A program made the translations under genes and the position numbers. The notes beneath the pieces were generated by a model. It did no database searches, was not told the origin of the DNA, and was given only the letters and a program-made list of their open reading frames with translations. Shown piece after piece: positions 1 to 64,000 of a DNA stretch of 64,000 nucleotides; the first letter of the stretch is position 1; each line of letters begins with the position of its first letter. The stretch covers positions 682,001-746,000 of the forward strand of contig NZ_JARVWQ010000002.1 in the NCBI RefSeq assembly GCF_029846255.1. Direction: 5' to 3'. The stretch comes from Amnibacterium sp. CER49. Its GTDB lineage: Bacteria > Actinomycetota > Actinomycetes > Actinomycetales > Microbacteriaceae.

Positions 1-399
1 GGACCCGAGGTCGACCGGGCAGGCGTCCGAGTCGATGCCGTGGGTCGAGCCGGACCACATCGCGACGTAGTTCGGTTCGCTCGGGTGCCGGGTCGCGCGG
101 AAGTCGGTGAACGTGACGCCGAGCTTCGCGGCGCGCGCGAGGAACGACTGCGACGCGACCTCGTCGTACGCCTTGTTCTCCTCGATCACGATCACGACGT
201 GCGCGGGTCGCGGCACGGGGCTCGTGCGCGGCGCGAGCGTCGAGACGGGAGCGGCGGACGGCTTCGCCACCGCAGCGGACGTCCGTGCCGGGGCCGCGGC
301 GGACGGGGCGCACCCGACCAGCGCAGCGGCCACGGCGGCGACGCCCATCGTGGTCAGCACGGAGCGCCGCGCGATGCGACGACGCAGAGGGGCGGTCAT
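1..399 (-). CDS. Phosphoesterase-family lipoprotein (acid phosphatase / phospholipase C-like), 3' end cut by window edge
   Basis: Partial gene: 133 codons are present and the C-terminal part lies before base 1. The start is ATG at 399. The N-terminus is a lipoprotein signal: basic MTAPLRRRIARR, a hydrophobic stretch, then lipobox LVGC near residue 28, followed by an Ala/Pro/Thr-rich linker. The folded part begins HVVIVIEENKAYDEV and continues to PNYVAMWSGSTHGID, which resembles the start of phosphoesterase-family proteins (Pfam Phosphoesterase), where Glu-Glu-Asn binds metal and Asn-Tyr ... Ser-Gly-Ser-Thr belongs to the nucleophile region. Inferred role: an exported, membrane-anchored enzyme releasing phosphate from phosphomonoesters or phospholipids. 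The substrate cannot be told from this fragment. Confidence 0.8.
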   Translation of the reverse strand, partial: MTAPLRRRIARRSVLTTMGVAAVAAALVGCAPSAAAPARTSAAVAKPSAAPVSTLAPRTSPVPRPAHVVIVIEENKAYDEVASQSFLARAAKLGVTFTDFRATRHPSEPNYVAMWSGSTHGIDSDACPVDLGS

Positions 400-476
400 C
401 GGACCGACGGTACGCGCGCCGCGGCCGCTTGCGGTGCAGGACCTCCGGCCCCGTCGGAAGGACCGGGCCGACCGGG

Positions 477-1226
477 TCAGCGGTGCTCGAGCCACTCCTC
501 GAACGTCGGGCCGAGCCGCGGCACGTCGGGCCCGGGCAGCAGCGCGCCGGAGCGGAGCATCCGGCCGGCTGCGCCGCGCAGCTGCACCCTGAGCACCCGC
601 TGCCGCGGGATGCGGCGGGCGCCGACGGTCGCCGCGAGGTCCGCGAGGTCGCGTGGCTCGGGACCGGCCGCGAGTCGTGTCGGGCCGCCCGGTCCGGCCT
701 CGACGACGTCCGCGAGGACCGCCGCGGCCGCGGCCGCCGCCATCGGCTGCGACGGGAACCGGGGCACGACCGAGAGGGTGCCGACGCGCGCCGCGAGCAG
801 CGTCTCGGTCAGCTCGAACCACTGCGCCGTCTTCACGAGCGTCACCGGGGCGCCGGAGGCCGAGAGCGTCCGCTCCTCCGCGGCCTTGCCGCGGTAGTAG
901 CCGTAGCCCGCCTGCACGTCCGGTCGCTCCACGCCGAGGATCGACAGGTCGACGAGATGCGGCACGCGGGCCTCGAGCACCGCGCGCGCGGCGTTCCGGG
1001 CCGTGGCCGAGAAGAACGTGATCGCCTTCCCCGCGGACACCGTCGGGATGTTCAGGCAGGAGACCACGGCGTCGGCACCGGCGATCGCCTCGACGAGGCC
1101 GGCGCCGGTGAGCGCGTCGACGCCGCCCTTCCGCGACAGGGGTGCTGCGGCGTGCTGCCGCTCCCGCAGCTCCGCCACGACGAGCCGCCCGATCGTCCCC
1201 GTCCCGCCCAGCACGCAGATCCGCAT
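477..1226 (-). CDS. NAD(P)-binding atypical SDR (NmrA/epimerase-like)
   Basis: 249 aa, start ATG at 1226. The N-terminus MRICVLGGTGTIGRLV is a Rossmann GGTGxIG nucleotide-binding motif. GADAVVSCLN and a GYYRGKAAEE segment (Tyr-x3-Lys-like) fit the atypical SDR family of NmrA or complex I assembly-type proteins. There are no membrane segments or signal peptide, so it is cytoplasmic. It is divergently oriented to the FAD monooxygenase at 1286 across a 59-base intergenic region, so the two may share control. The family is often annotated as NAD(P)H-binding or SDR oxidoreductase; the substrate is unknown. The first ~30 residues make the nucleotide-binding call safe, and the rest is generic. Confidence 0.85.
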   Translation of the reverse strand: MRICVLGGTGTIGRLVVAELRERQHAAAPLSRKGGVDALTGAGLVEAIAGADAVVSCLNIPTVSAGKAITFFSATARNAARAVLEARVPHLVDLSILGVERPDVQAGYGYYRGKAAEERTLSASGAPVTLVKTAQWFELTETLLAARVGTLSVVPRFPSQPMAAAAAAAVLADVVEAGPGGPTRLAAGPEPRDLADLAATVGARRIPRQRVLRVQLRGAAGRMLRSGALLPGPDVPRLGPTFEEWLEHR

Positions 1227-1285
1227 GGACCGATGCTCCCAGAAGGGCGGATCGGCGGGAGGATGGCGACGGACGAGGAGGTCCC

Positions 1286-2548
1286 ATGGACGCGACGACG
1301 GAAGCGGGCGCGGCGCCGGACTCGACGACGGTGGCGATCTCGGGCGGTGGGCCGGCCGGGGTCATGCTCGGGCTGCTGCTCGCGCGGGCCGGCGTCGAGG
1401 TCGTGGTGCTCGAGAAGCACGCCGACTTCCTCCGCGACTTCCGCGGCGACACCGTGCACCCGTCGACGCAGGTCGTGCTGCAGCAGCTCGGGCTGCTCGA
1501 CGAGTTCGACGCGCTCGTGCGGGGCAGGATGTCGGCGATCGACTTCGGCACGTCCGAGGGGCCCCTCGTGCATCAGGAGCTCGCCGAGGTGAACCGGCGT
1601 CACCCGTTCCACACGGTCGCGCTCGCGCCGCAGTGGGATCTGCTCGACCTCCTCGTGCGGCACGCGCGGCAGTACCCCGCGTTCACGCTGCTGATGGAGG
1701 CGGAGACGACAAGGGTGGTCCGCGATCGCGGCGGCGTGCGCGGCCTGCGCTACCGCAAGGACGGCGCGGAGCACGAGCTGCGGGCGGTGCTCACGGTCGA
1801 CGCCGAGGGCCGCCACTCCGTGCTCCGCTCCGAGCTGCCGGGCGGGATCGTCGAGCTCGGCTCCCCCATCGACGTGCTCTGGTTCCGCATCGCCCGCCAT
1901 GAGGGCGACCCCAGCGACCTGCGGGGTGTGCTCGGCCGCGGCGGGGCGGTCGTCGCGATCAACCGGCGGGACTACTGGCAGGTCGCGCTGATCGTCGCGA
2001 AGGGCTCCGACGCCGCGATCCGGGCGGCGGGGCTGCCCGCGTTCCGTGAGCGGGTGGGCGGTATCGCGCCGTGGATGCGCGACCGGCTCGACGCGATCGG
2101 CGACTGGGACGAGGTGAAGCTGCTCTCGGTCACGATCGAGCGGCTCCGCGAGTGGTCGGCGCCCGGGATCCTCGCGATCGGCGACGCCGCGCACACCATG
2201 TCGCCGATGGGCGGCATCGGCATCAACCTCGCCGTCGGCGACGCGGTCGCGACCGCGAACCTGCTCGGCCTGCCGCTGCTCGAGGCCCAGGCCGACCCGG
2301 ACCGCTTCGCGAGGACCCTGAACCCGGCGCTGCTCGACCGCGTGCAGCGCCGCCGCGAGTGGGCGACCGTGCTGACGCAACGCATCCAGGCGTTCGGGCA
2401 GGACCGGGTGCTCGCCCTCACCCTGAAGCCTTCGGCTCGCCCGCTCTCGCCGCCCGCGCCGGTGCGGGCGCTGCTGCGCAGCCCGATCACGCGGCTGCTG
2501 CCGACGGTGTTCGTCTACGGCCTGCGACCGGAGCGCATCGCCGCCTGA
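1286..2548 (+). CDS. FAD-dependent monooxygenase (PHBH fold)
   Basis: 420 aa. ATG at 1286 is chosen because GAGGAG sits 5 bases upstream (1275-1280) and the FAD motif follows soon after. Residues ~15-35 carry the dinucleotide-binding motif SGGGPAGVMLGLLLARAG, followed by VLEKH. GDTVHPST near residue 53 and the C-terminal GDAAHTMSPMGGIGINLA motif (FAD ribityl contact) are typical of class A aromatic hydroxylases and UbiH-like enzymes. It is predicted to insert one oxygen atom into an aromatic or related substrate using NAD(P)H and O2. The substrate is not evident from the context. It runs convergently into an aldo/keto reductase, with a terminator hairpin between them. Confidence 0.9.
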   Translation: MDATTEAGAAPDSTTVAISGGGPAGVMLGLLLARAGVEVVVLEKHADFLRDFRGDTVHPSTQVVLQQLGLLDEFDALVRGRMSAIDFGTSEGPLVHQELAEVNRRHPFHTVALAPQWDLLDLLVRHARQYPAFTLLMEAETTRVVRDRGGVRGLRYRKDGAEHELRAVLTVDAEGRHSVLRSELPGGIVELGSPIDVLWFRIARHEGDPSDLRGVLGRGGAVVAINRRDYWQVALIVAKGSDAAIRAAGLPAFRERVGGIAPWMRDRLDAIGDWDEVKLLSVTIERLREWSAPGILAIGDAAHTMSPMGGIGINLAVGDAVATANLLGLPLLEAQADPDRFARTLNPALLDRVQRRREWATVLTQRIQAFGQDRVLALTLKPSARPLSPPAPVRALLRSPITRLLPTVFVYGLRPERIAA

Positions 2549-2569
2549 GCCGACACGGGCTGCGCCGAC

Positions 2570-2601
2570 GGGAGGGGCACCGGAAGGCCGGCGCCCCTCC
2601 C
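2570..2601. terminator. Bidirectional terminator-like hairpin
   Basis: GGGAGGGGCACCGG (2570-2583) pairs with CCGGCGCCCCTCCC (2588-2601) with one mismatch and a 4-base loop. It lies between the convergent ends of the FAD monooxygenase and the aldo/keto reductase. No T-tract follows, as is common for actinobacterial intrinsic hairpins. Confidence 0.6.
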
Positions 2602-2618
2602 CTCAGCACGGGTGCGAC

Positions 2619-3485
2619 TCAGACGGCGCGCTCGAGCTCCGCGACCTCGTCGTCCGACAGGTCGAGCTCGGCGGCCCGCATGTTGTCCTCGAGGTGCGCG
2701 ACGCTCGAGGTGCCGGGGATCGGCAGCATCACCGGTGAGCGGCGCAGCAGCCACGCGAGCGCGAGCTGCGACGGCGACGCGTGGTGCTTGGTCGCGAGCT
2801 CGTCGAGCCTGCCGCCGGGCTTCGCGAGGCCACCGGTCGCGAGCGGGAACCACGGGATGAAGGCGATGCCCTGCTGCTCCGAGTAGTCGAGCAGCGGCTC
2901 CGCGTCGCGCTTGGCGAGGTTGTAGAGGTTCTGCACCGAGACGATCGTCGCGATCGCCTGCGCCGCCTGCAGCTGCTCGACGGACACCTCGGAGAGGCCG
3001 ATGTGGCGGATCTTGCCCTCGTCCTGCAGCTTCTTCAGCTCGCCGACCTGGTCCTCGAGCGGCACCTGCGGGTCGATGCGGTGCAGCTGGAACAGGTCGA
3101 TCGTGTCGAGCTTCAGGCGGCGGAGGCTCATGAGGGCCTCCTGGCGCAGGTACTCGGGACGGCCGAGCGGCGGCCAGACATTCGGGCCGGTGCGCGTGAG
3201 GCCGGCCTTCGTCGCGATGACGAGGCCGTCCCGGTACGGGTGCAGCGCCTCGGCGATGAGCTCCTCGGCGACGTACGGGCCGTAGGAGTCGGCGGTGTCG
3301 ATCAGGTTCACGCCGAGCTCGACGGCGCGGCGCAGCACGCGGCGGGCCTCGTCGGGATCCTTCGGCGAGCCCCACACGCCCTTGCCGGTGAGCTGCATGC
3401 TGCCGAAGCCGAGCCGGTGAACGGTGAGGTCGCCGCCGAGCGTGAACGTGCCGGATGCGGCAGCGAGGGTGGTGGTGTCGGTCAT
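2619..3485 (-). CDS. Aldo/keto reductase
   Basis: 288 aa. The start at 3485 is supported by a strong Shine-Dalgarno, GGAGGAGGAACC directly before ATG; the upstream open frame to 3611 lacks such support. The (beta/alpha)8 aldo/keto reductase signature is clear: [10 protein letters not shown] near residue 26, [10 protein letters not shown] with the catalytic Asp and Tyr, the catalytic Lys in [21 protein letters not shown] with the catalytic His, and PIPGTSS toward the C-terminus for NADP(H) binding. It is predicted to reduce aldehydes or ketones with NADPH in the cytoplasm. The substrate cannot be assigned. It may belong to a stress or detoxification set with the thioredoxin gene upstream on the same strand, but a hairpin separates them. 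Confidence 0.92.
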
Positions 3486-3590
3486 GGTTCCTCCTCCACG
3501 GGTGGTGCTCCGAGTTGACGCGTCACCGGCTGGACGGAGCCCGAGTGCTGAGCGTCGGCCGGACGGCGAGACCGCCCGGGACACGGGAGG

Positions 3591-3618
3591 AGCGCCGGTG
3601 GCGGGTACCACCGGCGCT
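3591..3618 (-). terminator. Terminator hairpin after thioredoxin gene
   Basis: AGCGCCGGTGG (3591-3601) and CCACCGGCGCT (3608-3618) form a perfect 11-bp stem with a 6-base loop. It begins 19 bases past the thioredoxin stop codon on the minus strand. There is no T-tract. Confidence 0.6.
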
Positions 3619-3636
3619 CGTCCCGGACGAGAGCCG

Positions 3637-4017
3637 TCAGGCCTGCGCGACCTCGGCCTGCGCCTGCTGCGCGGCCCACTGCTCGCGCACCTGGTCCATG
3701 TCGAGGGCCTGCACCTGCTCGATCAGCGACTCGAGGGCCTGGCCGGGGAGGGCGCCGGGCTGGCCGAACACGGGGATGCCGTCGCGGTACACCACGAGGG
3801 TCGGGATCGAGGTGATGCCGTACATCGCGGACAGCTGCTGCTGGTCCTCGGTGTCGACCTTCGCGAACGTGATGTCGGGGTGCTGCTCGCTCGACTGCTC
3901 GAAGACCGGCGCGAACTGGCGGCACGGACCGCACCAGGCCGCCCAGAAGTCGATGAGCACGGTGCCCTCGGCGACCGTGTCGTTGTGGTTCTCGATCGTC
4001 AGCGTCGTCGTTGCCAT
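3637..4017 (-). CDS. trxA: Thioredoxin
   Basis: 126 aa, ATG at 4017. The thioredoxin active site [10 protein letters not shown] lies near residues 26-35, the cis-Pro loop SIPTLVVY near 72-79, and [12 protein letters not shown] closes the fold. It is slightly longer than the usual ~108 aa because of a Gln/Ala-rich C-terminal tail ([16 protein letters not shown]). It acts as a cytoplasmic protein disulfide reductase, likely recycled by thioredoxin reductase encoded elsewhere. It is divergent from the NAD(P)-binding protein at 4091. The main chromosomal thioredoxin is often next to trxB near the origin, so this may be a secondary paralogue; trxA is given as the family symbol. Confidence 0.9.
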
Positions 4018-4090
4018 GTCACCAACAACCGCGCTCCCGCGGACGTTGTTCCCGGCGGATGCGCCGCACCCGGTGGCTATCGTGCCCGGC

Positions 4091-4747
4091 ATGAGCACCA
4101 TCGCGATCGTCGGCGGCCACGGCAAGGTCGCGCTCCTGCTGGCGCAGGCGCTGAGCCGGCAGGGCCACCGCGTCCGGTCCCTGATCCGCCGCACGGAGCA
4201 GGGCGCCGACGTCGAGCACGCGGGCGCGGTGCCCTTCCTGCTCGACATCGAGGGCAGCGACGTCGGCGACTTCGCCGACGCGTTCGGCCGTGCCGACGCG
4301 GTCGTGTTCAGCGCCGGGGGCGGCGCGGACGGCAACGCGGAGCGCAAGCGCACCGTCGACCTGGAGGGGTCGCTCAAGTCGATCGAGGCGGCGGAGCGCG
4401 CCGGGATCCGGCGCTTCGTGCAGGTCTCGGCGATGGGCGTCGACGAGCCGCTGCCCGACGACACCGAGCCGGTGTGGCGGGCCTACGTGGAGGCGAAGCG
4501 CGACGCGGACGCGGCGCTCCGCGACAGCGGGCTCGACTGGACGATCGTGCGCCCCGGGCGCCTCACCGACGGCCCCGCGACCGACGCGGTCGAGATCGGC
4601 GAGCGACTGCCCTCGGGCGACATCGCCAGGGCCGACGTCGCCGCGCTGCTCGTCGCGGTGCTCGAGGACGACTCGACGATCGGCGCGCAGTTCGAGGTGA
4701 CCCGGGGCGACACCACGATCTCGGCGGCGCTCGCGTCGCTGCGCTAG
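4091..4747 (+). CDS. NAD(P)-binding atypical SDR
   Basis: 218 aa, ATG at 4091, about 70 bases from the divergent thioredoxin start. It begins MSTIAIVGGHGKVALLLAQAL, a GGxGxVA variant of the Rossmann glycine motif. RRFVQVSAMGVDEP and AYVEAKRDADAALR are in the places of the active-site Ser/Met and Lys of atypical SDR proteins of the NmrA/YwnB type. GLDWTIVRPGRLTD is highly typical of this family. Cytoplasmic. Members bind NAD(P) and some act as redox sensors rather than enzymes. The neighbouring thioredoxin and peroxiredoxin genes suggest, only weakly, a redox theme. Confidence 0.87.
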   Translation: MSTIAIVGGHGKVALLLAQALSRQGHRVRSLIRRTEQGADVEHAGAVPFLLDIEGSDVGDFADAFGRADAVVFSAGGGADGNAERKRTVDLEGSLKSIEAAERAGIRRFVQVSAMGVDEPLPDDTEPVWRAYVEAKRDADAALRDSGLDWTIVRPGRLTDGPATDAVEIGERLPSGDIARADVAALLVAVLEDDSTIGAQFEVTRGDTTISAALASLR

Positions 4748-4768
4748 CGCCCGGCGGCGCATACCCGA

Positions 4769-4853
4769 CCGCCACCGATTCGGTCGGCGGCAGCGGATCC
4801 GGCCCCTGGCCCGGATCCGTGGCGACGCCGCGGCTGGACCGAATCCGTGGCGG
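4769..4853. repeat. Nested intergenic palindromes containing GGATCC
   Basis: The outer arms CCGCCACCGATTCGGTC (4769-4785) and GACCGAATCCGTGGCGG (4837-4853) pair with one mismatch. An inner hairpin GGATCCGG (4795-4802) / CCGGATCC (4811-4818) sits inside. It is placed just after the SDR gene ending at 4747, so it may act as a terminator. It resembles other GGATCC hairpins at 7576, 9420, 25513 and 63255. Confidence 0.6.
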
Positions 4854-4967
4854 GGGCCGTGGCAGCGGGCGCTGCCGCCCCGCCCGGCGTTTCGTCCCGT
4901 GACGGCGCCGCAGGGACGGCACTGCCGGCGTCCGTACGCTCGCGGCACAGCCATCGAGGAGGGCCGC

Positions 4968-5621
4968 ATGCCGCAGACCATCGCCGAGCAGGTCGACGAG
5001 TTCAACGTCGGCTTCAACGACCAGATCGGCCCCCGCCTCGCGGACGTCTTCGCCCGCGAGCAGCAGGATCTCGTCGAGGGCGGCGTGCCCGCCGGCGCCG
5101 TCTCGGTCGGCGACGTCGTGCCCGACTCGACGCTCCTCACCCCCGAGGGCACCACGACGACGCTCTCGGCGGTGCTCGCCGGCCGTCCGGCCGTGCTCGT
5201 GTTCTACCGCGGCGCGTGGTGCCCCTACTGCAACATCGCGCTGCGCACCTACCAGCGCGAGCTGCTGCCCGAGCTCGACCGTCGCGGCGTCGCGCTCGTC
5301 GCGATCAGCCCGCAGAAGCCGGAGCGCTCGCAGGAGATCGCCGAGGCCGCCGAGCTCGGCTTCCCGGTGCTGTCCGACCCGGGCAACGCGCTCGTGCGGA
5401 CCCACGGCATCCGCACCGAGCCGAGCGCCGAGGCCCGCTCGGCGCACACCGACCTCGGCTTCGACGTCGCCGACTACAACGCGGATGAGACCGGCGACGT
5501 GCCGTACCCGACCGTGCTCGTCGTCGACGCGGACCGCGCGGTGCGCTTCGCCGACGTGCACGTCGACTACACGACGCGCACCGAGGTGCCGACGATCCTC
5601 GCGGCGGTCGACGCGGCCTAG
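4968..5621 (+). CDS. AhpC/TSA-type peroxiredoxin-like protein
   Basis: 217 aa. ATG at 4968 is chosen because GAGGAGGG lies at 4956-4963; the longer frame has no comparable site. After a ~60-residue helical N-terminus comes a thioredoxin-fold domain: GRPAVLVFYRGAWCPYCN (residues ~70-87) carries a WCPYC site like that of peroxiredoxin-like (DUF899/AhpC-TSA relatives) proteins, followed by ALVAISPQ and the cis-Pro region VPYPTVLVVDAD. Predicted role: cytoplasmic thiol-dependent peroxide reduction. The CPYC arrangement is thioredoxin-like, so it could work as a disulfide reductase instead. Its stop codon overlaps the stop of the convergent gene at 5618. Confidence 0.85.
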   Translation: MPQTIAEQVDEFNVGFNDQIGPRLADVFAREQQDLVEGGVPAGAVSVGDVVPDSTLLTPEGTTTTLSAVLAGRPAVLVFYRGAWCPYCNIALRTYQRELLPELDRRGVALVAISPQKPERSQEIAEAAELGFPVLSDPGNALVRTHGIRTEPSAEARSAHTDLGFDVADYNADETGDVPYPTVLVVDADRAVRFADVHVDYTTRTEVPTILAAVDAA

Positions 5622-6583
5622 GCGAAGGCCGGCAGCCGCACCCGACCGGCTGCGGCGAGGGCCTCGACGGCCTCCCGCGCCGCCTCGAGCGAGGTGAAGC
5701 GGGGGGCGTAGCCGAGCGCCTCGCGCGCCGCCTCGATGCTCGCGGCAGGGCTGTGCCGGAGGTGCTCGGCGGACGCCTCCGCGTGCTCGGGAGAGGTGGT
5801 CCGGGCGAACTCGTCGAGCGGCACGAACTCGAGGTGGGGCTCGCCACCGAACCAGCCCGCGACCGCCTCGGCGTAGCCGCGGAGCGTCAGCGCGCGCTCG
5901 CTGACCACGTGGAAGGCGCGGCCCGCCGCCGCATCGATGCGCTCGAGGGCGAGCTGGAACGCCTGCGCGACGTCGTCCGCGTGCACGTGGTGGAGCGTCT
6001 CCGTGCCGCTGCCGGGCAGCACCGTGCGCTCCCCCGCAGCGAGCCGCTCCCAGACGGCCGGGTCGAGGTTGCCGGCCGGGTTGATGACCGGCCAGCCGGG
6101 CCCGCTGATGTGCCCGGGATGCAGCACGGCGCCTCGGACGTCCCCGCGCTCCGTCGCGGCGAGCACGAGCCGCTCGATCGCGAGCTTCCCGAGGCCGTAG
6201 TCGCCCCACGGCTCCCGCGGGTCCGTCTCGCGCGCCGGCACCGCGTGCAGCACGCCGTGCACCCAGATCGACCCGCACTCGAGCAGCGGGACACCGCTGC
6301 CGGCCAACGCGCCGAGCAGCTGCTCGGCGGACTCCGCGGTGAAGCAGACGAGGTCGATCACCGCGTCGGGCTCGAGGTCCGCGATCCGCTTGCCGAAGAC
6401 GCCCGCGGCGTCCTCCGCGACCCGGTCGGCGGTCACCCGCTCGACCGATGCCCAGGCCGGGTCGTCTCGGTAGAGCCGCTGCTGGCCGCGGCTGATCGCG
6501 ACGACCTCGTGGCCCGCTTCGACGAGCCGCGGCACGAGGTAGCCGCCGATGTGGCCGGTGGGCCCGATCAGGACGATCCGCAT
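5618..6583 (-). CDS. NAD-dependent epimerase/dehydratase family protein
   Basis: 321 aa, ATG at 6583. It begins MRIVLIGPTGHIGGYLVPRL (GxxGxIG Rossmann motif). GDYGLGKLAIERL supplies the Tyr-x3-Lys active-site pair, and HHVHADDVAQAFQLAL and RAFHVVSERALTLRGY are typical extended-SDR segments. It probably acts on a nucleotide sugar or other hydroxylated substrate in the cytoplasm. It begins 5 bases after the stop of the SDR gene at 6589-7485 on the same strand, so the two are likely an operon. Its TAG shares bases with the TAG of the convergent peroxiredoxin gene (CTAG at 5618-5621). Confidence 0.88.
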   Translation of the reverse strand: MRIVLIGPTGHIGGYLVPRLVEAGHEVVAISRGQQRLYRDDPAWASVERVTADRVAEDAAGVFGKRIADLEPDAVIDLVCFTAESAEQLLGALAGSGVPLLECGSIWVHGVLHAVPARETDPREPWGDYGLGKLAIERLVLAATERGDVRGAVLHPGHISGPGWPVINPAGNLDPAVWERLAAGERTVLPGSGTETLHHVHADDVAQAFQLALERIDAAAGRAFHVVSERALTLRGYAEAVAGWFGGEPHLEFVPLDEFARTTSPEHAEASAEHLRHSPAASIEAAREALGYAPRFTSLEAAREAVEALAAAGRVRLPAFA

Positions 6584-6588
6584 GGCCG

Positions 6589-7485
6589 TCAGGGGGTCGG
6601 CATGCCGCCGGTGACGGCGAGCGTCTCGCCGATCACGTAGCTCGACTCGGCGCTCGCGAGGAACACGTACGCGGGCGCGAGCTCGACCGGCTGCCCGGGG
6701 CGCCCGAGCGGCGTCTGGGTGCCGAACGACGACAGCGCCTCCTCCGGCTGCCCGCCCGCCTGCTGCAGCGGCGTCCAGATCGGGCCGGGTGCGATGGCGT
6801 TGACCCGGATGCCCTTCGGCGCGAGCTGCCCCGCGAGGCCCTTCGTGAAGCCGTTGATCGCGGCCTTCGTGCTCGCGTAGTCGACGAGGATCGGGCTCGG
6901 CTCGTAGGCCTGGATCGAGGTGGTGTTGATGATCGCGCTCCCCGGCGGCATGACGGCCGCGGCGGCCTTGCAGAGCCAGAACATCGAGTAGACGTTCGTG
7001 CGGTACGTCTCGTCGAACTGGCCGGTCGTGATGTCGGCGATCGACTCCTGATTCTGCTGCTTGCCGGCGACGTTCGCGAGCAGGTCGAGGCCCCCGAGCT
7101 CGTCGACCGCGGTGCGGATGAGGCGCTCGCAGTACTCCTCGTCCTTCAGGTCGCCGGGGCAGGCGACGGCCTTGCGGCCCGCCTGCGACACGAGCTGCAC
7201 GACCTGCTTCGCGTCGTCCTCCTCCTCGGGGAGGTACGAGAGCACGACGTCGGCGCCCTCGCGCGCGAACGCGATCGCGACGGCCCGGCCGATGCCGCTG
7301 TCGGCGCCGGTGACGACCGCCTTGCGGCCCTCGAGCCGCCCGGTGCCGCGGTACGTCTTCTCCCCCGCGTCGGGCGTCGGGTGCATCCGGCCCTCGAGTC
7401 CCGCACCGGGCTGCTCCTGCTTCCAGGAGTCGTCGGGCTTCGGGTACTGCTTCACCGGGTCCTGGAACGTGTACTGGTCCGCCAT
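6589..7485 (-). CDS. SDR family oxidoreductase, general-stress type (YghA/GS39-like)
   Basis: 298 aa, ATG at 7485. A ~45-residue N-terminal extension rich in Pro and acidic residues (QDPVKQYPKPDDSWKQEQPG) precedes the SDR core. That extension is characteristic of the YghA / general stress protein 39 group. The core has VVTGADSGIGRAVA for NAD(P) binding, NTTSIQAY with the Ser, VDYASTKAAINGF with Tyr-x3-Lys, and the C-terminal YVIGETLAVTGGMPTP. Family members reduce aldehydes and are induced by osmotic or general stress; regulation here is not visible. It likely co-transcribes with the epimerase gene 5 bases downstream. Confidence 0.92.
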   Translation of the reverse strand: MADQYTFQDPVKQYPKPDDSWKQEQPGAGLEGRMHPTPDAGEKTYRGTGRLEGRKAVVTGADSGIGRAVAIAFAREGADVVLSYLPEEEDDAKQVVQLVSQAGRKAVACPGDLKDEEYCERLIRTAVDELGGLDLLANVAGKQQNQESIADITTGQFDETYRTNVYSMFWLCKAAAAVMPPGSAIINTTSIQAYEPSPILVDYASTKAAINGFTKGLAGQLAPKGIRVNAIAPGPIWTPLQQAGGQPEEALSSFGTQTPLGRPGQPVELAPAYVFLASAESSYVIGETLAVTGGMPTP

Positions 7486-7575
7486 GCGTCGAGGTTAGGG
7501 AGCGCGCACTCCCGCACCTCGAGCGTCCGCTGGACAGCGGCTGTGCGCGACGCTCCGCCGCACCGGCGCGGAACG

Positions 7576-7640
7576 CAGGGGATCCACCCGGTTGCAGGTC
7601 CGATCGCCGGAACGGCCCCTGCATCCCGGTGGATCCCCTG
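7576..7640. repeat. Long inverted repeat with GGATCC core between two minus-strand genes
   Basis: Arms of 23 nt (7576-7598 and 7618-7640) match at 21 of 23 positions with a 19-base loop. The outermost 13 bases, CAGGGGATCCACC / GGTGGATCCCCTG, are perfect. It lies 24 bases past the GH13 stop codon, in a place suited to transcription termination of that gene. The rest of the 178-base gap (7486-7663) shows no ORF or promoter I can support. Confidence 0.6.
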
Positions 7641-7663
7641 CATCCGGGGATCGCGGCCGGCGC

Positions 7664-9349
7664 TCAGCCGAGCAGGTACATGCGGGCGTCCCACGGCGCC
7701 AGGGTCACGGCGCCGCCGGTCAGGGCCTCCTCGGTGCCGGGGAGGTTGCCGAGCAGCAGCCGCGCGCCGATCCAGCCGTCGCCGAGCTCGAGCTCGCGCT
7801 CGTGCCGGCTGCAGTTCGCGAGCACGAGCAGCCGCTGCGTCGCCGTCGACCGGGTGTAGGCCCAGATCTCCGGATCGTTCTCGAGCAGCGCGGCGAAGTC
7901 GCCCTCGGCGAGCACCGGCTGCTCGTGCCGCAGGCGGATGAGCGCGGCGTAGTGCGCGAAGACGGAGTCGGGGTCGTCGACCTGCGCGGCGGCGTTCAGC
8001 CAGGAGGCGTTCGGGTTCACCGGCAGCCATGGGGTGCCGGTCGTGAAGCCGGCGGTGCCGCTGCCGTCCCACTGCATCGGCGTGCGGGCGTTGTCGCGGC
8101 TCACCGCGGCGAGCGCCCGGAACGCCTCCTCCTGGTCCTGGCCGCCCGCGAGCACGTCGTGCCAGTGGTTCACCGACTCGACGTCCTGGAACTGGGCCGC
8201 CGTCCGCCACGGGAAGTTCGTCATCCCGAGCTCCTCGCCCTGGTAGACGTACGGCGTGCCGCGCATGCCGTGCAGGATCGTGCCGAGCGCCTTGGCCGAC
8301 GCGGCCCACACCTCGGGGTCGTCGTCGCCGAAGCGCGACACGGCGCGCGGCTGGTCGTGGTTGTCCCAGTAGAGGCTGTTCCAGCCCCGCTCGGCGAGGG
8401 CGACCTGCCAGCGGTTGAGCGACTGCTTCAGCGCGACCAGGTCGAGCGGCAGCAGGTTCCACTTCGAGGCGCCGTGGTCGATGCTCACGTGCTCGAACTG
8501 GAACACCATGTCGACCTCGCGACGCGCGGGGTCCGTGTAGCGCACCGCCTCCTCGGTCGTCACGCCCGGCATCTCGCCGACGGTGAGGAACGTGCCCTCG
8601 CGCCCGTCGAACACCTCACGGTGCATCTCGGCGAGGAACTCATGGATGCGCGGGCCGTCGGCGAACAGCTGGAAGGCGCTCACGAACCGCTGCCCGGCGA
8701 CGGCGGGCGCGTCGGGCAGGCCGGGCTGCTTCGAGATGAAGTTGATGACGTCCATCCGGAAGCCGTCGACCCCGCGGTCGAGCCACCAGCGCATCATCGC
8801 GTAGACCGCCTGCCGCACCGCCGGGTTCTCCCAGTTCAGGTCCGGCTGCTTCGTGGCGAAGAGGTGCAGGTAGTACTGGCCCGTCGCCTCGTCGAGCTGC
8901 CAGGCGGAGCCGGAGAAGAGCGAGCCCCAGTTGTTCGGCTCGGCGCCGTCGCGGCCGTCCCGCCAGATGTACCAGTCGCGCTTCGGGTCGTGGCGGCTCG
9001 AGCGGGAGGCGACGAACCAGGGGTGCTCGTCGGAGGTGTGGTTCACGACGAGGTCCATGAGCAGCTTCATGCCGCGCTCGTGGAGGCCCGCGATGATCGC
9101 GTCGAGCTGCTCGAGCGTGCCGAACAGCGGGTCGACGTCCTGGTAGTCGCTGATGTCGTAGCCGTTGTCGGCCTGGGGCGAGCGGTAGATCGGCGACAGC
9201 CAGACCACGTCGACGCCGAGCGCCTGCAGGTGGTCGAGGTGCTCGAGGATGCCGGCGAGGTCGCCCATGCCGTCGCCGTTCGCGTCGGCGAAGCTGCGCG
9301 GATAGATCTGGTACACGACCGCGGACTTCCACCAGGCGCCGGAGCTCAT
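7664..9349 (-). CDS. GH13 alpha-glucosidase / oligo-1,6-glucosidase
   Basis: 561 aa, ATG at 9349; full length for the family (550-600 aa). The (beta/alpha)8 catalytic core is intact: region I DLVVNHTSDEHP, region II GFRMDVIN with nucleophile Asp200, region III TVGEMPG with acid/base Glu259, and region IV DNHDQPR with transition-state Asp332. The N-terminus WWKSAVVYQIYPRSF is the hallmark of the oligo-1,6-glucosidase and trehalulose synthase subfamilies. There is no signal peptide, so it hydrolyses short alpha-glucosides (maltose, isomaltose or sucrose type) in the cytoplasm after uptake. No sugar transporter or LacI regulator is adjacent. QPE/QPD-type specificity motifs were not resolved, so the bond preference stays open. 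Confidence 0.93.
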   Translation of the reverse strand: MSSGAWWKSAVVYQIYPRSFADANGDGMGDLAGILEHLDHLQALGVDVVWLSPIYRSPQADNGYDISDYQDVDPLFGTLEQLDAIIAGLHERGMKLLMDLVVNHTSDEHPWFVASRSSRHDPKRDWYIWRDGRDGAEPNNWGSLFSGSAWQLDEATGQYYLHLFATKQPDLNWENPAVRQAVYAMMRWWLDRGVDGFRMDVINFISKQPGLPDAPAVAGQRFVSAFQLFADGPRIHEFLAEMHREVFDGREGTFLTVGEMPGVTTEEAVRYTDPARREVDMVFQFEHVSIDHGASKWNLLPLDLVALKQSLNRWQVALAERGWNSLYWDNHDQPRAVSRFGDDDPEVWAASAKALGTILHGMRGTPYVYQGEELGMTNFPWRTAAQFQDVESVNHWHDVLAGGQDQEEAFRALAAVSRDNARTPMQWDGSGTAGFTTGTPWLPVNPNASWLNAAAQVDDPDSVFAHYAALIRLRHEQPVLAEGDFAALLENDPEIWAYTRSTATQRLLVLANCSRHERELELGDGWIGARLLLGNLPGTEEALTGGAVTLAPWDARMYLLG

Positions 9350-9419
9350 GGCTTCATCCTGGCGTGCCGGTCCCTCACGCGACGACGGAGCATCGGTCGT
9401 CGGCGGCCCCGGTCGCGGC

Positions 9420-9445
9420 GATCCAGGCGTCCCGGACGCCGGATC
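9420..9445 (-). terminator. GGATC-containing hairpin downstream of GNAT gene
   Basis: GATCCAGGCGTC (9420-9431) pairs with GACGCCGGATC (9435-9445) with one bulged A. It begins 13 bases past the stop of the acetyltransferase gene that ends at 9458 (minus strand). Plausible terminator and member of the GGATCC hairpin set. Confidence 0.5.
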
Positions 9446-9457
9446 TCCGTCGGACGG

Positions 9458-9994
9458 TCAGCTGAGCGGGAGATGCAGCACGAAGTCGGACTCGAGCGCG
9501 CCGCCGACGAGGAAGCGCCGGGTGCCGACCCGGGCGAAGCCGTGCTTCTCGTAGAAGCGCAGCGCGCGGGCGTTCGCCTGGTTCGTCCCGAGCCAGACGC
9601 CCGCCGCGACGGGCCGTGCCGCGTCGAGGACCGCCGCCAGCAGGGCTCCCGCGACGCCGGTGCCGTGCCCGGCAGGACGCACGTAGAGCTTGCTGAGTTC
9701 GGCCGTCGGCCGCACGGGGACGGCCGCAGCCACCTCGGGATCCGCCGGCTCGCCGTGCACGAGCAGCGCGTACCCGTCGAGGCGCCCGTCGATGTCGTCG
9801 ACGACCAGGACGCGATCGGGATCCACGGCGTACGCGGCGAAGCGCTCCTCGGTGAGGTTCGCGGCGACGAAGGCGGCGATCGCCTCGGGCGTCACGCTCG
9901 GCGGGCAGGCGAGCGGGAAGGTGGCGGCGGCGAGGTCGGCGAGCGCCGCCGCGTCGTCGACGGTGGCGGGGCGGACCGTCACGCGTCCGTCCAT
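9458..9994 (-). CDS. GNAT family N-acetyltransferase
   Basis: 178 aa, ATG at 9994, overlapping the end of the upstream acetyltransferase gene by 16 bases, which implies translational coupling. The GNAT fold is recognisable from TVRPATVDDAAALADLA (beta1/alpha1), ELSKLYVRPAGHGTGVAGAL (motif A, acetyl-CoA pyrophosphate loop in R-P-A-G-H-G-T-G-V form) and NARALRFYEKHGFARVGTR (motif B). Predicted to transfer acetyl from acetyl-CoA to an amine of a small molecule or protein. The acceptor is unknown. Confidence 0.9.
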   Translation of the reverse strand: MDGRVTVRPATVDDAAALADLAAATFPLACPPSVTPEAIAAFVAANLTEERFAAYAVDPDRVLVVDDIDGRLDGYALLVHGEPADPEVAAAVPVRPTAELSKLYVRPAGHGTGVAGALLAAVLDAARPVAAGVWLGTNQANARALRFYEKHGFARVGTRRFLVGGALESDFVLHLPLS

Positions 9995-10569
9995 TCGGCG
10001 CGGAGCACGCTCATCACGACCTCGTCGCCGAAGCCGCCGCCGAGGAACACCGCCTCGCGGCGCACCCCCTCCTCGACGAAGCCGGCCTTCGCGTACGCAC
10101 GGCGGGCGCGGTCGTTCATGGCGAGCACTCGCAGCTCGATGCGGTTCAGCCCCATCACGAGGAAGCCGTAGCGCACCATGACCCGCACGGCATCGGTGCC
10201 GAGACCGCGGCCGACGAAGTCCGGACCGAGCACGATCGCGAGGGTCGCCGCGCGCTCCGGCAGCGTCGCGCCCCACACCGTCACGTGGCCGGCGAAGCCG
10301 CCGGTCTCCCGCTCCTCGACGCTGAAGCCGGCGCCCGAGGGCGAGTCGTTGACGCTCCAGCGGCGGAACATGTCGATCGTCGTCCCCTCCGGACGCGGAC
10401 GGACGACGATCTGCTGCAGCGCCTGCCACTCGGGGTCGGCCCACCAGCGCTCGAGATGCGGCAGGTCGGACTCGGCGAGCGGCCGCAGCCGCACCCGCTC
10501 GCCCTCGAGGATCGACCGGCCGTACTGCTGCGCCGCTGCGGCGTCCCGTGGCACGTCCACGACGCTCAC
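9979..10569 (-). CDS. GNAT family N-acetyltransferase (RimJ/RimL-like)
   Basis: 196 aa, GTG start at 10569 (VSVVDVPRD). LEGERVRLRPLAESDLPHLERW is the typical start of RimJ/RimL-type GNAT proteins. VLGPDFVGRGLGTDAVRVM is the acetyl-CoA binding loop (G-R-G-L-G-T), and LNRIELRVLAMNDRARRAYA plus KAGFVEEGVRREAVF complete the fold. Family members acetylate ribosomal protein N-termini, antibiotics or other amines; the acceptor here is not known. It forms a two-gene unit with the acetyltransferase that overlaps its end. It is divergent from the DUF2786 gene across 90 bases. Confidence 0.9.
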   Translation of the reverse strand: MSVVDVPRDAAAAQQYGRSILEGERVRLRPLAESDLPHLERWWADPEWQALQQIVVRPRPEGTTIDMFRRWSVNDSPSGAGFSVEERETGGFAGHVTVWGATLPERAATLAIVLGPDFVGRGLGTDAVRVMVRYGFLVMGLNRIELRVLAMNDRARRAYAKAGFVEEGVRREAVFLGGGFGDEVVMSVLRAEWTDA

Positions 10570-10659
10570 GCTAGGGCCTCGGCGTGTCCCACGTCCCGCG
10601 CTGTCGGAGGCCCGTGGTCACCTTGCCGTCGCCCGTGCCCACCCCGATCAGGAGGACGC

Positions 10660-11418
10660 ATGGCCGAGAGCATGACCGTCGAGCAGCGCATCGCGCACTT
10701 CCTACGCCTGTCGCAGGACCCCGGCGCCACGCAGGCCGAGCGCGACACCGCCGGGCAGCAGGCCGAGCGCCTGCTCGCGAAGCACGCCATCGACCGGCTC
10801 ACCCTCGACGTCGAGGGCGCGAAGCGGGCGCAGCGCGAGCCCATCGAGACCGGCGTGCTCGTGGTGCACGGCGGCCGCGGCACCGTCGCCCTCGACGTCG
10901 TGCTCGGCCTCAGCCGCGTCGCGACGGCGCTCGGTCTGGTGCCGTACTTCTCCGACCGCCGCACGCCGGACCCGTGGGATCCCGAGGGCACCCCGCACGT
11001 GCGGCTCAGCGTCAGCGGCTTCCGCTCCGACGTCGCGCTCGCGCTGCCGCTGCTCGAGTCGCTCCACACGCAGGCCGTGCTCGCGATGCGCGCGTGGTGG
11101 CGCGGCGATGCGCGGCACCGGCTCGTGCCGCGCTGGGACGCGCACCTCGCCCGGTGCGCGTTCGTGCAGTCGTTCGGCGACGGCGCCGCCGCGCGGCTCC
11201 GCACCGCGAGGGACGAGGCGGTGGCCACCACCGGCACCGCGCTCGTCGTCGCGTCGCGCGAGGCCGAGGTGCGCGGCTGGGTCGACGACAACGTGCGGCT
11301 CCGCACCCGCACCGATCGCCGCTCGTTCTCCGGCTACGGGCGCGGCCAGGGCTACGCGGCGGGCCTCCGGTCGACCGGCACGACGCGCCGCGGAGTGCAC
11401 TCCCCCTCCGGCGGTTGA
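10660..11418 (+). CDS. DUF2786 domain-containing protein
   Basis: 252 aa, ATG at 10660 with GGAGG at 10651-10655. Residues ~8-45 (RIAHFLRLSQDPGATQAERD ... AERLLAKHAID) match the DUF2786 helical domain, which is found in phage-like and chromosomal proteins of unknown function. The rest contains an alpha/beta region with no catalytic motif I recognise. The C-terminus is Arg/Ser/Gly-rich (residues ~225-252), as if for nucleic acid or surface contact. No neighbouring phage genes are seen, so it stands alone. Function unknown. Confidence 0.8.
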   Translation: MAESMTVEQRIAHFLRLSQDPGATQAERDTAGQQAERLLAKHAIDRLTLDVEGAKRAQREPIETGVLVVHGGRGTVALDVVLGLSRVATALGLVPYFSDRRTPDPWDPEGTPHVRLSVSGFRSDVALALPLLESLHTQAVLAMRAWWRGDARHRLVPRWDAHLARCAFVQSFGDGAAARLRTARDEAVATTGTALVVASREAEVRGWVDDNVRLRTRTDRRSFSGYGRGQGYAAGLRSTGTTRRGVHSPSGG

Positions 11419-11429
11419 CGAGCCGGCAG

Positions 11430-11469
11430 GGTCTCGAGACGCTTCCTGCAGGCGCTCCTCGACGACCGG
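11430..11469. repeat. Palindromic intergenic repeat fragment (GGTCTCGAGACG type)
   Basis: The segment GGTCTCGAGACG, a central CCTGCAGG-containing stretch and CTCCTCGACGACCGG resembles the scattered palindromic repeats that I recall in Microbacteriaceae genomes, which read roughly GGTCTCGAGACG ... CTCCTCGACCACCGG. It lies between the convergent ends of the DUF2786 gene and aspA. Its membership in a genome-wide family is inference and cannot be tested within this window. Confidence 0.45.
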
Positions 11470-11482
11470 GGAACGAGGCGGG

Positions 11483-12970
11483 TCAGATCGAGTCGGCCTC
11501 GCTCGGGGTCACGATCGCCTTCGCGGCGCCCTCCGGCCCGACCACGGGCAGCGGGCCCGACTCGACCCCCGAGAGCCGCGCGGGCGACGTGAGGAACTCG
11601 ACGCGCTCCCGGTCCATGAGGCCGGCCTCGACCACGAGGTCGGCCACGCTCCGGCCCGTGAGCAGCGCGGTCTTCGCGAGCGCCGACGCCGCGGCGTAGC
11701 CGATGTACGGAGTGAGCGCGGTGACGACGCCGACCGAGGTCCGCACCATCGAGTCGAGCCGGTCGACGTTCGCCTGGATGCCGTCGACGCAGTGCACCCG
11801 CAGCGTGCGGCACGCGGCCCGCAGCCACGAGACGTTGGTGAGGATCGAGTGCAGGATGAGCGGCTCGAACGCGTTCAGCTGCAGCTGGCCGCCCTCCGCG
11901 GCCATCGTCACCGAGACGTCGTGCCCGACGACCGCGAACGCGACCTGGTTCACGACCTCGGGGATCACCGGGTTCACCTTGCCGGGCATGATCGACGAGC
12001 CCGCCTGCCGCGGCGGCAGGGTGATCTCGCCGAGGCCCGCCTGCGGGCCGCTCGAGAGCAGCCGCAGGTCGTTGCAGATCTTGCTCAGCTTGATCGCCGC
12101 GCGCTTCAGCACGCCCGACATCTGCATGAAGACACCCGTGTCGCTCGTCGCCTCGACGAGGTCGCCGGCCGTCACGTACTCCTCGCCGAGCAGGTCCGAC
12201 AGGTGCTGCCGCACGGTGCCCGCGTAGCGGGGGTCCGCCGTGATGCCGGTGCCGATCGCGGTGGCGCCGAGGTTGATCTCGCGCAGCAGCGGCAGCACGT
12301 CGCGGATGCGCTCCACGTCCTCGCCGAGCGTCGTGGCGAACCCGTGGAACTCCTGCCCGAGCGTCATCGGCACGGCGTCCTGCAGCTGGGTGCGCCCGAC
12401 CTTGAGGATGTCGTGGAACTCCTCGCCCTTCCTCGCGAACGACTCGCGCAGCGCCTCGTGCTCGACGAGGAAGTCCTCGAGCGCCATCGCGATCGAGATC
12501 TTCGCGGCGGTCGGGTAGACGTCGTTCGTGCTCTGGCTGCGGTTCACGTCGTCGATCGGGTTCAGCACGCCGTAGTCGCCGAGCTCGTGGCCCGCGAGCT
12601 CGAGCGCGACATTCGCGATGACCTCGTTCGCGTTCATGTTCGTCGAGGTGCCGGCGCCGCCCTGGATCACGTCGACGACGAACTGGTCGTGGTACCGCCC
12701 GGCGCGCAGCGCGAGGCACGCCTGCTCGATCATCTCGGCCTTGTGCGGCTCGATCGCGCCGAGGTCCCGGTTCGCCCGGGCGGCCGCCTGCTTCACGATC
12801 GCGAGCGCGTCGACGAGGCGCGGGTGGATCGAGATCGGCCGCCCGGAGATCGCGAAGTTCTCGAGCGCTCGGGCCGTGTGCGCACCCCAGTAGGCGTCCG
12901 CGGGGATCTCGACGGCGCCGAGGCTGTCGGTCTCGAGACGGCTGAGGGCGGTGGGAACGACATCGGTCAC
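11483..12970 (-). CDS. aspA: Aspartate ammonia-lyase
   Basis: 495 aa with GTG start at 12970 (VTDVVPTALSRLETDSLGAV). It belongs to the aspartase/fumarase superfamily: the flexible signature loop GSSIMPGKVNP at residues 324-334 holds the catalytic Ser, and TSTNMNANEVIAN (108-120), NDVYPTA (149-155) and GRTQLQDA (192-199) form the other conserved substrate regions. Length and the NMNANEV pattern suit aspartase rather than fumarase C, though fumarase is the main alternative. It converts L-aspartate to fumarate and ammonia in the cytoplasm as a homotetramer, feeding the TCA cycle. No aspartate transporter or asparaginase is adjacent. Confidence 0.9.
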   Translation of the reverse strand: MTDVVPTALSRLETDSLGAVEIPADAYWGAHTARALENFAISGRPISIHPRLVDALAIVKQAAARANRDLGAIEPHKAEMIEQACLALRAGRYHDQFVVDVIQGGAGTSTNMNANEVIANVALELAGHELGDYGVLNPIDDVNRSQSTNDVYPTAAKISIAMALEDFLVEHEALRESFARKGEEFHDILKVGRTQLQDAVPMTLGQEFHGFATTLGEDVERIRDVLPLLREINLGATAIGTGITADPRYAGTVRQHLSDLLGEEYVTAGDLVEATSDTGVFMQMSGVLKRAAIKLSKICNDLRLLSSGPQAGLGEITLPPRQAGSSIMPGKVNPVIPEVVNQVAFAVVGHDVSVTMAAEGGQLQLNAFEPLILHSILTNVSWLRAACRTLRVHCVDGIQANVDRLDSMVRTSVGVVTALTPYIGYAAASALAKTALLTGRSVADLVVEAGLMDRERVEFLTSPARLSGVESGPLPVVGPEGAAKAIVTPSEADSI

Positions 12971-13121
12971 GCCTCCACGCTATGCCTGCATCCGCGCAAG
13001 GGTTCGCGGAAGCGCCGTCGCTTCGCCGCGTCGGCGCCCGCGGGCCTGCAACGTTCCGGAGAACGATGCAGACCTGCTGCCTAGGATGGCGTCGCGACGG
13101 CGCACGACGAGGAGTGGCGGC

Positions 13122-14222
13122 ATGCGGATCACGGGAGCCGTGCTCGAGGAGTCGGGGCACCCCTCGCCGTACCGCGACAGCCGCCCGCTCACCGTCTCCG
13201 AGCTCGAGCTCGCCGCACCGGGCTCCACCGAGCTGCTCGTCCGCATCGAGGCCGCGGGCCTCTGCCACTCCGACCTCTCCGTCGTGAACGGCGACCGGCC
13301 CCGGCCCGTGCCGATGCTGCTCGGCCACGAGGCCGCGGGCATCGTGGAGGCGACGGGGAGCGCGGTGACGGACGTCGCGATCGGCGAGCGCGTCGTGCTC
13401 ACCTTCCTCCCGCGCTGCGGCGAGTGCGCCGCCTGCCGCACCGAGGGCCGCCTGCCGTGCGAGCCGGGCAGCGCCGCGAACGGCGCGGGCGAGCTGCTCG
13501 GCGGCGGCACGCGGCTCGCCCGCGACGGGCATCCCGTCGCGCACCACCTCGGGGCCTCGGCCTTCGCGACCCATGCCGTCGTCGACCGCCGCTCCATCGT
13601 CCCCGTGGCGCAGGACGTGCCGCCGGAGGTCGCGGCGCTGCTCGGCTGCGCGGTGCTCACGGGCGGCGGCGCCGTGCGGAACGCCGCGGCCGTCGCGCCG
13701 GGCGAACCCGTGATGGTCGTCGGCCTCGGCGGCGTCGGCCTCGCCGCGGTGCTCGTCGCGGTCGCGCTCGGGCACCCGGTGGTCGCCGTCGACGCGCTGC
13801 CCGCGAAGCTCGAGGCCGCGGTCGCCCTCGGCGCGGACGAGGCGTACCTGCCCGACGACCTGCGCGCCGCCGGGGTCCGCGCCCCGGTCGTGATCGAGGC
13901 CGCCGGGTCCGCCCGCGCCTTCGAGACCGCGTTCGCCGCGACCGCTCCGGGCGGCCGCACGGTGACCGTCGGGCTGCCGAACCCGGCCGCCCGCGCCGCC
14001 ATCCCCCCGCTCGTGCTCACCGCCGAGGCACGGACCGTCGTCGGCAGCTACCTCGGCTCGTCCGTGCCCGCCCGCGACGTGCCCGTGTACGCCGACCTCT
14101 GGCGCAGCGGCCGGCTGCCCGTCGAACGGCTGGTGTCCGACCGGATCGGCCTCGACGACCTGAACGGGGCGCTGGACGTCCTCGCCCAGGGCGGCGCGCT
14201 GCGCCAGCTCATCGCCTTCTGA
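13122..14222 (+). CDS. Zinc-dependent alcohol dehydrogenase (MDR family)
   Basis: 366 aa, ATG at 13122 with GAGGAG about 8 bases upstream. Catalytic zinc ligands Cys48 (AGLCHSDL) and His69-Glu70 (GHEAAG) and the four structural-zinc cysteines 99, 102, 105 and 113 (CGECAACRTEGRLPC) are present. The Rossmann motif VVGLGGVGLAAV lies near residues 204-215. This is a class III or aryl-type alcohol dehydrogenase that oxidises an alcohol with NAD(P)+. It heads a run of CoA-pathway genes (SDR, MaoC, LLM flavin enzyme) on the same strand. It could therefore supply the first oxidation of an alcohol substrate in that pathway; this is inference from context. Confidence 0.92.
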   Translation: MRITGAVLEESGHPSPYRDSRPLTVSELELAAPGSTELLVRIEAAGLCHSDLSVVNGDRPRPVPMLLGHEAAGIVEATGSAVTDVAIGERVVLTFLPRCGECAACRTEGRLPCEPGSAANGAGELLGGGTRLARDGHPVAHHLGASAFATHAVVDRRSIVPVAQDVPPEVAALLGCAVLTGGGAVRNAAAVAPGEPVMVVGLGGVGLAAVLVAVALGHPVVAVDALPAKLEAAVALGADEAYLPDDLRAAGVRAPVVIEAAGSARAFETAFAATAPGGRTVTVGLPNPAARAAIPPLVLTAEARTVVGSYLGSSVPARDVPVYADLWRSGRLPVERLVSDRIGLDDLNGALDVLAQGGALRQLIAF

Positions 14223-14276
14223 CGGCCCGGATCTCCCCGCCCATCCCGCCCCACCCCGACAGAGAGGACCACCACC

Positions 14277-15038
14277 TTGACCGACGCACCGCAGCGCATC
14301 GCGATCGTCACGGGCGCCGCCCGCGGCATCGGCGCCGCCATCGCGAAGCGGCTCGCCGCCGACGGCATGGCCGTCGGCGTGGTCGACCTGCAGGAGAGCG
14401 CGACCGGGAGCACCGTCGCCGCGATCACGGACGCGGGCGGCCGCGCCATCGGCATCGGAGCCGACGTGGCCGACACCGGGCAGGTCGAGGCCGCGGTCGC
14501 CCGCGTCGCCGACGAGCTCGGCGCACCGACCGTGCTCGTGAACAACGCGGGCATCCTCCGCGACAACCTCATCTTCAAGATGACGGACGACGACTTCGAC
14601 CAGGTCGTGCGGGTGCACCTCCGCGGCGCCTTCCTCATGACCCGAGCCGTGCAGCGCCACCAGGTCGAGGCGAGGTGGGGCCGCATCGTGAGCCTCTCGT
14701 CGACGAGCGCGCTCGGCAACCGCGGGCAGGCGAACTACGCCGCGGTCAAGGCGGGCCTGCAGGGCTTCACGAAGACCCTCGCGATCGAACTCGGCCGCTA
14801 CAACATCACCGCGAACGCGATCGCGCCCGGCATCATCGCCACGGACATGCTGCGGCAGACCGCCGAGCGCGTCGGCGTCCCGTTCGAGGACTACCTCGCC
14901 GCCGCGACCAAGGACGTCCCGGTCGGCCGGGTCGGGCAGCCGGAGGACATCGCGAACGCGGCGAGCTTCTTCTGCGCCGAGGCCTCCTCCTTCGTCTCCG
15001 GGCAGGTGCTCTACGTGGCGGGCGGGCCCCGCGCATGA
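14277..15038 (+). CDS. SDR oxidoreductase, FabG-like (3-oxoacyl/3-hydroxyacyl-CoA dehydrogenase type)
   Basis: 253 aa with a probable TTG start at 14277, preceded by GAGAGGAC. NAD(P) motif IVTGAARGIGAAIAKRLA at residues ~9-26, LVNNAGIL near 90, the active-site Ser in VSLSSTSALG, and Tyr-x3-Lys in ANYAAVKAG. The C-terminus VSGQVLYVAGGPRA fits FabG-type enzymes. It likely interconverts 3-hydroxyacyl and 3-oxoacyl thioesters. The ATGA overlap with the MaoC hydratase gene and the nearby thiolase point to beta-oxidation of an acyl-CoA rather than fatty acid synthesis. Confidence 0.9.
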   Translation: MTDAPQRIAIVTGAARGIGAAIAKRLAADGMAVGVVDLQESATGSTVAAITDAGGRAIGIGADVADTGQVEAAVARVADELGAPTVLVNNAGILRDNLIFKMTDDDFDQVVRVHLRGAFLMTRAVQRHQVEARWGRIVSLSSTSALGNRGQANYAAVKAGLQGFTKTLAIELGRYNITANAIAPGIIATDMLRQTAERVGVPFEDYLAAATKDVPVGRVGQPEDIANAASFFCAEASSFVSGQVLYVAGGPRA

Positions 15039-15490
15039 CCCGGTTCGCGTCCCCCGAGGCGCTCCTCGACGCGGTCGGCACCGACCTCGGCACGAGCGCG
15101 TGGGTCGAGATCGACCAGCGGCGCATCGACCTGTTCGCCGACGCGACCGACGACCACCAGTGGATCCACATCGACCCGGAGCGGGCGGCGGCGGGGCCGT
15201 TCGGGGCACCGATCGCGCACGGCTACCTGTCGCTGTCGCTGCTCGCGCCGTTCCTGTTCGAGCTGCTGCAGGTCGACGGCACCGGGCTCGTCATCAACGC
15301 GGGATCCGACCGGGTGCGGTTCCTCTCCCCCGTGCGGGTCGGCTCGCGCATCCGCGCGGCGGCCACGATCTCGGGCGCCGAGCGGATCCCGTCCGGCGTC
15401 CGGGTGCGGACCGCCGTGACGGTCGAGATCGAGGGGACGGAGCGGCCGGCGCTCGTCGCCGAGACGCTGATGGTGTTCGCGCCCGCCTGA
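15035..15490 (+). CDS. MaoC family enoyl-CoA hydratase
   Basis: 151 aa, ATG at 15035 overlapping the upstream SDR stop by 4 bases. The hotdog-fold hydratase motif is seen in RIDLFADATDDHQWIHID (residues ~29-46) with the catalytic Asp and His, followed by GPFGAPIAHGYLSLSLL. The C-terminal half continues with the strand pattern of the fold. Single-domain MaoC proteins hydrate (R)-specific enoyl-CoA. With the coupled SDR it would carry out two successive steps of a side-chain or fatty-acid degradation route. The substrate is not specified by the sequence. Confidence 0.9.
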   Translation: MTRFASPEALLDAVGTDLGTSAWVEIDQRRIDLFADATDDHQWIHIDPERAAAGPFGAPIAHGYLSLSLLAPFLFELLQVDGTGLVINAGSDRVRFLSPVRVGSRIRAAATISGAERIPSGVRVRTAVTVEIEGTERPALVAETLMVFAPA

Positions 15491-15525
15491 CGGCCCCCTC
15501 AGCGGCGGGGTGCAGGGTACGGCTC

Positions 15526-16392
15526 ATGAAGCTGGCCCTGCACTTCCCGAACTTCTCCATGCCCGGGGCCCCGGGCTCCCTCGCCCGCACCCTCGCCGAC
15601 ACCGCCCGCGCGGCCGAGGACGCCGGGTTCTCGACGATGACCGTCATGGACCACTGGTTCCAGATGGTCCCGCTCGGCGGCTCGGCCGAGCCGATGCTCG
15701 AGGGCTACACGACGCTCGGCTACCTCGCGGCGGTCACCGAGCGACTCGAGCTCGGCACGCTCGTCACGGGCGTCACGTACCGGTACCCGGGGCTGCTCGC
15801 GAAGATCGTCGCCACCCTCGACGTGCTCTCGGAGGGCCGGGCGATGCTCGGCGTCGGCGCCGCCTGGTACGAGCAGGAGCACGCGGCGTACGGGGTGCCG
15901 TTCCCGCCGCTCAAGGAGCGGTTCGAGCGGCTGCGCGAGACGCTCGAGATCTGCGAGCAGATGTGGAGCGACGACGACGGCCCCTACCGCGGGCAGTACT
16001 ACGAGCTCGCCGAGACGATCTGCAACCCGAGGCCGCTGCAGCGCCCGCGGCCCCCGATCCTCATCGGTGGCGGCGGCGAGCGGAAGACGCTACGGCTCGT
16101 CGCCGAGCACGGCGACGCCTGCAACCTGTTCGACCTGGGGCCGGAGGAGGTCGGCCACAAGCTCGACGTGCTGCGGCAGCACTGCGACGACGTCGGCCGC
16201 GACTACGGCACCATCCGGAAGACCCTCACGACGCCCGGCGACGACGCCGAGTCCGACGAGTTCCTCTCCCGGATGGGGCAGTACGCCGCGCTGGGGATCG
16301 ACCAGGTCTGGGTGCGGGCCCTCGCGCCGGACCCGGCGGCCGCCGCGAGGCGCGTCGGCGAGCGTCTGGTGCCGCGCCTCGCGGAGCTCTAG
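15526..16392 (+). CDS. LLM class flavin-dependent oxidoreductase, probably F420-dependent
   Basis: 288 aa, ATG at 15526, 35 bases after the MaoC gene. This is a luciferase-like monooxygenase TIM barrel: LALHFPNFSMPGAPG at the start, AEDAGFSTMTVMDHWFQM, LGTLVTGVTYRYPGLLAK, and MLGVGAAWYEQEHAAYG. PPILIGGGGERKTLRLVAEHGDACNL is the typical deazaflavin/FMN phosphate-binding region. Subfamily features suggest coenzyme F420, common in actinobacteria, but FMN cannot be excluded. It may oxygenate or dehydrogenate an intermediate of the adjacent CoA pathway. It ends 5 bases from the convergent thiolase stop. Confidence 0.88.
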   Translation: MKLALHFPNFSMPGAPGSLARTLADTARAAEDAGFSTMTVMDHWFQMVPLGGSAEPMLEGYTTLGYLAAVTERLELGTLVTGVTYRYPGLLAKIVATLDVLSEGRAMLGVGAAWYEQEHAAYGVPFPPLKERFERLRETLEICEQMWSDDDGPYRGQYYELAETICNPRPLQRPRPPILIGGGGERKTLRLVAEHGDACNLFDLGPEEVGHKLDVLRQHCDDVGRDYGTIRKTLTTPGDDAESDEFLSRMGQYAALGIDQVWVRALAPDPAAAARRVGERLVPRLAEL

Positions 16393-16397
16393 CCCGG

Positions 16398-17630
16398 TCA
16401 GCTGAGGCGCTCGATCACCATCGCCATGCCCTGGCCGCCACCGACGCACATCGTCTCGAGCCCGATGGTCTTGTCCTTCGTCGCGAGCGCGTTGAGGAGC
16501 GTCGTGGTGATCCGCGCGCCGGTCATGCCGAAGGGGTGCCCGAGGGCGATCGCGCCGCCGTGCACGTTCAGCTTCTCCCAGTCGACGCCGAGGTCGTCGG
16601 CGGAGGGCACGACCTGGGCCGCGAACGCCTCGTTGATCTCGACGAGGTCGACGTCGTCGATCGTCATCCCGGCACGGCGGAGCGCCTGACGGCTCGCCTC
16701 GACGGGCCCGAGGCCCATGATCTCGGGCGACAGGGCGGTGACGCCGGTCGAGACGATCCGGGCGAGCGGCGTCAGCCCGAGGTCCTTCGCGAGCGCGTCC
16801 GAGACGATGACGAGGGCGGCCGCGCCGTCGTTCAGCGGGCAGGCGTTGCCCGCGGTGACGGTGCCATCCTTGCGGAACACGGGCTGCAGCCCGCTGAGCG
16901 TCTCGACGGTCACGCCGGCGCGGGGGCCGTCGTCGGCCGTCACGGTGCGGCCGTCCGGCGTCGTGACGGGGGTGATCTCGCGCTCGAAGACACCGGCGGC
17001 GAGCGCGGCCTCCGCACGGTTCTGGCTGAGTGCCGCGTACTCGTCCTGCCGCCGCCGGCTCACCTGCTTCAGGCTCGCGACGTTCTCGGCGGTCTGGCCC
17101 ATCGCGATGTAGGCGTCGGGTAGGAGACCCTCCTCGCGCGGGTCGGTCCAGTCGCCGCCCTCGGCCGCGCGGCGCTTCGTGCGCTCCCCCGCCTCGGCGA
17201 ACACCGGGTTGAGGATCCGCTGCGGGTCCTGGCCGGGGATGTGGTCGGCGCTGCCGTTCGCGAAGTGCGTGACCGACTCGACGCCCGCCGAGACGAACGC
17301 CTCGCCCTCGCCGGCCTTGATCGCGTGGAACGCCATCCGCGTGGTCTGCAGGCTCGACGAGCAGTACCGGTTCACCGTGGTGCCGGGCAGGAGGTCGTAG
17401 CCGAGCTTCACGGCGAGGATCCGCGCCATGTTCATGCCCTGCTCGCCGCCGGGCATGCCGCAGCCGAGGATCAGGTCGTCGAGCCGGGCGGGGTCGAGCG
17501 CGGGAACCGCACCGAGCGCCTCCTGCACCATCAGGGCGGCGAGGTCGTCGGGCCGGAACGACACGAGCGAGCCCTTGTTCGCCCGCCCGATGGGCGAGCG
17601 CTTCGCAGCGACGATGACGGCTTCAGGCAT
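16398..17630 (-). CDS. Acetyl-CoA acyltransferase (thiolase)
   Basis: 410 aa, ATG at 17630. Catalytic residues of the thiolase fold are present: Cys90 in [10 protein letters not shown], His365 in [10 protein letters not shown] and Cys395 in [10 protein letters not shown]. The N-terminus [17 protein letters not shown] is typical. It cleaves 3-oxoacyl-CoA with CoA to release acetyl-CoA (or propionyl-CoA for branched chains). The degradative (type I) reading is favoured by neighbours: acyl-CoA dehydrogenase upstream on the same strand and SDR/MaoC genes on the opposite strand. A pair of hairpins lies between the acyl-CoA dehydrogenase stop and this start, so it may have its own promoter. Confidence 0.92.
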
Positions 17631-17710
17631 CTTCAGGAGCCTCTCTCTCTTCAGCGAGGCGTCAGTGCCTCGGCATGTGGTGGACCGGCGAGCCGATCTG
17701 GGTACGGGAG

Positions 17711-17778
17711 GCCCGGCCCTCGCGCGGGCCGGGGCAGGACTGCCCACGACGTCTTCGAAGCGCTCGCGCTTCGAAGAC
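17711..17778 (-). terminator. Two stacked hairpins between acyl-CoA dehydrogenase and thiolase genes
   Basis: GTCTTCGAAGCG (17751-17762) and CGCTTCGAAGAC (17767-17778) form a perfect 12-bp stem with a CTCG loop, 7 bases past the acyl-CoA dehydrogenase stop. A second stem GCCCGGCCC / GGGCCGGGGC lies at 17711-17735. They suit a terminator or attenuator that would uncouple the downstream thiolase gene. Confidence 0.65.
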
Positions 17779-17785
17779 CATGGAC

Positions 17786-19003
17786 TCAGACGAAGGCGGC
17801 GGATCCGGTGATCGAGCGGCCGACGATGAGGGTGTTCATCTCGCGGGTGCCCTCGTAGGAGTAGATCGCCTCCGCGTCGGCGAAGAAGCGGGCGACGCCC
17901 TTGTCGAGCACGATGCCGTTGCCGCCGAGGATCTCGCGGCACCAGCCGACGGCCTCGCGCATCCGGGCCGTCGCGTAGGCCTTCGCGAGCGCGGAGTGCT
18001 GGTCGTGCTGCTCGCCGGCGTCCTGCAGCTCGCTGGCCCGCATGCAGAGCGCGATGGAGGCGGTGATGTTGCCGAGGCTCTTGACGAGCAGGTCCTGGAC
18101 GAGCTGGTGCGACGCGATGGGCTTGCCGAACTGCGTCCGCTCCTTCGCGTAGGCGAGCGCGGCCTCGTACGCCCCGACCGCGATGCCGACCGCCTGCCAG
18201 GCGACCTCGCAGCGGGTCAGGCGCAGCACGGTCGCGACGTCGCGGAACGAGCGGATGTTCTGGAGGCGCCGCGACTCCGGCACCTGGACGCCGTCGAGCA
18301 CGATGTCGGCGTTCTGCACGGAGCGGAGCGCGACCTTGTCCTCGATCTTCGTCGCGGTGAAGCCGGGGCTGTCGGAGGTCACGAGGAACGCCTTGACCTG
18401 GTCGTCGGCCTCGTCGCGCGCCATCACGACGACGACGTCGGCGAAGGTGGCGTTGCCGATCCACCGCTTCGCGCCGTTCAGCACCCACCCGTCGCCCTCG
18501 CGGCGGGCGGTGGTCCGCAGGCCGCGCGCGGAGTCGGAGCCGGAGTAGGGCTCGGTGAGCCCGAAGGCGCCGAGCACCTCGGCCGTGCCGAGCCTCGGCA
18601 GCCATTCCGCGCGCTGCTCGGGCGAGCCGCCGATGTCGATCGCGCCCATCGCGAGGCCGCTCTGCACGCCGACGAAGGTGGCGACGCCGGCGTCGACGCG
18701 GCCCATCTCGAGCGCGACCCAGCCGCGGTAGACGGCGCTGTTCTCGAACTGCCGCACCTCGGGCACGAACGACCCGAGCACGCCGAGATCGGCGAGCCCC
18801 GGGATCAGCTGCATCGGGAACTCGGCGCGCGACCAGTACTCGTTCGCGATGGGCCGCACCTCGGCCTCGAAGAACCTCCGGATCCGCGCGACGTGCTCGC
18901 GCTCCTCCGCGGTGAGCTTCTCCTGGAAGCGGTAGAAGTCGCCCGTCAGCATCTCGAGCGAGGCGGCCTCGGTCGTCGTGGGGTCGTCGGCGGTGAGGGT
19001 CAC
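17786..19003 (-). CDS. Acyl-CoA dehydrogenase
   Basis: 405 aa, GTG start at 19003 preceded by TTGGAGCAGCC. The longer open frame to 19096 would need an extra ~31 residues of low-complexity sequence, so it is not preferred. Family features: AFGLTEPYSGSDSARG (flavin and substrate motif), WVLNGAKRWIGNATFADVVVV, and the C-terminal EILGGNGIV plus YEGTREMNTLIVGR with the Arg and Glu positions of the glutaryl-CoA/short-branched group. It oxidises an acyl-CoA to the 2,3-enoyl-CoA with FAD, passing electrons to ETF. Divergent from the TetR regulator at 19105, which probably controls it. Confidence 0.92.
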   Translation of the reverse strand: MTLTADDPTTTEAASLEMLTGDFYRFQEKLTAEEREHVARIRRFFEAEVRPIANEYWSRAEFPMQLIPGLADLGVLGSFVPEVRQFENSAVYRGWVALEMGRVDAGVATFVGVQSGLAMGAIDIGGSPEQRAEWLPRLGTAEVLGAFGLTEPYSGSDSARGLRTTARREGDGWVLNGAKRWIGNATFADVVVVMARDEADDQVKAFLVTSDSPGFTATKIEDKVALRSVQNADIVLDGVQVPESRRLQNIRSFRDVATVLRLTRCEVAWQAVGIAVGAYEAALAYAKERTQFGKPIASHQLVQDLLVKSLGNITASIALCMRASELQDAGEQHDQHSALAKAYATARMREAVGWCREILGGNGIVLDKGVARFFADAEAIYSYEGTREMNTLIVGRSITGSAAFV

Positions 19004-19104
19004 GGCTGCTCCAATGCTTCGTCCGCGGCGTTGCGCGAGCAGTGTACGCATCATTCCGCGATGTGTTGCAGCAGCGGGATGCCGCGCGGCTAGCATCCAT
19101 TCCG

Positions 19105-19761
19105 ATGGTCGGCGTCGACACGGCCCCGCGACGAGCGGGCCTCGGCAGCCTCGGTGCGGTGCTCGTGCCGAGCGCCCTGTCCGCGCGCCTGCCGGACCAC
19201 CCGGACGCCGCCAGGGCCTTCCGCTCCGCGCGCCATCGGTTCCTCGCCGGCGAGCGCATCGACATGGGCGCGCTGGCGGCCGAGCTCGGCGTCGATCGCA
19301 CCTCCCTCTTCCGCTGGGTCGGCAACCGCGACGCCCTCCTCGCCGAGGTGCTGTGGTCCCTCGCCGTGCCCACGTTCGACGCGACCGAGGGCGCCGTCGA
19401 CGCGACCGGCGCCGACCGGGTCGAGCAGGTGCTCATCCGCGTCGTCAGCGACCTCATCGCCGCGGACTACTTCCGCGACTGGATCACCCGCGAGCCCGGG
19501 CGGGCGCTGCGCATCCTCACCACGCGGTCGAGCCCGGTGCAGCGACGGTTCATCGCGGTCACCGAGCGGCTGCTCCACGAGGAGCTCGACGCCGGCCGCA
19601 TGGCGACGCCGCTGCCCGTCCACGACCTCGCCTACGTGCTCGTGCGCGTCGTCGAGTCCTTCACCTACGCCGACGTCATCGCCGGCGAGCCTCCGAGCGC
19701 CGAGCGGGCGGCCGCGGCGCTCGCGCTCGTCCTCGCACCGACGCGGGAGGCGGCGGCATGA
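19105..19761 (+). CDS. TetR-family transcriptional regulator (QsdR-like)
   Basis: 218 aa from ATG at 19105; an upstream in-frame ATG at 19042 would add 21 residues that look non-conserved. The helix-turn-helix is at residues ~55-85: GALAAELGVDRTSLFRWVGN, then RDALLAEVL. The rest is an all-helical ligand-binding domain. The 101-base gap to the divergent acyl-CoA dehydrogenase start is the expected operator site, though no clean palindrome was found there. It is followed by a thioesterase remnant (ATGA overlap) and an acyl-CoA ligase gene. It probably senses an acyl-CoA or related pathway metabolite; ligand unknown. Confidence 0.85.
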   Translation: MVGVDTAPRRAGLGSLGAVLVPSALSARLPDHPDAARAFRSARHRFLAGERIDMGALAAELGVDRTSLFRWVGNRDALLAEVLWSLAVPTFDATEGAVDATGADRVEQVLIRVVSDLIAADYFRDWITREPGRALRILTTRSSPVQRRFIAVTERLLHEELDAGRMATPLPVHDLAYVLVRVVESFTYADVIAGEPPSAERAAAALALVLAPTREAAA

Positions 19762-20207
19762 GCGACGCGACCGAGACGCTCGAGCGCTACCGCTGGACGC
19801 GGCCGTTCCCCACGCGCTGGCACGACATCGACGTCTTCGGTCACGTGAACAACACGATCTACTACGCGAGTGGCCGCTCGGGCGGAGGCGATTTCTCGCC
19901 TCCGCGCGGCCAGCTCGCCGAGGGCCGTCTCGGCGCTCGCTCGACGCGCAGCCATGCCTTGCCACCGGAGACCGCGCGCAGGTCCGATCACGGTCTCGCT
20001 CTCCGTCCGATCCTCGCCGGGCGCCTCCCTGCGCCGCACCAGTCGGCTCGCCTGACCCTGACGAGACATGCTCACGCGTACCCCGGGGCCGGGTCGGCCC
20101 CGGGCGAGCTGAGCGCGCGGAGGCCAGAGACGGCCTCCGCTTCACGCGCTCACTCGCATATCGAGCGAGAGCTCGCCCTCCCCGAACCCGAGAAGGACCT
20201 CACGTGA
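19758..20207 (+). pseudogene. Broken hotdog (4HBT) acyl-CoA thioesterase gene, 3' part replaced
   Basis: ATG at 19758 overlaps the TetR stop. The first ~37 residues (ERYRWTRPFPTRWHDIDVFG then HVNNTIYYA) are a clear 4-hydroxybenzoyl-CoA thioesterase start with the Asp of WHDIDVFGHVN. From about base 19870 the similarity stops: the remaining ~110 codons (SGRSGGGDFSPPRGQ ... EPEKDLT) are Arg/Ser/Pro/Ala-rich with no hotdog features and derive from the palindrome-flanked segment at 19882-20157. The frame stays open and ends at TGA 20205-20207, overlapping the next gene's GTG. The chimeric 149-aa product would lack most of the fold and is almost certainly inactive as a thioesterase. Confidence 0.75.
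19882..20157. repeat. Palindrome-bracketed segment inside the thioesterase remnant (candidate miniature mobile element or structured RNA)
   Basis: Two 24-nt hairpins share identical outer arms GCGGAGGC and GCCTCCGC. They are 19882-19905 (10-bp stem; loop TTTC on plus, GAAA on minus) and 20117-20140 (9-bp stem, loop AGAGAC). The second sits in an extended stem, GCGAG at 20104-20108 with CTCGC at 20153-20157 and GAGCGC at 20111-20116 with GCGCTC at 20146-20151. Between them is CCCGGGGCC / GGCCCCGGG (20082-20104). It has no transposase gene. A minus-strand frame of more than 60 codons crosses the segment. Its nature is inference. Confidence 0.55.
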
Positions 20208-21802
20208 ACGACGACGTTCTCCGCAGCTCCGGCAACGCCACCCTCTCGGTGGCCTCGATCCTCGCGGACGCCGCGTGGCGGTACCCCGACGCCACCGCCG
20301 TCATCTGGGCGGGCCAGACCGGTCCCGAGTCCCGCGTCACGTACGGCGACCTGTGGACGCAGACGAAGGCGATCGCGGGGGTGCTCCGCGACCGCGGCAT
20401 CGGCCCCGGCGACCGCGTGGCGATGCTGGTGCCGAACGTGCCGATGTTCCCGAGGGTCTACTACGCGGTGCTGTCGCTCGGCGCCGTCGTCGTGCCGATC
20501 CACCTGCTGTTCAAGAACGAGGAGGTGCAGCACGTCCTCCGAGACAGCGGCGCGAAGCTCGCGGTCATCGCCGCGCCCTCGCTCGGGGAGGCGCTGCCCG
20601 CGGCCGCCGCGACCGGCGTCGACGCGATCTCGGTGCTGCTGCCGGAGGCCACCCGCGACCTCGTGCCGATCCCCCGCCTCGAGGACCTCGTCGCGTCCGG
20701 GGAGTCGGCGCCGATCGAGCGGCACGTCGCCACGAACCCGCTCGCCCCCGCGACCCTGCTCTACACGTCCGGCACGACCGGCACACCCAAGGGCGCGGTC
20801 GCGAGCCACCTCGCCATCGTCGAGAACGTGAACGTGTCGCTGCTCGACTCGTTCGACATGCACCACGACGACGTGGTCTTCGGCGGCCTGCCGCTGTTCC
20901 ACACGTTCGGCCAGACCTGCGTGCTCAACACCGCGTTCCGCCGCGGCGCGACCATCGTGCTGCTGCCGAAGTTCGAGCCGGTCGCGGCGCTGAACGCGAT
21001 GGTCGAGCACCGCGTGGACATCTTCACCGCGGTGCCGACGATGTACGTCGCGCTGCTCCAGGCGGCGGCCGCGGGTGCGCCGACCCCGCAGCTGCGCTAC
21101 GCGATCTCGGGCGGCGCCCCGCTGCCGCTCGCCGTGCTCGAGGCGTTCGAGGAGACGTTCGGCGCCTCGGTGCACGAGGGCTACGGCCTCACCGAGACCT
21201 CACCGGTCGTGTCGTTCAACCGCGTCGGCGAGGAGATCCACCCGGGCACGATCGGCCGGCGCATCTGGGGGGTCGATGTCGAGATCGCCGACGCGGACCG
21301 CGAGGACGCGATCGTCGTGCTCCCCCGGGGCGAGATCGGCGAGCTCGTGGTGCGCGGCCACAACCTCTTCACCGGGTACCTCGGCAAGCCGGACGCGACC
21401 GCGGCCGTCGTGGTCGACGGCTGGTTCCGCACCGGCGACCTCGCGACGATGGACGAGGACGACCTCATCACGATCGTCGACCGCAAGAAGGACATGATCC
21501 TGCGCAACGGCTACAACGTGTACCCGACGGAGGTCGAGAACGTGCTCGTGCGGCACGAGGCGGTGCAGACCGCAGCCGTGTTCGGGGTGCCGCACGAGGT
21601 GCACGGACAGGAGATCGCCGCGGCCGTGGTGCTGAAGCAGGGCGCGCAGGCCACCGAGCAGGAGATCATCGACTTCGTCAAGGAGCGGATCGCCGCCTAC
21701 AAGTTCCCGCGCGTCGTGCACTTCGTGCCGGAGCTGCCGCTCGGGCCGTCCGGCAAGGTGCTGAAGCGCGAGCTCACCCGCGAGTTCTCGCCGCAGTCCT
21801 GA
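20204..21802 (+). CDS. Long-chain fatty-acid-CoA ligase / AMP-dependent acyl-CoA synthetase
   Basis: 532 aa, GTG at 20204 with GAGAAGGA just upstream. All adenylating-enzyme motifs are seen: LLYTSGTTGTPKGA (P-loop, residues ~186-199), GYGLTETSP (A5), GWFRTGDLATMDEDD and DRKKDMIL (A7/A8 hinge), and PSGKVLKREL with the catalytic Lys near the C-terminus. It activates a carboxylic acid with ATP to an acyl-AMP and then to acyl-CoA. As the only ligase in the cluster it probably primes the substrate for the acyl-CoA dehydrogenase, MaoC, SDR and thiolase. Specificity (fatty, aromatic or terpenoid acid) cannot be read. Confidence 0.93.
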   Translation: MNDDVLRSSGNATLSVASILADAAWRYPDATAVIWAGQTGPESRVTYGDLWTQTKAIAGVLRDRGIGPGDRVAMLVPNVPMFPRVYYAVLSLGAVVVPIHLLFKNEEVQHVLRDSGAKLAVIAAPSLGEALPAAAATGVDAISVLLPEATRDLVPIPRLEDLVASGESAPIERHVATNPLAPATLLYTSGTTGTPKGAVASHLAIVENVNVSLLDSFDMHHDDVVFGGLPLFHTFGQTCVLNTAFRRGATIVLLPKFEPVAALNAMVEHRVDIFTAVPTMYVALLQAAAAGAPTPQLRYAISGGAPLPLAVLEAFEETFGASVHEGYGLTETSPVVSFNRVGEEIHPGTIGRRIWGVDVEIADADREDAIVVLPRGEIGELVVRGHNLFTGYLGKPDATAAVVVDGWFRTGDLATMDEDDLITIVDRKKDMILRNGYNVYPTEVENVLVRHEAVQTAAVFGVPHEVHGQEIAAAVVLKQGAQATEQEIIDFVKERIAAYKFPRVVHFVPELPLGPSGKVLKRELTREFSPQS

Positions 21803-21810
21803 GCGCGGAG

Positions 21811-22563
21811 TCAGGCGGGCATCGGGAGCGAGCCGCCGCCGTCGATCACGAGGGTGCGGCCCGTCACCCACGCGGCGTCGTCCGACAGCAGGAACGCGAC
21901 GGGCCCGGCGACGTCCTCGGGCTCCCCGAGCCTGCCGAGCGGGTACGCCCGCGCCACCTCCGCCTCGCGGCCCTCGTAGAGCGGCCGGGCGAACGCCGTC
22001 CGAACGACCGCCGGCGCGACCGCGTTCACCCGGATGCGCGGGGCGAGCTCGACCGCCAGCTGCTGCGTCAGCGAGATGAGCGCCGCCTTCGTCACCCCGT
22101 AGAACGCGATGCGGGGGCTCGCACCGACCCCGGCGATGGAGGCGACGTTCACGATCGCGCCGCCGCGCTCCCCCATGCCGCGCGCCACCGCCTCGCGGGC
22201 CCAGCCGAACGCGCCGAGCACGTTCACCTCGAACATCTTCCGCACCGCGCCCTCCTCGATCTCGAGGGCCGGCCCGTAGGCGGGGTTGATCCCGGTGTTG
22301 TTCACGAGCAGGTCGACCGGGCCGAACGCCGCCTCGGCGAGCCCGAAGGCGGCGGCCCGCGCCTCGGGGTCGTCCGCGCGACCCGGCGCGAACCGGACCC
22401 GGTCGGGCCCGCCGAGCCGCTCCGCCGCCTCGGCGAGCGCGGGCTCCTTGCGCGCGGTGATCACGACCCGCGCGCCCTCCGCGACGAGCCGTGCGGCGAT
22501 CGCGCGCCCGATGCCGCGGCTCGCCCCGGTGACGATCGCCGTCCGTCCCTCGAAGCGCTCCAC
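21811..22563 (-). CDS. SDR family oxidoreductase
   Basis: 250 aa from a GTG start at 22563 (VERFEGRTAIVTGASRGIG). The longer frame upstream lacks family sequence. NAD(P)-binding TGASRGIG, LLVNNTGIN, the active-site Ser in VNVASIAGVG, and Tyr-x3-Lys in AFYGVTKAAL are present; the C-terminus is TGRTLVIDGGGSLPMPA. No clear Shine-Dalgarno precedes the GTG. It converges on the acyl-CoA ligase gene with an 8-base gap, and it is divergent from the Rieske gene at 22722. Substrate unknown; it could belong to the same acyl pathway. Confidence 0.88.
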   Translation of the reverse strand: MERFEGRTAIVTGASRGIGRAIAARLVAEGARVVITARKEPALAEAAERLGGPDRVRFAPGRADDPEARAAAFGLAEAAFGPVDLLVNNTGINPAYGPALEIEEGAVRKMFEVNVLGAFGWAREAVARGMGERGGAIVNVASIAGVGASPRIAFYGVTKAALISLTQQLAVELAPRIRVNAVAPAVVRTAFARPLYEGREAEVARAYPLGRLGEPEDVAGPVAFLLSDDAAWVTGRTLVIDGGGSLPMPA

Positions 22564-22721
22564 GTCGGCGAGCGTAGCGATCGGCGCCGTCCCGCCTCCG
22601 CCGCGCATCGGCTGCGGAAACCCTCCGACTTCCCCGCTGGAGTTGCACGGGTCCCGCTCGGAGGGATGCCCTGGGAGCACCGGCTCCGACGGCGGAGCGC
22701 GGCCGAGCCGAGGGGACAGCC

Positions 22722-23600
22722 ATGAAAGAACTCCGGATCCTGAAGCCGATCGCGAAGCTCGAGGACATCGCCGCGCTCGACCCGATCGTGGACGTGGCGA
22801 AGTCGATCGTGCTCGCGGTCGTGAAGCCCCGTGCGCTCGAGGACGTCCTCCACGGCGTGCCGTTCGGCCACCCGATCCATCCGCTGCTCGTGCTCTTCCC
22901 GACGGGGGCATGGGCCTCTGTCGCGGTGCTCGACCTCGTCCCGGGCGCCGAGCGTGCCGCGCGGCTGCTCACCGGGTTCGGCGTCCTCACGGCGGTGCCG
23001 ACGGCGCTCACGGGTGAGACCGACTGGGCTCGGCTCCACATCCAGCAGCAGCGGGTCGGCATCGTCCACGCCGCACTGAACGTGACGGGCGTCGCGCTCT
23101 ACTCGGGCTCCTGGTTCGCGCGGCGCGCCGGCAACCAGGGCTTCGGCAAGCTGCTCGCCTTCGCGGGGCTCGGCGCGATCAGCGCCGGCGGCTACCTCGG
23201 GGGCCACCTCAGCTACCGGCAGGCCTCCGGGGCGAACCACACGGAGGACGTGCCGCACCGCTTCCCGTCCGGCTGGCAGCCGCTCGGCGCGCTCGAGGAC
23301 CTGCCCGAGCGGCAGCTCGCCGAGCGCACCGTGGAGGGGCAGCCGCTGCTCGTGTTCCGGCGCGGCCGCCGCGTCGACGTGCTCTCGAACGTCTGCTCGC
23401 ACCTCTCCGGGCCGCTGCACGAGGGCACCCTCGGCCAGGACCAGGCGGCGGGTCCCTGCGTCGAGTGCCCCTGGCACGGCAGCGTCTTCTCGATCGAGAA
23501 CGGCGAGGTGCTGCAGGGCCCCGCGACGAGCCCGCAGCCGGTGTTCCGAGCGCGGGTCACGGGCGACGTCGTCGAGGTGCTCCTGCCGAACGCGGGCTGA
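22722..23600 (+). CDS. DUF2231 membrane domain fused to a Rieske [2Fe-2S] domain
   Basis: 292 aa, ATG at 22722. Residues ~45-165 form a DUF2231-type membrane module, starting GVPFGHPIHPLLVLFPTGAW and containing about four hydrophobic spans. Residues ~180-290 are a Rieske ferredoxin domain with Cys225-x-His227 (CSHLSGPLHEG) and Cys249-x2-His252 (CPWHGSVFS) as cluster ligands. It is predicted to be a membrane-bound electron-transfer protein; partner and direction are unknown. Related fusions occur in actinobacteria and cyanobacteria. It precedes an ArsR-type regulator and MFS pair that has its own operator, so it is probably a separate unit. Confidence 0.88.
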   Translation: MKELRILKPIAKLEDIAALDPIVDVAKSIVLAVVKPRALEDVLHGVPFGHPIHPLLVLFPTGAWASVAVLDLVPGAERAARLLTGFGVLTAVPTALTGETDWARLHIQQQRVGIVHAALNVTGVALYSGSWFARRAGNQGFGKLLAFAGLGAISAGGYLGGHLSYRQASGANHTEDVPHRFPSGWQPLGALEDLPERQLAERTVEGQPLLVFRRGRRVDVLSNVCSHLSGPLHEGTLGQDQAAGPCVECPWHGSVFSIENGEVLQGPATSPQPVFRARVTGDVVEVLLPNAG

Positions 23601-23614
23601 AGACTGCCCTATCG

Positions 23615-23652
23615 AAGGATTCCTTGCAAAGGATCCTTGCATCCGTTAGCGT
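23615..23652 (+). promoter_or_regulatory. Operator repeats and probable promoter of the ArsR-MFS operon
   Basis: Tandem AAGGATTCCTTGCA (23615-23628) and AAAGGATCCTTGCA (23628-23641) each contain the palindrome AAGGATnCCTT or AAGGATCCTT. A possible promoter is TTGCAA (23623-23628), an 18-base spacer, and TAGCGT (23647-23652). The regulator ATG follows at 23659, so transcripts may be nearly leaderless. The overlap of the repeats with the -35 region suggests autorepression by the ArsR-like protein. Confidence 0.6.
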
Positions 23653-23658
23653 CCCGGC

Positions 23659-24288
23659 ATGGCCGAGGACGAGCACCACCCGCTGACCGACCCCGGTGTC
23701 CGCGCCACCGACCCGGCGGCGTTGCAGGCGCTCGTCCACCCGCTGCGGCTGCAGCTGCTCGGACAGCTGCGGCGGCACGGGCCGGCCACGGCCACCCGGC
23801 TCGCGGAGGTGCTGCACGTCTCGTCGGCCCTCGCGAGCTACCACCTCCGGCAGCTGCACGCGGGCGGCTTCGTCGAGGACGCCGACGAGGAGGTGCCTGC
23901 TGAGCAGCGCCGCGGCGGCCGGGAGCGCTGGTGGCGGGCGGCGGCGCGATCCACCCTCGTCGAGCCGACGCGGGCGGGCGACGCCGCGGACGCCATCGTG
24001 CGCGACTACCTCGCGGTGGTCCTCGAGGCCTGCTTCGCCAACGCGCGCACCTGGCTCGACGTCGAGCCGGAGTGGCCCGTCGCGTGGCAGGAGCTCGACG
24101 ACTTCAGCGACGTGCAGCTCGCCCTCACGCCCGACGAGGCGCGGCGGCTCGACCGGGAGATCAGCGGGGTGCTCGGCCGCTACCGCCGGCACGACCCCGC
24201 GGTGCCGCTGCCCGAGGGCGGCGCGATCGTCAGCGTCCAGTACCAGCTCTTCCCCGAGGCGCGGCAGACGCCTCCCGCTGATGCGTGA
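23659..24288 (+). CDS. ArsR/winged-helix transcriptional regulator
   Basis: 209 aa, ATG at 23659. The winged helix-turn-helix lies at residues ~20-75: LQALVHPLRLQLLGQLRRHG, then TATRLAEVLHVSSALASYHL RQL with the recognition helix, and GGRERWWRAAARST as the wing. The longer C-terminal region (residues ~100-209) is a helical domain typical of helix_turn_helix ArsR-like regulators linked to MFS transporters, without the metal-binding Cys pairs of classical ArsR. It overlaps the MFS gene by 8 bases. It probably represses the pair through the AAGGATCCTT repeats upstream and is released by a transporter substrate. Confidence 0.88.
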   Translation: MAEDEHHPLTDPGVRATDPAALQALVHPLRLQLLGQLRRHGPATATRLAEVLHVSSALASYHLRQLHAGGFVEDADEEVPAEQRRGGRERWWRAAARSTLVEPTRAGDAADAIVRDYLAVVLEACFANARTWLDVEPEWPVAWQELDDFSDVQLALTPDEARRLDREISGVLGRYRRHDPAVPLPEGGAIVSVQYQLFPEARQTPPADA

Positions 24289-25504
24289 GCGCGCGGGGCT
24301 GCCTGCGCTGCTCGGCGCGGCCGTCGTCTCGACCGCGGGCACCCGGGTGTCGCAGATCGCGGTGCCGTGGCTCGTGCTCACGTCGACGCACGACGCGGTG
24401 CTGACGGGGCTCGTCGGCACCGCCGAGATCACGCCCTACGTCGTGCTGCAGGCGCTCGGCGCCCCGGTCGTCGACCGGCTCGGCGCCCGGCGGGTGGCGC
24501 TCGCCGGGAACCTCGTCGCGGGCGCCGCGATGGGCCTGATCCCCCTGCTGCACGCCATGGCCGCCCTGCCCGTGCCGCTGCTGCTCGGCCTCGTGCTCGT
24601 GGCCGGCGCGGCGAGAGGGCCGGCCGACGCGGCGACGCAGGTGCTGATCCCGGCGACCGCGCGTCGGTCCGGCACCCCGCTCGAGCGCGCGACCGGCCTC
24701 GTCGACGGCGCCGAACGCCTCGCCGGGGTGCTCGGCGCGGCGCTCGCCGGTGCACTCATCGCGGTGCTCGGCGCCGCGCCGGTCGTGACCATCGACGCCG
24801 TCAGCTTCGGTGTCGGCGCCCTGCTCCTGCTCGCCGTGCCCCGGGTGGACGCGGTCGCCGGAGGTGCCGGGGTCCGCGGGTACCTGCGGGACGTCGGCGA
24901 GGGCCTGCGCTTCGTCGCCGCGCACCCGCTCACGCGCTCGGTCGCGGGGATGGTGCTCTTCACGAACTTCGCCGACGCCGCGGTCGGCGGCCTGCTGCTG
25001 CTCGTCTGGGCGCGCGCCACCGGCGTGGGGACCCCGGGGCTCGGGATCGTGTCCGCGGTCTTCGGCATCGGCGCGGTCGCCGGCGCCACCGCCTTCGCGG
25101 CGATCGGCGCCCGTCTACCGCGCCGGCGCACGTTCGCCGTCGCGTTCCTCGTCGCCGGCGCCCCGCGCCTGCTCGCCCTCGCGCTGCCGCTGCCGTTCTG
25201 GACGGTCCTCGTCGTCTGGGGCGTGGGCGGCCTCTTCGCCGGCGCGCTGAACCCGCTGCTGGCGACGGCGCAGTACAGCGCGATCCCCGAGCACCTGCTC
25301 GCCCGCGCCCTCGCCGCCGTGAACGCCGTCGCCTGGGCCGGGATCCCGCTCGGGGCCCTGGTCGCGGGCCTGGTCGTCGAGCGGGTCGGGCTCGTGCCGA
25401 CGCTCACCGGCTTCGCGCTGCTCTACCTCGTCGTGACGCTCGACCCGTTCGTCCGCCGCAGCTGGCGGGCGATGGACCGCGAGCCGGCGCCGGCGCCCGC
25501 CTGA
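24281..25504 (+). CDS. MFS transporter
   Basis: 407 aa, ATG at 24281 overlapping the regulator stop by 8 bases. Twelve hydrophobic segments are spread over the protein. The intracellular loop after TM2 (GAPVVDRLGARRVALAG) is a MFS motif A variant. ALLGAAVVSTAGTRVSQIAVPW and the ENTH-free, drug-efflux-like layout (MFS_3 / DHA3 family) suggest export of a hydrophobic compound. The paired ArsR-type regulator supports induction by the exported substrate. Substrate unknown. The gene ends just before a strong convergent hairpin. Confidence 0.88.
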   Translation: MRERAGLPALLGAAVVSTAGTRVSQIAVPWLVLTSTHDAVLTGLVGTAEITPYVVLQALGAPVVDRLGARRVALAGNLVAGAAMGLIPLLHAMAALPVPLLLGLVLVAGAARGPADAATQVLIPATARRSGTPLERATGLVDGAERLAGVLGAALAGALIAVLGAAPVVTIDAVSFGVGALLLLAVPRVDAVAGGAGVRGYLRDVGEGLRFVAAHPLTRSVAGMVLFTNFADAAVGGLLLLVWARATGVGTPGLGIVSAVFGIGAVAGATAFAAIGARLPRRRTFAVAFLVAGAPRLLALALPLPFWTVLVVWGVGGLFAGALNPLLATAQYSAIPEHLLARALAAVNAVAWAGIPLGALVAGLVVERVGLVPTLTGFALLYLVVTLDPFVRRSWRAMDREPAPAPA

Positions 25505-25512
25505 CCACCGCC

Positions 25513-25567
25513 CTGCTCCGGATCCGTGCCGCTCCGCCCCGCGCGCAGCGGCACGGATCCGGAGCAG
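25513..25567. terminator. Perfect 21-bp convergent terminator hairpin
   Basis: CTGCTCCGGATCCGTGCCGCT (25513-25533, given here as 21 bases split: CTGCTCCGGAT + CCGTGCCGCT) pairs perfectly with 25547-25567 around a 13-base loop. It sits between the MFS gene and the convergent der gene and could terminate both. It holds CGGATCCG, as do other intergenic hairpins of the window. Confidence 0.75.
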
Positions 25568-25587
25568 CCCGAGCGGCTCGCGCTGGC

Positions 25588-25655
25588 GGCGGTCCCGACT
25601 GCGCCTGTCAGGTCCGGGCGCGGCGGTCCCGACTGTGCCTGTCAGGTCCGGGCGC
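25588..25655. repeat. 34-bp tandem duplication spanning the der stop codon
   Basis: Unit 1 (25588-25621) and unit 2 (25622-25655) are identical except C/T at 25602/25636. Each contains GGCGGTCCCGACTG and GCCTGTCAGGTCCGGGCGC. The der TGA (25642-25644 on the minus strand) is in unit 2, so the last codons of der are copied once more downstream of the stop. Confidence 0.85.
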
Positions 25656-27144
25656 GGCGCTCCCGGACGCGCATGTTGAGCACGATCGGGGTGCCCTCGA
25701 GGCCGTAGAGCTCGCGCAGGCGGCGCTGCACGAACCGGCGGTAGCCGGGGTCGAGGAAGCCGGTCGTGAAGAGCACGAACGTCGGCGGCCGCGTGGCCGC
25801 CTGCGTGCCGAACAGGATGCGCGGCTGCTTGCCGCCGCGCACCGGGTGCGGGTGCGCGGCGGTGAGCTCGGCGAGGAAGGCGTTGAACTTGCCGGTCGGG
25901 ATGCGGGTGTCCCAGCTGTCGAGCGCGAGCTCGAGCGCGGGCACGAGCTTCTCGAGGTGGCGCCCGGTGCGGGCCGAGATGTTCACCCGCGGCGCCCAGG
26001 AGACGTGCGCGAGGTCCTGCTCGATCTCGCGCTCGAGGTAGCGGCGGCGCTCGTCGTCGAGCAGGTCCCACTTGTTGTAGGCGAGCACGAGCGCGCGGCC
26101 CGACTCGAGCACGAGGTCGATGATCCGCACGTCCTGCTCGCTGATCGGCTGCGTCACGTCGAGCAGCACGACGGCGACCTCGGCGCGCTCGAGCGCGGCC
26201 TGGGTGCGCAGCGAGGCGTAGAAGTCCGCGCCCTGCGAGAGATGCGTGCGGCGGCGGATGCCGGCGGTGTCGACGAACCGCCACACGCGGCCGGCGAGCT
26301 CGATCTGCTCGTCGACCGGGTCGCGGGTGGTGCCCGCGAGCTCGGCGACGACGACGCGCTCCTCGCCGGCGGCCTTGTTCAGCAGGCTCGACTTGCCGAC
26401 GTTCGGCCGGCCGAGCAGCGCGACGCGACGCGGTCCGCCCGCCTCGGGACGGGCGACCGCCGACTCGAGCGGCAGCACCTTCAGCGAGTGGTCGAGCAGG
26501 TCGGCGACACCGCGGCCGTGCAGCGCGGACACCGGCCACGGCTCCCCGAGGCCGAGGCTCCACAGCTCGGCGACGAGCGGCTCGAGGCGCGCGTCGTCGA
26601 CCTTGTTCGCGACGAGGAGCACGGGCTTGCCGCTGCTGCGGAGCATCCGGACGACCCGCTCGTCGGTGCTCGTCGCGCCGACGGTCGCGTCGACGACGAA
26701 CAGCACGGCGTCGGCGAGGTCGACGGCGATCTCGGCCTGCGCGGCGACCGCCGCGTCGAGTCCGGCCGCGTCGGGCTCCCAGCCGCCCGTGTCGACGAGC
26801 GTGAAGTCGCGACCCTCCCACTCGGCGCGGTAGGTCACGCGGTCGCGGGTGACGCCGGGGGTGTCCTCGACGACCGCGGCGCGGCGGCCGAGGATTCGGT
26901 TGACGAGCGCCGACTTGCCCACGTTGGGGCGTCCGACGATCGCGAGCACGGGCAGCGCCGGACCGGGGCCGGCCTGCGCGTCCTCGAGGTCGCCCTCGGT
27001 GAGGAGGACGCGGTCCTCGTCGTCGAGCTCGTAGTCGTCGAGGCCGGCGCGCAGGGTCGTCGCCCGGCGCTCGGCCGCCTCGTCGTCGAGGTCCGCGAGG
27101 CGGTCCTCGAGGTCGTCGTCGCCGTCGTAGCGCTCGTCCGTCAT
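25642..27144 (-). CDS. der: Ribosome biogenesis GTPase Der (EngA)
   Basis: 500 aa, ATG at 27144, overlapping the cmk stop. There are two GTPase domains in tandem, each with a GRPNVGKS P-loop (residues ~51-58 and ~238-245), then DTPGVTRD and DTAGIRRR switch regions, NKVDD and NKWDL specificity motifs, and a C-terminal KH-like domain ending [11 protein letters not shown]. An acidic N-terminal extension of ~45 residues ([20 protein letters not shown]) precedes the first domain, as in other actinobacteria. Der binds the 50S precursor and is needed for its assembly. It is the last gene of the cmk-der unit, and a 34-bp duplication overlaps its end. Confidence 0.96.
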
Positions 27145-27806
27145 CGGGCCGTGGCCCCTTCCCGCACGAGGCCGACGAGGGCGTCGACCGTGCCGTCGAA
27201 GTCGAGTTCTGTGGAGTCGAGGGTCGCGACGCCGTCGGCCGCCTCGAGGAAGTCGACGACGCGGGAGTCCTTCGCGTCGCGCTCCGCGATGGCGCGGGCG
27301 ACGTCCTGCCGCCGCTCCCCCGGCAGCTCCCGCGCCCGGCGCGCGGCGCGCACCTCGGGGTCGGCGGTGAGCAGCACGCGCACGTCGGCGTCGGGGGCGA
27401 CGACCGTCGTGATGTCGCGACCCTCCACGACGACTCCGGGCTCCGCGGCCGCGAGGCGGGCGCGGAAGCCCTCGTTGAGCCGCTGCCGCACCGCCTGCAC
27501 GCGGGCGATGCCGCTCACGGCGCCGGTCACGCGCGACTCGCGGATCTCCCCGGTGACGTCGATCCCGTCGACCCGCACCCAGCGCTCGTCCGGGTCGATG
27601 GCGGTGTCGACGTCGATCGCGCTGAGGACGCGCTCCACGGCAGCGGGGTCGTCCGGGTCCTCGCCGCGGTCGAGCACCGCCCAGGCCAGGGCCCGGTACG
27701 CGGCACCGGTGTCGAGGAAGCCGTAGCCGAGCCGGCGCGCGGCCGCCCGGCTCACGCTCGACTTGCCGCTGCCCGCCGGTCCGTCCACCGCCACGATCAC
27801 GCCCAT
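27141..27806 (-). CDS. cmk: Cytidylate kinase
   Basis: 221 aa from ATG at 27806 ([20 protein letters not shown]). An ATG 15 bases upstream (27821) would add MAGGG and is possible. The P-loop [19 protein letters not shown] (CMP binding), [18 protein letters not shown] and [12 protein letters not shown] with the Arg-rich lid are standard for CMP kinase. It phosphorylates CMP and dCMP with ATP. The start overlaps the tyrA end by 10 bases, and the stop overlaps der by 4 bases (ATGA), so tyrA-cmk-der is a translationally coupled run, a common actinobacterial order. Confidence 0.95.
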
Positions 27807-28882
27807 TCCGCCACCCGCCATCCGCGCTGCTTGAGGTCCGCCACGAGCTCGCTCGCCGCTTCGGGCGCGACCTGCAGCTCGACGACGCCGAGCGGGGCCC
27901 CCGGCGAGTGCTCCAGCCGGAGGTCCTCGAGGTTCACGCCGAGCTCGCCGATCTCGGTGAGCAGGCGCGCGAGCTGTCCCGGGGTGTCGTCGATGAGCAC
28001 CGTGAGGGAGGCGAGCTTCAGGTCGGTGCCGTGCTTGCCGGGGATGCGCGCGACGCCCGCGTTGCCGGCGGCGAGCAGGTCGGCGAGCGCGCGCGGCGCG
28101 CCCGGCGCGGACGGCGCCTCGAGTGCCGTGAGCACCGCGTCGAGGTCGTCGCGGAGGTCCTCGAGCACGGGCGCGATGCGCTCGGCGTTCGCGGTGAGGA
28201 TCTGCACCCAGAGCGCGGGATCGCTCGCGGCGATCCGCGTCGTGTCGCGGAGCCCCTGCCCGGCGAGGTCGGTCGCGTGCGCGGGCGCGTCGACGAGCCG
28301 GGCCGCGAGCAGGCTCGCGACGAGCTGCGGCGCGTGCGAGACCACCGCGACCGCGTCGTCGTGCCGGTCAGCGGGCAGGCGGACGGGCGTCGCGCCGAGG
28401 TCGAGGGCGAGCGCCTCGAGGCGTGCGGCCTGCTCGTCGGTGCTGCGGCCGTGCGGGGTGATCACCCACGGACGCCCCAGGAACAGGTCGGCGCGGGCGG
28501 CGATGGGCCCGCTGCGCTCGCGTCCCGCCATCGGGTGGGAGCCGAGGTAGCGCTCGACCGGTGCGCCGGCGGCCGCCAGCTCGGCGAGCGGGCCGGCCTT
28601 CACGCTCGCGACGTCGGTCACGAGCGCGTCGGGGTTCCGCGCGAGCTCGGCGGCGACGACCTCGGCCGTGCGGTCCGGCGGCACGGCGACGACGACGAGC
28701 GCTGGGGCGTCGTCGGGCAGGGCACGACGGCCGGCGCCGTAGTCGACGGCGAGCGCGAGGGTCGAGGGCGAGGCGTCGTCGAGGACGACGTCGACGTCGG
28801 CGGCACGGAGGCCGAGCCCGATGCTCGTGCCGAGCAGCCCCGAACCGACGACGCGGACCTGCCCCGTGGTACGGGCGGACAC
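27797..28882 (-). CDS. tyrA: Prephenate dehydrogenase
   Basis: 361 aa, GTG at 28882. The N-terminal NAD(P) domain has [17 protein letters not shown] (GxGLxG), and the middle helical domain includes [13 protein letters not shown] with the substrate-binding His and [17 protein letters not shown]-terminal ACT-like domain ([20 protein letters not shown], residues ~285-360) likely senses tyrosine for feedback inhibition. It converts prephenate to 4-hydroxyphenylpyruvate in tyrosine synthesis. It starts 37 bases after the rluB stop. Confidence 0.93.
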
Positions 28883-28919
28883 GAGCGACGATCCTATCGG
28901 CAGCGCGCGTTCCGGCCGG

Positions 28920-29735
28920 TCAGGGCCTCGTCCGCCCCGGCTTCCGCGGAGGACGGCGCTCTCCCGGCGCCGGACGGCCGCCCTCGTGCGGCGCCTGCCG
29001 GGCGAGCGTGAGCAGCGCGCCGAGCTCGTCGCGGGTGAGGTCGCGGGTGCGTCCGACGGGCAGGTCGCCGAGCGAGAGCGGACCGAACCGGCGCCGCACG
29101 AGCTCCTCGACGGGATGCCCGACCTCGTCGAGCATGCGGCGCACGACGCGGTTGCGCCCGGAGTGCAGCGTCACCTCGAGCAGCGTCGCGCCCGGGCGGC
29201 TGCCGCCCGGCAGGATGCGGGCCCGGTCGGCCGCGATCGGGCCGTCCGCGAGCTCGACGCCCGCCGTCAGCCGGGCGAGGGTGCGCGGCTGCACCTGCCC
29301 GCGAACGAGCGCGACGTAGGTCTTCTCGACCCCGAACGACGGATGCGCGAGCACGTGGGCGAGCTCGCCGTCGTTCGTGAGCAGCAGCAGCCCGGAGGTG
29401 TCGGCGTCGAGGCGGCCGACGTTGAACAGCCGTTCCTCGTACGCGGACGTGAACCGGCGCAGGTCGGGCCGGCCCTGCTCGTCGGCGAGCGAGCTGACGA
29501 CACCCGTCGGCTTGTTCAGCATGACGGTGCGGCGGCTCGGATCGACCTCGACCGCGGTGCCGTCGACGGCGACGTGGTCGACGGCCGGGTCGACGCGGGT
29601 GCCGAGCTCCGTGACGACGCGGCCGTTGACCTGCACCCGTCCCGCGACGATCAGCAGCTCCGCCGCGCGCCGCGATGCGACCCCCGCCGCGGAGAGCACC
29701 TTCTGCAGCCGCACGCCCTCGTCCTCAGCCGGCAT
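28920..29735 (-). CDS. rluB: rRNA pseudouridine synthase (RluB/RsuA family)
   Basis: 271 aa, ATG at 29735, overlapping scpB by 11 bases. Residues ~8-55 are an S4 RNA-binding domain (RLQKVLSAAGVASRRAAELL). The catalytic motif GRLDADTSGLLLLTNDG carries the Asp nucleophile, and TLHSGRNRVVRRMLDEVGHP is the conserved RsuA-family segment. The C-terminal tail is Arg/Pro-rich. RluB-like enzymes modify 23S rRNA near the peptidyl-transferase region. The precise uridine is inferred from the family and synteny with scpAB. Confidence 0.92.
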   Translation of the reverse strand: MPAEDEGVRLQKVLSAAGVASRRAAELLIVAGRVQVNGRVVTELGTRVDPAVDHVAVDGTAVEVDPSRRTVMLNKPTGVVSSLADEQGRPDLRRFTSAYEERLFNVGRLDADTSGLLLLTNDGELAHVLAHPSFGVEKTYVALVRGQVQPRTLARLTAGVELADGPIAADRARILPGGSRPGATLLEVTLHSGRNRVVRRMLDEVGHPVEELVRRRFGPLSLGDLPVGRTRDLTRDELGALLTLARQAPHEGGRPAPGERRPPRKPGRTRP

Positions 29736-30402
29736 GCGCGTGCGCCGCCTCCGCACCGGCGAGCAGCGGGGCGAGCGGGGGCAGCTCGCCGATCGAGCGG
29801 ATGCCGAGCGCCTCGAGCAGCGCGCCGGTCGTGCCGTAGAGCACGGCGCCGGTCTCCTCCGACCGGCCCACCTCGGTGACGAGGCCGCGCGCGACGAGCG
29901 TCCGCAGCACCGAGTCGACCGAGACGGCGCGGATCGCCGCGACCTGGCCACGGGTGACCGGCTGCCGGTAGGCGATGACCGCGAGCGTCTCGAGCGCGGC
30001 CTGGCTCAGTCGGGCGGGCGCCTCGGCGTCGGCGAGGGCGCGGATCGTCTCGTCGTGCTCGGGCCGGGCGTAGAGCCGCCAGCCGCCCGCCACCTCGCGC
30101 AGCTCGAAGCCGCGGCGGCGGCCGCCGCCGCGGCCGTCGTAGTCGTCGCGGAGCCGCTCGACGGCCTGGCGCACGACGGCGACCGGCCGGTCGACGGCCG
30201 CGGCGAGGGACGGCAGCGGCAGGGGCTCGTCGGCGACGGCGAGGACCGCCTCGATACGGGCGTCGACCTCGGCGAGGTGCGGCCGCTGGACGGGCTGCCG
30301 ATCCCCCGGGCCGTCGAGGGCAGGCGTCGCAGGCGGCTCGGGGGCGAGCAGCCCCGCGAGCAGCAGGGCGACCGGCTCCTGCGGGATCCTCCGCTCAGTC
30401 AT
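29725..30402 (-). CDS. scpB: Segregation and condensation protein B
   Basis: 225 aa, ATG at 30402, overlapping scpA by 8 bases. Two winged-helix domains are visible: EAVLAVADEPLPLPSLAAAV in the first and LSQAALETLAVIAYRQPVTR then GQVAAIRAVSVDSVLRTL in the second, the most conserved ScpB segment. An N-terminal Pro-rich stretch (~40 residues) precedes. ScpB binds the kleisin ScpA and SMC to form the bacterial condensin that organises the chromosome. Confidence 0.95.
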   Translation of the reverse strand: MTERRIPQEPVALLLAGLLAPEPPATPALDGPGDRQPVQRPHLAEVDARIEAVLAVADEPLPLPSLAAAVDRPVAVVRQAVERLRDDYDGRGGGRRRGFELREVAGGWRLYARPEHDETIRALADAEAPARLSQAALETLAVIAYRQPVTRGQVAAIRAVSVDSVLRTLVARGLVTEVGRSEETGAVLYGTTGALLEALGIRSIGELPPLAPLLAGAEAAHAHAG

Positions 30403-31198
30403 CGTCCGCGCCTCCCAGCCGCATCAGCACCGTGTCGTCCCAGTCTGGCGCGCTCCAGCGCAGCAGGAGGGGCCCGAGGGGCTCCAGCTGCTCGAACGAG
30501 AGCGCGGCGAGCCGGTGCAGCTCGAGCACGACGAGGAAGCGGGCGACGACGACCGGCGTCTCCTCCCCCGCGACGAGCTCGGGGAACGAGACGCTGCCAG
30601 CTCGGCGCAGGGCCGCGACGACCTCCGCGGCCTGCGCGCGGAGGCTCACGGGCGCTGCGTGCAGGTGGGTGAGCGCGACCTGCGGCACCGGCCGCTCGGC
30701 GAGCGCGGCGGCGGCGAGCGCCGCGAAGGCGGCGACGTCGACGGGCAGGTCGGCGGGAGGCGGAGGCGGCCGGAACCGCTCGTCGAGCCCCCCGGGTCGT
30801 GGATGGCGAGCGGCCTCGACCGCGAGCGCGTCGGCGAACCAGGTCGTCGCCTCGCGGTACGCGCGGTACTGCAGCAGCCGGGCGAACAGCAGGTCGCGCG
30901 CCTCGAGCAGCGCGGCGCCCTCGGCGTCGACGACCTCCCCGGCGGGCAGCAGCCCCGCGATCTTCAGGTCGAGCAGCGTGGCGCCGACGACGAGGAAGCT
31001 GCTCGCCTCGTCGAGGTCCCCGTCCGTGAGCGTCCCGAGGTGCGCGAGGAACTCGTCGGTGACCTGCGACAGCGACAGCTCGGTCACCTCGAGCTCGTGT
31101 CGGCCGAGCAGGTCGAGCAGCAGGTCGAAGGGACCGTCGAAGCCGCCCACCCGGACACGGAACGCGGCGGGGACCTCCTGGTCCCCGCCGCTTCTCAT
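30395..31198 (-). CDS. scpA: Segregation and condensation protein A (kleisin)
   Basis: 267 aa, ATG at 31198. FRVRVGGFDGPFDLLLDLLG is the signature kleisin N-terminus that contacts the SMC neck, followed by VTDEFLAHL and ASSFLVVGATLLDLKIAGLLP. The C-terminal winged helix ends LEQLEPLGPLLLRW. It bridges the SMC heads and recruits ScpB. It lies 49 bases after parA on the same strand, in the standard parA-scpA-scpB-rluB order. Confidence 0.95.
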   Translation of the reverse strand: MRSGGDQEVPAAFRVRVGGFDGPFDLLLDLLGRHELEVTELSLSQVTDEFLAHLGTLTDGDLDEASSFLVVGATLLDLKIAGLLPAGEVVDAEGAALLEARDLLFARLLQYRAYREATTWFADALAVEAARHPRPGGLDERFRPPPPPADLPVDVAAFAALAAAALAERPVPQVALTHLHAAPVSLRAQAAEVVAALRRAGSVSFPELVAGEETPVVVARFLVVLELHRLAALSFEQLEPLGPLLLRWSAPDWDDTVLMRLGGADDD

Positions 31199-31247
31199 AC
31201 GACGTTCCTACCGCCCGGGTCGGACGACCGCGCGCCGGAGCAGCGGT

Positions 31248-32138
31248 TCAGACGACCGACCCCCGCGCCACCAGCTCGCAGGCCAGCTGCCGGTACGCGT
31301 GCGCCGCGCTGTGCTCCGGCGCGTACTCGAGGATCGGCTCCCGCGCGACGGAGGCGTCCGGGAACTTCACCGTGCGGCTGATCACGGTCTCGAGCACATC
31401 GCCCTGGAACGCCTCGACGACGCGGTCGAGCACCTCGCGCGAGTGGAGGGTGCGCGGGTCGTACATCGTGCCGACGATGCCGTCGAGGGCGATGTGCGGG
31501 TTCAGGCGATCGCGCACCTTGTCGATCGTGTCGACGAGCAGCGAGACGCCGCGCAGGGCGAAGTACTCGCAGGCGAGCGGGATGAGCACGCCGTGCGCGG
31601 TGGTGAGCGCGTTCACGGTGAGCAGCCCGAGGGACGGCTGGCAGTCGATGAGCACGACGTCGTAGCGGTCGACCACGTGGCGCAGCACGCGCGAGAGGGC
31701 GTGCTCGCGGGCGACCTCGTTGACGAGGTAGACCTCGGCGGCCGACAGGTCGATGTTCGCCGGGATGATGTCAAGGCCGGGGATCTGCGTCTGCTGGATG
31801 GCGAGCGACGGGTCGCGCTCGGAGCCGACGAGCAGGTCGTAGATCGTCGGCACGTCCTCGGTCTCGACCTTGAGGTTCGCGGACAGCGCGCCCTGCGGGT
31901 CGAAGTCGATGAGCAGCACGCTGCGGCCGTAGTCGGCGAGCGCGGCGCCGAGGTTGACGGTCGAGGTCGTCTTGCCGACGCCGCCCTTCTGGTTGCAGAG
32001 AGCGATGACGCGGGCGGGGCCGTGCGCGCGCAGCGCCGGCGGGGTCGGGAACTCGCGCTTCGGGCGCCCGGTGGGGCCGAGCGGCTGGTCGGTGTCGACG
32101 GCGAGCCGTACGGGCTCGAGGGTGGGTGCGTGCGTCAT
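31248..32138 (-). CDS. parA: ParA/Soj-family chromosome partitioning ATPase
   Basis: 296 aa, ATG at 32138. A ~40-residue Pro-rich N-terminus precedes the deviant Walker A CNQKGGVGKTTST, VLLIDFDPQGALS (Walker A') and VLIDCQPSLGLLTVNAL (Walker B). No parB follows. This scpAB-linked ParA paralogue is common in actinobacteria and is distinct from the origin-proximal parAB. It likely works as a membrane- or nucleoid-associated ATPase in chromosome organisation with ScpAB. The 161-base gap to xerD holds a small CCCC-GAAC-GGGG hairpin but no gene. Confidence 0.92.
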   Translation of the reverse strand: MTHAPTLEPVRLAVDTDQPLGPTGRPKREFPTPPALRAHGPARVIALCNQKGGVGKTTSTVNLGAALADYGRSVLLIDFDPQGALSANLKVETEDVPTIYDLLVGSERDPSLAIQQTQIPGLDIIPANIDLSAAEVYLVNEVAREHALSRVLRHVVDRYDVVLIDCQPSLGLLTVNALTTAHGVLIPLACEYFALRGVSLLVDTIDKVRDRLNPHIALDGIVGTMYDPRTLHSREVLDRVVEAFQGDVLETVISRTVKFPDASVAREPILEYAPEHSAAHAYRQLACELVARGSVV

Positions 32139-32299
32139 GTCCCGACGTCCTTGGTCTTCTTCTGGGCGGCTCGATCGGGGAACGACACTAGGAGTCCTTC
32201 GCCCCCCGTTCGGGGAGGCTCGCCGCGCGGCGCCGCGACCCGCCGCAACGGCTCTGGTAGACCCGCCCGTTCGGCTCCCTTCGCCGCCCTCCCGCGCGG

Positions 32300-33199
32300 T
32301 CAGCGCGCCCGGGGGTGCGAGGTCGTGTACACGTCGCGGAGCGTGTCGGCGGTGACGAGCGTGTAGAGCTGCGTCGTCGCGACGGACGCGTGCCCGAGCA
32401 GCTCCTGCACGACGCGCACGTCGGCGCCGCCCTGCAGCAGGTGGGTGGCGAAGCTGTGCCGGAACGTGTGCGGCGACACGTGCGCCGTGAGGCCCGAGCG
32501 CTCCGCCGCGGCCTGGATGACGAGCCAGGCGCCCTGCCGTGAGAGGCGGGCGCCCCGCGGACCGAGGAACAGCGCCGGCGTCGCGGCGCCGCGGGCGGCG
32601 AACACCGGCCGCACACGCGTCAGGTAGCCCTCGACGGCGGTGCGGGCGTAGCTGCCGAGCGGCACGAGCCGCTGCTTGCCGCCCTTGCCGAGCACCCGGA
32701 CGAGCTCGCCGGTGCTGAGGTCGTCGACGTCGAGGCCGACCGCCTCGCTGACCCGGGTGCCGGTCGCGTAGAGCAGCTCGAGCAGCGCCTTGTCGCGGAT
32801 CAGCACGGGGTCGTCACCGTCGGTCGCGGCGATGAGGCGCGCCATCTCGTCGATGGTGATCGCCTTGGGCAGCCGCATCGGCTGCTTCGGTGGCGCGGTC
32901 TCGCGGGCGACGTCCTCCCGCACCACGCCGTCCTCGGCGAGGAAGCGGTGCAGCCCGCGGACGGTCGAGAGCATCCGCGCCGCCGACGTCGCGGCCATCC
33001 CGTCGTCGCGACGGACCGCGGCGAGGAACCCCGAGACGTCCTCGTCCGTGACCTGCTCGATGTCGGTGCGCCCGAGGTCGGCGAGGTGCGCCTCGTAGCG
33101 GGCGAGGTCGCGCCGGTACGCCGCGAGCGTGTTGTCGGCGAGGCCGCGCTCGACGGCGACGTGCCGCAGGAACCGCGAGGCGGCGGTGCCGATCAGCAC
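32300..33199 (-). CDS. xerD: Site-specific tyrosine recombinase XerD
   Basis: 299 aa, GTG at 33199. The N-terminal SAM-like core-binding domain starts [20 protein letters not shown]. The catalytic domain has [12 protein letters not shown] with the first Arg, [20 protein letters not shown] with the His-x2-Arg, [13 protein letters not shown] with the second His and the nucleophile Tyr. With XerC it resolves chromosome dimers at dif. The pyrG-nudix-xerD order is the classic actinobacterial chromosomal locus, so this is not a mobile-element integrase. Confidence 0.94.
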
Positions 33200-33220
33200 G
33201 GTCGTGTCAGCACCGTCGGG

Positions 33221-37403
<4,183 letters not shown>

Positions 37404-37407
<4 letters not shown>

Positions 37408-38333
37408 CGTTGGCGGTCCTCCGCGGGCCCGCGCCAGCCGGAGACCGGCAGGTCGAACTTGCGCACGAGTCGATCTGTGAAGCGATCGGTGTCCCTGTGC
37501 AGGCGGGCGAGCCGCACCGGCACATCCGAGGCGGACACCTCGACGCGCGCGCCGGGCTTCAGGTCGTGCATGCGCCGGCCGTCGCACCAGAGCACGCCGC
37601 TGCCTTCGGTACGACGGAGCACCTCGATGGCGACCACGGAGGTGGGCGGCACGACGACGGGACGGGCGAACAGGGCGTGCGCGGAGAGCGGCGCGGTGAG
37701 GATGGCGTCGACCGTCGGCCACATCACGGGACCGCCGGCGGAGAACGCGTACGCGGTGGACCCCGTCGGCGTCGAGACCACCATGCCGTCGCAGCCGAAG
37801 CTCGTGAGGGGGCGCCCGTCGATCTCGACCACGACCTCGAGCATGCGCTCGCGCGACGCCTTCTCGACCGTCACCTCGTTCAGCGCCCAGTCGGTGTGCA
37901 CGATCCGGCCGTCCTCGAGCGCGCGCACCTCGAGCGCGAGGCGCTCCTCGACGTCCCACTCGCGCTGGACGACGCGGCGGATGGTGTCGCGCAGGTCGTC
38001 GCGCTCGGCTTCGGCCAGGAACCCGACGTGGCCGAGGTTGACGCCGAGCACGGGCACGGCCGTGCCGCGGACGAGCTCGGCGGCGCGCAGGATCGTGCCG
38101 TCGCCACCGAGGACGACGACGAGCTCGAGATCGCGCACGGCGACGTCGGCGCCGAGCAGCACCGCGGACGACGCCTGCGGTGCGACCGCGCCGAGGTCGT
38201 GCCGCTCGCGCTCGGGCAGCACGACGGTGACGCCGCCCGACACGAGCAGCTCGAGCACCGTGCGGGCGGCGTCGAGCGACTCGGCACGGCCCGTGTGCGC
38301 GATCACGAGGACGTGCCGGGGCTCATGCGTCAC
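37404..38333 (-). CDS. nadK: NAD kinase
   Basis: 309 aa from GTG at 38333 (VTHEPRHVLVIAHTGR), overlapping tlyA by 4 bases (GTGA) with GGAGG about 9 bases upstream; the ORF can be extended but without support. Motifs: VVVLGGDGTILRAAEL (GGDG), NLGHVGFLAEAE, LNEVTVEK (NE/D) and GMVVSTPTGSTAYAFSAGGP. It phosphorylates NAD to NADP with ATP or polyphosphate in the cytoplasm. The tlyA-nadK-recN order is strongly conserved in actinobacteria. Confidence 0.96.
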
Positions 38334-39139
38334 GAGTGCCTCCCGTCCTCCTCGCCCGTCGCACGGGCGAGAGGGCCCTCCCATTCTGCGGGATGCCGTC
38401 CGGACCCCGGCTGCAGGAGCACCAGCACCTCCCGGTTGCCGTGCATCCCCACGACCGGGGAGGGCAGGATGCCGGCGGTGCCGAGGCCGAGCGTCCAGGC
38501 GGCGTCGAGCACGGCGCGGACGGCGCGGGTCCGGGCGGCGGGGTCGCGGACGACGCCGGCCTGGACACCCGTGCGCCCGACCTCGAACTGCGGCTTGACG
38601 AGCAGCACGACCTCGGCGTCCGGCGCGGTGCGGCGGATCGCGGGAAGCACCTGCGTGAGGGAGATGAACGACAGGTCGGCGACCACGACGCCGGGCTGCT
38701 CGCTCGAGGCGGTGAGGACGGCGAGCCGCTCCGCGGTCAGATCGCGGGCGTTCTCCCCCTCGATCACGGTGACGCGGGGGTCGGCGCGGAGCTCGGGCAC
38801 GAGCTGGTCGCGGCCGACGTCGAGCGCGACCACACGGCGGGCGCCGCGCGCGAGCAGGACCGCGGTGAAGCCGCCGGTCGACGCGCCGAGGTCGAGCGCG
38901 AGCCGGTCGGTGACATCGAGCCGGAAGGCGTCGAGCGCGGCCTCGAGCTTGCCGGACGCGCGGCTGACGGGCAGCGCCCCGTCGAGCGCGAGGTCGTCGT
39001 CGTCCGCGACCGGGGCCGACGGTCGCGTGACGACGGTGCCGGTGACGGTGACGCGCCCCTCGGCGATCGCCCTGGCGGCCGCGTTCCTCGAGCGGGCGAG
39101 GCCGCGCGCGACGAGGGCGACGTCGAGACGGCTCGTCAT
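38330..39139 (-). CDS. tlyA: TlyA family rRNA (cytidine-2'-O)-methyltransferase
   Basis: 269 aa, ATG at 39139. An N-terminal S4 domain (SRLDVALVARGLARSRNAAA) precedes an FtsJ-like methyltransferase with ALDLGASTGGFTAVLLARGA (SAM motif I) and VVVADLSFISLTQVLP. KPQFEVGRTGVQAGVVRD is a TlyA-specific region. The mycobacterial enzyme methylates 16S C1409 and 23S C1920 and confers capreomycin sensitivity; the same targets are likely here. It starts 4 bases inside the 43-aa upstream ORF. Confidence 0.94.
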   Translation of the reverse strand: MTSRLDVALVARGLARSRNAAARAIAEGRVTVTGTVVTRPSAPVADDDDLALDGALPVSRASGKLEAALDAFRLDVTDRLALDLGASTGGFTAVLLARGARRVVALDVGRDQLVPELRADPRVTVIEGENARDLTAERLAVLTASSEQPGVVVADLSFISLTQVLPAIRRTAPDAEVVLLVKPQFEVGRTGVQAGVVRDPAARTRAVRAVLDAAWTLGLGTAGILPSPVVGMHGNREVLVLLQPGSGRHPAEWEGPLARATGEEDGRHS

Positions 39140-39267
39140 CCGCGCGGGTCGTCCTCGTCGTCCTGCAGGCGACCGAGCAGCGCGTCGTGGACGGCGAGGT
39201 AGGCGGTGGCGCGCTCGCGGACCGGGAGGGCCTCGATCGCCGGCACCGGGAGGACGGGGTCGGCCAC
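39136..39267 (-). CDS. Small conserved-looking protein between HAD phosphatase and tlyA
   Basis: 43 aa from a GTG at 39267: starts VADPVLPVPAIEALPVRERA and ends GRLQDDEDDPRG. It lies 5 bases after the HAD stop and overlaps the tlyA ATG by 4 bases (ATGA), which argues for real translation and coupling. The middle (LPVRERATAYLAVHDALLGR) predicts an amphipathic helix, and the end is acidic. Similar tiny ORFs sit upstream of tlyA in other actinobacteria from memory; function unknown. Confidence 0.7.
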   Translation of the reverse strand: MADPVLPVPAIEALPVRERATAYLAVHDALLGRLQDDEDDPRG

Positions 39268-39272
39268 GGGCG

Positions 39273-40292
39273 TCAGCGTACCGGCGGCTCGAGCAGGGCG
39301 CCGGGGATGTCGAGCGCGTACGCGGTGGTGCCCGAGCCCCAGACCGCGAGCGCGGCGGCGCGGAGCACGTCGAGCGGATCGCCGTCGCGGGCGATCTCGA
39401 CGGCCCGCCCTCGGACGCGCACCACCGCGTCGCCGACGCGATGCCCGTCGCGCGTCTCCCGGACCTCCGGGTAGGGCTCGGTGAGCCCCCGGAGGTCGGC
39501 GAGCACGAACGGCGGGCGGGCCTGCTCGGGCGCCGCGAGCAGCTGCTTCGGCCCGTCGATGCCGGTGAGCACGAGCGCGGACGGCATGCCCGCCGCGTTC
39601 GCGCCCGCGATGTCGGTGTCGAGACGGTCGCCGACGAAGAACGGCGATCCCGCTCCGAAGCGCTCGACGGCTGTGTCGAAGAGGGGCCGCTCGGGCTTGC
39701 CCGCGACGACCGGCAGCCGGCCGACCGCCGAGTGCACCGCGGAGACGAGCGTGCCGTTCCCGGGCGCGATCCCGCGCTCCACCGGGATGGTCCAGTCGGT
39801 GTTCGTCGCCACCCACAGACGGTCCGGGTCGGCCAGGGCGAACGAGGCCTCGGCGAGGTCCTTCCAGCCGAGGTCGGGCGAGAAGCCCTGCACGACCGCG
39901 TCCGGGGCGTCGTCCGCGGAGGTCACGACAGCGAAGCCCGCGCCCTCGACGGCGGTGGTGAGCCCGTCCCCGCCGATCACGAGCACGCGCGCGCCCGCCG
40001 GCAGCCGCTCCCCGAGCATGCGGACGGCGGCCTGCGGCGACGTGACGACCTGGTCCGTCCCGACCTGCAGCCCGTACCCGCGGAGCTGCTCCGCGACCGT
40101 CTCGGGACGCCGTGACGCGTTGTTCGTGATGTACCCGACGCGCGTGCCGTCGGCGGCGATGGCGGTGAGGGCGTCGACCGCGTGCGGGATCGCGTGCTTC
40201 CCGCGGTAGACGACACCGTCGAGGTCGAGCAGCAGCACGTCGGCGCCGTCGAGCGGCGCCCGCTGCTCGCGCCGTCGCCCGAAGGCAACCAT
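39273..40292 (-). CDS. HAD-superfamily phosphatase, NagD-like (HAD-IIA)
   Basis: 339 aa, ATG at 40292, overlapping the upstream gene stop by 1 base (TGATG). Motif I LLLDLDGVVYRGK (nucleophile and acid Asp), motif II YITNNASRRPETV, and motif III/IV GKPERPLFDTAV then FFVGDRLDTDIAGANAAGM are complete. The capped HAD-IIA type dephosphorylates small sugar phosphates or nucleotides. A C-terminal extension of ~65 residues (after LRGLTEPYPEVR) is present, as in other actinobacterial members near tlyA. Substrate unknown. Confidence 0.92.
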   Translation of the reverse strand: MVAFGRRREQRAPLDGADVLLLDLDGVVYRGKHAIPHAVDALTAIAADGTRVGYITNNASRRPETVAEQLRGYGLQVGTDQVVTSPQAAVRMLGERLPAGARVLVIGGDGLTTAVEGAGFAVVTSADDAPDAVVQGFSPDLGWKDLAEASFALADPDRLWVATNTDWTIPVERGIAPGNGTLVSAVHSAVGRLPVVAGKPERPLFDTAVERFGAGSPFFVGDRLDTDIAGANAAGMPSALVLTGIDGPKQLLAAPEQARPPFVLADLRGLTEPYPEVRETRDGHRVGDAVVRVRGRAVEIARDGDPLDVLRAAALAVWGSGTTAYALDIPGALLEPPVR

Positions 40293-42352
40293 CAGCCCTC
40301 CTCGGGCCGCGGGACCGCCTCGGGCTGCGGCTCGTTCCCGTCGTCCGGCAGCTCGGCGGCCGTCGGCTCGGGCGTGGTCCCCTCGGCCTCGGCCGAGCCC
40401 GCGACGTCCGGCGTGACGCCCACGGCGGGACCGCCGACGGCCTCGTCACCGGTCTCGGCCAGGTCGGGCTCGTCCTCGTCCGACTCGGCCTCCTCGATGC
40501 GCTCGGTGAGCACCTCGACGGCGTCCGACTCCGCCTCGGCCTCGTCGAGGACCTCGGCGGCACGATCGGCACGGGCCTGCCAGCGCTCGGCCTCGGACGC
40601 CTCGCCGAGCTCCTCGTGCACCGTGGCGAACGCGGCGTACAGCGCCGGGGTCCAGACGAACACCCGGTTGAGGTCGAACGGCGCCCGCTCCAGCTCGACG
40701 AGCGCGGCCTGCGGGTCGCCCTGGTCGAGGCGTGCGCCGGACATCGCGATCGCGAGCCCCACCTGGGCCTCGACGGGCAGCGTGCCGCGATCGACGGAGC
40801 GGCCCAGCTCGAGGGCGCGATCCGGCCGCCCCACGCCGCGCTCGCTGTCCACCATGAGCGCGATCTGGTCGTCGGAGCCGGAGATGCGGCGGAAGGTGCG
40901 CAGCTCGCGCAGCGCCAGCGCGAAGTCGCCCACGCCGTAGGCGGTCAGGGCGACGGCCTCGCGCACCACCGCGACCCGGCCGGCGCGTCCGGCTGCGGCC
41001 ATCGCATGCCGGTGCGCGAGCGCCGGGTCGACCTCGAGCATGCGGGCGGCCATCACGAGGTGCCGGGCGACGACCTCGGCGTTCTCCTTCGTCAGGGTGC
41101 GCAGCTCGCCGCGGGCGGAGCGTTCGAGGTCGTCCGCACGCACGTCCTCGGGCAGCGGCGGTTCGTCGCGACGCGGACCGTGGTCCTCGCGGTGCGCAGG
41201 CCCCGAACCGAAGGCGGCCCGGCGCTCGTCGTCACGGGGACGCGCGACGTGCCGGCTGCCGTTGTCCCGACGCGGCCCGTCGAACCCTCCGGAGCGGCGG
41301 TCGTCACGAGGGCGGAAGGCCTCCCGCGGCGCCCCGGCGCCTCGATCGTCTCGCGGGAAGCGCGAGTCCGAGCGTCCCTCACGCGGCCGGAAGCCCTCCC
41401 CCGAACGACCCTCGCGGTCAGGTCGTCCCCGGTCGGCACCGTTCCGCGGACGGAATCCCTCGCGCTGCCCGCGGTCGTCGCGCGGACGGAACCCCTCGCG
41501 CCCGCCGCGCTCGTCCCGGGGCCGGAACCCCTCACCCCCACCACGCTCGTCGCGCGGACGGTAGCCCTCGCGAGGACCACGCTCATCGCGCGGGCTCCGC
41601 TCATCACGGGGGCGGTACCCCTCACGTCCGCCTCGGTCGTCACGCGGACGGAACCCTTCACGGGACCCCCGGTCGTCCCGGGGACGGAAGCCCTCTCGAG
41701 AGCCCCGGTCGTCCCGGGGACGGAAGCCCGCGCGCGGACCCCGCTCGGAGCCGGGCCGCGAGCCCTCGCCGCGGTCATCACGGCCGCGGTAGCCCTCGCG
41801 CGGTCCGCGGTCGTCACGCGGACGGAACCCCTCACGCCCACCACGCTCATCGCGCGGTCGGAAGCCCTCTCGGGCCCCGCGGTCGTCGCGCGGACGGAAA
41901 CCCTCGCGGGATCCCCTGTCACCGCCGGACCGGGAGCCCTCGCCGCGGTCATCACGGGGTCGGTAGCCCTCCTGCCCGCCGCGATCGTCACGTGGGCGGT
42001 ACCCCTGGCGCCCACCCCGATCGCCGCCGGGCCGGGAGCCCTCACCGCGGTCGTCACGAGGGCGGAACGCGTCGCGTCGCGGCCGCTCGCCGCCTTCGCG
42101 CGGGCCGCCGGGACGCTCGTCACCGAAGCGGCGTCGCTCGCCGGGGCGGACGTCATCGCGGAAGCCGCCGGTGGGGCGACCGGAGCTGCCGGAGTACGGG
42201 CGACGGTCACCTGATGAGCCACCTCGCGCGCCGCCTGACGCGCCCCGGTCGCTGCTGCCTCGGTCGTCGCGCCGGGGTCGGCGGTCGTCGGGACGGTCGC
42301 CGCGCTCGTTCCGGCGCGGCCGATCCGGCTGCTGGTCGTCGTCGTCGGCCAC
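40292..42352 (-). CDS. Repetitive Arg/Asp/Gly-rich protein with helical repeat domain and acidic tail
   Basis: 686 aa from GTG at 42352 with GGAGG about 8 bases upstream; the gene begins only 32 bases beyond the rrn terminator. Three parts: residues 1-95 are charged and disordered, ~95-353 hold about fifteen copies of a 12-residue unit REGFRPRDDRGG with three EGSRPGGDRG inserts, ~405-605 form a helical region that looks TPR-like (VARHLVMAARMLEVDPALAH, YGVGDFALALRELRTFRRIS), and ~605-686 are strongly acidic. RG/RD-rich repeats often bind RNA in a disordered state. I infer an RNA- or ribosome-associated protein, given the neighbours rrn and tlyA. It is not a recognised family. It shares 1 base with the HAD gene. 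Confidence 0.85.
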   Translation of the reverse strand: MADDDDQQPDRPRRNERGDRPDDRRPRRDDRGSSDRGASGGARGGSSGDRRPYSGSSGRPTGGFRDDVRPGERRRFGDERPGGPREGGERPRRDAFRPRDDRGEGSRPGGDRGGRQGYRPRDDRGGQEGYRPRDDRGEGSRSGGDRGSREGFRPRDDRGAREGFRPRDERGGREGFRPRDDRGPREGYRGRDDRGEGSRPGSERGPRAGFRPRDDRGSREGFRPRDDRGSREGFRPRDDRGGREGYRPRDERSPRDERGPREGYRPRDERGGGEGFRPRDERGGREGFRPRDDRGQREGFRPRNGADRGRPDREGRSGEGFRPREGRSDSRFPRDDRGAGAPREAFRPRDDRRSGGFDGPRRDNGSRHVARPRDDERRAAFGSGPAHREDHGPRRDEPPLPEDVRADDLERSARGELRTLTKENAEVVARHLVMAARMLEVDPALAHRHAMAAAGRAGRVAVVREAVALTAYGVGDFALALRELRTFRRISGSDDQIALMVDSERGVGRPDRALELGRSVDRGTLPVEAQVGLAIAMSGARLDQGDPQAALVELERAPFDLNRVFVWTPALYAAFATVHEELGEASEAERWQARADRAAEVLDEAEAESDAVEVLTERIEEAESDEDEPDLAETGDEAVGGPAVGVTPDVAGSAEAEGTTPEPTAAELPDDGNEPQPEAVPRPEEG
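41294..42070. repeat. In-frame 36-nt tandem repeats coding RExFRPRDDRGG units
   Basis: About fifteen imperfect 36-nt units, plus three longer inserts, encode residues ~95-353 of the protein above. Synonymous changes vary between units while the amino acids stay fixed, so the protein sequence is under selection. Such arrays may vary in copy number between strains. Confidence 0.8.
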
Positions 42353-42383
42353 GTTCCGCCTCCGCAAGCACTGTTCTGGTGGG

Positions 42384-42428
42384 AAAACACGACGAGGCCG
42401 GCTTCGGAATCGAAGTCGGCCTCGTCGT
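42384..42428 (-). terminator. rrn operon intrinsic terminator
   Basis: On the minus strand the stem ACGACGAGGCCGACTTCG (42428-42411) pairs with CGAAGCCGGCCTCGTCGT (42406-42389) with one mismatch and an ATTC loop, followed by GTTTTCC. It starts 9 bases past the 5S 3' end. This is the only hairpin in the window with a T-tract. Confidence 0.9.
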
Positions 42429-42436
42429 TGAATGAT

Positions 42437-42554
42437 GTCCGGCGGTGTCCTACTCTCCCACGGGGTCGCCCCCGCAGTACCATCGGCGCTGAGAGTCTTA
42501 GCTTCCGGGTTCGGAATGTGACCGGGCGTTTCCCTCTCGCTATGGCCGCCGTAA
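42437..42554 (-). rRNA. rrf: 5S ribosomal RNA
   Basis: 118 nt. The minus strand begins TTACGGCGGCCATAGCGAGA and contains the 5S core CCGAACCCGGAAGCTAAG and GGTACTGCGGGGGCGACCCC before ending GGACACCGCCGGAC, complementary to the 5' end. Ends are accurate to a few bases. It is the last gene of the rrn operon. Confidence 0.95.
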
Positions 42555-42654
42555 CGCTCTCGACCCTGTGACGGGATCACGTGCGTGACCGTCGGTCGGG
42601 AACCACAGAGTGGACGCGAGCACACAACAGCTTTCTTGAACCATGTGTGGTGAA
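42555..42654 (-). other. 23S-5S spacer with 3' arm of the 23S processing stem
   Basis: About 100 bases with no tRNA. AACCACAGAGTGGACGCGAGCA (plus strand, 42601-42622) is the 3' arm of the long-range stem that brackets 23S; its partner lies at 45866-45887. Two halves of a palindromic GTGACGGGATCACG stretch are also present near 42570. Confidence 0.75.
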
Positions 42655-47720
<5,066 letters not shown>

Positions 47721-48096
47721 GGTCTAGACCCGCCACCCGAAAGCAACGGAAACCAGGATGCAGCCACCAGACGGGAACCGACCGGCGGACTACGAGTTCA
47801 ATCATGACTGTCGGATGTCTACTGACATCCATCAATCCAAAGGAATCTCCCGACCAGACAGAGCCTGGCCGACGAGGTTTATTGGCATTGACAATTGTGC
47901 ACGCTGTTGAGTTCTCAAAGATCGACCGCACACCACCCACCGAAGCTTCCACTCCGGCGACCTGGGGCACCTCGATCGTCCCGACGCTCTCGCTCCGCCG
48001 GCTGACGCCGTCGGTTCCGCGATCTGCAGAAGGGGCTTCCCACCTGGGGCCGGAGAGCTTCCGCTCATCCGCACCGCTTGGGGGCGAGAGGAGAAG
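47721..48096 (-). promoter_or_regulatory. rrn operon leader with boxA-like antitermination motif
   Basis: 376 bases without a gene. On the minus strand CTTTGAGAACTCAACAGC (47920-47903) is the leader motif typical of actinobacterial rrn operons and is partly repeated in the spacer. A GGATGTC-AGTA-GACATCC hairpin lies at 47813-47830. A promoter must lie at about 47925-48096, but no convincing -35/-10 pair was found. The DUF4184 gene ends exactly at 48097, so its transcript may run into the operon. Confidence 0.7.
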
Positions 48097-48867
48097 TTAC
48101 GTGGATCCGGCGCTCGGTGCAAGCGCGGGCGACGTCCCGGGCGTGTCGCGCGAGCGGCGCCGCTCGAGGACGGGCAGCACGGCCCCGATCGCGGCCAGCA
48201 GCACCGTGCCGGCCGAGAGCGGCACGGTCAGGGTGCGGACCACGCGGTCGCCGCTCCCCCACGCCGAGCGCACCCCGGACAGCGCGACGAGCAGGACCGC
48301 GACGAGGACGAGGGGACGTCGCGCGACGCCCAGGGGCGATGACGCCGCCGGACCCAGCGGTGTGCTCCCTCGACCGCGGATCGCCGCGCCCGCGAGCACG
48401 GCGAGCCCCACCGCCGAGCTCGCCTCCTGCAGCCACGCCGCGACAGGTCGTCGGGCCATCGATCGCTCGAGCAGGGGGACGAGCCGGGTGCCGCGGCGCC
48501 CGGGGTGCGTGAAGGAGTCCCAGACGACGTGGCTGGCGGTTCCGGCGACGAGTCCTGCGAGGAGCCGACCCGAGAATCGCGGAAGGGCCGGCCGTCCCGC
48601 GGCCTGCGGGAGCCGTGCGCGGACCGCGTCCGGCGCGAGCGCGACGAGCGCCGGCCGGATGAGCAGCTCCCACCCGGCGAGGAGCCCGAGCGCGAGTGCC
48701 GGGTCGAGGGTGAGCACCGCCCACGCCTCGTGTGTCTGCCGCTGGCGGCGGGCCATCACGAAGAGCGGCAGGTCCGGCGCCATCGCCCCGGCCGCCACGG
48801 CGGCGGGAGGCAGCCCGGCCCTGCGCGCCAGCAGAGCGACCACGGCGTGCGCAGGGGTGTACGGCAT
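48097..48867 (-). CDS. DUF4184 family membrane protein
   Basis: 256 aa, ATG at 48867 directly after the tyrS stop (1-base gap). It begins MPYTPAHAVVALLARRAGLP, the DUF4184 signature, and contains about six hydrophobic segments: AAVAAGAMAPDLPLFVMA, LALGLLAGWELLIRPAL, RLLAGLVAGTASHVVWDSFT and others. The His/Asp positions of SHVVWDSFTHPGR hint at a metal-dependent hydrolase-like site in the membrane. The function of the family is unknown. Translational coupling with tyrS is probable from spacing alone. Confidence 0.85.
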   Translation of the reverse strand: MPYTPAHAVVALLARRAGLPPAAVAAGAMAPDLPLFVMARRQRQTHEAWAVLTLDPALALGLLAGWELLIRPALVALAPDAVRARLPQAAGRPALPRFSGRLLAGLVAGTASHVVWDSFTHPGRRGTRLVPLLERSMARRPVAAWLQEASSAVGLAVLAGAAIRGRGSTPLGPAASSPLGVARRPLVLVAVLLVALSGVRSAWGSGDRVVRTLTVPLSAGTVLLAAIGAVLPVLERRRSRDTPGTSPALAPSAGST

Positions 48868-48868
48868 G

Positions 48869-50167
48869 TCAGGGGGCGACGACCGCCGCAAGGGTCCGCT
48901 TGCCACGACGGAGCACCGCGTACCGACCGTGCAGCAGCGGACCGAGCCGGGCCTCCTGGTCGGGCACCCGCTCGTTGTTCACGTACACCCCGCCCTGGGC
49001 GATCGCGCGCCGCGACTCCCCCAGCGACGACGTCAGCCCGGTCGCCACGAGCAGCCCGGCGACGGGATCCTCGGGCGCGCCCTCGGTGCTCGGCAGCTCG
49101 GCGAGCGCGGAGCCGAGTGTGGCCTCGTCGAGCGCCGCGAGGTCGCCGCCGCCGAAGAGCGCGACCGACGCGTCCCGCGCCGCCTCGGCCGCCTCGTCGC
49201 CGTGCACCGTCGCGGTCACCTCGAGAGCGAGCCGTCGCTGCGCCTCGCGCGCACCGGGCCGCTCGACGGTGGCGCGCTCGAGCTCCTCGATCTCGGCCCG
49301 AGACAGGAACGTGAAGACCTTGAGGCGGGAGACCACGTCGGCGTCCGCGCTGTTCAACCAGAACTGGTAGAAGGCGTACGGGCTCGTCTGCCCGGGGTCG
49401 AGCCAGACCGCGGTGCCCTCGCTCTTGCTGAACTTGCGGCCCTCGCTGTCGGTGACGAGCGGCGTGCCGATCGCGTGCACCGCGACACCTTCGACGCGGC
49501 GGATGAGGTCGATGCCGCTCGTCAGGTTGCCCCACTGGTCGCTGCCTCCGGTCTGCAGGGTGCAGCCGTGCTGGCGGTAGAGCTCGAGGAAGTCGTAGCC
49601 CTGCAGGATCTGGTAGCTGAACTCCGTGTAGCTGATGCCCGCCTCGGAGTTGAGGCGCGCCGCCACCGCGTCCTTCTTGAGCATCGTGCCGACGCGGTAG
49701 TGCTTGCCGATGTCGCGGAGGAAGTCGATCGCCGACAGCGGTGCCGTCCAGTCGAGGTTGTTCACCATGCGCGCGGCGGCCTCGCCCTCGAAGTCGAGGA
49801 ACCGCTCGACCTGCTCGCGGAGCAGGGCCACCCACGACGCGACCGTCTCGGGGCTGTTGAGCGTGCGCTCCGCGGTCGGGCGCGGATCGCCGATGAGCCC
49901 CGTCGAGCCGCCGACGAGTCCGAGCGGCCGGTGCCCGGCCAGCTGGAGGCGTCGCAGGACGAGCAGCTGGGTGAGGTGCCCGAGATGGAGGCTCGGCGCG
50001 GTGGGATCGAAGCCGCAGTACGCCGTCACCGGTCCGGCCCTGAGCGCTGCCGCGAGCGCGTCCTGGTCGGTCGACACGTGGACGAGACCGCGCCACTGCA
50101 GCTCGTCCCAGATCGATGCGAAGGTGGGGTCGTTGCGCTGGCGCGAGAGCACGGGCGTCGGCACCAC
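48869..50167 (-). CDS. tyrS: Tyrosyl-tRNA synthetase
   Basis: 432 aa from GTG at 50167 (or the next GTG, 50164). Class I aaRS motifs: the HIGH variant in APSLHLGHLTQL near residue 59 and the KMSKS variant in GRKFSKSEGTAV near residue 238. YCGFDPTAPS and GGSDQWGNL form the tyrosine pocket. The C-terminal S4 domain (AIAQGGVYVNNERVPDQEAR) binds tRNA. It charges tRNA-Tyr in the cytoplasm. No T-box leader is seen. The start faces the divergent SatD-like gene, with paired operator-like repeats between them. Confidence 0.96.
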   Translation of the reverse strand: MVPTPVLSRQRNDPTFASIWDELQWRGLVHVSTDQDALAAALRAGPVTAYCGFDPTAPSLHLGHLTQLLVLRRLQLAGHRPLGLVGGSTGLIGDPRPTAERTLNSPETVASWVALLREQVERFLDFEGEAAARMVNNLDWTAPLSAIDFLRDIGKHYRVGTMLKKDAVAARLNSEAGISYTEFSYQILQGYDFLELYRQHGCTLQTGGSDQWGNLTSGIDLIRRVEGVAVHAIGTPLVTDSEGRKFSKSEGTAVWLDPGQTSPYAFYQFWLNSADADVVSRLKVFTFLSRAEIEELERATVERPGAREAQRRLALEVTATVHGDEAAEAARDASVALFGGGDLAALDEATLGSALAELPSTEGAPEDPVAGLLVATGLTSSLGESRRAIAQGGVYVNNERVPDQEARLGPLLHGRYAVLRRGKRTLAAVVAP

Positions 50168-50204
50168 GCCACGCTACCAGTGAGGCTCGGGCACGAGCCA
50201 CGGC

Positions 50205-50251
50205 GATCAAGCCGCTCGACTTGACTTCCTCGGATCAAGCCTGCAGACTTG
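50205..50251. promoter_or_regulatory. Direct repeat of an imperfect palindrome between tyrS and SatD-like gene
   Basis: GATCAAGCCGCTCGACTTG (50205-50223) and GATCAAGCCTGCAGACTTG (50233-50251) match except at the four central bases. Each holds CAAG-N8-CTTG inverted halves, and the two starts are 28 bases apart, close to three helical turns. The second abuts the SatD-like GTG at 50256. Candidate binding sites of the SatD-like protein's own HTH (inference). Confidence 0.55.
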
Positions 50252-50255
50252 GTGC

Positions 50256-50867
50256 GTGTTCGTGCTCACCGTCGACCAGGTGGCGAGCCGCCGCGGCGCC
50301 GATCGCGTCCCGGAGATCACGGCTCGCATCGAGGCGCGGCACGGCCCCGCACTGGTCCTCGGGCCGGACCGGACCGCCGGTGACGAGTTCCAGGTCGTCC
50401 TCGGCACGGCCGACGACGCCCTCGGCATCGCCCTCGACCTCCACCGCGACGGCGGCTGGAGCGTGGGTCTCGGCATCGGCCCCGTGCGGGCCCCGCTGCC
50501 CGCGACGACCCGTGAGGCACAGGGCGACGCGTTCATCGCGGCCCGCGCGGCGATCGACGAGGCGAAGCGACGTCCGCTCCGCTTCGCGCTGGCCGCGACC
50601 GGCGGCGACGCGCTCGTCGGAGCCGCGGGGGTCGCGGCGCTCGTCGACCTGCTGCTCGACCTGCGCGATCGGCGCACGCCCGAGGGCTGGGAGGTCGCCG
50701 ACCGCCTCGAGGCCGGCCGCACGCAGGCCGACATCGCCGCCGAGCTCGGCATCACCCCGCAGGCCGTGAGCCTCCGCGCCCGCGCCGCCGGCGTGCGGCT
50801 CGAGCAGCGCGCCCGGCCCGCGCTCGTGCGGCTGGTCGCGGCGCTCGACGTCGCCGCCCCCGCATAG
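50256..50867 (+). CDS. SatD-like protein with C-terminal HTH
   Basis: 203 aa, GTG at 50256. FVLTVDQVASRRGADRVPEI is the typical start of SatD family proteins (SatD was described from the streptococcal sat operon), followed by GPDRTAGDEFQVVLGTADDA. The C-terminal ~45 residues (TQADIAAELGITPQAVSLRA then RAAGVRLEQ) form a helix-turn-helix. The gene starts right after the CAAG-N8-CTTG repeats and is followed after 9 bases by a membrane protein gene. Likely an autoregulatory DNA-binding protein of an uncharacterised two-gene module. The ligand is unknown. Confidence 0.75.
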   Translation: MFVLTVDQVASRRGADRVPEITARIEARHGPALVLGPDRTAGDEFQVVLGTADDALGIALDLHRDGGWSVGLGIGPVRAPLPATTREAQGDAFIAARAAIDEAKRRPLRFALAATGGDALVGAAGVAALVDLLLDLRDRRTPEGWEVADRLEAGRTQADIAAELGITPQAVSLRARAAGVRLEQRARPALVRLVAALDVAAPA

Positions 50868-50876
50868 CCTTCGGGC

Positions 50877-51443
50877 GTGCTCGTCGTGTCGCCGCTCGTG
50901 GTCCTGCTCTCCGTGCTGGGCTGGACCGCCGTCGTGCTCTGCGTCGCGGCCGCCGCCGTCCTCGCCGTCGTCGCCTGGCGGCGTCCACGGCGTCCCCTCA
51001 CCATCGTCACCGCCGGCGTCACCGCGCTCACGCTGCTCATCGCCGCGTTCCCCGCGTCCCCGGCTCCGGCGCCGGTCGCGGCGCTCGTGACCGTCGGAGC
51101 GCTCGTGCTCGCGGTCGCCGGCGGCAGCCCCGTCACCCGGCACCTGCTCGACCGCGTCGACTTCGACCAGACCGAGGGCGAGCACGGCGGGCTGCTCGCC
51201 GCCGACGGCCGCGAGCTGCTGCGCGGCGGCGAGGTCATCGGTCTGCTCGAGCGGCTGGCCGTCGCGGGCGCGATCGTCGCCGGGTTCCCGGAGGCGCTGG
51301 CGGTGGTCATCGCGATCAAGGGCGTCGGGCGCTTCACCGAGCTCGAGACGGGTGCCGTGCGCGAGCGGTTCATCGTCGGCACGCTCGTGAGCTGGGTGTG
51401 GGCCGCGGCGGCGGCCGGCATCGTGCTCCTCGTCCGGTCCTGA
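50877..51443 (+). CDS. Integral membrane protein partner of SatD-like protein
   Basis: 188 aa, GTG at 50877, 9 bases after the SatD-like stop. About five to six hydrophobic segments: LLSVLGWTAVVLCVAAAAVL, PLTIVTAGVTALTLLIAAF, PVAALVTVGALVLAVAG, LLERLAVAGAIVAGFPEALA and a C-terminal WVWAAAAAGIVLLV. A cytoplasmic loop has RVDFDQTEGEHGG. No family with known function is recognised; the pairing with a SatD-like gene recurs in actinobacteria, as I recall. It likely acts with the SatD protein as a sensor or transporter. Confidence 0.75.
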   Translation: MLVVSPLVVLLSVLGWTAVVLCVAAAAVLAVVAWRRPRRPLTIVTAGVTALTLLIAAFPASPAPAPVAALVTVGALVLAVAGGSPVTRHLLDRVDFDQTEGEHGGLLAADGRELLRGGEVIGLLERLAVAGAIVAGFPEALAVVIAIKGVGRFTELETGAVRERFIVGTLVSWVWAAAAAGIVLLVRS

Positions 51444-51488
51444 CCTCCGCCCGCGCCCCTCATCCGGCGCGGTGCGGACGACGAGCCG

Positions 51489-52114
51489 TCAGGCCTTCGC
51501 CACCCGACGCCGTGCCACCGCGGACCGGTACGAGGACACCGTCGGGTCGCCCTCGAGCCAGAACCGCCACGGATAGGCAGCGGCATCGCCGCCCGGGCCG
51601 GAGACGCCGGTGCGCGGGCCCGTCCGCACCGTACCGACGGGCTCGTCCGCGAGATCGAGGGTGAAGGCGTCGCCGGCGAGCAGGTCGGCGCCCCCGTCGT
51701 CGAGCGTGATGCCGAGCGCGAGGGCGAGGCGGGCCGGACCGCGAGCGAGATCGGCGTCGCCGCGGCTCGTCGTCCGGCGGCTGCGTGCGAGCTCGAGCCC
51801 GTCGAGCACCTCGGCGCCCCGCAGCAGCACTCCTCCGGCCGAGCCGGGCGGGAGGCAGACGACGTTCGCGCAGGTGTGCATGCCGTAGGTGAAGTACGTG
51901 TACAGGTGGCCGGGCTCGCCGAACATCACCGCGTTGCGGGCGGTGCGGCCACGGTGCGCGTGCGAGCCCGGGTCCTCGCCCTGCCCCTGATAGGCCTCGA
52001 CCTCGGTGAGGCGCACGGTGACCGCGCCGTCCGGCGTGCGATGGGTGAGCCGCGCACCGAGCAGCAGCGGCGCGACCTCCGGTGCCGGGCGGGCGAACGC
52101 GGCGCGATCGGGGA

Positions 52115-52118
<4 letters not shown>
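51489..52118 (-). CDS. 3-methyladenine DNA glycosylase (AAG/Mpg family)
   Basis: 209 aa if it starts at CTG 52118; the catalytic segment TEVEAYQGQGEDPGSHAHRG (residues ~37-56) holds the Glu of the AAG family, followed by NAVMFGEPGHLYTYFTYGMH. The frame has no ATG, GTG or TTG between 52118 and GTG at 52016, and starting at 52016 would delete the conserved FARPAPEVAPLLLGARL region. The CTG would overlap the TGA of the small membrane protein upstream (CTGA). It removes alkylated purines in base-excision repair. The start is uncertain; the family call is safe. Confidence 0.85.
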
Positions 52119-54639
<2,521 letters not shown>

Positions 54640-54677
54640 GCTCGTCCTTCGTTGTTCGGGCTGCGGGTCACGGCGGC

Positions 54678-55256
54678 TCACGCGAGCCGCTCGACGACGG
54701 GCAGCAGCGCCTCGACGAACCCCTCGCGGTTCCGGAGCAGGTCCGACGACACCAGCAGGTGGGTGGAATTGACGGCCCAGGCGCCGATGCCTGCGACGGG
54801 TACCTCGTCGACCCGGACCGTGAACGGCCTCGTCGGCCGTCCCTGCTCGCGCTCGACGGCCTGCACGATCTCGAGGACGGGCAGGGGCTGTCGCATCATC
54901 GCCTCGACATGAGCCCGCATGCGCTCCCCCGCCCAAGCCCGCGCCCGCTCACCCTGCGTCGTGAGCAGCGTCCGGAGCGCCGGGGCGTCAGCAGGGGGCA
55001 TCGCCTCATGCAGGTGCAGCGGATTCAGCGCCTCCGCACTCCGCGGCAGCATGGCACCCCACCATGCGTTCCACTCGGCGTCGAGCTCGGCGCCGCCGCG
55101 CACGTGGTGGTCACGCTCGACCGACGGCGCCGCCGGAGGGAGAGCTGGAGACGCCTCGTGCGTCACGCCCGCGAGGTCGCGCAGGTGAAGGGCGACCGCG
55201 AGCGCGCGGGGCGCGTTCACGGCGACCCGCCAGCCGGCCCCTTCGGATGCCCTCAT
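54678..55256 (-). CDS. Unknown protein inserted between argD and argF
   Basis: 192 aa, ATG at 55256, 29 bases after argD. No family is recognised. Seen: a mostly helical N-terminal half with ELDAEWNAWWGAMLPRSAEA, then LPVLEIVQAVEREQGRPTRP followed by FTVRVDEVPVAGIGAWAVNS and THLLVSSDLLRNREGFVEAL. No signal peptide, Cys residues or catalytic motif. The G+C level and codon use look slightly less extreme than in argD and argF. Location in the operon suggests co-transcription; any role in arginine metabolism is unproven. Confidence 0.6.
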   Translation of the reverse strand: MRASEGAGWRVAVNAPRALAVALHLRDLAGVTHEASPALPPAAPSVERDHHVRGGAELDAEWNAWWGAMLPRSAEALNPLHLHEAMPPADAPALRTLLTTQGERARAWAGERMRAHVEAMMRQPLPVLEIVQAVEREQGRPTRPFTVRVDEVPVAGIGAWAVNSTHLLVSSDLLRNREGFVEALLPVVERLA

Positions 55257-55285
55257 CGGAACGCCATCTCTCGTTCGCCGCCGCC

Positions 55286-56500
55286 TCAGGCGGCGGCGAG
55301 GGCGGCCGCGAAGCGCTCGCGGAAGGCGTCGATCTCGGCGTCGCCGACGATGAGCGGCGGCGCGAGACGGATCGAGGTCGGGTTGATGGCGTTCACGATG
55401 AGGCCGTGCTCGAGCGCTGCGGCGCCGATCGCGGGCGCCGCGTCGGCGGTGGTGCCGACGCCGATCAGCAGGCCGCGACCCCGCACCTCGGTGACGAGGT
55501 CCGACCGCATCCCGAGCACGACGTCGCGGATCTGCTCGCCCCGCCGGGCGGCGTTCGACAGCAGGTCGGCGCGCTCGATCTCGTCGAGCACCGCGTTCGC
55601 GATGGTGGTCGCGAACGGGTTGCCGCCGAAGGTGCTGCCGTGGTCGCCGCGCTGCAGCAGCCGGCTCGCCCGGCCGAACGTGACGAGCGCGCCGAGCGGC
55701 ACGCCGCCCGCGATGCCCTTCGCGATCGAGACCGCATCGGGCACGATGCCCTCGCGCTGGTGGTCGAACCAGCGGCCGGTCCGGCCGATGCCGGTCTGGA
55801 TCTCGTCGACGATCAGCAGCGCCCCGTGCTCCTCGGTGAGCCGCCGCGCCTCCGTCAGGTAGCCGTCGGGCAGCGGCACGACGCCGGTCTCACCCTGGAT
55901 CGGCTCGACGATCAGCGCCGCGACGTCGTCGCGCATGGCCTGCTCGAGGGCGGCGACGGTGGGTTCGAGGTGCTCCACGCCCGGCACCATCGGCTCGAAG
56001 GGCGCCTGCAGCGCCGGCTTCCCGGTGAGGGCGAGCGCACCCATCGTGCGGCCGTGGAAGGCGTTCCTCAGCGCCAGGATGCGGTTGCGCCGGGAGTCGC
56101 CGTTGCGGCGAGCCAGCTTGAAGGCCGCCTCGTTCGCCTCCGCACCCGAGTTCGCGAAGTAGACACGGCCCTCGGCACCGGCCCCGGTGATGCGCTTCAA
56201 GCGCTCGGCGAGCTCGAGCTGCGACGGCGTCGCGAAGTAGTTCGAGACATGCACGAGCAGCGCCGCCTGCCGGCCGGCGGCGGCGACGAGCGCGGGATGC
56301 GCGTGCCCGAGCGAGTTGACCGCGATGCCGCCGAGGAAGTCGAGGTACCGGGTGCCCTCGTCGTCCTCGACCCAGCAGCCCTCGCCCTTCACGAGCAGCC
56401 GGAGGGCGGGGGCGTAGCTCGCCATGAGGTCCTCGGCCTGACGTTCCCGCCAGGTGCGGCCGGTCGTCCCCGTTCCCGTCGTCTCCGTCGTGTCCGTCAT
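55286..56500 (-). CDS. argD: Acetylornithine aminotransferase
   Basis: 404 aa, ATG at 56500 overlapping the argB stop (ATGA). PLP-dependent class III aminotransferase: [49 protein letters not shown] with the Asp that contacts PLP, and [14 protein letters not shown] with the Schiff-base Lys near residue 255. It transaminates N-acetylglutamate semialdehyde to N-acetylornithine. Part of the tightly spaced argC-J-B-D run. Confidence 0.95.
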
Positions 56501-57423
56501 GCCGGGACCACCTCCGTGCCGATGCCGCTGCCCGTGAACACCTCGAGGAGCACCGAGTGGGGGGTGCGCCCGTCGATGATGGCCGCTCGCGGGACGCCGC
56601 CCTCGACGGCCTCGAGGCAGGCCGTCATCTTGGGGATCATCCCGGACTCGAGCGCGGGCAGCATCGCCCGCAGCTCGTCGGTGGTGAGGGAGCTGACGAG
56701 GGAGTCGCGGTTCGGCCAGTCGGCGTAGAGGCCGGGGACGTCGGTGAGCACGACGAGCTTCTCGGCGCCGAGCGCGACGGCGAGCGCCGCGGCGGCGCTG
56801 TCCGCGTTCACGTTGAGCGACTCCCCCGGCCGGTCGAGGTCCGGCGCGATCGTCGACACGACGGGGATGCCGCCGGCGTCGAGCTGCGCGAGCACCACGG
56901 CGGGGTCGACCTCGACGACGTCCCCGACCTGCCCGAGGTCGACCGGGCGCCCGTCGACGAGTCCCGAGCGCCGGCGACCGCCGAAGAGGCCGGCGTCCTC
57001 GCCGGAGACCGCGGCGGCGAGCGGGCCGTGCCGGTTGATGCTCGTGACGAGGTCGCGGCTCACCTGGCCGGTGAGCACCATGCGCACGACGTCCATGACC
57101 TCGGGGGTGGTCACGCGGTAGCCGCCGCGGAACTCGCTCTCGATGCCGAGGCGCGCGAGCATCCGGGAGATCTGCGGACCGCCGCCGTGCACGACGACGG
57201 GCCGCACGCCGACGGTGCGGAGGTAGACGACGTCCTCGGCGAACGCCGCGATCAGCTCGTCGTCGACCATCGCGTTGCCCCCGAACTTCACGACGAGGAC
57301 GCGCCCCGCGTACCGCGCGATCCACGGCAGCGACTCGAGCAGCACGGCGGCCTTCGCCTTCGCCTGCTCGGGCGTCGTCGTCTGCACCGGCAGGGGTCGG
57401 GGCGACGCGGCGGGATCCGTCAC
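56497..57423 (-). CDS. argB: Acetylglutamate kinase
   Basis: 308 aa from GTG at 57423, overlapping argJ by 4 bases (GTGA). [13 protein letters not shown] (residues ~44-56), [14 protein letters not shown] and [20 protein letters not shown] are the substrate and nucleotide loops of the amino acid kinase fold. The N-terminal helix before the core ([20 protein letters not shown]) matches that of arginine-inhibited hexameric enzymes, so feedback inhibition is likely (inference). It phosphorylates N-acetylglutamate. Confidence 0.95.
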
Positions 57424-58571
57424 GAGCTGTACGCGCTGTTCTCGTGCACGTAGTCGTGCGTGAGGTCGTTCGTCCAGACGGTGGCGCGGGCGTCGCCGGC
57501 GTGCAGGTCGATGACGACGGACACCGCGCGATCGGTGAGGTCGACGAGGTCGCGCGGCTGGTCCGGCTGGCCGGCCGAGCACACGCGGATGCCGTTCATC
57601 GTCACGTCGATGCCGAAGGGGTCGAACTCGGCGTCGGTGGTGCCGACGGCGGCGAGCACGCGTCCCCAGTTCGGATCGTTGCCGAAGACGGCGGCCTTGA
57701 AGAGGTTGTTGCGGGCGACGGCCCGGCCGACCGCGACCGCGTCGTCCTCGTTCGCGGCGTGCACCGTCTCGATGGCGATGTCGTGCCCGGCGCCCTCCGC
57801 GTCGGCCTGGAGCTGCAGCGCGAGGTCGAGGCAGAGCGCGGTGAGCCGCTCCGTGAACTCGTCGAGATCGGGCACGACGCCGGAGGCGCCGCTCGCGAGC
57901 AGGGTGACCTGGTCGTTCGTCGACATGCAGCCGTCGGAGTCGAGGCGGTCGAACGTGACGCGGGTCGCCGCGCGGAGTGCGGCGTCGAGCTCGGCGGACT
58001 CGACGTCGGCGTCGGTCGTGAGCACGACGAGCATCGTCGCGAGACCGGGCGCGAGCATGCCGGCGCCCTTCGCCATGCCGCCGATCGTCCAGCCGGAGCC
58101 GGTCACGACGGCCTGCTTCGGCCTGGTGTCGGTGGTCATGATGGCGCGGGCGGCGACCGGTCCGCCGTCGGCGGCGAGCGCGGCCGCGGCCCGGGTGACG
58201 CCGTCGACGACCTTCGAGGTGTCGAGCTGCTCGCCGATCAGCCCTGTGGAGCAGACGAGCACGTCGCCGGGCGAGATGCCGAGCGCCTCGCCCGCGGCCT
58301 CGGCGGTGGCGTGCACCGTCTGGAAGCCGAGCATGCCGGTGTAGCAGTTCGCGCCGCCGGAGTTCAGCACGACCGCGGAGACCACGCCGTCCTTGATCGC
58401 CTGCTTGCTCCAGATGATCGGGTTCGCGGTGCAGCGGTTGCTCGTGAACACCGCGGCGGCGGCGGCCGACGGGCCGCGGTTCACGACGAGGGCCACGTCG
58501 GGTCCCTCACCGCTGCGGAGGCCGGCCTCGACCCCGGTGGCCTCGAAGCCGGCGGGTGCGGTCACGCTCAT
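57420..58571 (-). CDS. argJ: Bifunctional ornithine acetyltransferase / N-acetylglutamate synthase
   Basis: 383 aa, ATG at 58571 overlapping argC by 4 bases. The self-cleavage site is [18 protein letters not shown], where Ala-Thr is cut to free the catalytic Thr near residue 180. Other motifs: [10 protein letters not shown] and [12 protein letters not shown]. It transfers acetyl from N-acetylornithine to glutamate, closing the acetyl cycle. Whether it also uses acetyl-CoA (bifunctional) cannot be judged from the sequence alone. Confidence 0.95.
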
Positions 58572-59611
58572 GGGGCGACTCCGTCGATCGGGAGCCCGGC
58601 GGACTCGTCGAGCCCGAGGGCGATGTTCGCGGACTGGATCACCGCGCCCGCGGTGCCCTTGCCGAGGTTGTCGAGCGCCGCGACCACGACGAGGCGCCGG
58701 GCGGCGGCGTCGACCGCGAGGCCGAGCAGCAGCGTGTTCGCGCCGATCGTGTGCTCGACCGCGGGGAACGCGCCCGCCGGGAGCACGGTGACGAAGGGCT
58801 CGTCGCCGTAGGCGGCCTCGTACGCCGCGCGGATCGCCTGCTCGGTCGCACCGGGGGCGAGCCGGGCGGTGCAGGTGGCGAGGATGCCCCGCGCCATCGG
58901 CACGAGCACCGGGGTGAACGAGATCGTGCCGCGGTGCCCGCTGACGAGTGCGAGGTTCTGCAGGATCTCGGGCACGTGGCGGTGCGTGCCGCCGACCGCG
59001 TAGGCGGAGGCGGAGCCGAGCAGCTCGGCGGCGAGCAGGTCCGTGCGGAAGGTCCGCCCGGCGCCCGACGGCCCGACGGCGAGGACCGCGCCGAGGTCGT
59101 CCGGCTCGACGAGCCCCGCGGCGACCGCGGGAGCGAGGGCGAGGCTCACGGTCGAGGCGTTGCAGCCCGGCGCCGCGATCCGGTTCGCGCCGCGCAGCGC
59201 GTCGCGCTGCTTGCCGTCCTTCGTGAGCAGCTCGGGCACGCCGTAGGGCCACGCGCCGAACCACTCGCCTTTGTAGAAGGCGCGCCAGTCGGTCTCGTCG
59301 ATGAGCCGGTGGTCGGCGCCCGCGTCGACGACGAGGCGGACGTCGGGCAGCGCGTCCGCGAGCGCGCCGGACTGCCCGTGCGGCAGCGCGAGCAGCACGA
59401 CGTCGGCGTCGCGGAGCGCCTCGGGCGTCGTCTCCTGCAGCACGAGGTCGGCGTAGGTGCGGAGGTGCGGCTGCACCTCGCCGAGGCGCCTGCCGGCGCT
59501 CGAGTGCCCGGTCACCGCGGTCACCGAGAGGTCCGGATGCCGCGCGAGCAGCCGCAGCAGCTCGCCACCGGCGTAGCCGCTGGCGCCCGCGACCGCGACC
59601 CGGAACCCCAT
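58568..59611 (-). CDS. argC: N-acetyl-gamma-glutamyl-phosphate reductase
   Basis: 347 aa, ATG at 59611. The NADP motif [19 protein letters not shown] opens the protein, and the catalytic Cys is in [14 protein letters not shown] near residue 150. [11 protein letters not shown] is a typical C-terminal active-site segment. It reduces N-acetylglutamyl phosphate to the semialdehyde. First gene of the arg operon; only 41 bases separate it from pheT, so the promoter must sit in or just downstream of the pheT end. No clear promoter or ARG box was found. Confidence 0.96.
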
Positions 59612-59652
59612 CGCACCACCCTACCGAGGCGGCGTCGGGCGCCTTTCCGGCC

Positions 59653-62160
59653 CTACTCCCGCAGGCGTGCGCCCGTGCGGGCGGTCGCGAGCAGCACGCC
59701 CTGCTCCTTCGCCGCGGTCGCCTCGGCGGCGGTGAGCGTGCGGTCCTCGGCCCGGAACCGCAGGGCGAACGTGAGCGACTTCGTGCCCTCGGGGAGCCCG
59801 GGTCCGCGGTAGTCGTCGACGAGGTCGATCGCCTCGAGCAGCGGCCCGGCGCCCTCGCGCACGGCGTCGAGCACGTCGCCCGCAGCCACGGCCTCGGCGA
59901 CGACGAGCGAGAGGTCCTGCGTGGCGGCGGGCACCGACGGGATGGGCCGCGCGGTGATCGAGGCCGGCGCGGCGGCGATCAGGGCGTCGAGGTCGATCTC
60001 GACCGCCGCGACCCGGCCGGGGACGTCGGCGGTGAGGTCGGGGTGCAGCTCGCCGGCCACGCCGACGGACACGCCCTCGACGAGCAGCTCGGCGGTGCGT
60101 CCCGGGTGGAACCCCGGGTGCACGGCCTGCCGGGTGCGGAGCTCGGCACCGACGGCGGCGGCGATCCAGCGGGCGGCCTCGATCGCGTCCGTCCAGTCGG
60201 TCGGCACGGCGGGTGCGCCCGGCTGCTTCGCCACCCGTTCGCCGGCGAGCACCGCACCCACGGACCACGGCTGGGCCGGAAGGTCGTCGCGGAGCCGGGC
60301 GAGCAGCTCGGCGGGCGGGCGCTGGGCGATCGGGGGCAGCTCGGCGGTGCCGTGCTGCGCGCCGTCGAGGGGCCGGAACACGATGCCGTGCTCGTAGAGC
60401 GCGAGGTCGACGAGGCCGCGACCGCGGTTGCGGCGGAGCGCGTCGAGCAGGCCGGGCAGCACGCTGCGCCGCAGCAGGGGCGCGGTCGCGTCGAGCGGGT
60501 TCGCGATGCGCATCGACGGGCCCGGTGCGAAGGCGTCCTGCTGCTCCGCGCTGACGACCGGGTACGACTGCACCTCGACACCGCCGTTCGCGGCGAGCAC
60601 GAGGCCGACTCCGCGTCGGAGCCGCTGGGCACGGGTCAGCCCGCGACCGGCGGGCGCCACCGGGAGCACCGAGGGGATGCGGTCGTAGCCGACCACGCGG
60701 ACGACCTCCTCGACGAGGTCGACGCGCTCCTTGAGGTCCGGGCGCCAGGTGGGCGGGGTGACGACGAGGTCGGAGCCGTTCCGCTCGAGGCGGCAGCCGA
60801 GCACCGTGAGCGCCTGATGCGTCTCGGCGTCGGAGATCGCGGCGCCGGTGCGGGCGAGGACCGCCCCGGCGGGCAGGTCGACCGGTGCTGGCGGCAGGGA
60901 CCGGTCGATCCAGGTCTGCCCCGGCTCGGCCGTGCCCCCGGCGAGCTCGACGAGCAGCTGCACGGCGCGCTCGGCGGCGGCGCGGGCGACGGCGGGGTCG
61001 ACGCCGCGCTCGAAGCGGCGGCTCGCCTCGCTCGGCAGCCGGTGGCGCCTCGCGGTGCGGCCGATCGAGACGGGGTCGAAGTTCGCGGCCTCGATCACGA
61101 CGTCGGTCGTGCCGGTGGAGAGCTCGGTGCGCTCGCCGCCCATGACGCCGGCGAGGCCGACAGCACCGGCGCCGTCGGCGATCACGAGGTCCTCGGGGTC
61201 GAGCAGGCGCTCCTGGCCGTCGAGGGTGACGAGCCGCTCCCCCGGCTTCGCTCGGCGCACGGCGAGGCCGCCGTCGAGGCGGGCGAGGTCGTAGCCGTGC
61301 AGCGGCTGACCGAGCTCGAGCATCACGTAGTTCGTGATGTCGACCGCGAGCGAGATGCTGCGGATGCCGGCGAGCCGCAGGCGCGCGGCGAGCCAGCCGG
61401 GCACCCGTGCCGCGGGGTCGATGCCGCGCACGACGCGGGTGACGAACACGGCGCACCCGTCGCGGCCGCGGATCGGCGCCGCGTCCTCGAGCGTGACCGG
61501 CACGCTGCCCGTGTCCGTCTCGTCCGGCGGTGTGACGGCGTCGGCGGGGTCGCGGAAGGCGGCACCGGTCGAGGCGCCGTACTCGCGCGCGATGCCGCGG
61601 ATCGAGAGCGCGTAGCCGCGGTCGGGCGTCACGTTGATCTCGACGGCGGCGTCGTCGAGGCCGAGCAGGCGGATGGCGTCGGTGCCGACCTCGGGATCGA
61701 GCCCGAGCTCGGTGAGCCGCAGGATGCCCTCGTGCTCGTCGGAGAGGCCGAGCTCGCGGCCCGACGCGATCATGCCGTCGGAGACGTGCCCGTAGGTCTT
61801 CCGCGCCGCGATCGGGAACGGGCCGGGCAGCACGGTGCCGGGCAGGGTGACGACGACCTTGTCGCCGACGAGGAAGTTGCGGGCGCCGCAGACGATGCCG
61901 CGCACCGCCTCGCCGCCGTCGGCGGCCCGCTGCCCGTCGGGCGCGACGCGCACCGAGCACCAGCGGATGGTCTTGCCGTTCTTCTGCGGCTCCTCGGCCA
62001 GCTCGAGCACCTCGCCGACCACGACGGGGCCGGAGAGGTCGCCGCCGTGGACGGTCTCCTCCTCGAACCCGACGCGCACGAGCGCCGCGTGGAGCGCCTC
62101 GGGGGTCGCGTCGGCGGGGAGGTCGGCCCACTCGCGGAGCCAGGACAGCGGGATCCTCAC
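59653..62160 (-). CDS. pheT: Phenylalanyl-tRNA synthetase beta subunit
   Basis: 835 aa from GTG at 62160 (VRIPLSWLREWADLPADATP), overlapping the pheS stop by 4 bases. N-terminal tRNA-binding domain (residues ~40-150) with KTIRWCSVRVAPDG and GDKVVVTLPGTVLPG; B3/B4 editing domain; SISLAVDITNYVMLELGQPL; B5; catalytic-like core; and C-terminal FDX-ACB domain (IPSVPAATQDLSLVVAEAVA). With PheS it forms the alpha2beta2 enzyme. Full length for the family. Confidence 0.96.
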   Translation of the reverse strand: MRIPLSWLREWADLPADATPEALHAALVRVGFEEETVHGGDLSGPVVVGEVLELAEEPQKNGKTIRWCSVRVAPDGQRAADGGEAVRGIVCGARNFLVGDKVVVTLPGTVLPGPFPIAARKTYGHVSDGMIASGRELGLSDEHEGILRLTELGLDPEVGTDAIRLLGLDDAAVEINVTPDRGYALSIRGIAREYGASTGAAFRDPADAVTPPDETDTGSVPVTLEDAAPIRGRDGCAVFVTRVVRGIDPAARVPGWLAARLRLAGIRSISLAVDITNYVMLELGQPLHGYDLARLDGGLAVRRAKPGERLVTLDGQERLLDPEDLVIADGAGAVGLAGVMGGERTELSTGTTDVVIEAANFDPVSIGRTARRHRLPSEASRRFERGVDPAVARAAAERAVQLLVELAGGTAEPGQTWIDRSLPPAPVDLPAGAVLARTGAAISDAETHQALTVLGCRLERNGSDLVVTPPTWRPDLKERVDLVEEVVRVVGYDRIPSVLPVAPAGRGLTRAQRLRRGVGLVLAANGGVEVQSYPVVSAEQQDAFAPGPSMRIANPLDATAPLLRRSVLPGLLDALRRNRGRGLVDLALYEHGIVFRPLDGAQHGTAELPPIAQRPPAELLARLRDDLPAQPWSVGAVLAGERVAKQPGAPAVPTDWTDAIEAARWIAAAVGAELRTRQAVHPGFHPGRTAELLVEGVSVGVAGELHPDLTADVPGRVAAVEIDLDALIAAAPASITARPIPSVPAATQDLSLVVAEAVAAGDVLDAVREGAGPLLEAIDLVDDYRGPGLPEGTKSLTFALRFRAEDRTLTAAEATAAKEQGVLLATARTGARLRE

Positions 62161-63200
62161 TTGACCGTCAACCCCCACTGGCGGCTGAACCGCACGTCGC
62201 CCTCGATCATGTCGCGCATGTCGGTCAGCCCCTCCGCGAACTGCAGGGTGCGCTCGATGCCGAGGCCGAACGCGAAGCCCTGGAACTCCTCCGGGTCGAG
62301 GCCGGCCGCGCGGAGCACGTTCGGGTGGACCATGCCGCAGCCACCCCACTCGATCCACCGCGCGCCGCCCTTGATGGTCGGGTGCCAGACGTCCATCTCG
62401 GCGGACGGCTCGGTGAACGGGAAGAAGTTCGGGCGAAGCCGGATGCGGGCGGCCTCGCCGAAGAGCAGCCGCGCGAGGTGCTCGAGCGTGCCGCGGAGGT
62501 GCGCCATCGTCAGGCCGCGGTCGATCGCGATGCCCTCGAACTGGTTGAAGACGGGCAGGTGCGTCGCATCGATCTCGTCGGTGCGGTACACGCGGCCCGG
62601 ACCGAGCACGTAGAGCGGAGCGCCGCGGTCGAGCAGCGAGCGCACCTGCACCGGCGACGTCTGCGTGCGCATCACGAGGTGCGCGCCCTCGGGCTCGACG
62701 AAGAGCGTGTCCTGGGGGCTGCGCGCGGGGTGGTCCGGGTCGATGTTCAGCGCGTCGAAGTTGAACCACTCGTGCTCGAGCTCGGGGCCCTCCGCGATCT
62801 CCCAGCCCATCGCGACGAAGACGTCCTCCACGCGCTCGCGGACGAGCGTGAGCGGGTGCCGGGCACCCGGCCGGTGCCGGACGGGCGCCGCGGTCACGTC
62901 GACGCGCTCCGCCTCGAGGCGCGCCGCGCGCTCGACCTCGAGCAGCTGCGCCTCGCGCGCGGCGACGGCGCCGTTGACCCGGCCTCGGGCCCCGCCGACG
63001 AGCTTGCCGGCGGCCGGCTTCTCGGGGCCGGGCAGGTCGCGGAGGCGCGCGTTCAGCCGCGCCAGCGGGGAGGCCTCGCCGGTGTGGGCGATGCGGGCCG
63101 CCTTCAGGTCGGCGCTCGTCGCCGCGGCGGCGACCGCCTGCAGCGCGGCGTCGACGGCGGCGTCGACCTCGGCCTGATCGATGGAGGGGGCGCCGGACAC
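62157..63200 (-). CDS. pheS: Phenylalanyl-tRNA synthetase alpha subunit
   Basis: 347 aa from GTG at 63200 (VSGAPSIDQAEVDAAVDAAL) with GGGGA just upstream; the longer frame to 63299 is less likely. N-terminal coiled-coil region with ADLKAARIAHTGEASPLARL, then class II motifs: GARHPLTLVRERVEDVF, motif 2 PLYVLGPGRVYRTDEIDATH, and motif 3 GFAFGLGIERTLQF. It activates phenylalanine in the PheST tetramer. The upstream 184 bases hold palindromes but no T-box or obvious leader peptide. Confidence 0.96.
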   Translation of the reverse strand: MSGAPSIDQAEVDAAVDAALQAVAAAATSADLKAARIAHTGEASPLARLNARLRDLPGPEKPAAGKLVGGARGRVNGAVAAREAQLLEVERAARLEAERVDVTAAPVRHRPGARHPLTLVRERVEDVFVAMGWEIAEGPELEHEWFNFDALNIDPDHPARSPQDTLFVEPEGAHLVMRTQTSPVQVRSLLDRGAPLYVLGPGRVYRTDEIDATHLPVFNQFEGIAIDRGLTMAHLRGTLEHLARLLFGEAARIRLRPNFFPFTEPSAEMDVWHPTIKGGARWIEWGGCGMVHPNVLRAAGLDPEEFQGFAFGLGIERTLQFAEGLTDMRDMIEGDVRFSRQWGLTVK

Positions 63201-63254
63201 GGTCCCCAAGTCTAGGGAAGGCGCCGCGGCCCCCTCCCCCGCCCGCGCACCCAC

Positions 63255-63373
63255 GCGGATCCGGACTTCTCGCGCCGTTCCGGAAGGGCTCGCCGACACG
63301 CCGTGCCGATGCCTCGCGCTGCGGCGTGTCGTCGAGGATCTCCGGATCCGCGAGGGACATCCGGATCCGCGAG
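63255..63373. repeat. Cluster of GGATCC palindromes upstream of pheS
   Basis: CGCGGATCCGGA (63255-63266) is repeated inverted as TCCGGATCCGCG (63341-63352) and directly as CCGGATCCGCGAG at 63342-63354 and 63361-63373. Another inverted pair is CGACACGCCG (63293-63302) / CGGCGTGTCG (63322-63331). The region lies between the rRNA methyltransferase end and the pheS start, and it is a likely terminator for the methyltransferase. Confidence 0.65.
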
Positions 63374-63384
63374 ACCGGGCGGGG

Positions 63385-64000
63385 TCAGGCGCGCTGCGCG
63401 AAGGCGGAGGCGTAGAGGCAGACGGCGGCCGCCGTCGCGAGGTTCAGCGACTCGGCGTCGCCGTAGATCGGCACCGCGACGGTGCGGTCGGCGAGCGCCC
63501 GTGCCTCGGCGGAGAGCCCGTGCGCCTCGTTGCCGAGCAGCCAGGCGGTCGGCTCGGCGAGCGCGGCGCCGAGCGCGGGCAGCGGCTCACCCGCCATGTC
63601 GGCGGCGAGCACCGCGAGCCCGGCGGCGTGCACCGCGGCGACGGCGTCGGCGAGTGCCACCCCGGTGGTCACCCGGAGGTGGAACAGCGATCCCGTCGTC
63701 GCCCGCACGACCTTGGGGTTGTAGGGGTCCACCGACGAGCCGGTGAGGATCACGGCGTCGGCGCCCGCGGCGTCGGCTGCGCGGATGATCGTGCCGGCGT
63801 TCCCCGGGTCGCGGACCTCGTCGAGCACGGCGACGAGCCGGGTGCCGGGCTCGATCGCGTCCCGCAGCCGGACCGGCGCCTGGCGCGCGACCGCCACGAC
63901 CCCCTGCGGGGTCTGGGTGTCGGCCATCGCGGCGAGCGCGGGCTCGCTCGCGAGCACGACGTCGACGCCCGCCCGGTCGGCGGCGTCGGCGAGCGCGGCG
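63385..64000 (-). CDS. TrmH/SpoU family RNA 2'-O-ribose methyltransferase, 5' end beyond window
   Basis: Partial: about 205 C-terminal codons are present and the N-terminal part (substrate-binding domain) lies beyond base 64000. SPOUT knot motifs are seen: LDEVRDPGNAGTIIRAADAA (motif 1), WLLGNEAHGLSAEARALAD (motif 2) and VPIYGDAESLNLATAAAVCL (motif 3 with the Asn that binds SAM). The target is an rRNA or tRNA ribose. Its location upstream of pheST is conserved in actinobacteria. Name and target remain family-level only. Confidence 0.88.
   Translation of the reverse strand, partial: AALADAADRAGVDVVLASEPALAAMADTQTPQGVVAVARQAPVRLRDAIEPGTRLVAVLDEVRDPGNAGTIIRAADAAGADAVILTGSSVDPYNPKVVRATTGSLFHLRVTTGVALADAVAAVHAAGLAVLAADMAGEPLPALGAALAEPTAWLLGNEAHGLSAEARALADRTVAVPIYGDAESLNLATAAAVCLYASAFAQRA

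Follow-up and report, generated by a model that had tools for sequence, protein, structure and literature searches.

The window, a 64,000-nucleotide stretch of the genome of Amnibacterium sp. CER49 (contig NZ_JARVWQ010000002.1, positions 682,001 to 746,000 of the forward strand), contains three consecutive plus-strand frames: a TetR-type regulator (19105..19761 in window coordinates; TetR_C_36 by Pfam), an open frame of 149 codons carrying the remnant of a 4HBT thioesterase (19758..20207), and an AMP-binding acyl-CoA ligase (20204..21802; Pfam). The TetR stop and the thioesterase start share an ATGA overlap, and the GTG start of the ligase overlaps the stop of the chimeric frame. An earlier note on this DNA had described the middle frame as opening like a 4HBT thioesterase before similarity stops, with the frame staying open throughout, and both observations held. 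The only Pfam match above cut-off in the 149-residue protein is to a thioesterase family at residues 15-36 (PF20791); Pfam detected no complete hot-dog domain, and none beyond residue 36. Alignment with the intact genes of five congeners delimits a surviving thioesterase 5' part of 36 codons (19758..19865, plus strand), and the match to the thioesterase of congener G005 has 74% identity over residues 1-38. The thioesterase orthologue of congener G004 covers positions 2-120 of the 122 in PF13279.

The surviving codons are followed by a composite insert of 292 bp (19866..20157), in which two inverted copies of a repeated element surround a core and whose edges coincide with the end of the element family (model position 3). 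The left copy (19866..19940, plus strand) is matched by the family model R1 at 19864-19941 with 69.8 bits (E 5.7e-8), and the right, inverted copy (20082..20157, minus strand) at 20081-20159 with 77.1 bits (E 3.9e-9). Each copy contains a hairpin A, located by pattern search and from the sequence (19882..19905, plus strand, and 20117..20140, minus strand), and a hairpin B, recognized from the sequence and the fit to the model (19917..19934, plus strand, where it is degenerate, and 20082..20104, minus strand). The two A hairpins are the pair of 24-nt hairpins with identical arms seen in the earlier note, and their positions and identical 8-nt arms were confirmed; the pattern GCGGAGGCN{2,12}GCCTCCGC occurs at three sites in the 3.36-Mb genome, two of which are these hairpins. 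A search of the segment against its own genome matched its two ends to each other as inverted repeats (72 bp, 77%, E 1.6e-7) and showed the left end recurring in the genome, for example at C2:54505 (70 bp at 86%). The core of about 140 bp (19941..20081) had no second copy in its own genome and no full-length match in the 60 genomes searched, and was thus single-copy within that search; it gave one weak match, of 51 bp at 80%, in congener G001 (L014). Several further matches of the segment (e.g. L010-L013) looked like chance coding similarity and were left out, and a search of window positions 19600-20400 against Rfam gave no match at E<=1. A 149-residue chimera conserved as a unit was rejected, there being no match to the full segment outside the focal genome among the 60 genomes; the relatives carry ordinary thioesterases, and the segment is repeated at its ends.

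Alignment with the relatives that keep an intact thioesterase placed the left junction at 19866-19868, where congener homology ends and where the element reads GCG and the codon in the gene is GCC or GCG. Other copies define where the element ends across the family; this end lies at 19866 on the left side and at 20157 on the right, and the intervening 292 bp are absent from the aligned congeners. The right junction is inferred: from 20158 onward the sequence resembles, by eye, the thioesterase tail and ligase ribosome-binding site of G004, and positions 20158..20203 (plus strand) are a short, probable remnant of these, with a codon-position GC of 0.81/0.31/0.81 that is coding-like over only 16 codons. 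The insert itself, at 0.75/0.72/0.78, has no codon periodicity, as compared with 0.71/0.44/0.98 for the ligase. The earlier statement that the remaining 330 bases are unrelated to the thioesterase therefore stands for the 292-bp segment and probably fails for about 20158-20203. With the right edge so placed, about 100 thioesterase codons have been replaced by 292 bp. The overlap with the ligase start had also been thought to be kept, but in five congeners the thioesterase ends short of the ligase start and the two are separated by a gap that has its own ribosome-binding site, and the GTGA overlap is, judging from sequence comparison, new here and not inherited. When the segment is shuffled by mononucleotide, the relevant frame stays free of stops in 31% of cases, so that the open frame across the insert is close to chance expectation. 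Selection for translational coupling between TetR and the ligase is possible, because congener G006 too keeps a frame between these two genes.

The TetR gene was found in all six Amnibacterium congeners (G001-G006), and in five of them (G001-G005) an intact thioesterase of 147-166 residues separates it from the ligase, a conserved order on which the large rearrangement offered earlier as an alternative was rejected. In G006, tblastn found no thioesterase between TetR and the ligase, and a 23-codon frame is read there by eye (L092, from about 3607); this is a plain in-frame deletion of the thioesterase that leaves a 23-codon leader. The tree of TetR and ligase groups the focal genome (G000) with G004 and G006 as (G000,(G004,G006)), with support of 0.88 and 1.00, and because G004, which lies beside G006, is intact, two independent losses, one in G000 and one in G006, are the simplest reading. 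A congener thioesterase searched against the focal genome matched over residues 1-38 at the focal locus and gave two weak matches (E 0.034 and 2.43); the missing middle of the protein was not found elsewhere in the genome by these searches, which otherwise returned paralogues and weak matches, and relocation of the 3' piece was rejected on the same results. Inversion of the thioesterase middle between the repeats was likewise rejected, as the segment has no significant thioesterase similarity on either strand (best tblastn match to thioesterase genes, E 0.013, antisense, over 15 residues). The thioesterase is very probably dead, and the pseudogene illustrates the damaging side of the element: the same gene was lost with the element here and by plain deletion in a sister species.

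Fourteen copies from four genomes were aligned as a seed and then modelled (R1). The element consists of two adjacent hairpins, A and B, with 9-bp stems and loops of about 5-6 nt. Across 66 matches to the model, 97.7% of 1166 cells in the two 9-pair helices are paired, changed cells comprise 187 two-sided versus 12 one-sided changes, and none of 500 shuffles scored as high on any of five measures. The alignment of 66 matches was fitted to the structure; in the unfitted seed alignment 97.6% of cells are paired, with 26 two-sided versus 0 one-sided changes, and shuffles scored as high in 0/500 cases on four measures and in 24/500 on the fifth. So few one-sided changes suggest that pairing is maintained in the DNA itself or through copying between arms. 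The end and duplication statistics rest on the first 47 of the 66 rows, less one at a contig edge; these 46 copies are the better-scoring ones, from genomes chosen for many matches. Among them, information climbs from at most 0.4 bits outside the boundary to 1.85 bits at both ends, and 44 of the 46 copies are exactly 77 bp long, so that the element is a discrete, sharply bounded unit. Its consensus has no T-run. In alignment A2, the C at model position 8 and the G of GACGCC (before CCAG) switch jointly to G and C (GACCCC) in many copies; these positions are not partners in hairpins A or B, and they might form an additional pairing or mark a binding site in two parts. A described structured RNA family was rejected: Rfam gave no above-threshold match at window positions 19600-20400 or at seven element loci. 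The latter yielded only sub-threshold matches, among them RNaseP_nuc (E 0.37) and a single one over an element, sX12 (E 0.084), whose 29.3 bits lie far below the gathering score of 106.

The model detected 15 copies in the focal genome at E<=0.01 and 16 at E<=1. At least one copy was present in 35 of 150 Microbacteriaceae genomes, the focal one included, spanning 24 of 85 genera, in a survey that used stricter filters and scored 31 candidates per genome, so that high counts are lower bounds; none of 23 genomes from other families of the same order carried the element. Among the congeners, G004 has nine copies, G005 and G006 one each, and G001-G003 none. The 14 non-focal loci of the focal genome have one model match each; two share flanks with a G004 copy, nine share only the element with the congener loci examined, and three match none. 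This comparison fits turnover of element positions, G004 being fragmented and the absence of shared positions accordingly weak. Carriage by a plasmid or phage was rejected, one 80-base copy being unmatched and one hairpin pattern having no exact match in viral contigs. Some copies are arranged unusually. Two genomes of the same genus contain three tandem copies with a 68-bp period (G086:C1:96891-97103 and G154:C1:216887-217099), and a copy in the focal genome lies at the very start of a contig (C2:5-84), perhaps where assembly stopped. Three pairs in G015:C1 (22260/3475107, 48141/3500990 and 51005/3503855) are separated by a constant distance of about 3.4528 Mb, which suggests overlapping contig ends and a slightly inflated copy count.

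Most of the copies examined lie between genes, with a minority inside them. A GC-based gene caller, given 57 of the 66 matches (nine secondary matches were omitted), placed the A side toward a gene 3' end in 34/57 copies and the B side in 28/57; the caller is crude and misread some frames, including that of the focal locus, and these counts are indicative only. In the 1-kb flanks of 10 of the 14 non-focal loci, a family scan of 15 open reading frames matched 14 to families, including NusG, WhiA, Sod, ribonucleotide reductase and AroB/AroQ-type and Dxs-type enzymes, and one to none; a transposase adjoining the copies was rejected, as none of these 15 frames encodes one. In G153, two copies flank genes resembling ribosomal proteins (L197:1001-2069), which we take from their translations to be uS11 and uS13.

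Three of the intragenic copies coincide with additional stretches of protein. The HrpA helicase gene of the focal genome carries an in-frame copy (G000:C1:1968095-1968175; L166:1001-1081) at which there are 41 residues versus six in the best solved homologue, the Lhr-type helicase of G015 has 30 residues at the element (L205:1001-1080) versus one in the best solved chain, and rhamnulokinase of G153 has 33 residues (L211:1001-1080) versus eight, a second kinase aligning with a 17-residue gap at the element. The solved homologues are distant, and the extra stretches in all three proteins could be partly older. The Lhr and rhamnulokinase peptides are similar (ALELK..AISGL.RDASA), since both genes read the element in one and the same frame; a copy in an error-prone DNA polymerase of G134 (L180:1001-1080) is read in that frame too and encodes a similar peptide, while the HrpA copy is read in a different one. 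A second copy in Lhr of G015 (L205:414-493) is antisense, opposite to the first and 508 bp from it, within one open frame. The L180 and L205:414 copies, and an antisense copy in an acyl-CoA ligase (L189), are open in frame, with no added stretch demonstrated for these three against homologues. At four further loci (L179, L194, L206 and L212) a variable codon of the frame used in Lhr and rhamnulokinase is TGA, and a coding-like open frame ends there in ALEL-stop.

We looked for traces of a mobilizing mechanism. Direct repeats of 1-9 bases flanking the 46 single copies were not above shuffles, so the target-site duplications sought after the earlier note did not appear; without them there is no direct view of the insertion event itself. 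Such a lack of duplication would be more in keeping with a single-strand (HUH-like) or recombination-based route than with a DDE transposase. The Y1/RAYT transposase domain (PF01797, E<=0.001) was found in none of 28 genomes, comprising 14 with the element, high-copy genomes among them, and 14 with none listed, and the same search was positive in 5 of 14 control genomes. The focal locus provides the one direct case of presence versus absence, and the target there also lost about 300 bp, unlike a simple insertion.

What is observed is a thioesterase truncated at a composite that has element-defined edges and is absent from sister species. We consider it likely that the pseudogene arose through local replacement of the gene by a composite of a non-autonomous palindromic mobile element of the REP or Rickettsia palindromic element (RPE) kind. 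Because its edges are the element's own ends, the composite most likely came in as a single unit, or else as two copies accompanied by loss of target DNA. The element is probably copied by a hairpin-dependent route. The thioesterase would have been expendable and its loss thereby tolerated, with the downstream ligase keeping its ribosome-binding site. The earlier suggestion of a miniature inserted element with two inverted palindromic units is supported: a dispersed 77-bp family exists whose end defines the insert edges, and the family appears to act like a non-autonomous mobile palindrome. More tentatively, with the balance tipped slightly against, it may be a kind of mobile DNA in Microbacteriaceae that has so far gone undescribed, namely a double hairpin of 77 bp that spreads with neither a recognizable Y1/RAYT enzyme nor target-site duplication, lengthens working proteins by about 25-35 residues or supplies a new C-terminus (the ALEL-stop), and forms inverted pairs that act as larger composites replacing target DNA.

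Several other explanations were weighed against replacement by a mobile composite. In a true REPIN, two inverted REPs are mobilised by a host RAYT (Y1) transposase. Membership in a dispersed family and an inverted pair whose outer ends are the unit edges would agree with this, as would the lack of target-site duplication in the element copies, since none is expected of Y1 enzymes; however, PF01797 was missing from 28/28 genomes in a search with positive controls, at 15 the copy number of this genome is low, and each of its other 14 loci is a single match. The REPIN raised by the earlier note, taken in the strict sense, whose unit is not a double hairpin as it is here, is therefore largely refuted and very improbable. 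The 77-bp units might instead be selected terminators or other 3'-end RNA elements spread by recombination, the focal pair being a captured intergenic fragment. Strong pairing of the stems and the positions by gene 3' ends would also suit a terminator, and the focal pair has its A sides outward, as between two convergent genes, so that for the intergenic copies a terminator role is a serious rival. On the other hand, the in-frame copies in HrpA, Lhr and rhamnulokinase would be harmful as terminators, the 77-bp ends are sharp and fixed although stem sequences vary, the consensus lacks a T-run, and the 12 one-sided versus 187 two-sided changes suggest pairing at the DNA rather than the RNA level. 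As an account of the family and the focal locus, we judge it unlikely.

Alternatively, two single copies may have inserted independently in opposite orientations, the stretch between them being the decayed remainder of the thioesterase. Where they meet the gene, both copies do stop precisely at the element edge, and Lhr of G015 provides another inverted pair within one frame, but it is hard to see in this reading why the segment has no significant thioesterase similarity on either strand when the adjacent 36 codons are well kept, and we regard it as rather doubtful. That the 149-residue chimera is a functional new protein is very hard to credit. Its frame is open, its ATGA and GTGA overlaps would couple translation of TetR, chimera and ligase, and G006 likewise retains a short open frame there; against this, the hot-dog domain ends at residue 36, the insert lacks codon periodicity, shuffled segments often stay open, and the chimera was not seen outside the focal genome among the 60 genomes. 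Similarly remote is an assembly artefact, in spite of palindromes being hard to sequence and the copy at the start of contig C2, as the insert edges match the element end, the flanks are colinear with the congeners, the genome is in two contigs with a completeness of 100, and a unique 140-bp core is not expected of an artefact.

The best-known palindromes inserted in frame are those of Rickettsia and Wolbachia, which have been discussed as a source of new protein segments. The passages of PMC3767692 and PMC10969869 that deal with RPEs describe repeats of about 100-150 bp in these two genera, some of them in frame within genes. The likeness of our family to RPEs is one of behaviour: its palindromes occur between genes and in frame inside conserved genes (HrpA, Lhr and rhamnulokinase), and unrelated proteins share a similar encoded peptide. 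It differs from them in its GC-rich Microbacteriaceae hosts, its length of 77 bp versus the 100-150 bp or so given in that part of PMC3767692, its two adjacent hairpins and the minority of examined copies that lie within genes. If the proposal is correct, the family would be an independent actinobacterial counterpart of the protein-coding palindromes of Rickettsia, and its sharp ends, strict pairing and lack of a recognised transposase would make it suitable for asking, independently of Rickettsia, by what route such elements move and if the peptides they add are neutral. Like MITEs, the element is small and non-autonomous, has inverted units at both ends of the focal composite and can inactivate genes; unlike them, it gave no target-site duplication in the 46 single copies, and no parent transposon was identified.

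The 77-bp repeat family is apparently undescribed, RPEs and REPs being its closest analogues: the top-ranked matches of a search of open-access journal papers contain no description of it. Some actinobacteria are credited with putative REPs in a RepRanger survey (PMC12306157), whose main text has neither the word Microbacterium nor the word Clavibacter. Dispersed palindromes, often by gene 3' ends, with occasional inverted pairs and intragenic copies, are shared with the REPs and REPINs described by Di Nocera et al. 2013 (PMC3733652), who report intragenic REPs in several species. Two REP superfamilies, GTAG and CGTC, are treated there, and CGTC elements are placed in five phyla, Actinobacteria not among them, a word that does not occur in the main text of that paper. 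The family differs from REPINs in that no RAYT/Y1 enzyme was found in the 28 genomes, and, of the inverted pairs that would be the replicating unit of a REPIN, there is one at the focal locus and a wider one in G015, the other 14 loci of the focal genome being single. The GTAG and CGTC REPs are defined in the same paper as single hairpins of 20-40 bp with an unpaired GTAG or CGTC at one end (PMC3733652), whereas the element here is a 77-bp double hairpin; a CGTC does occur on the reverse strand near hairpin A (in GGCGTCGCGG), at a position that does not adjoin the stem.
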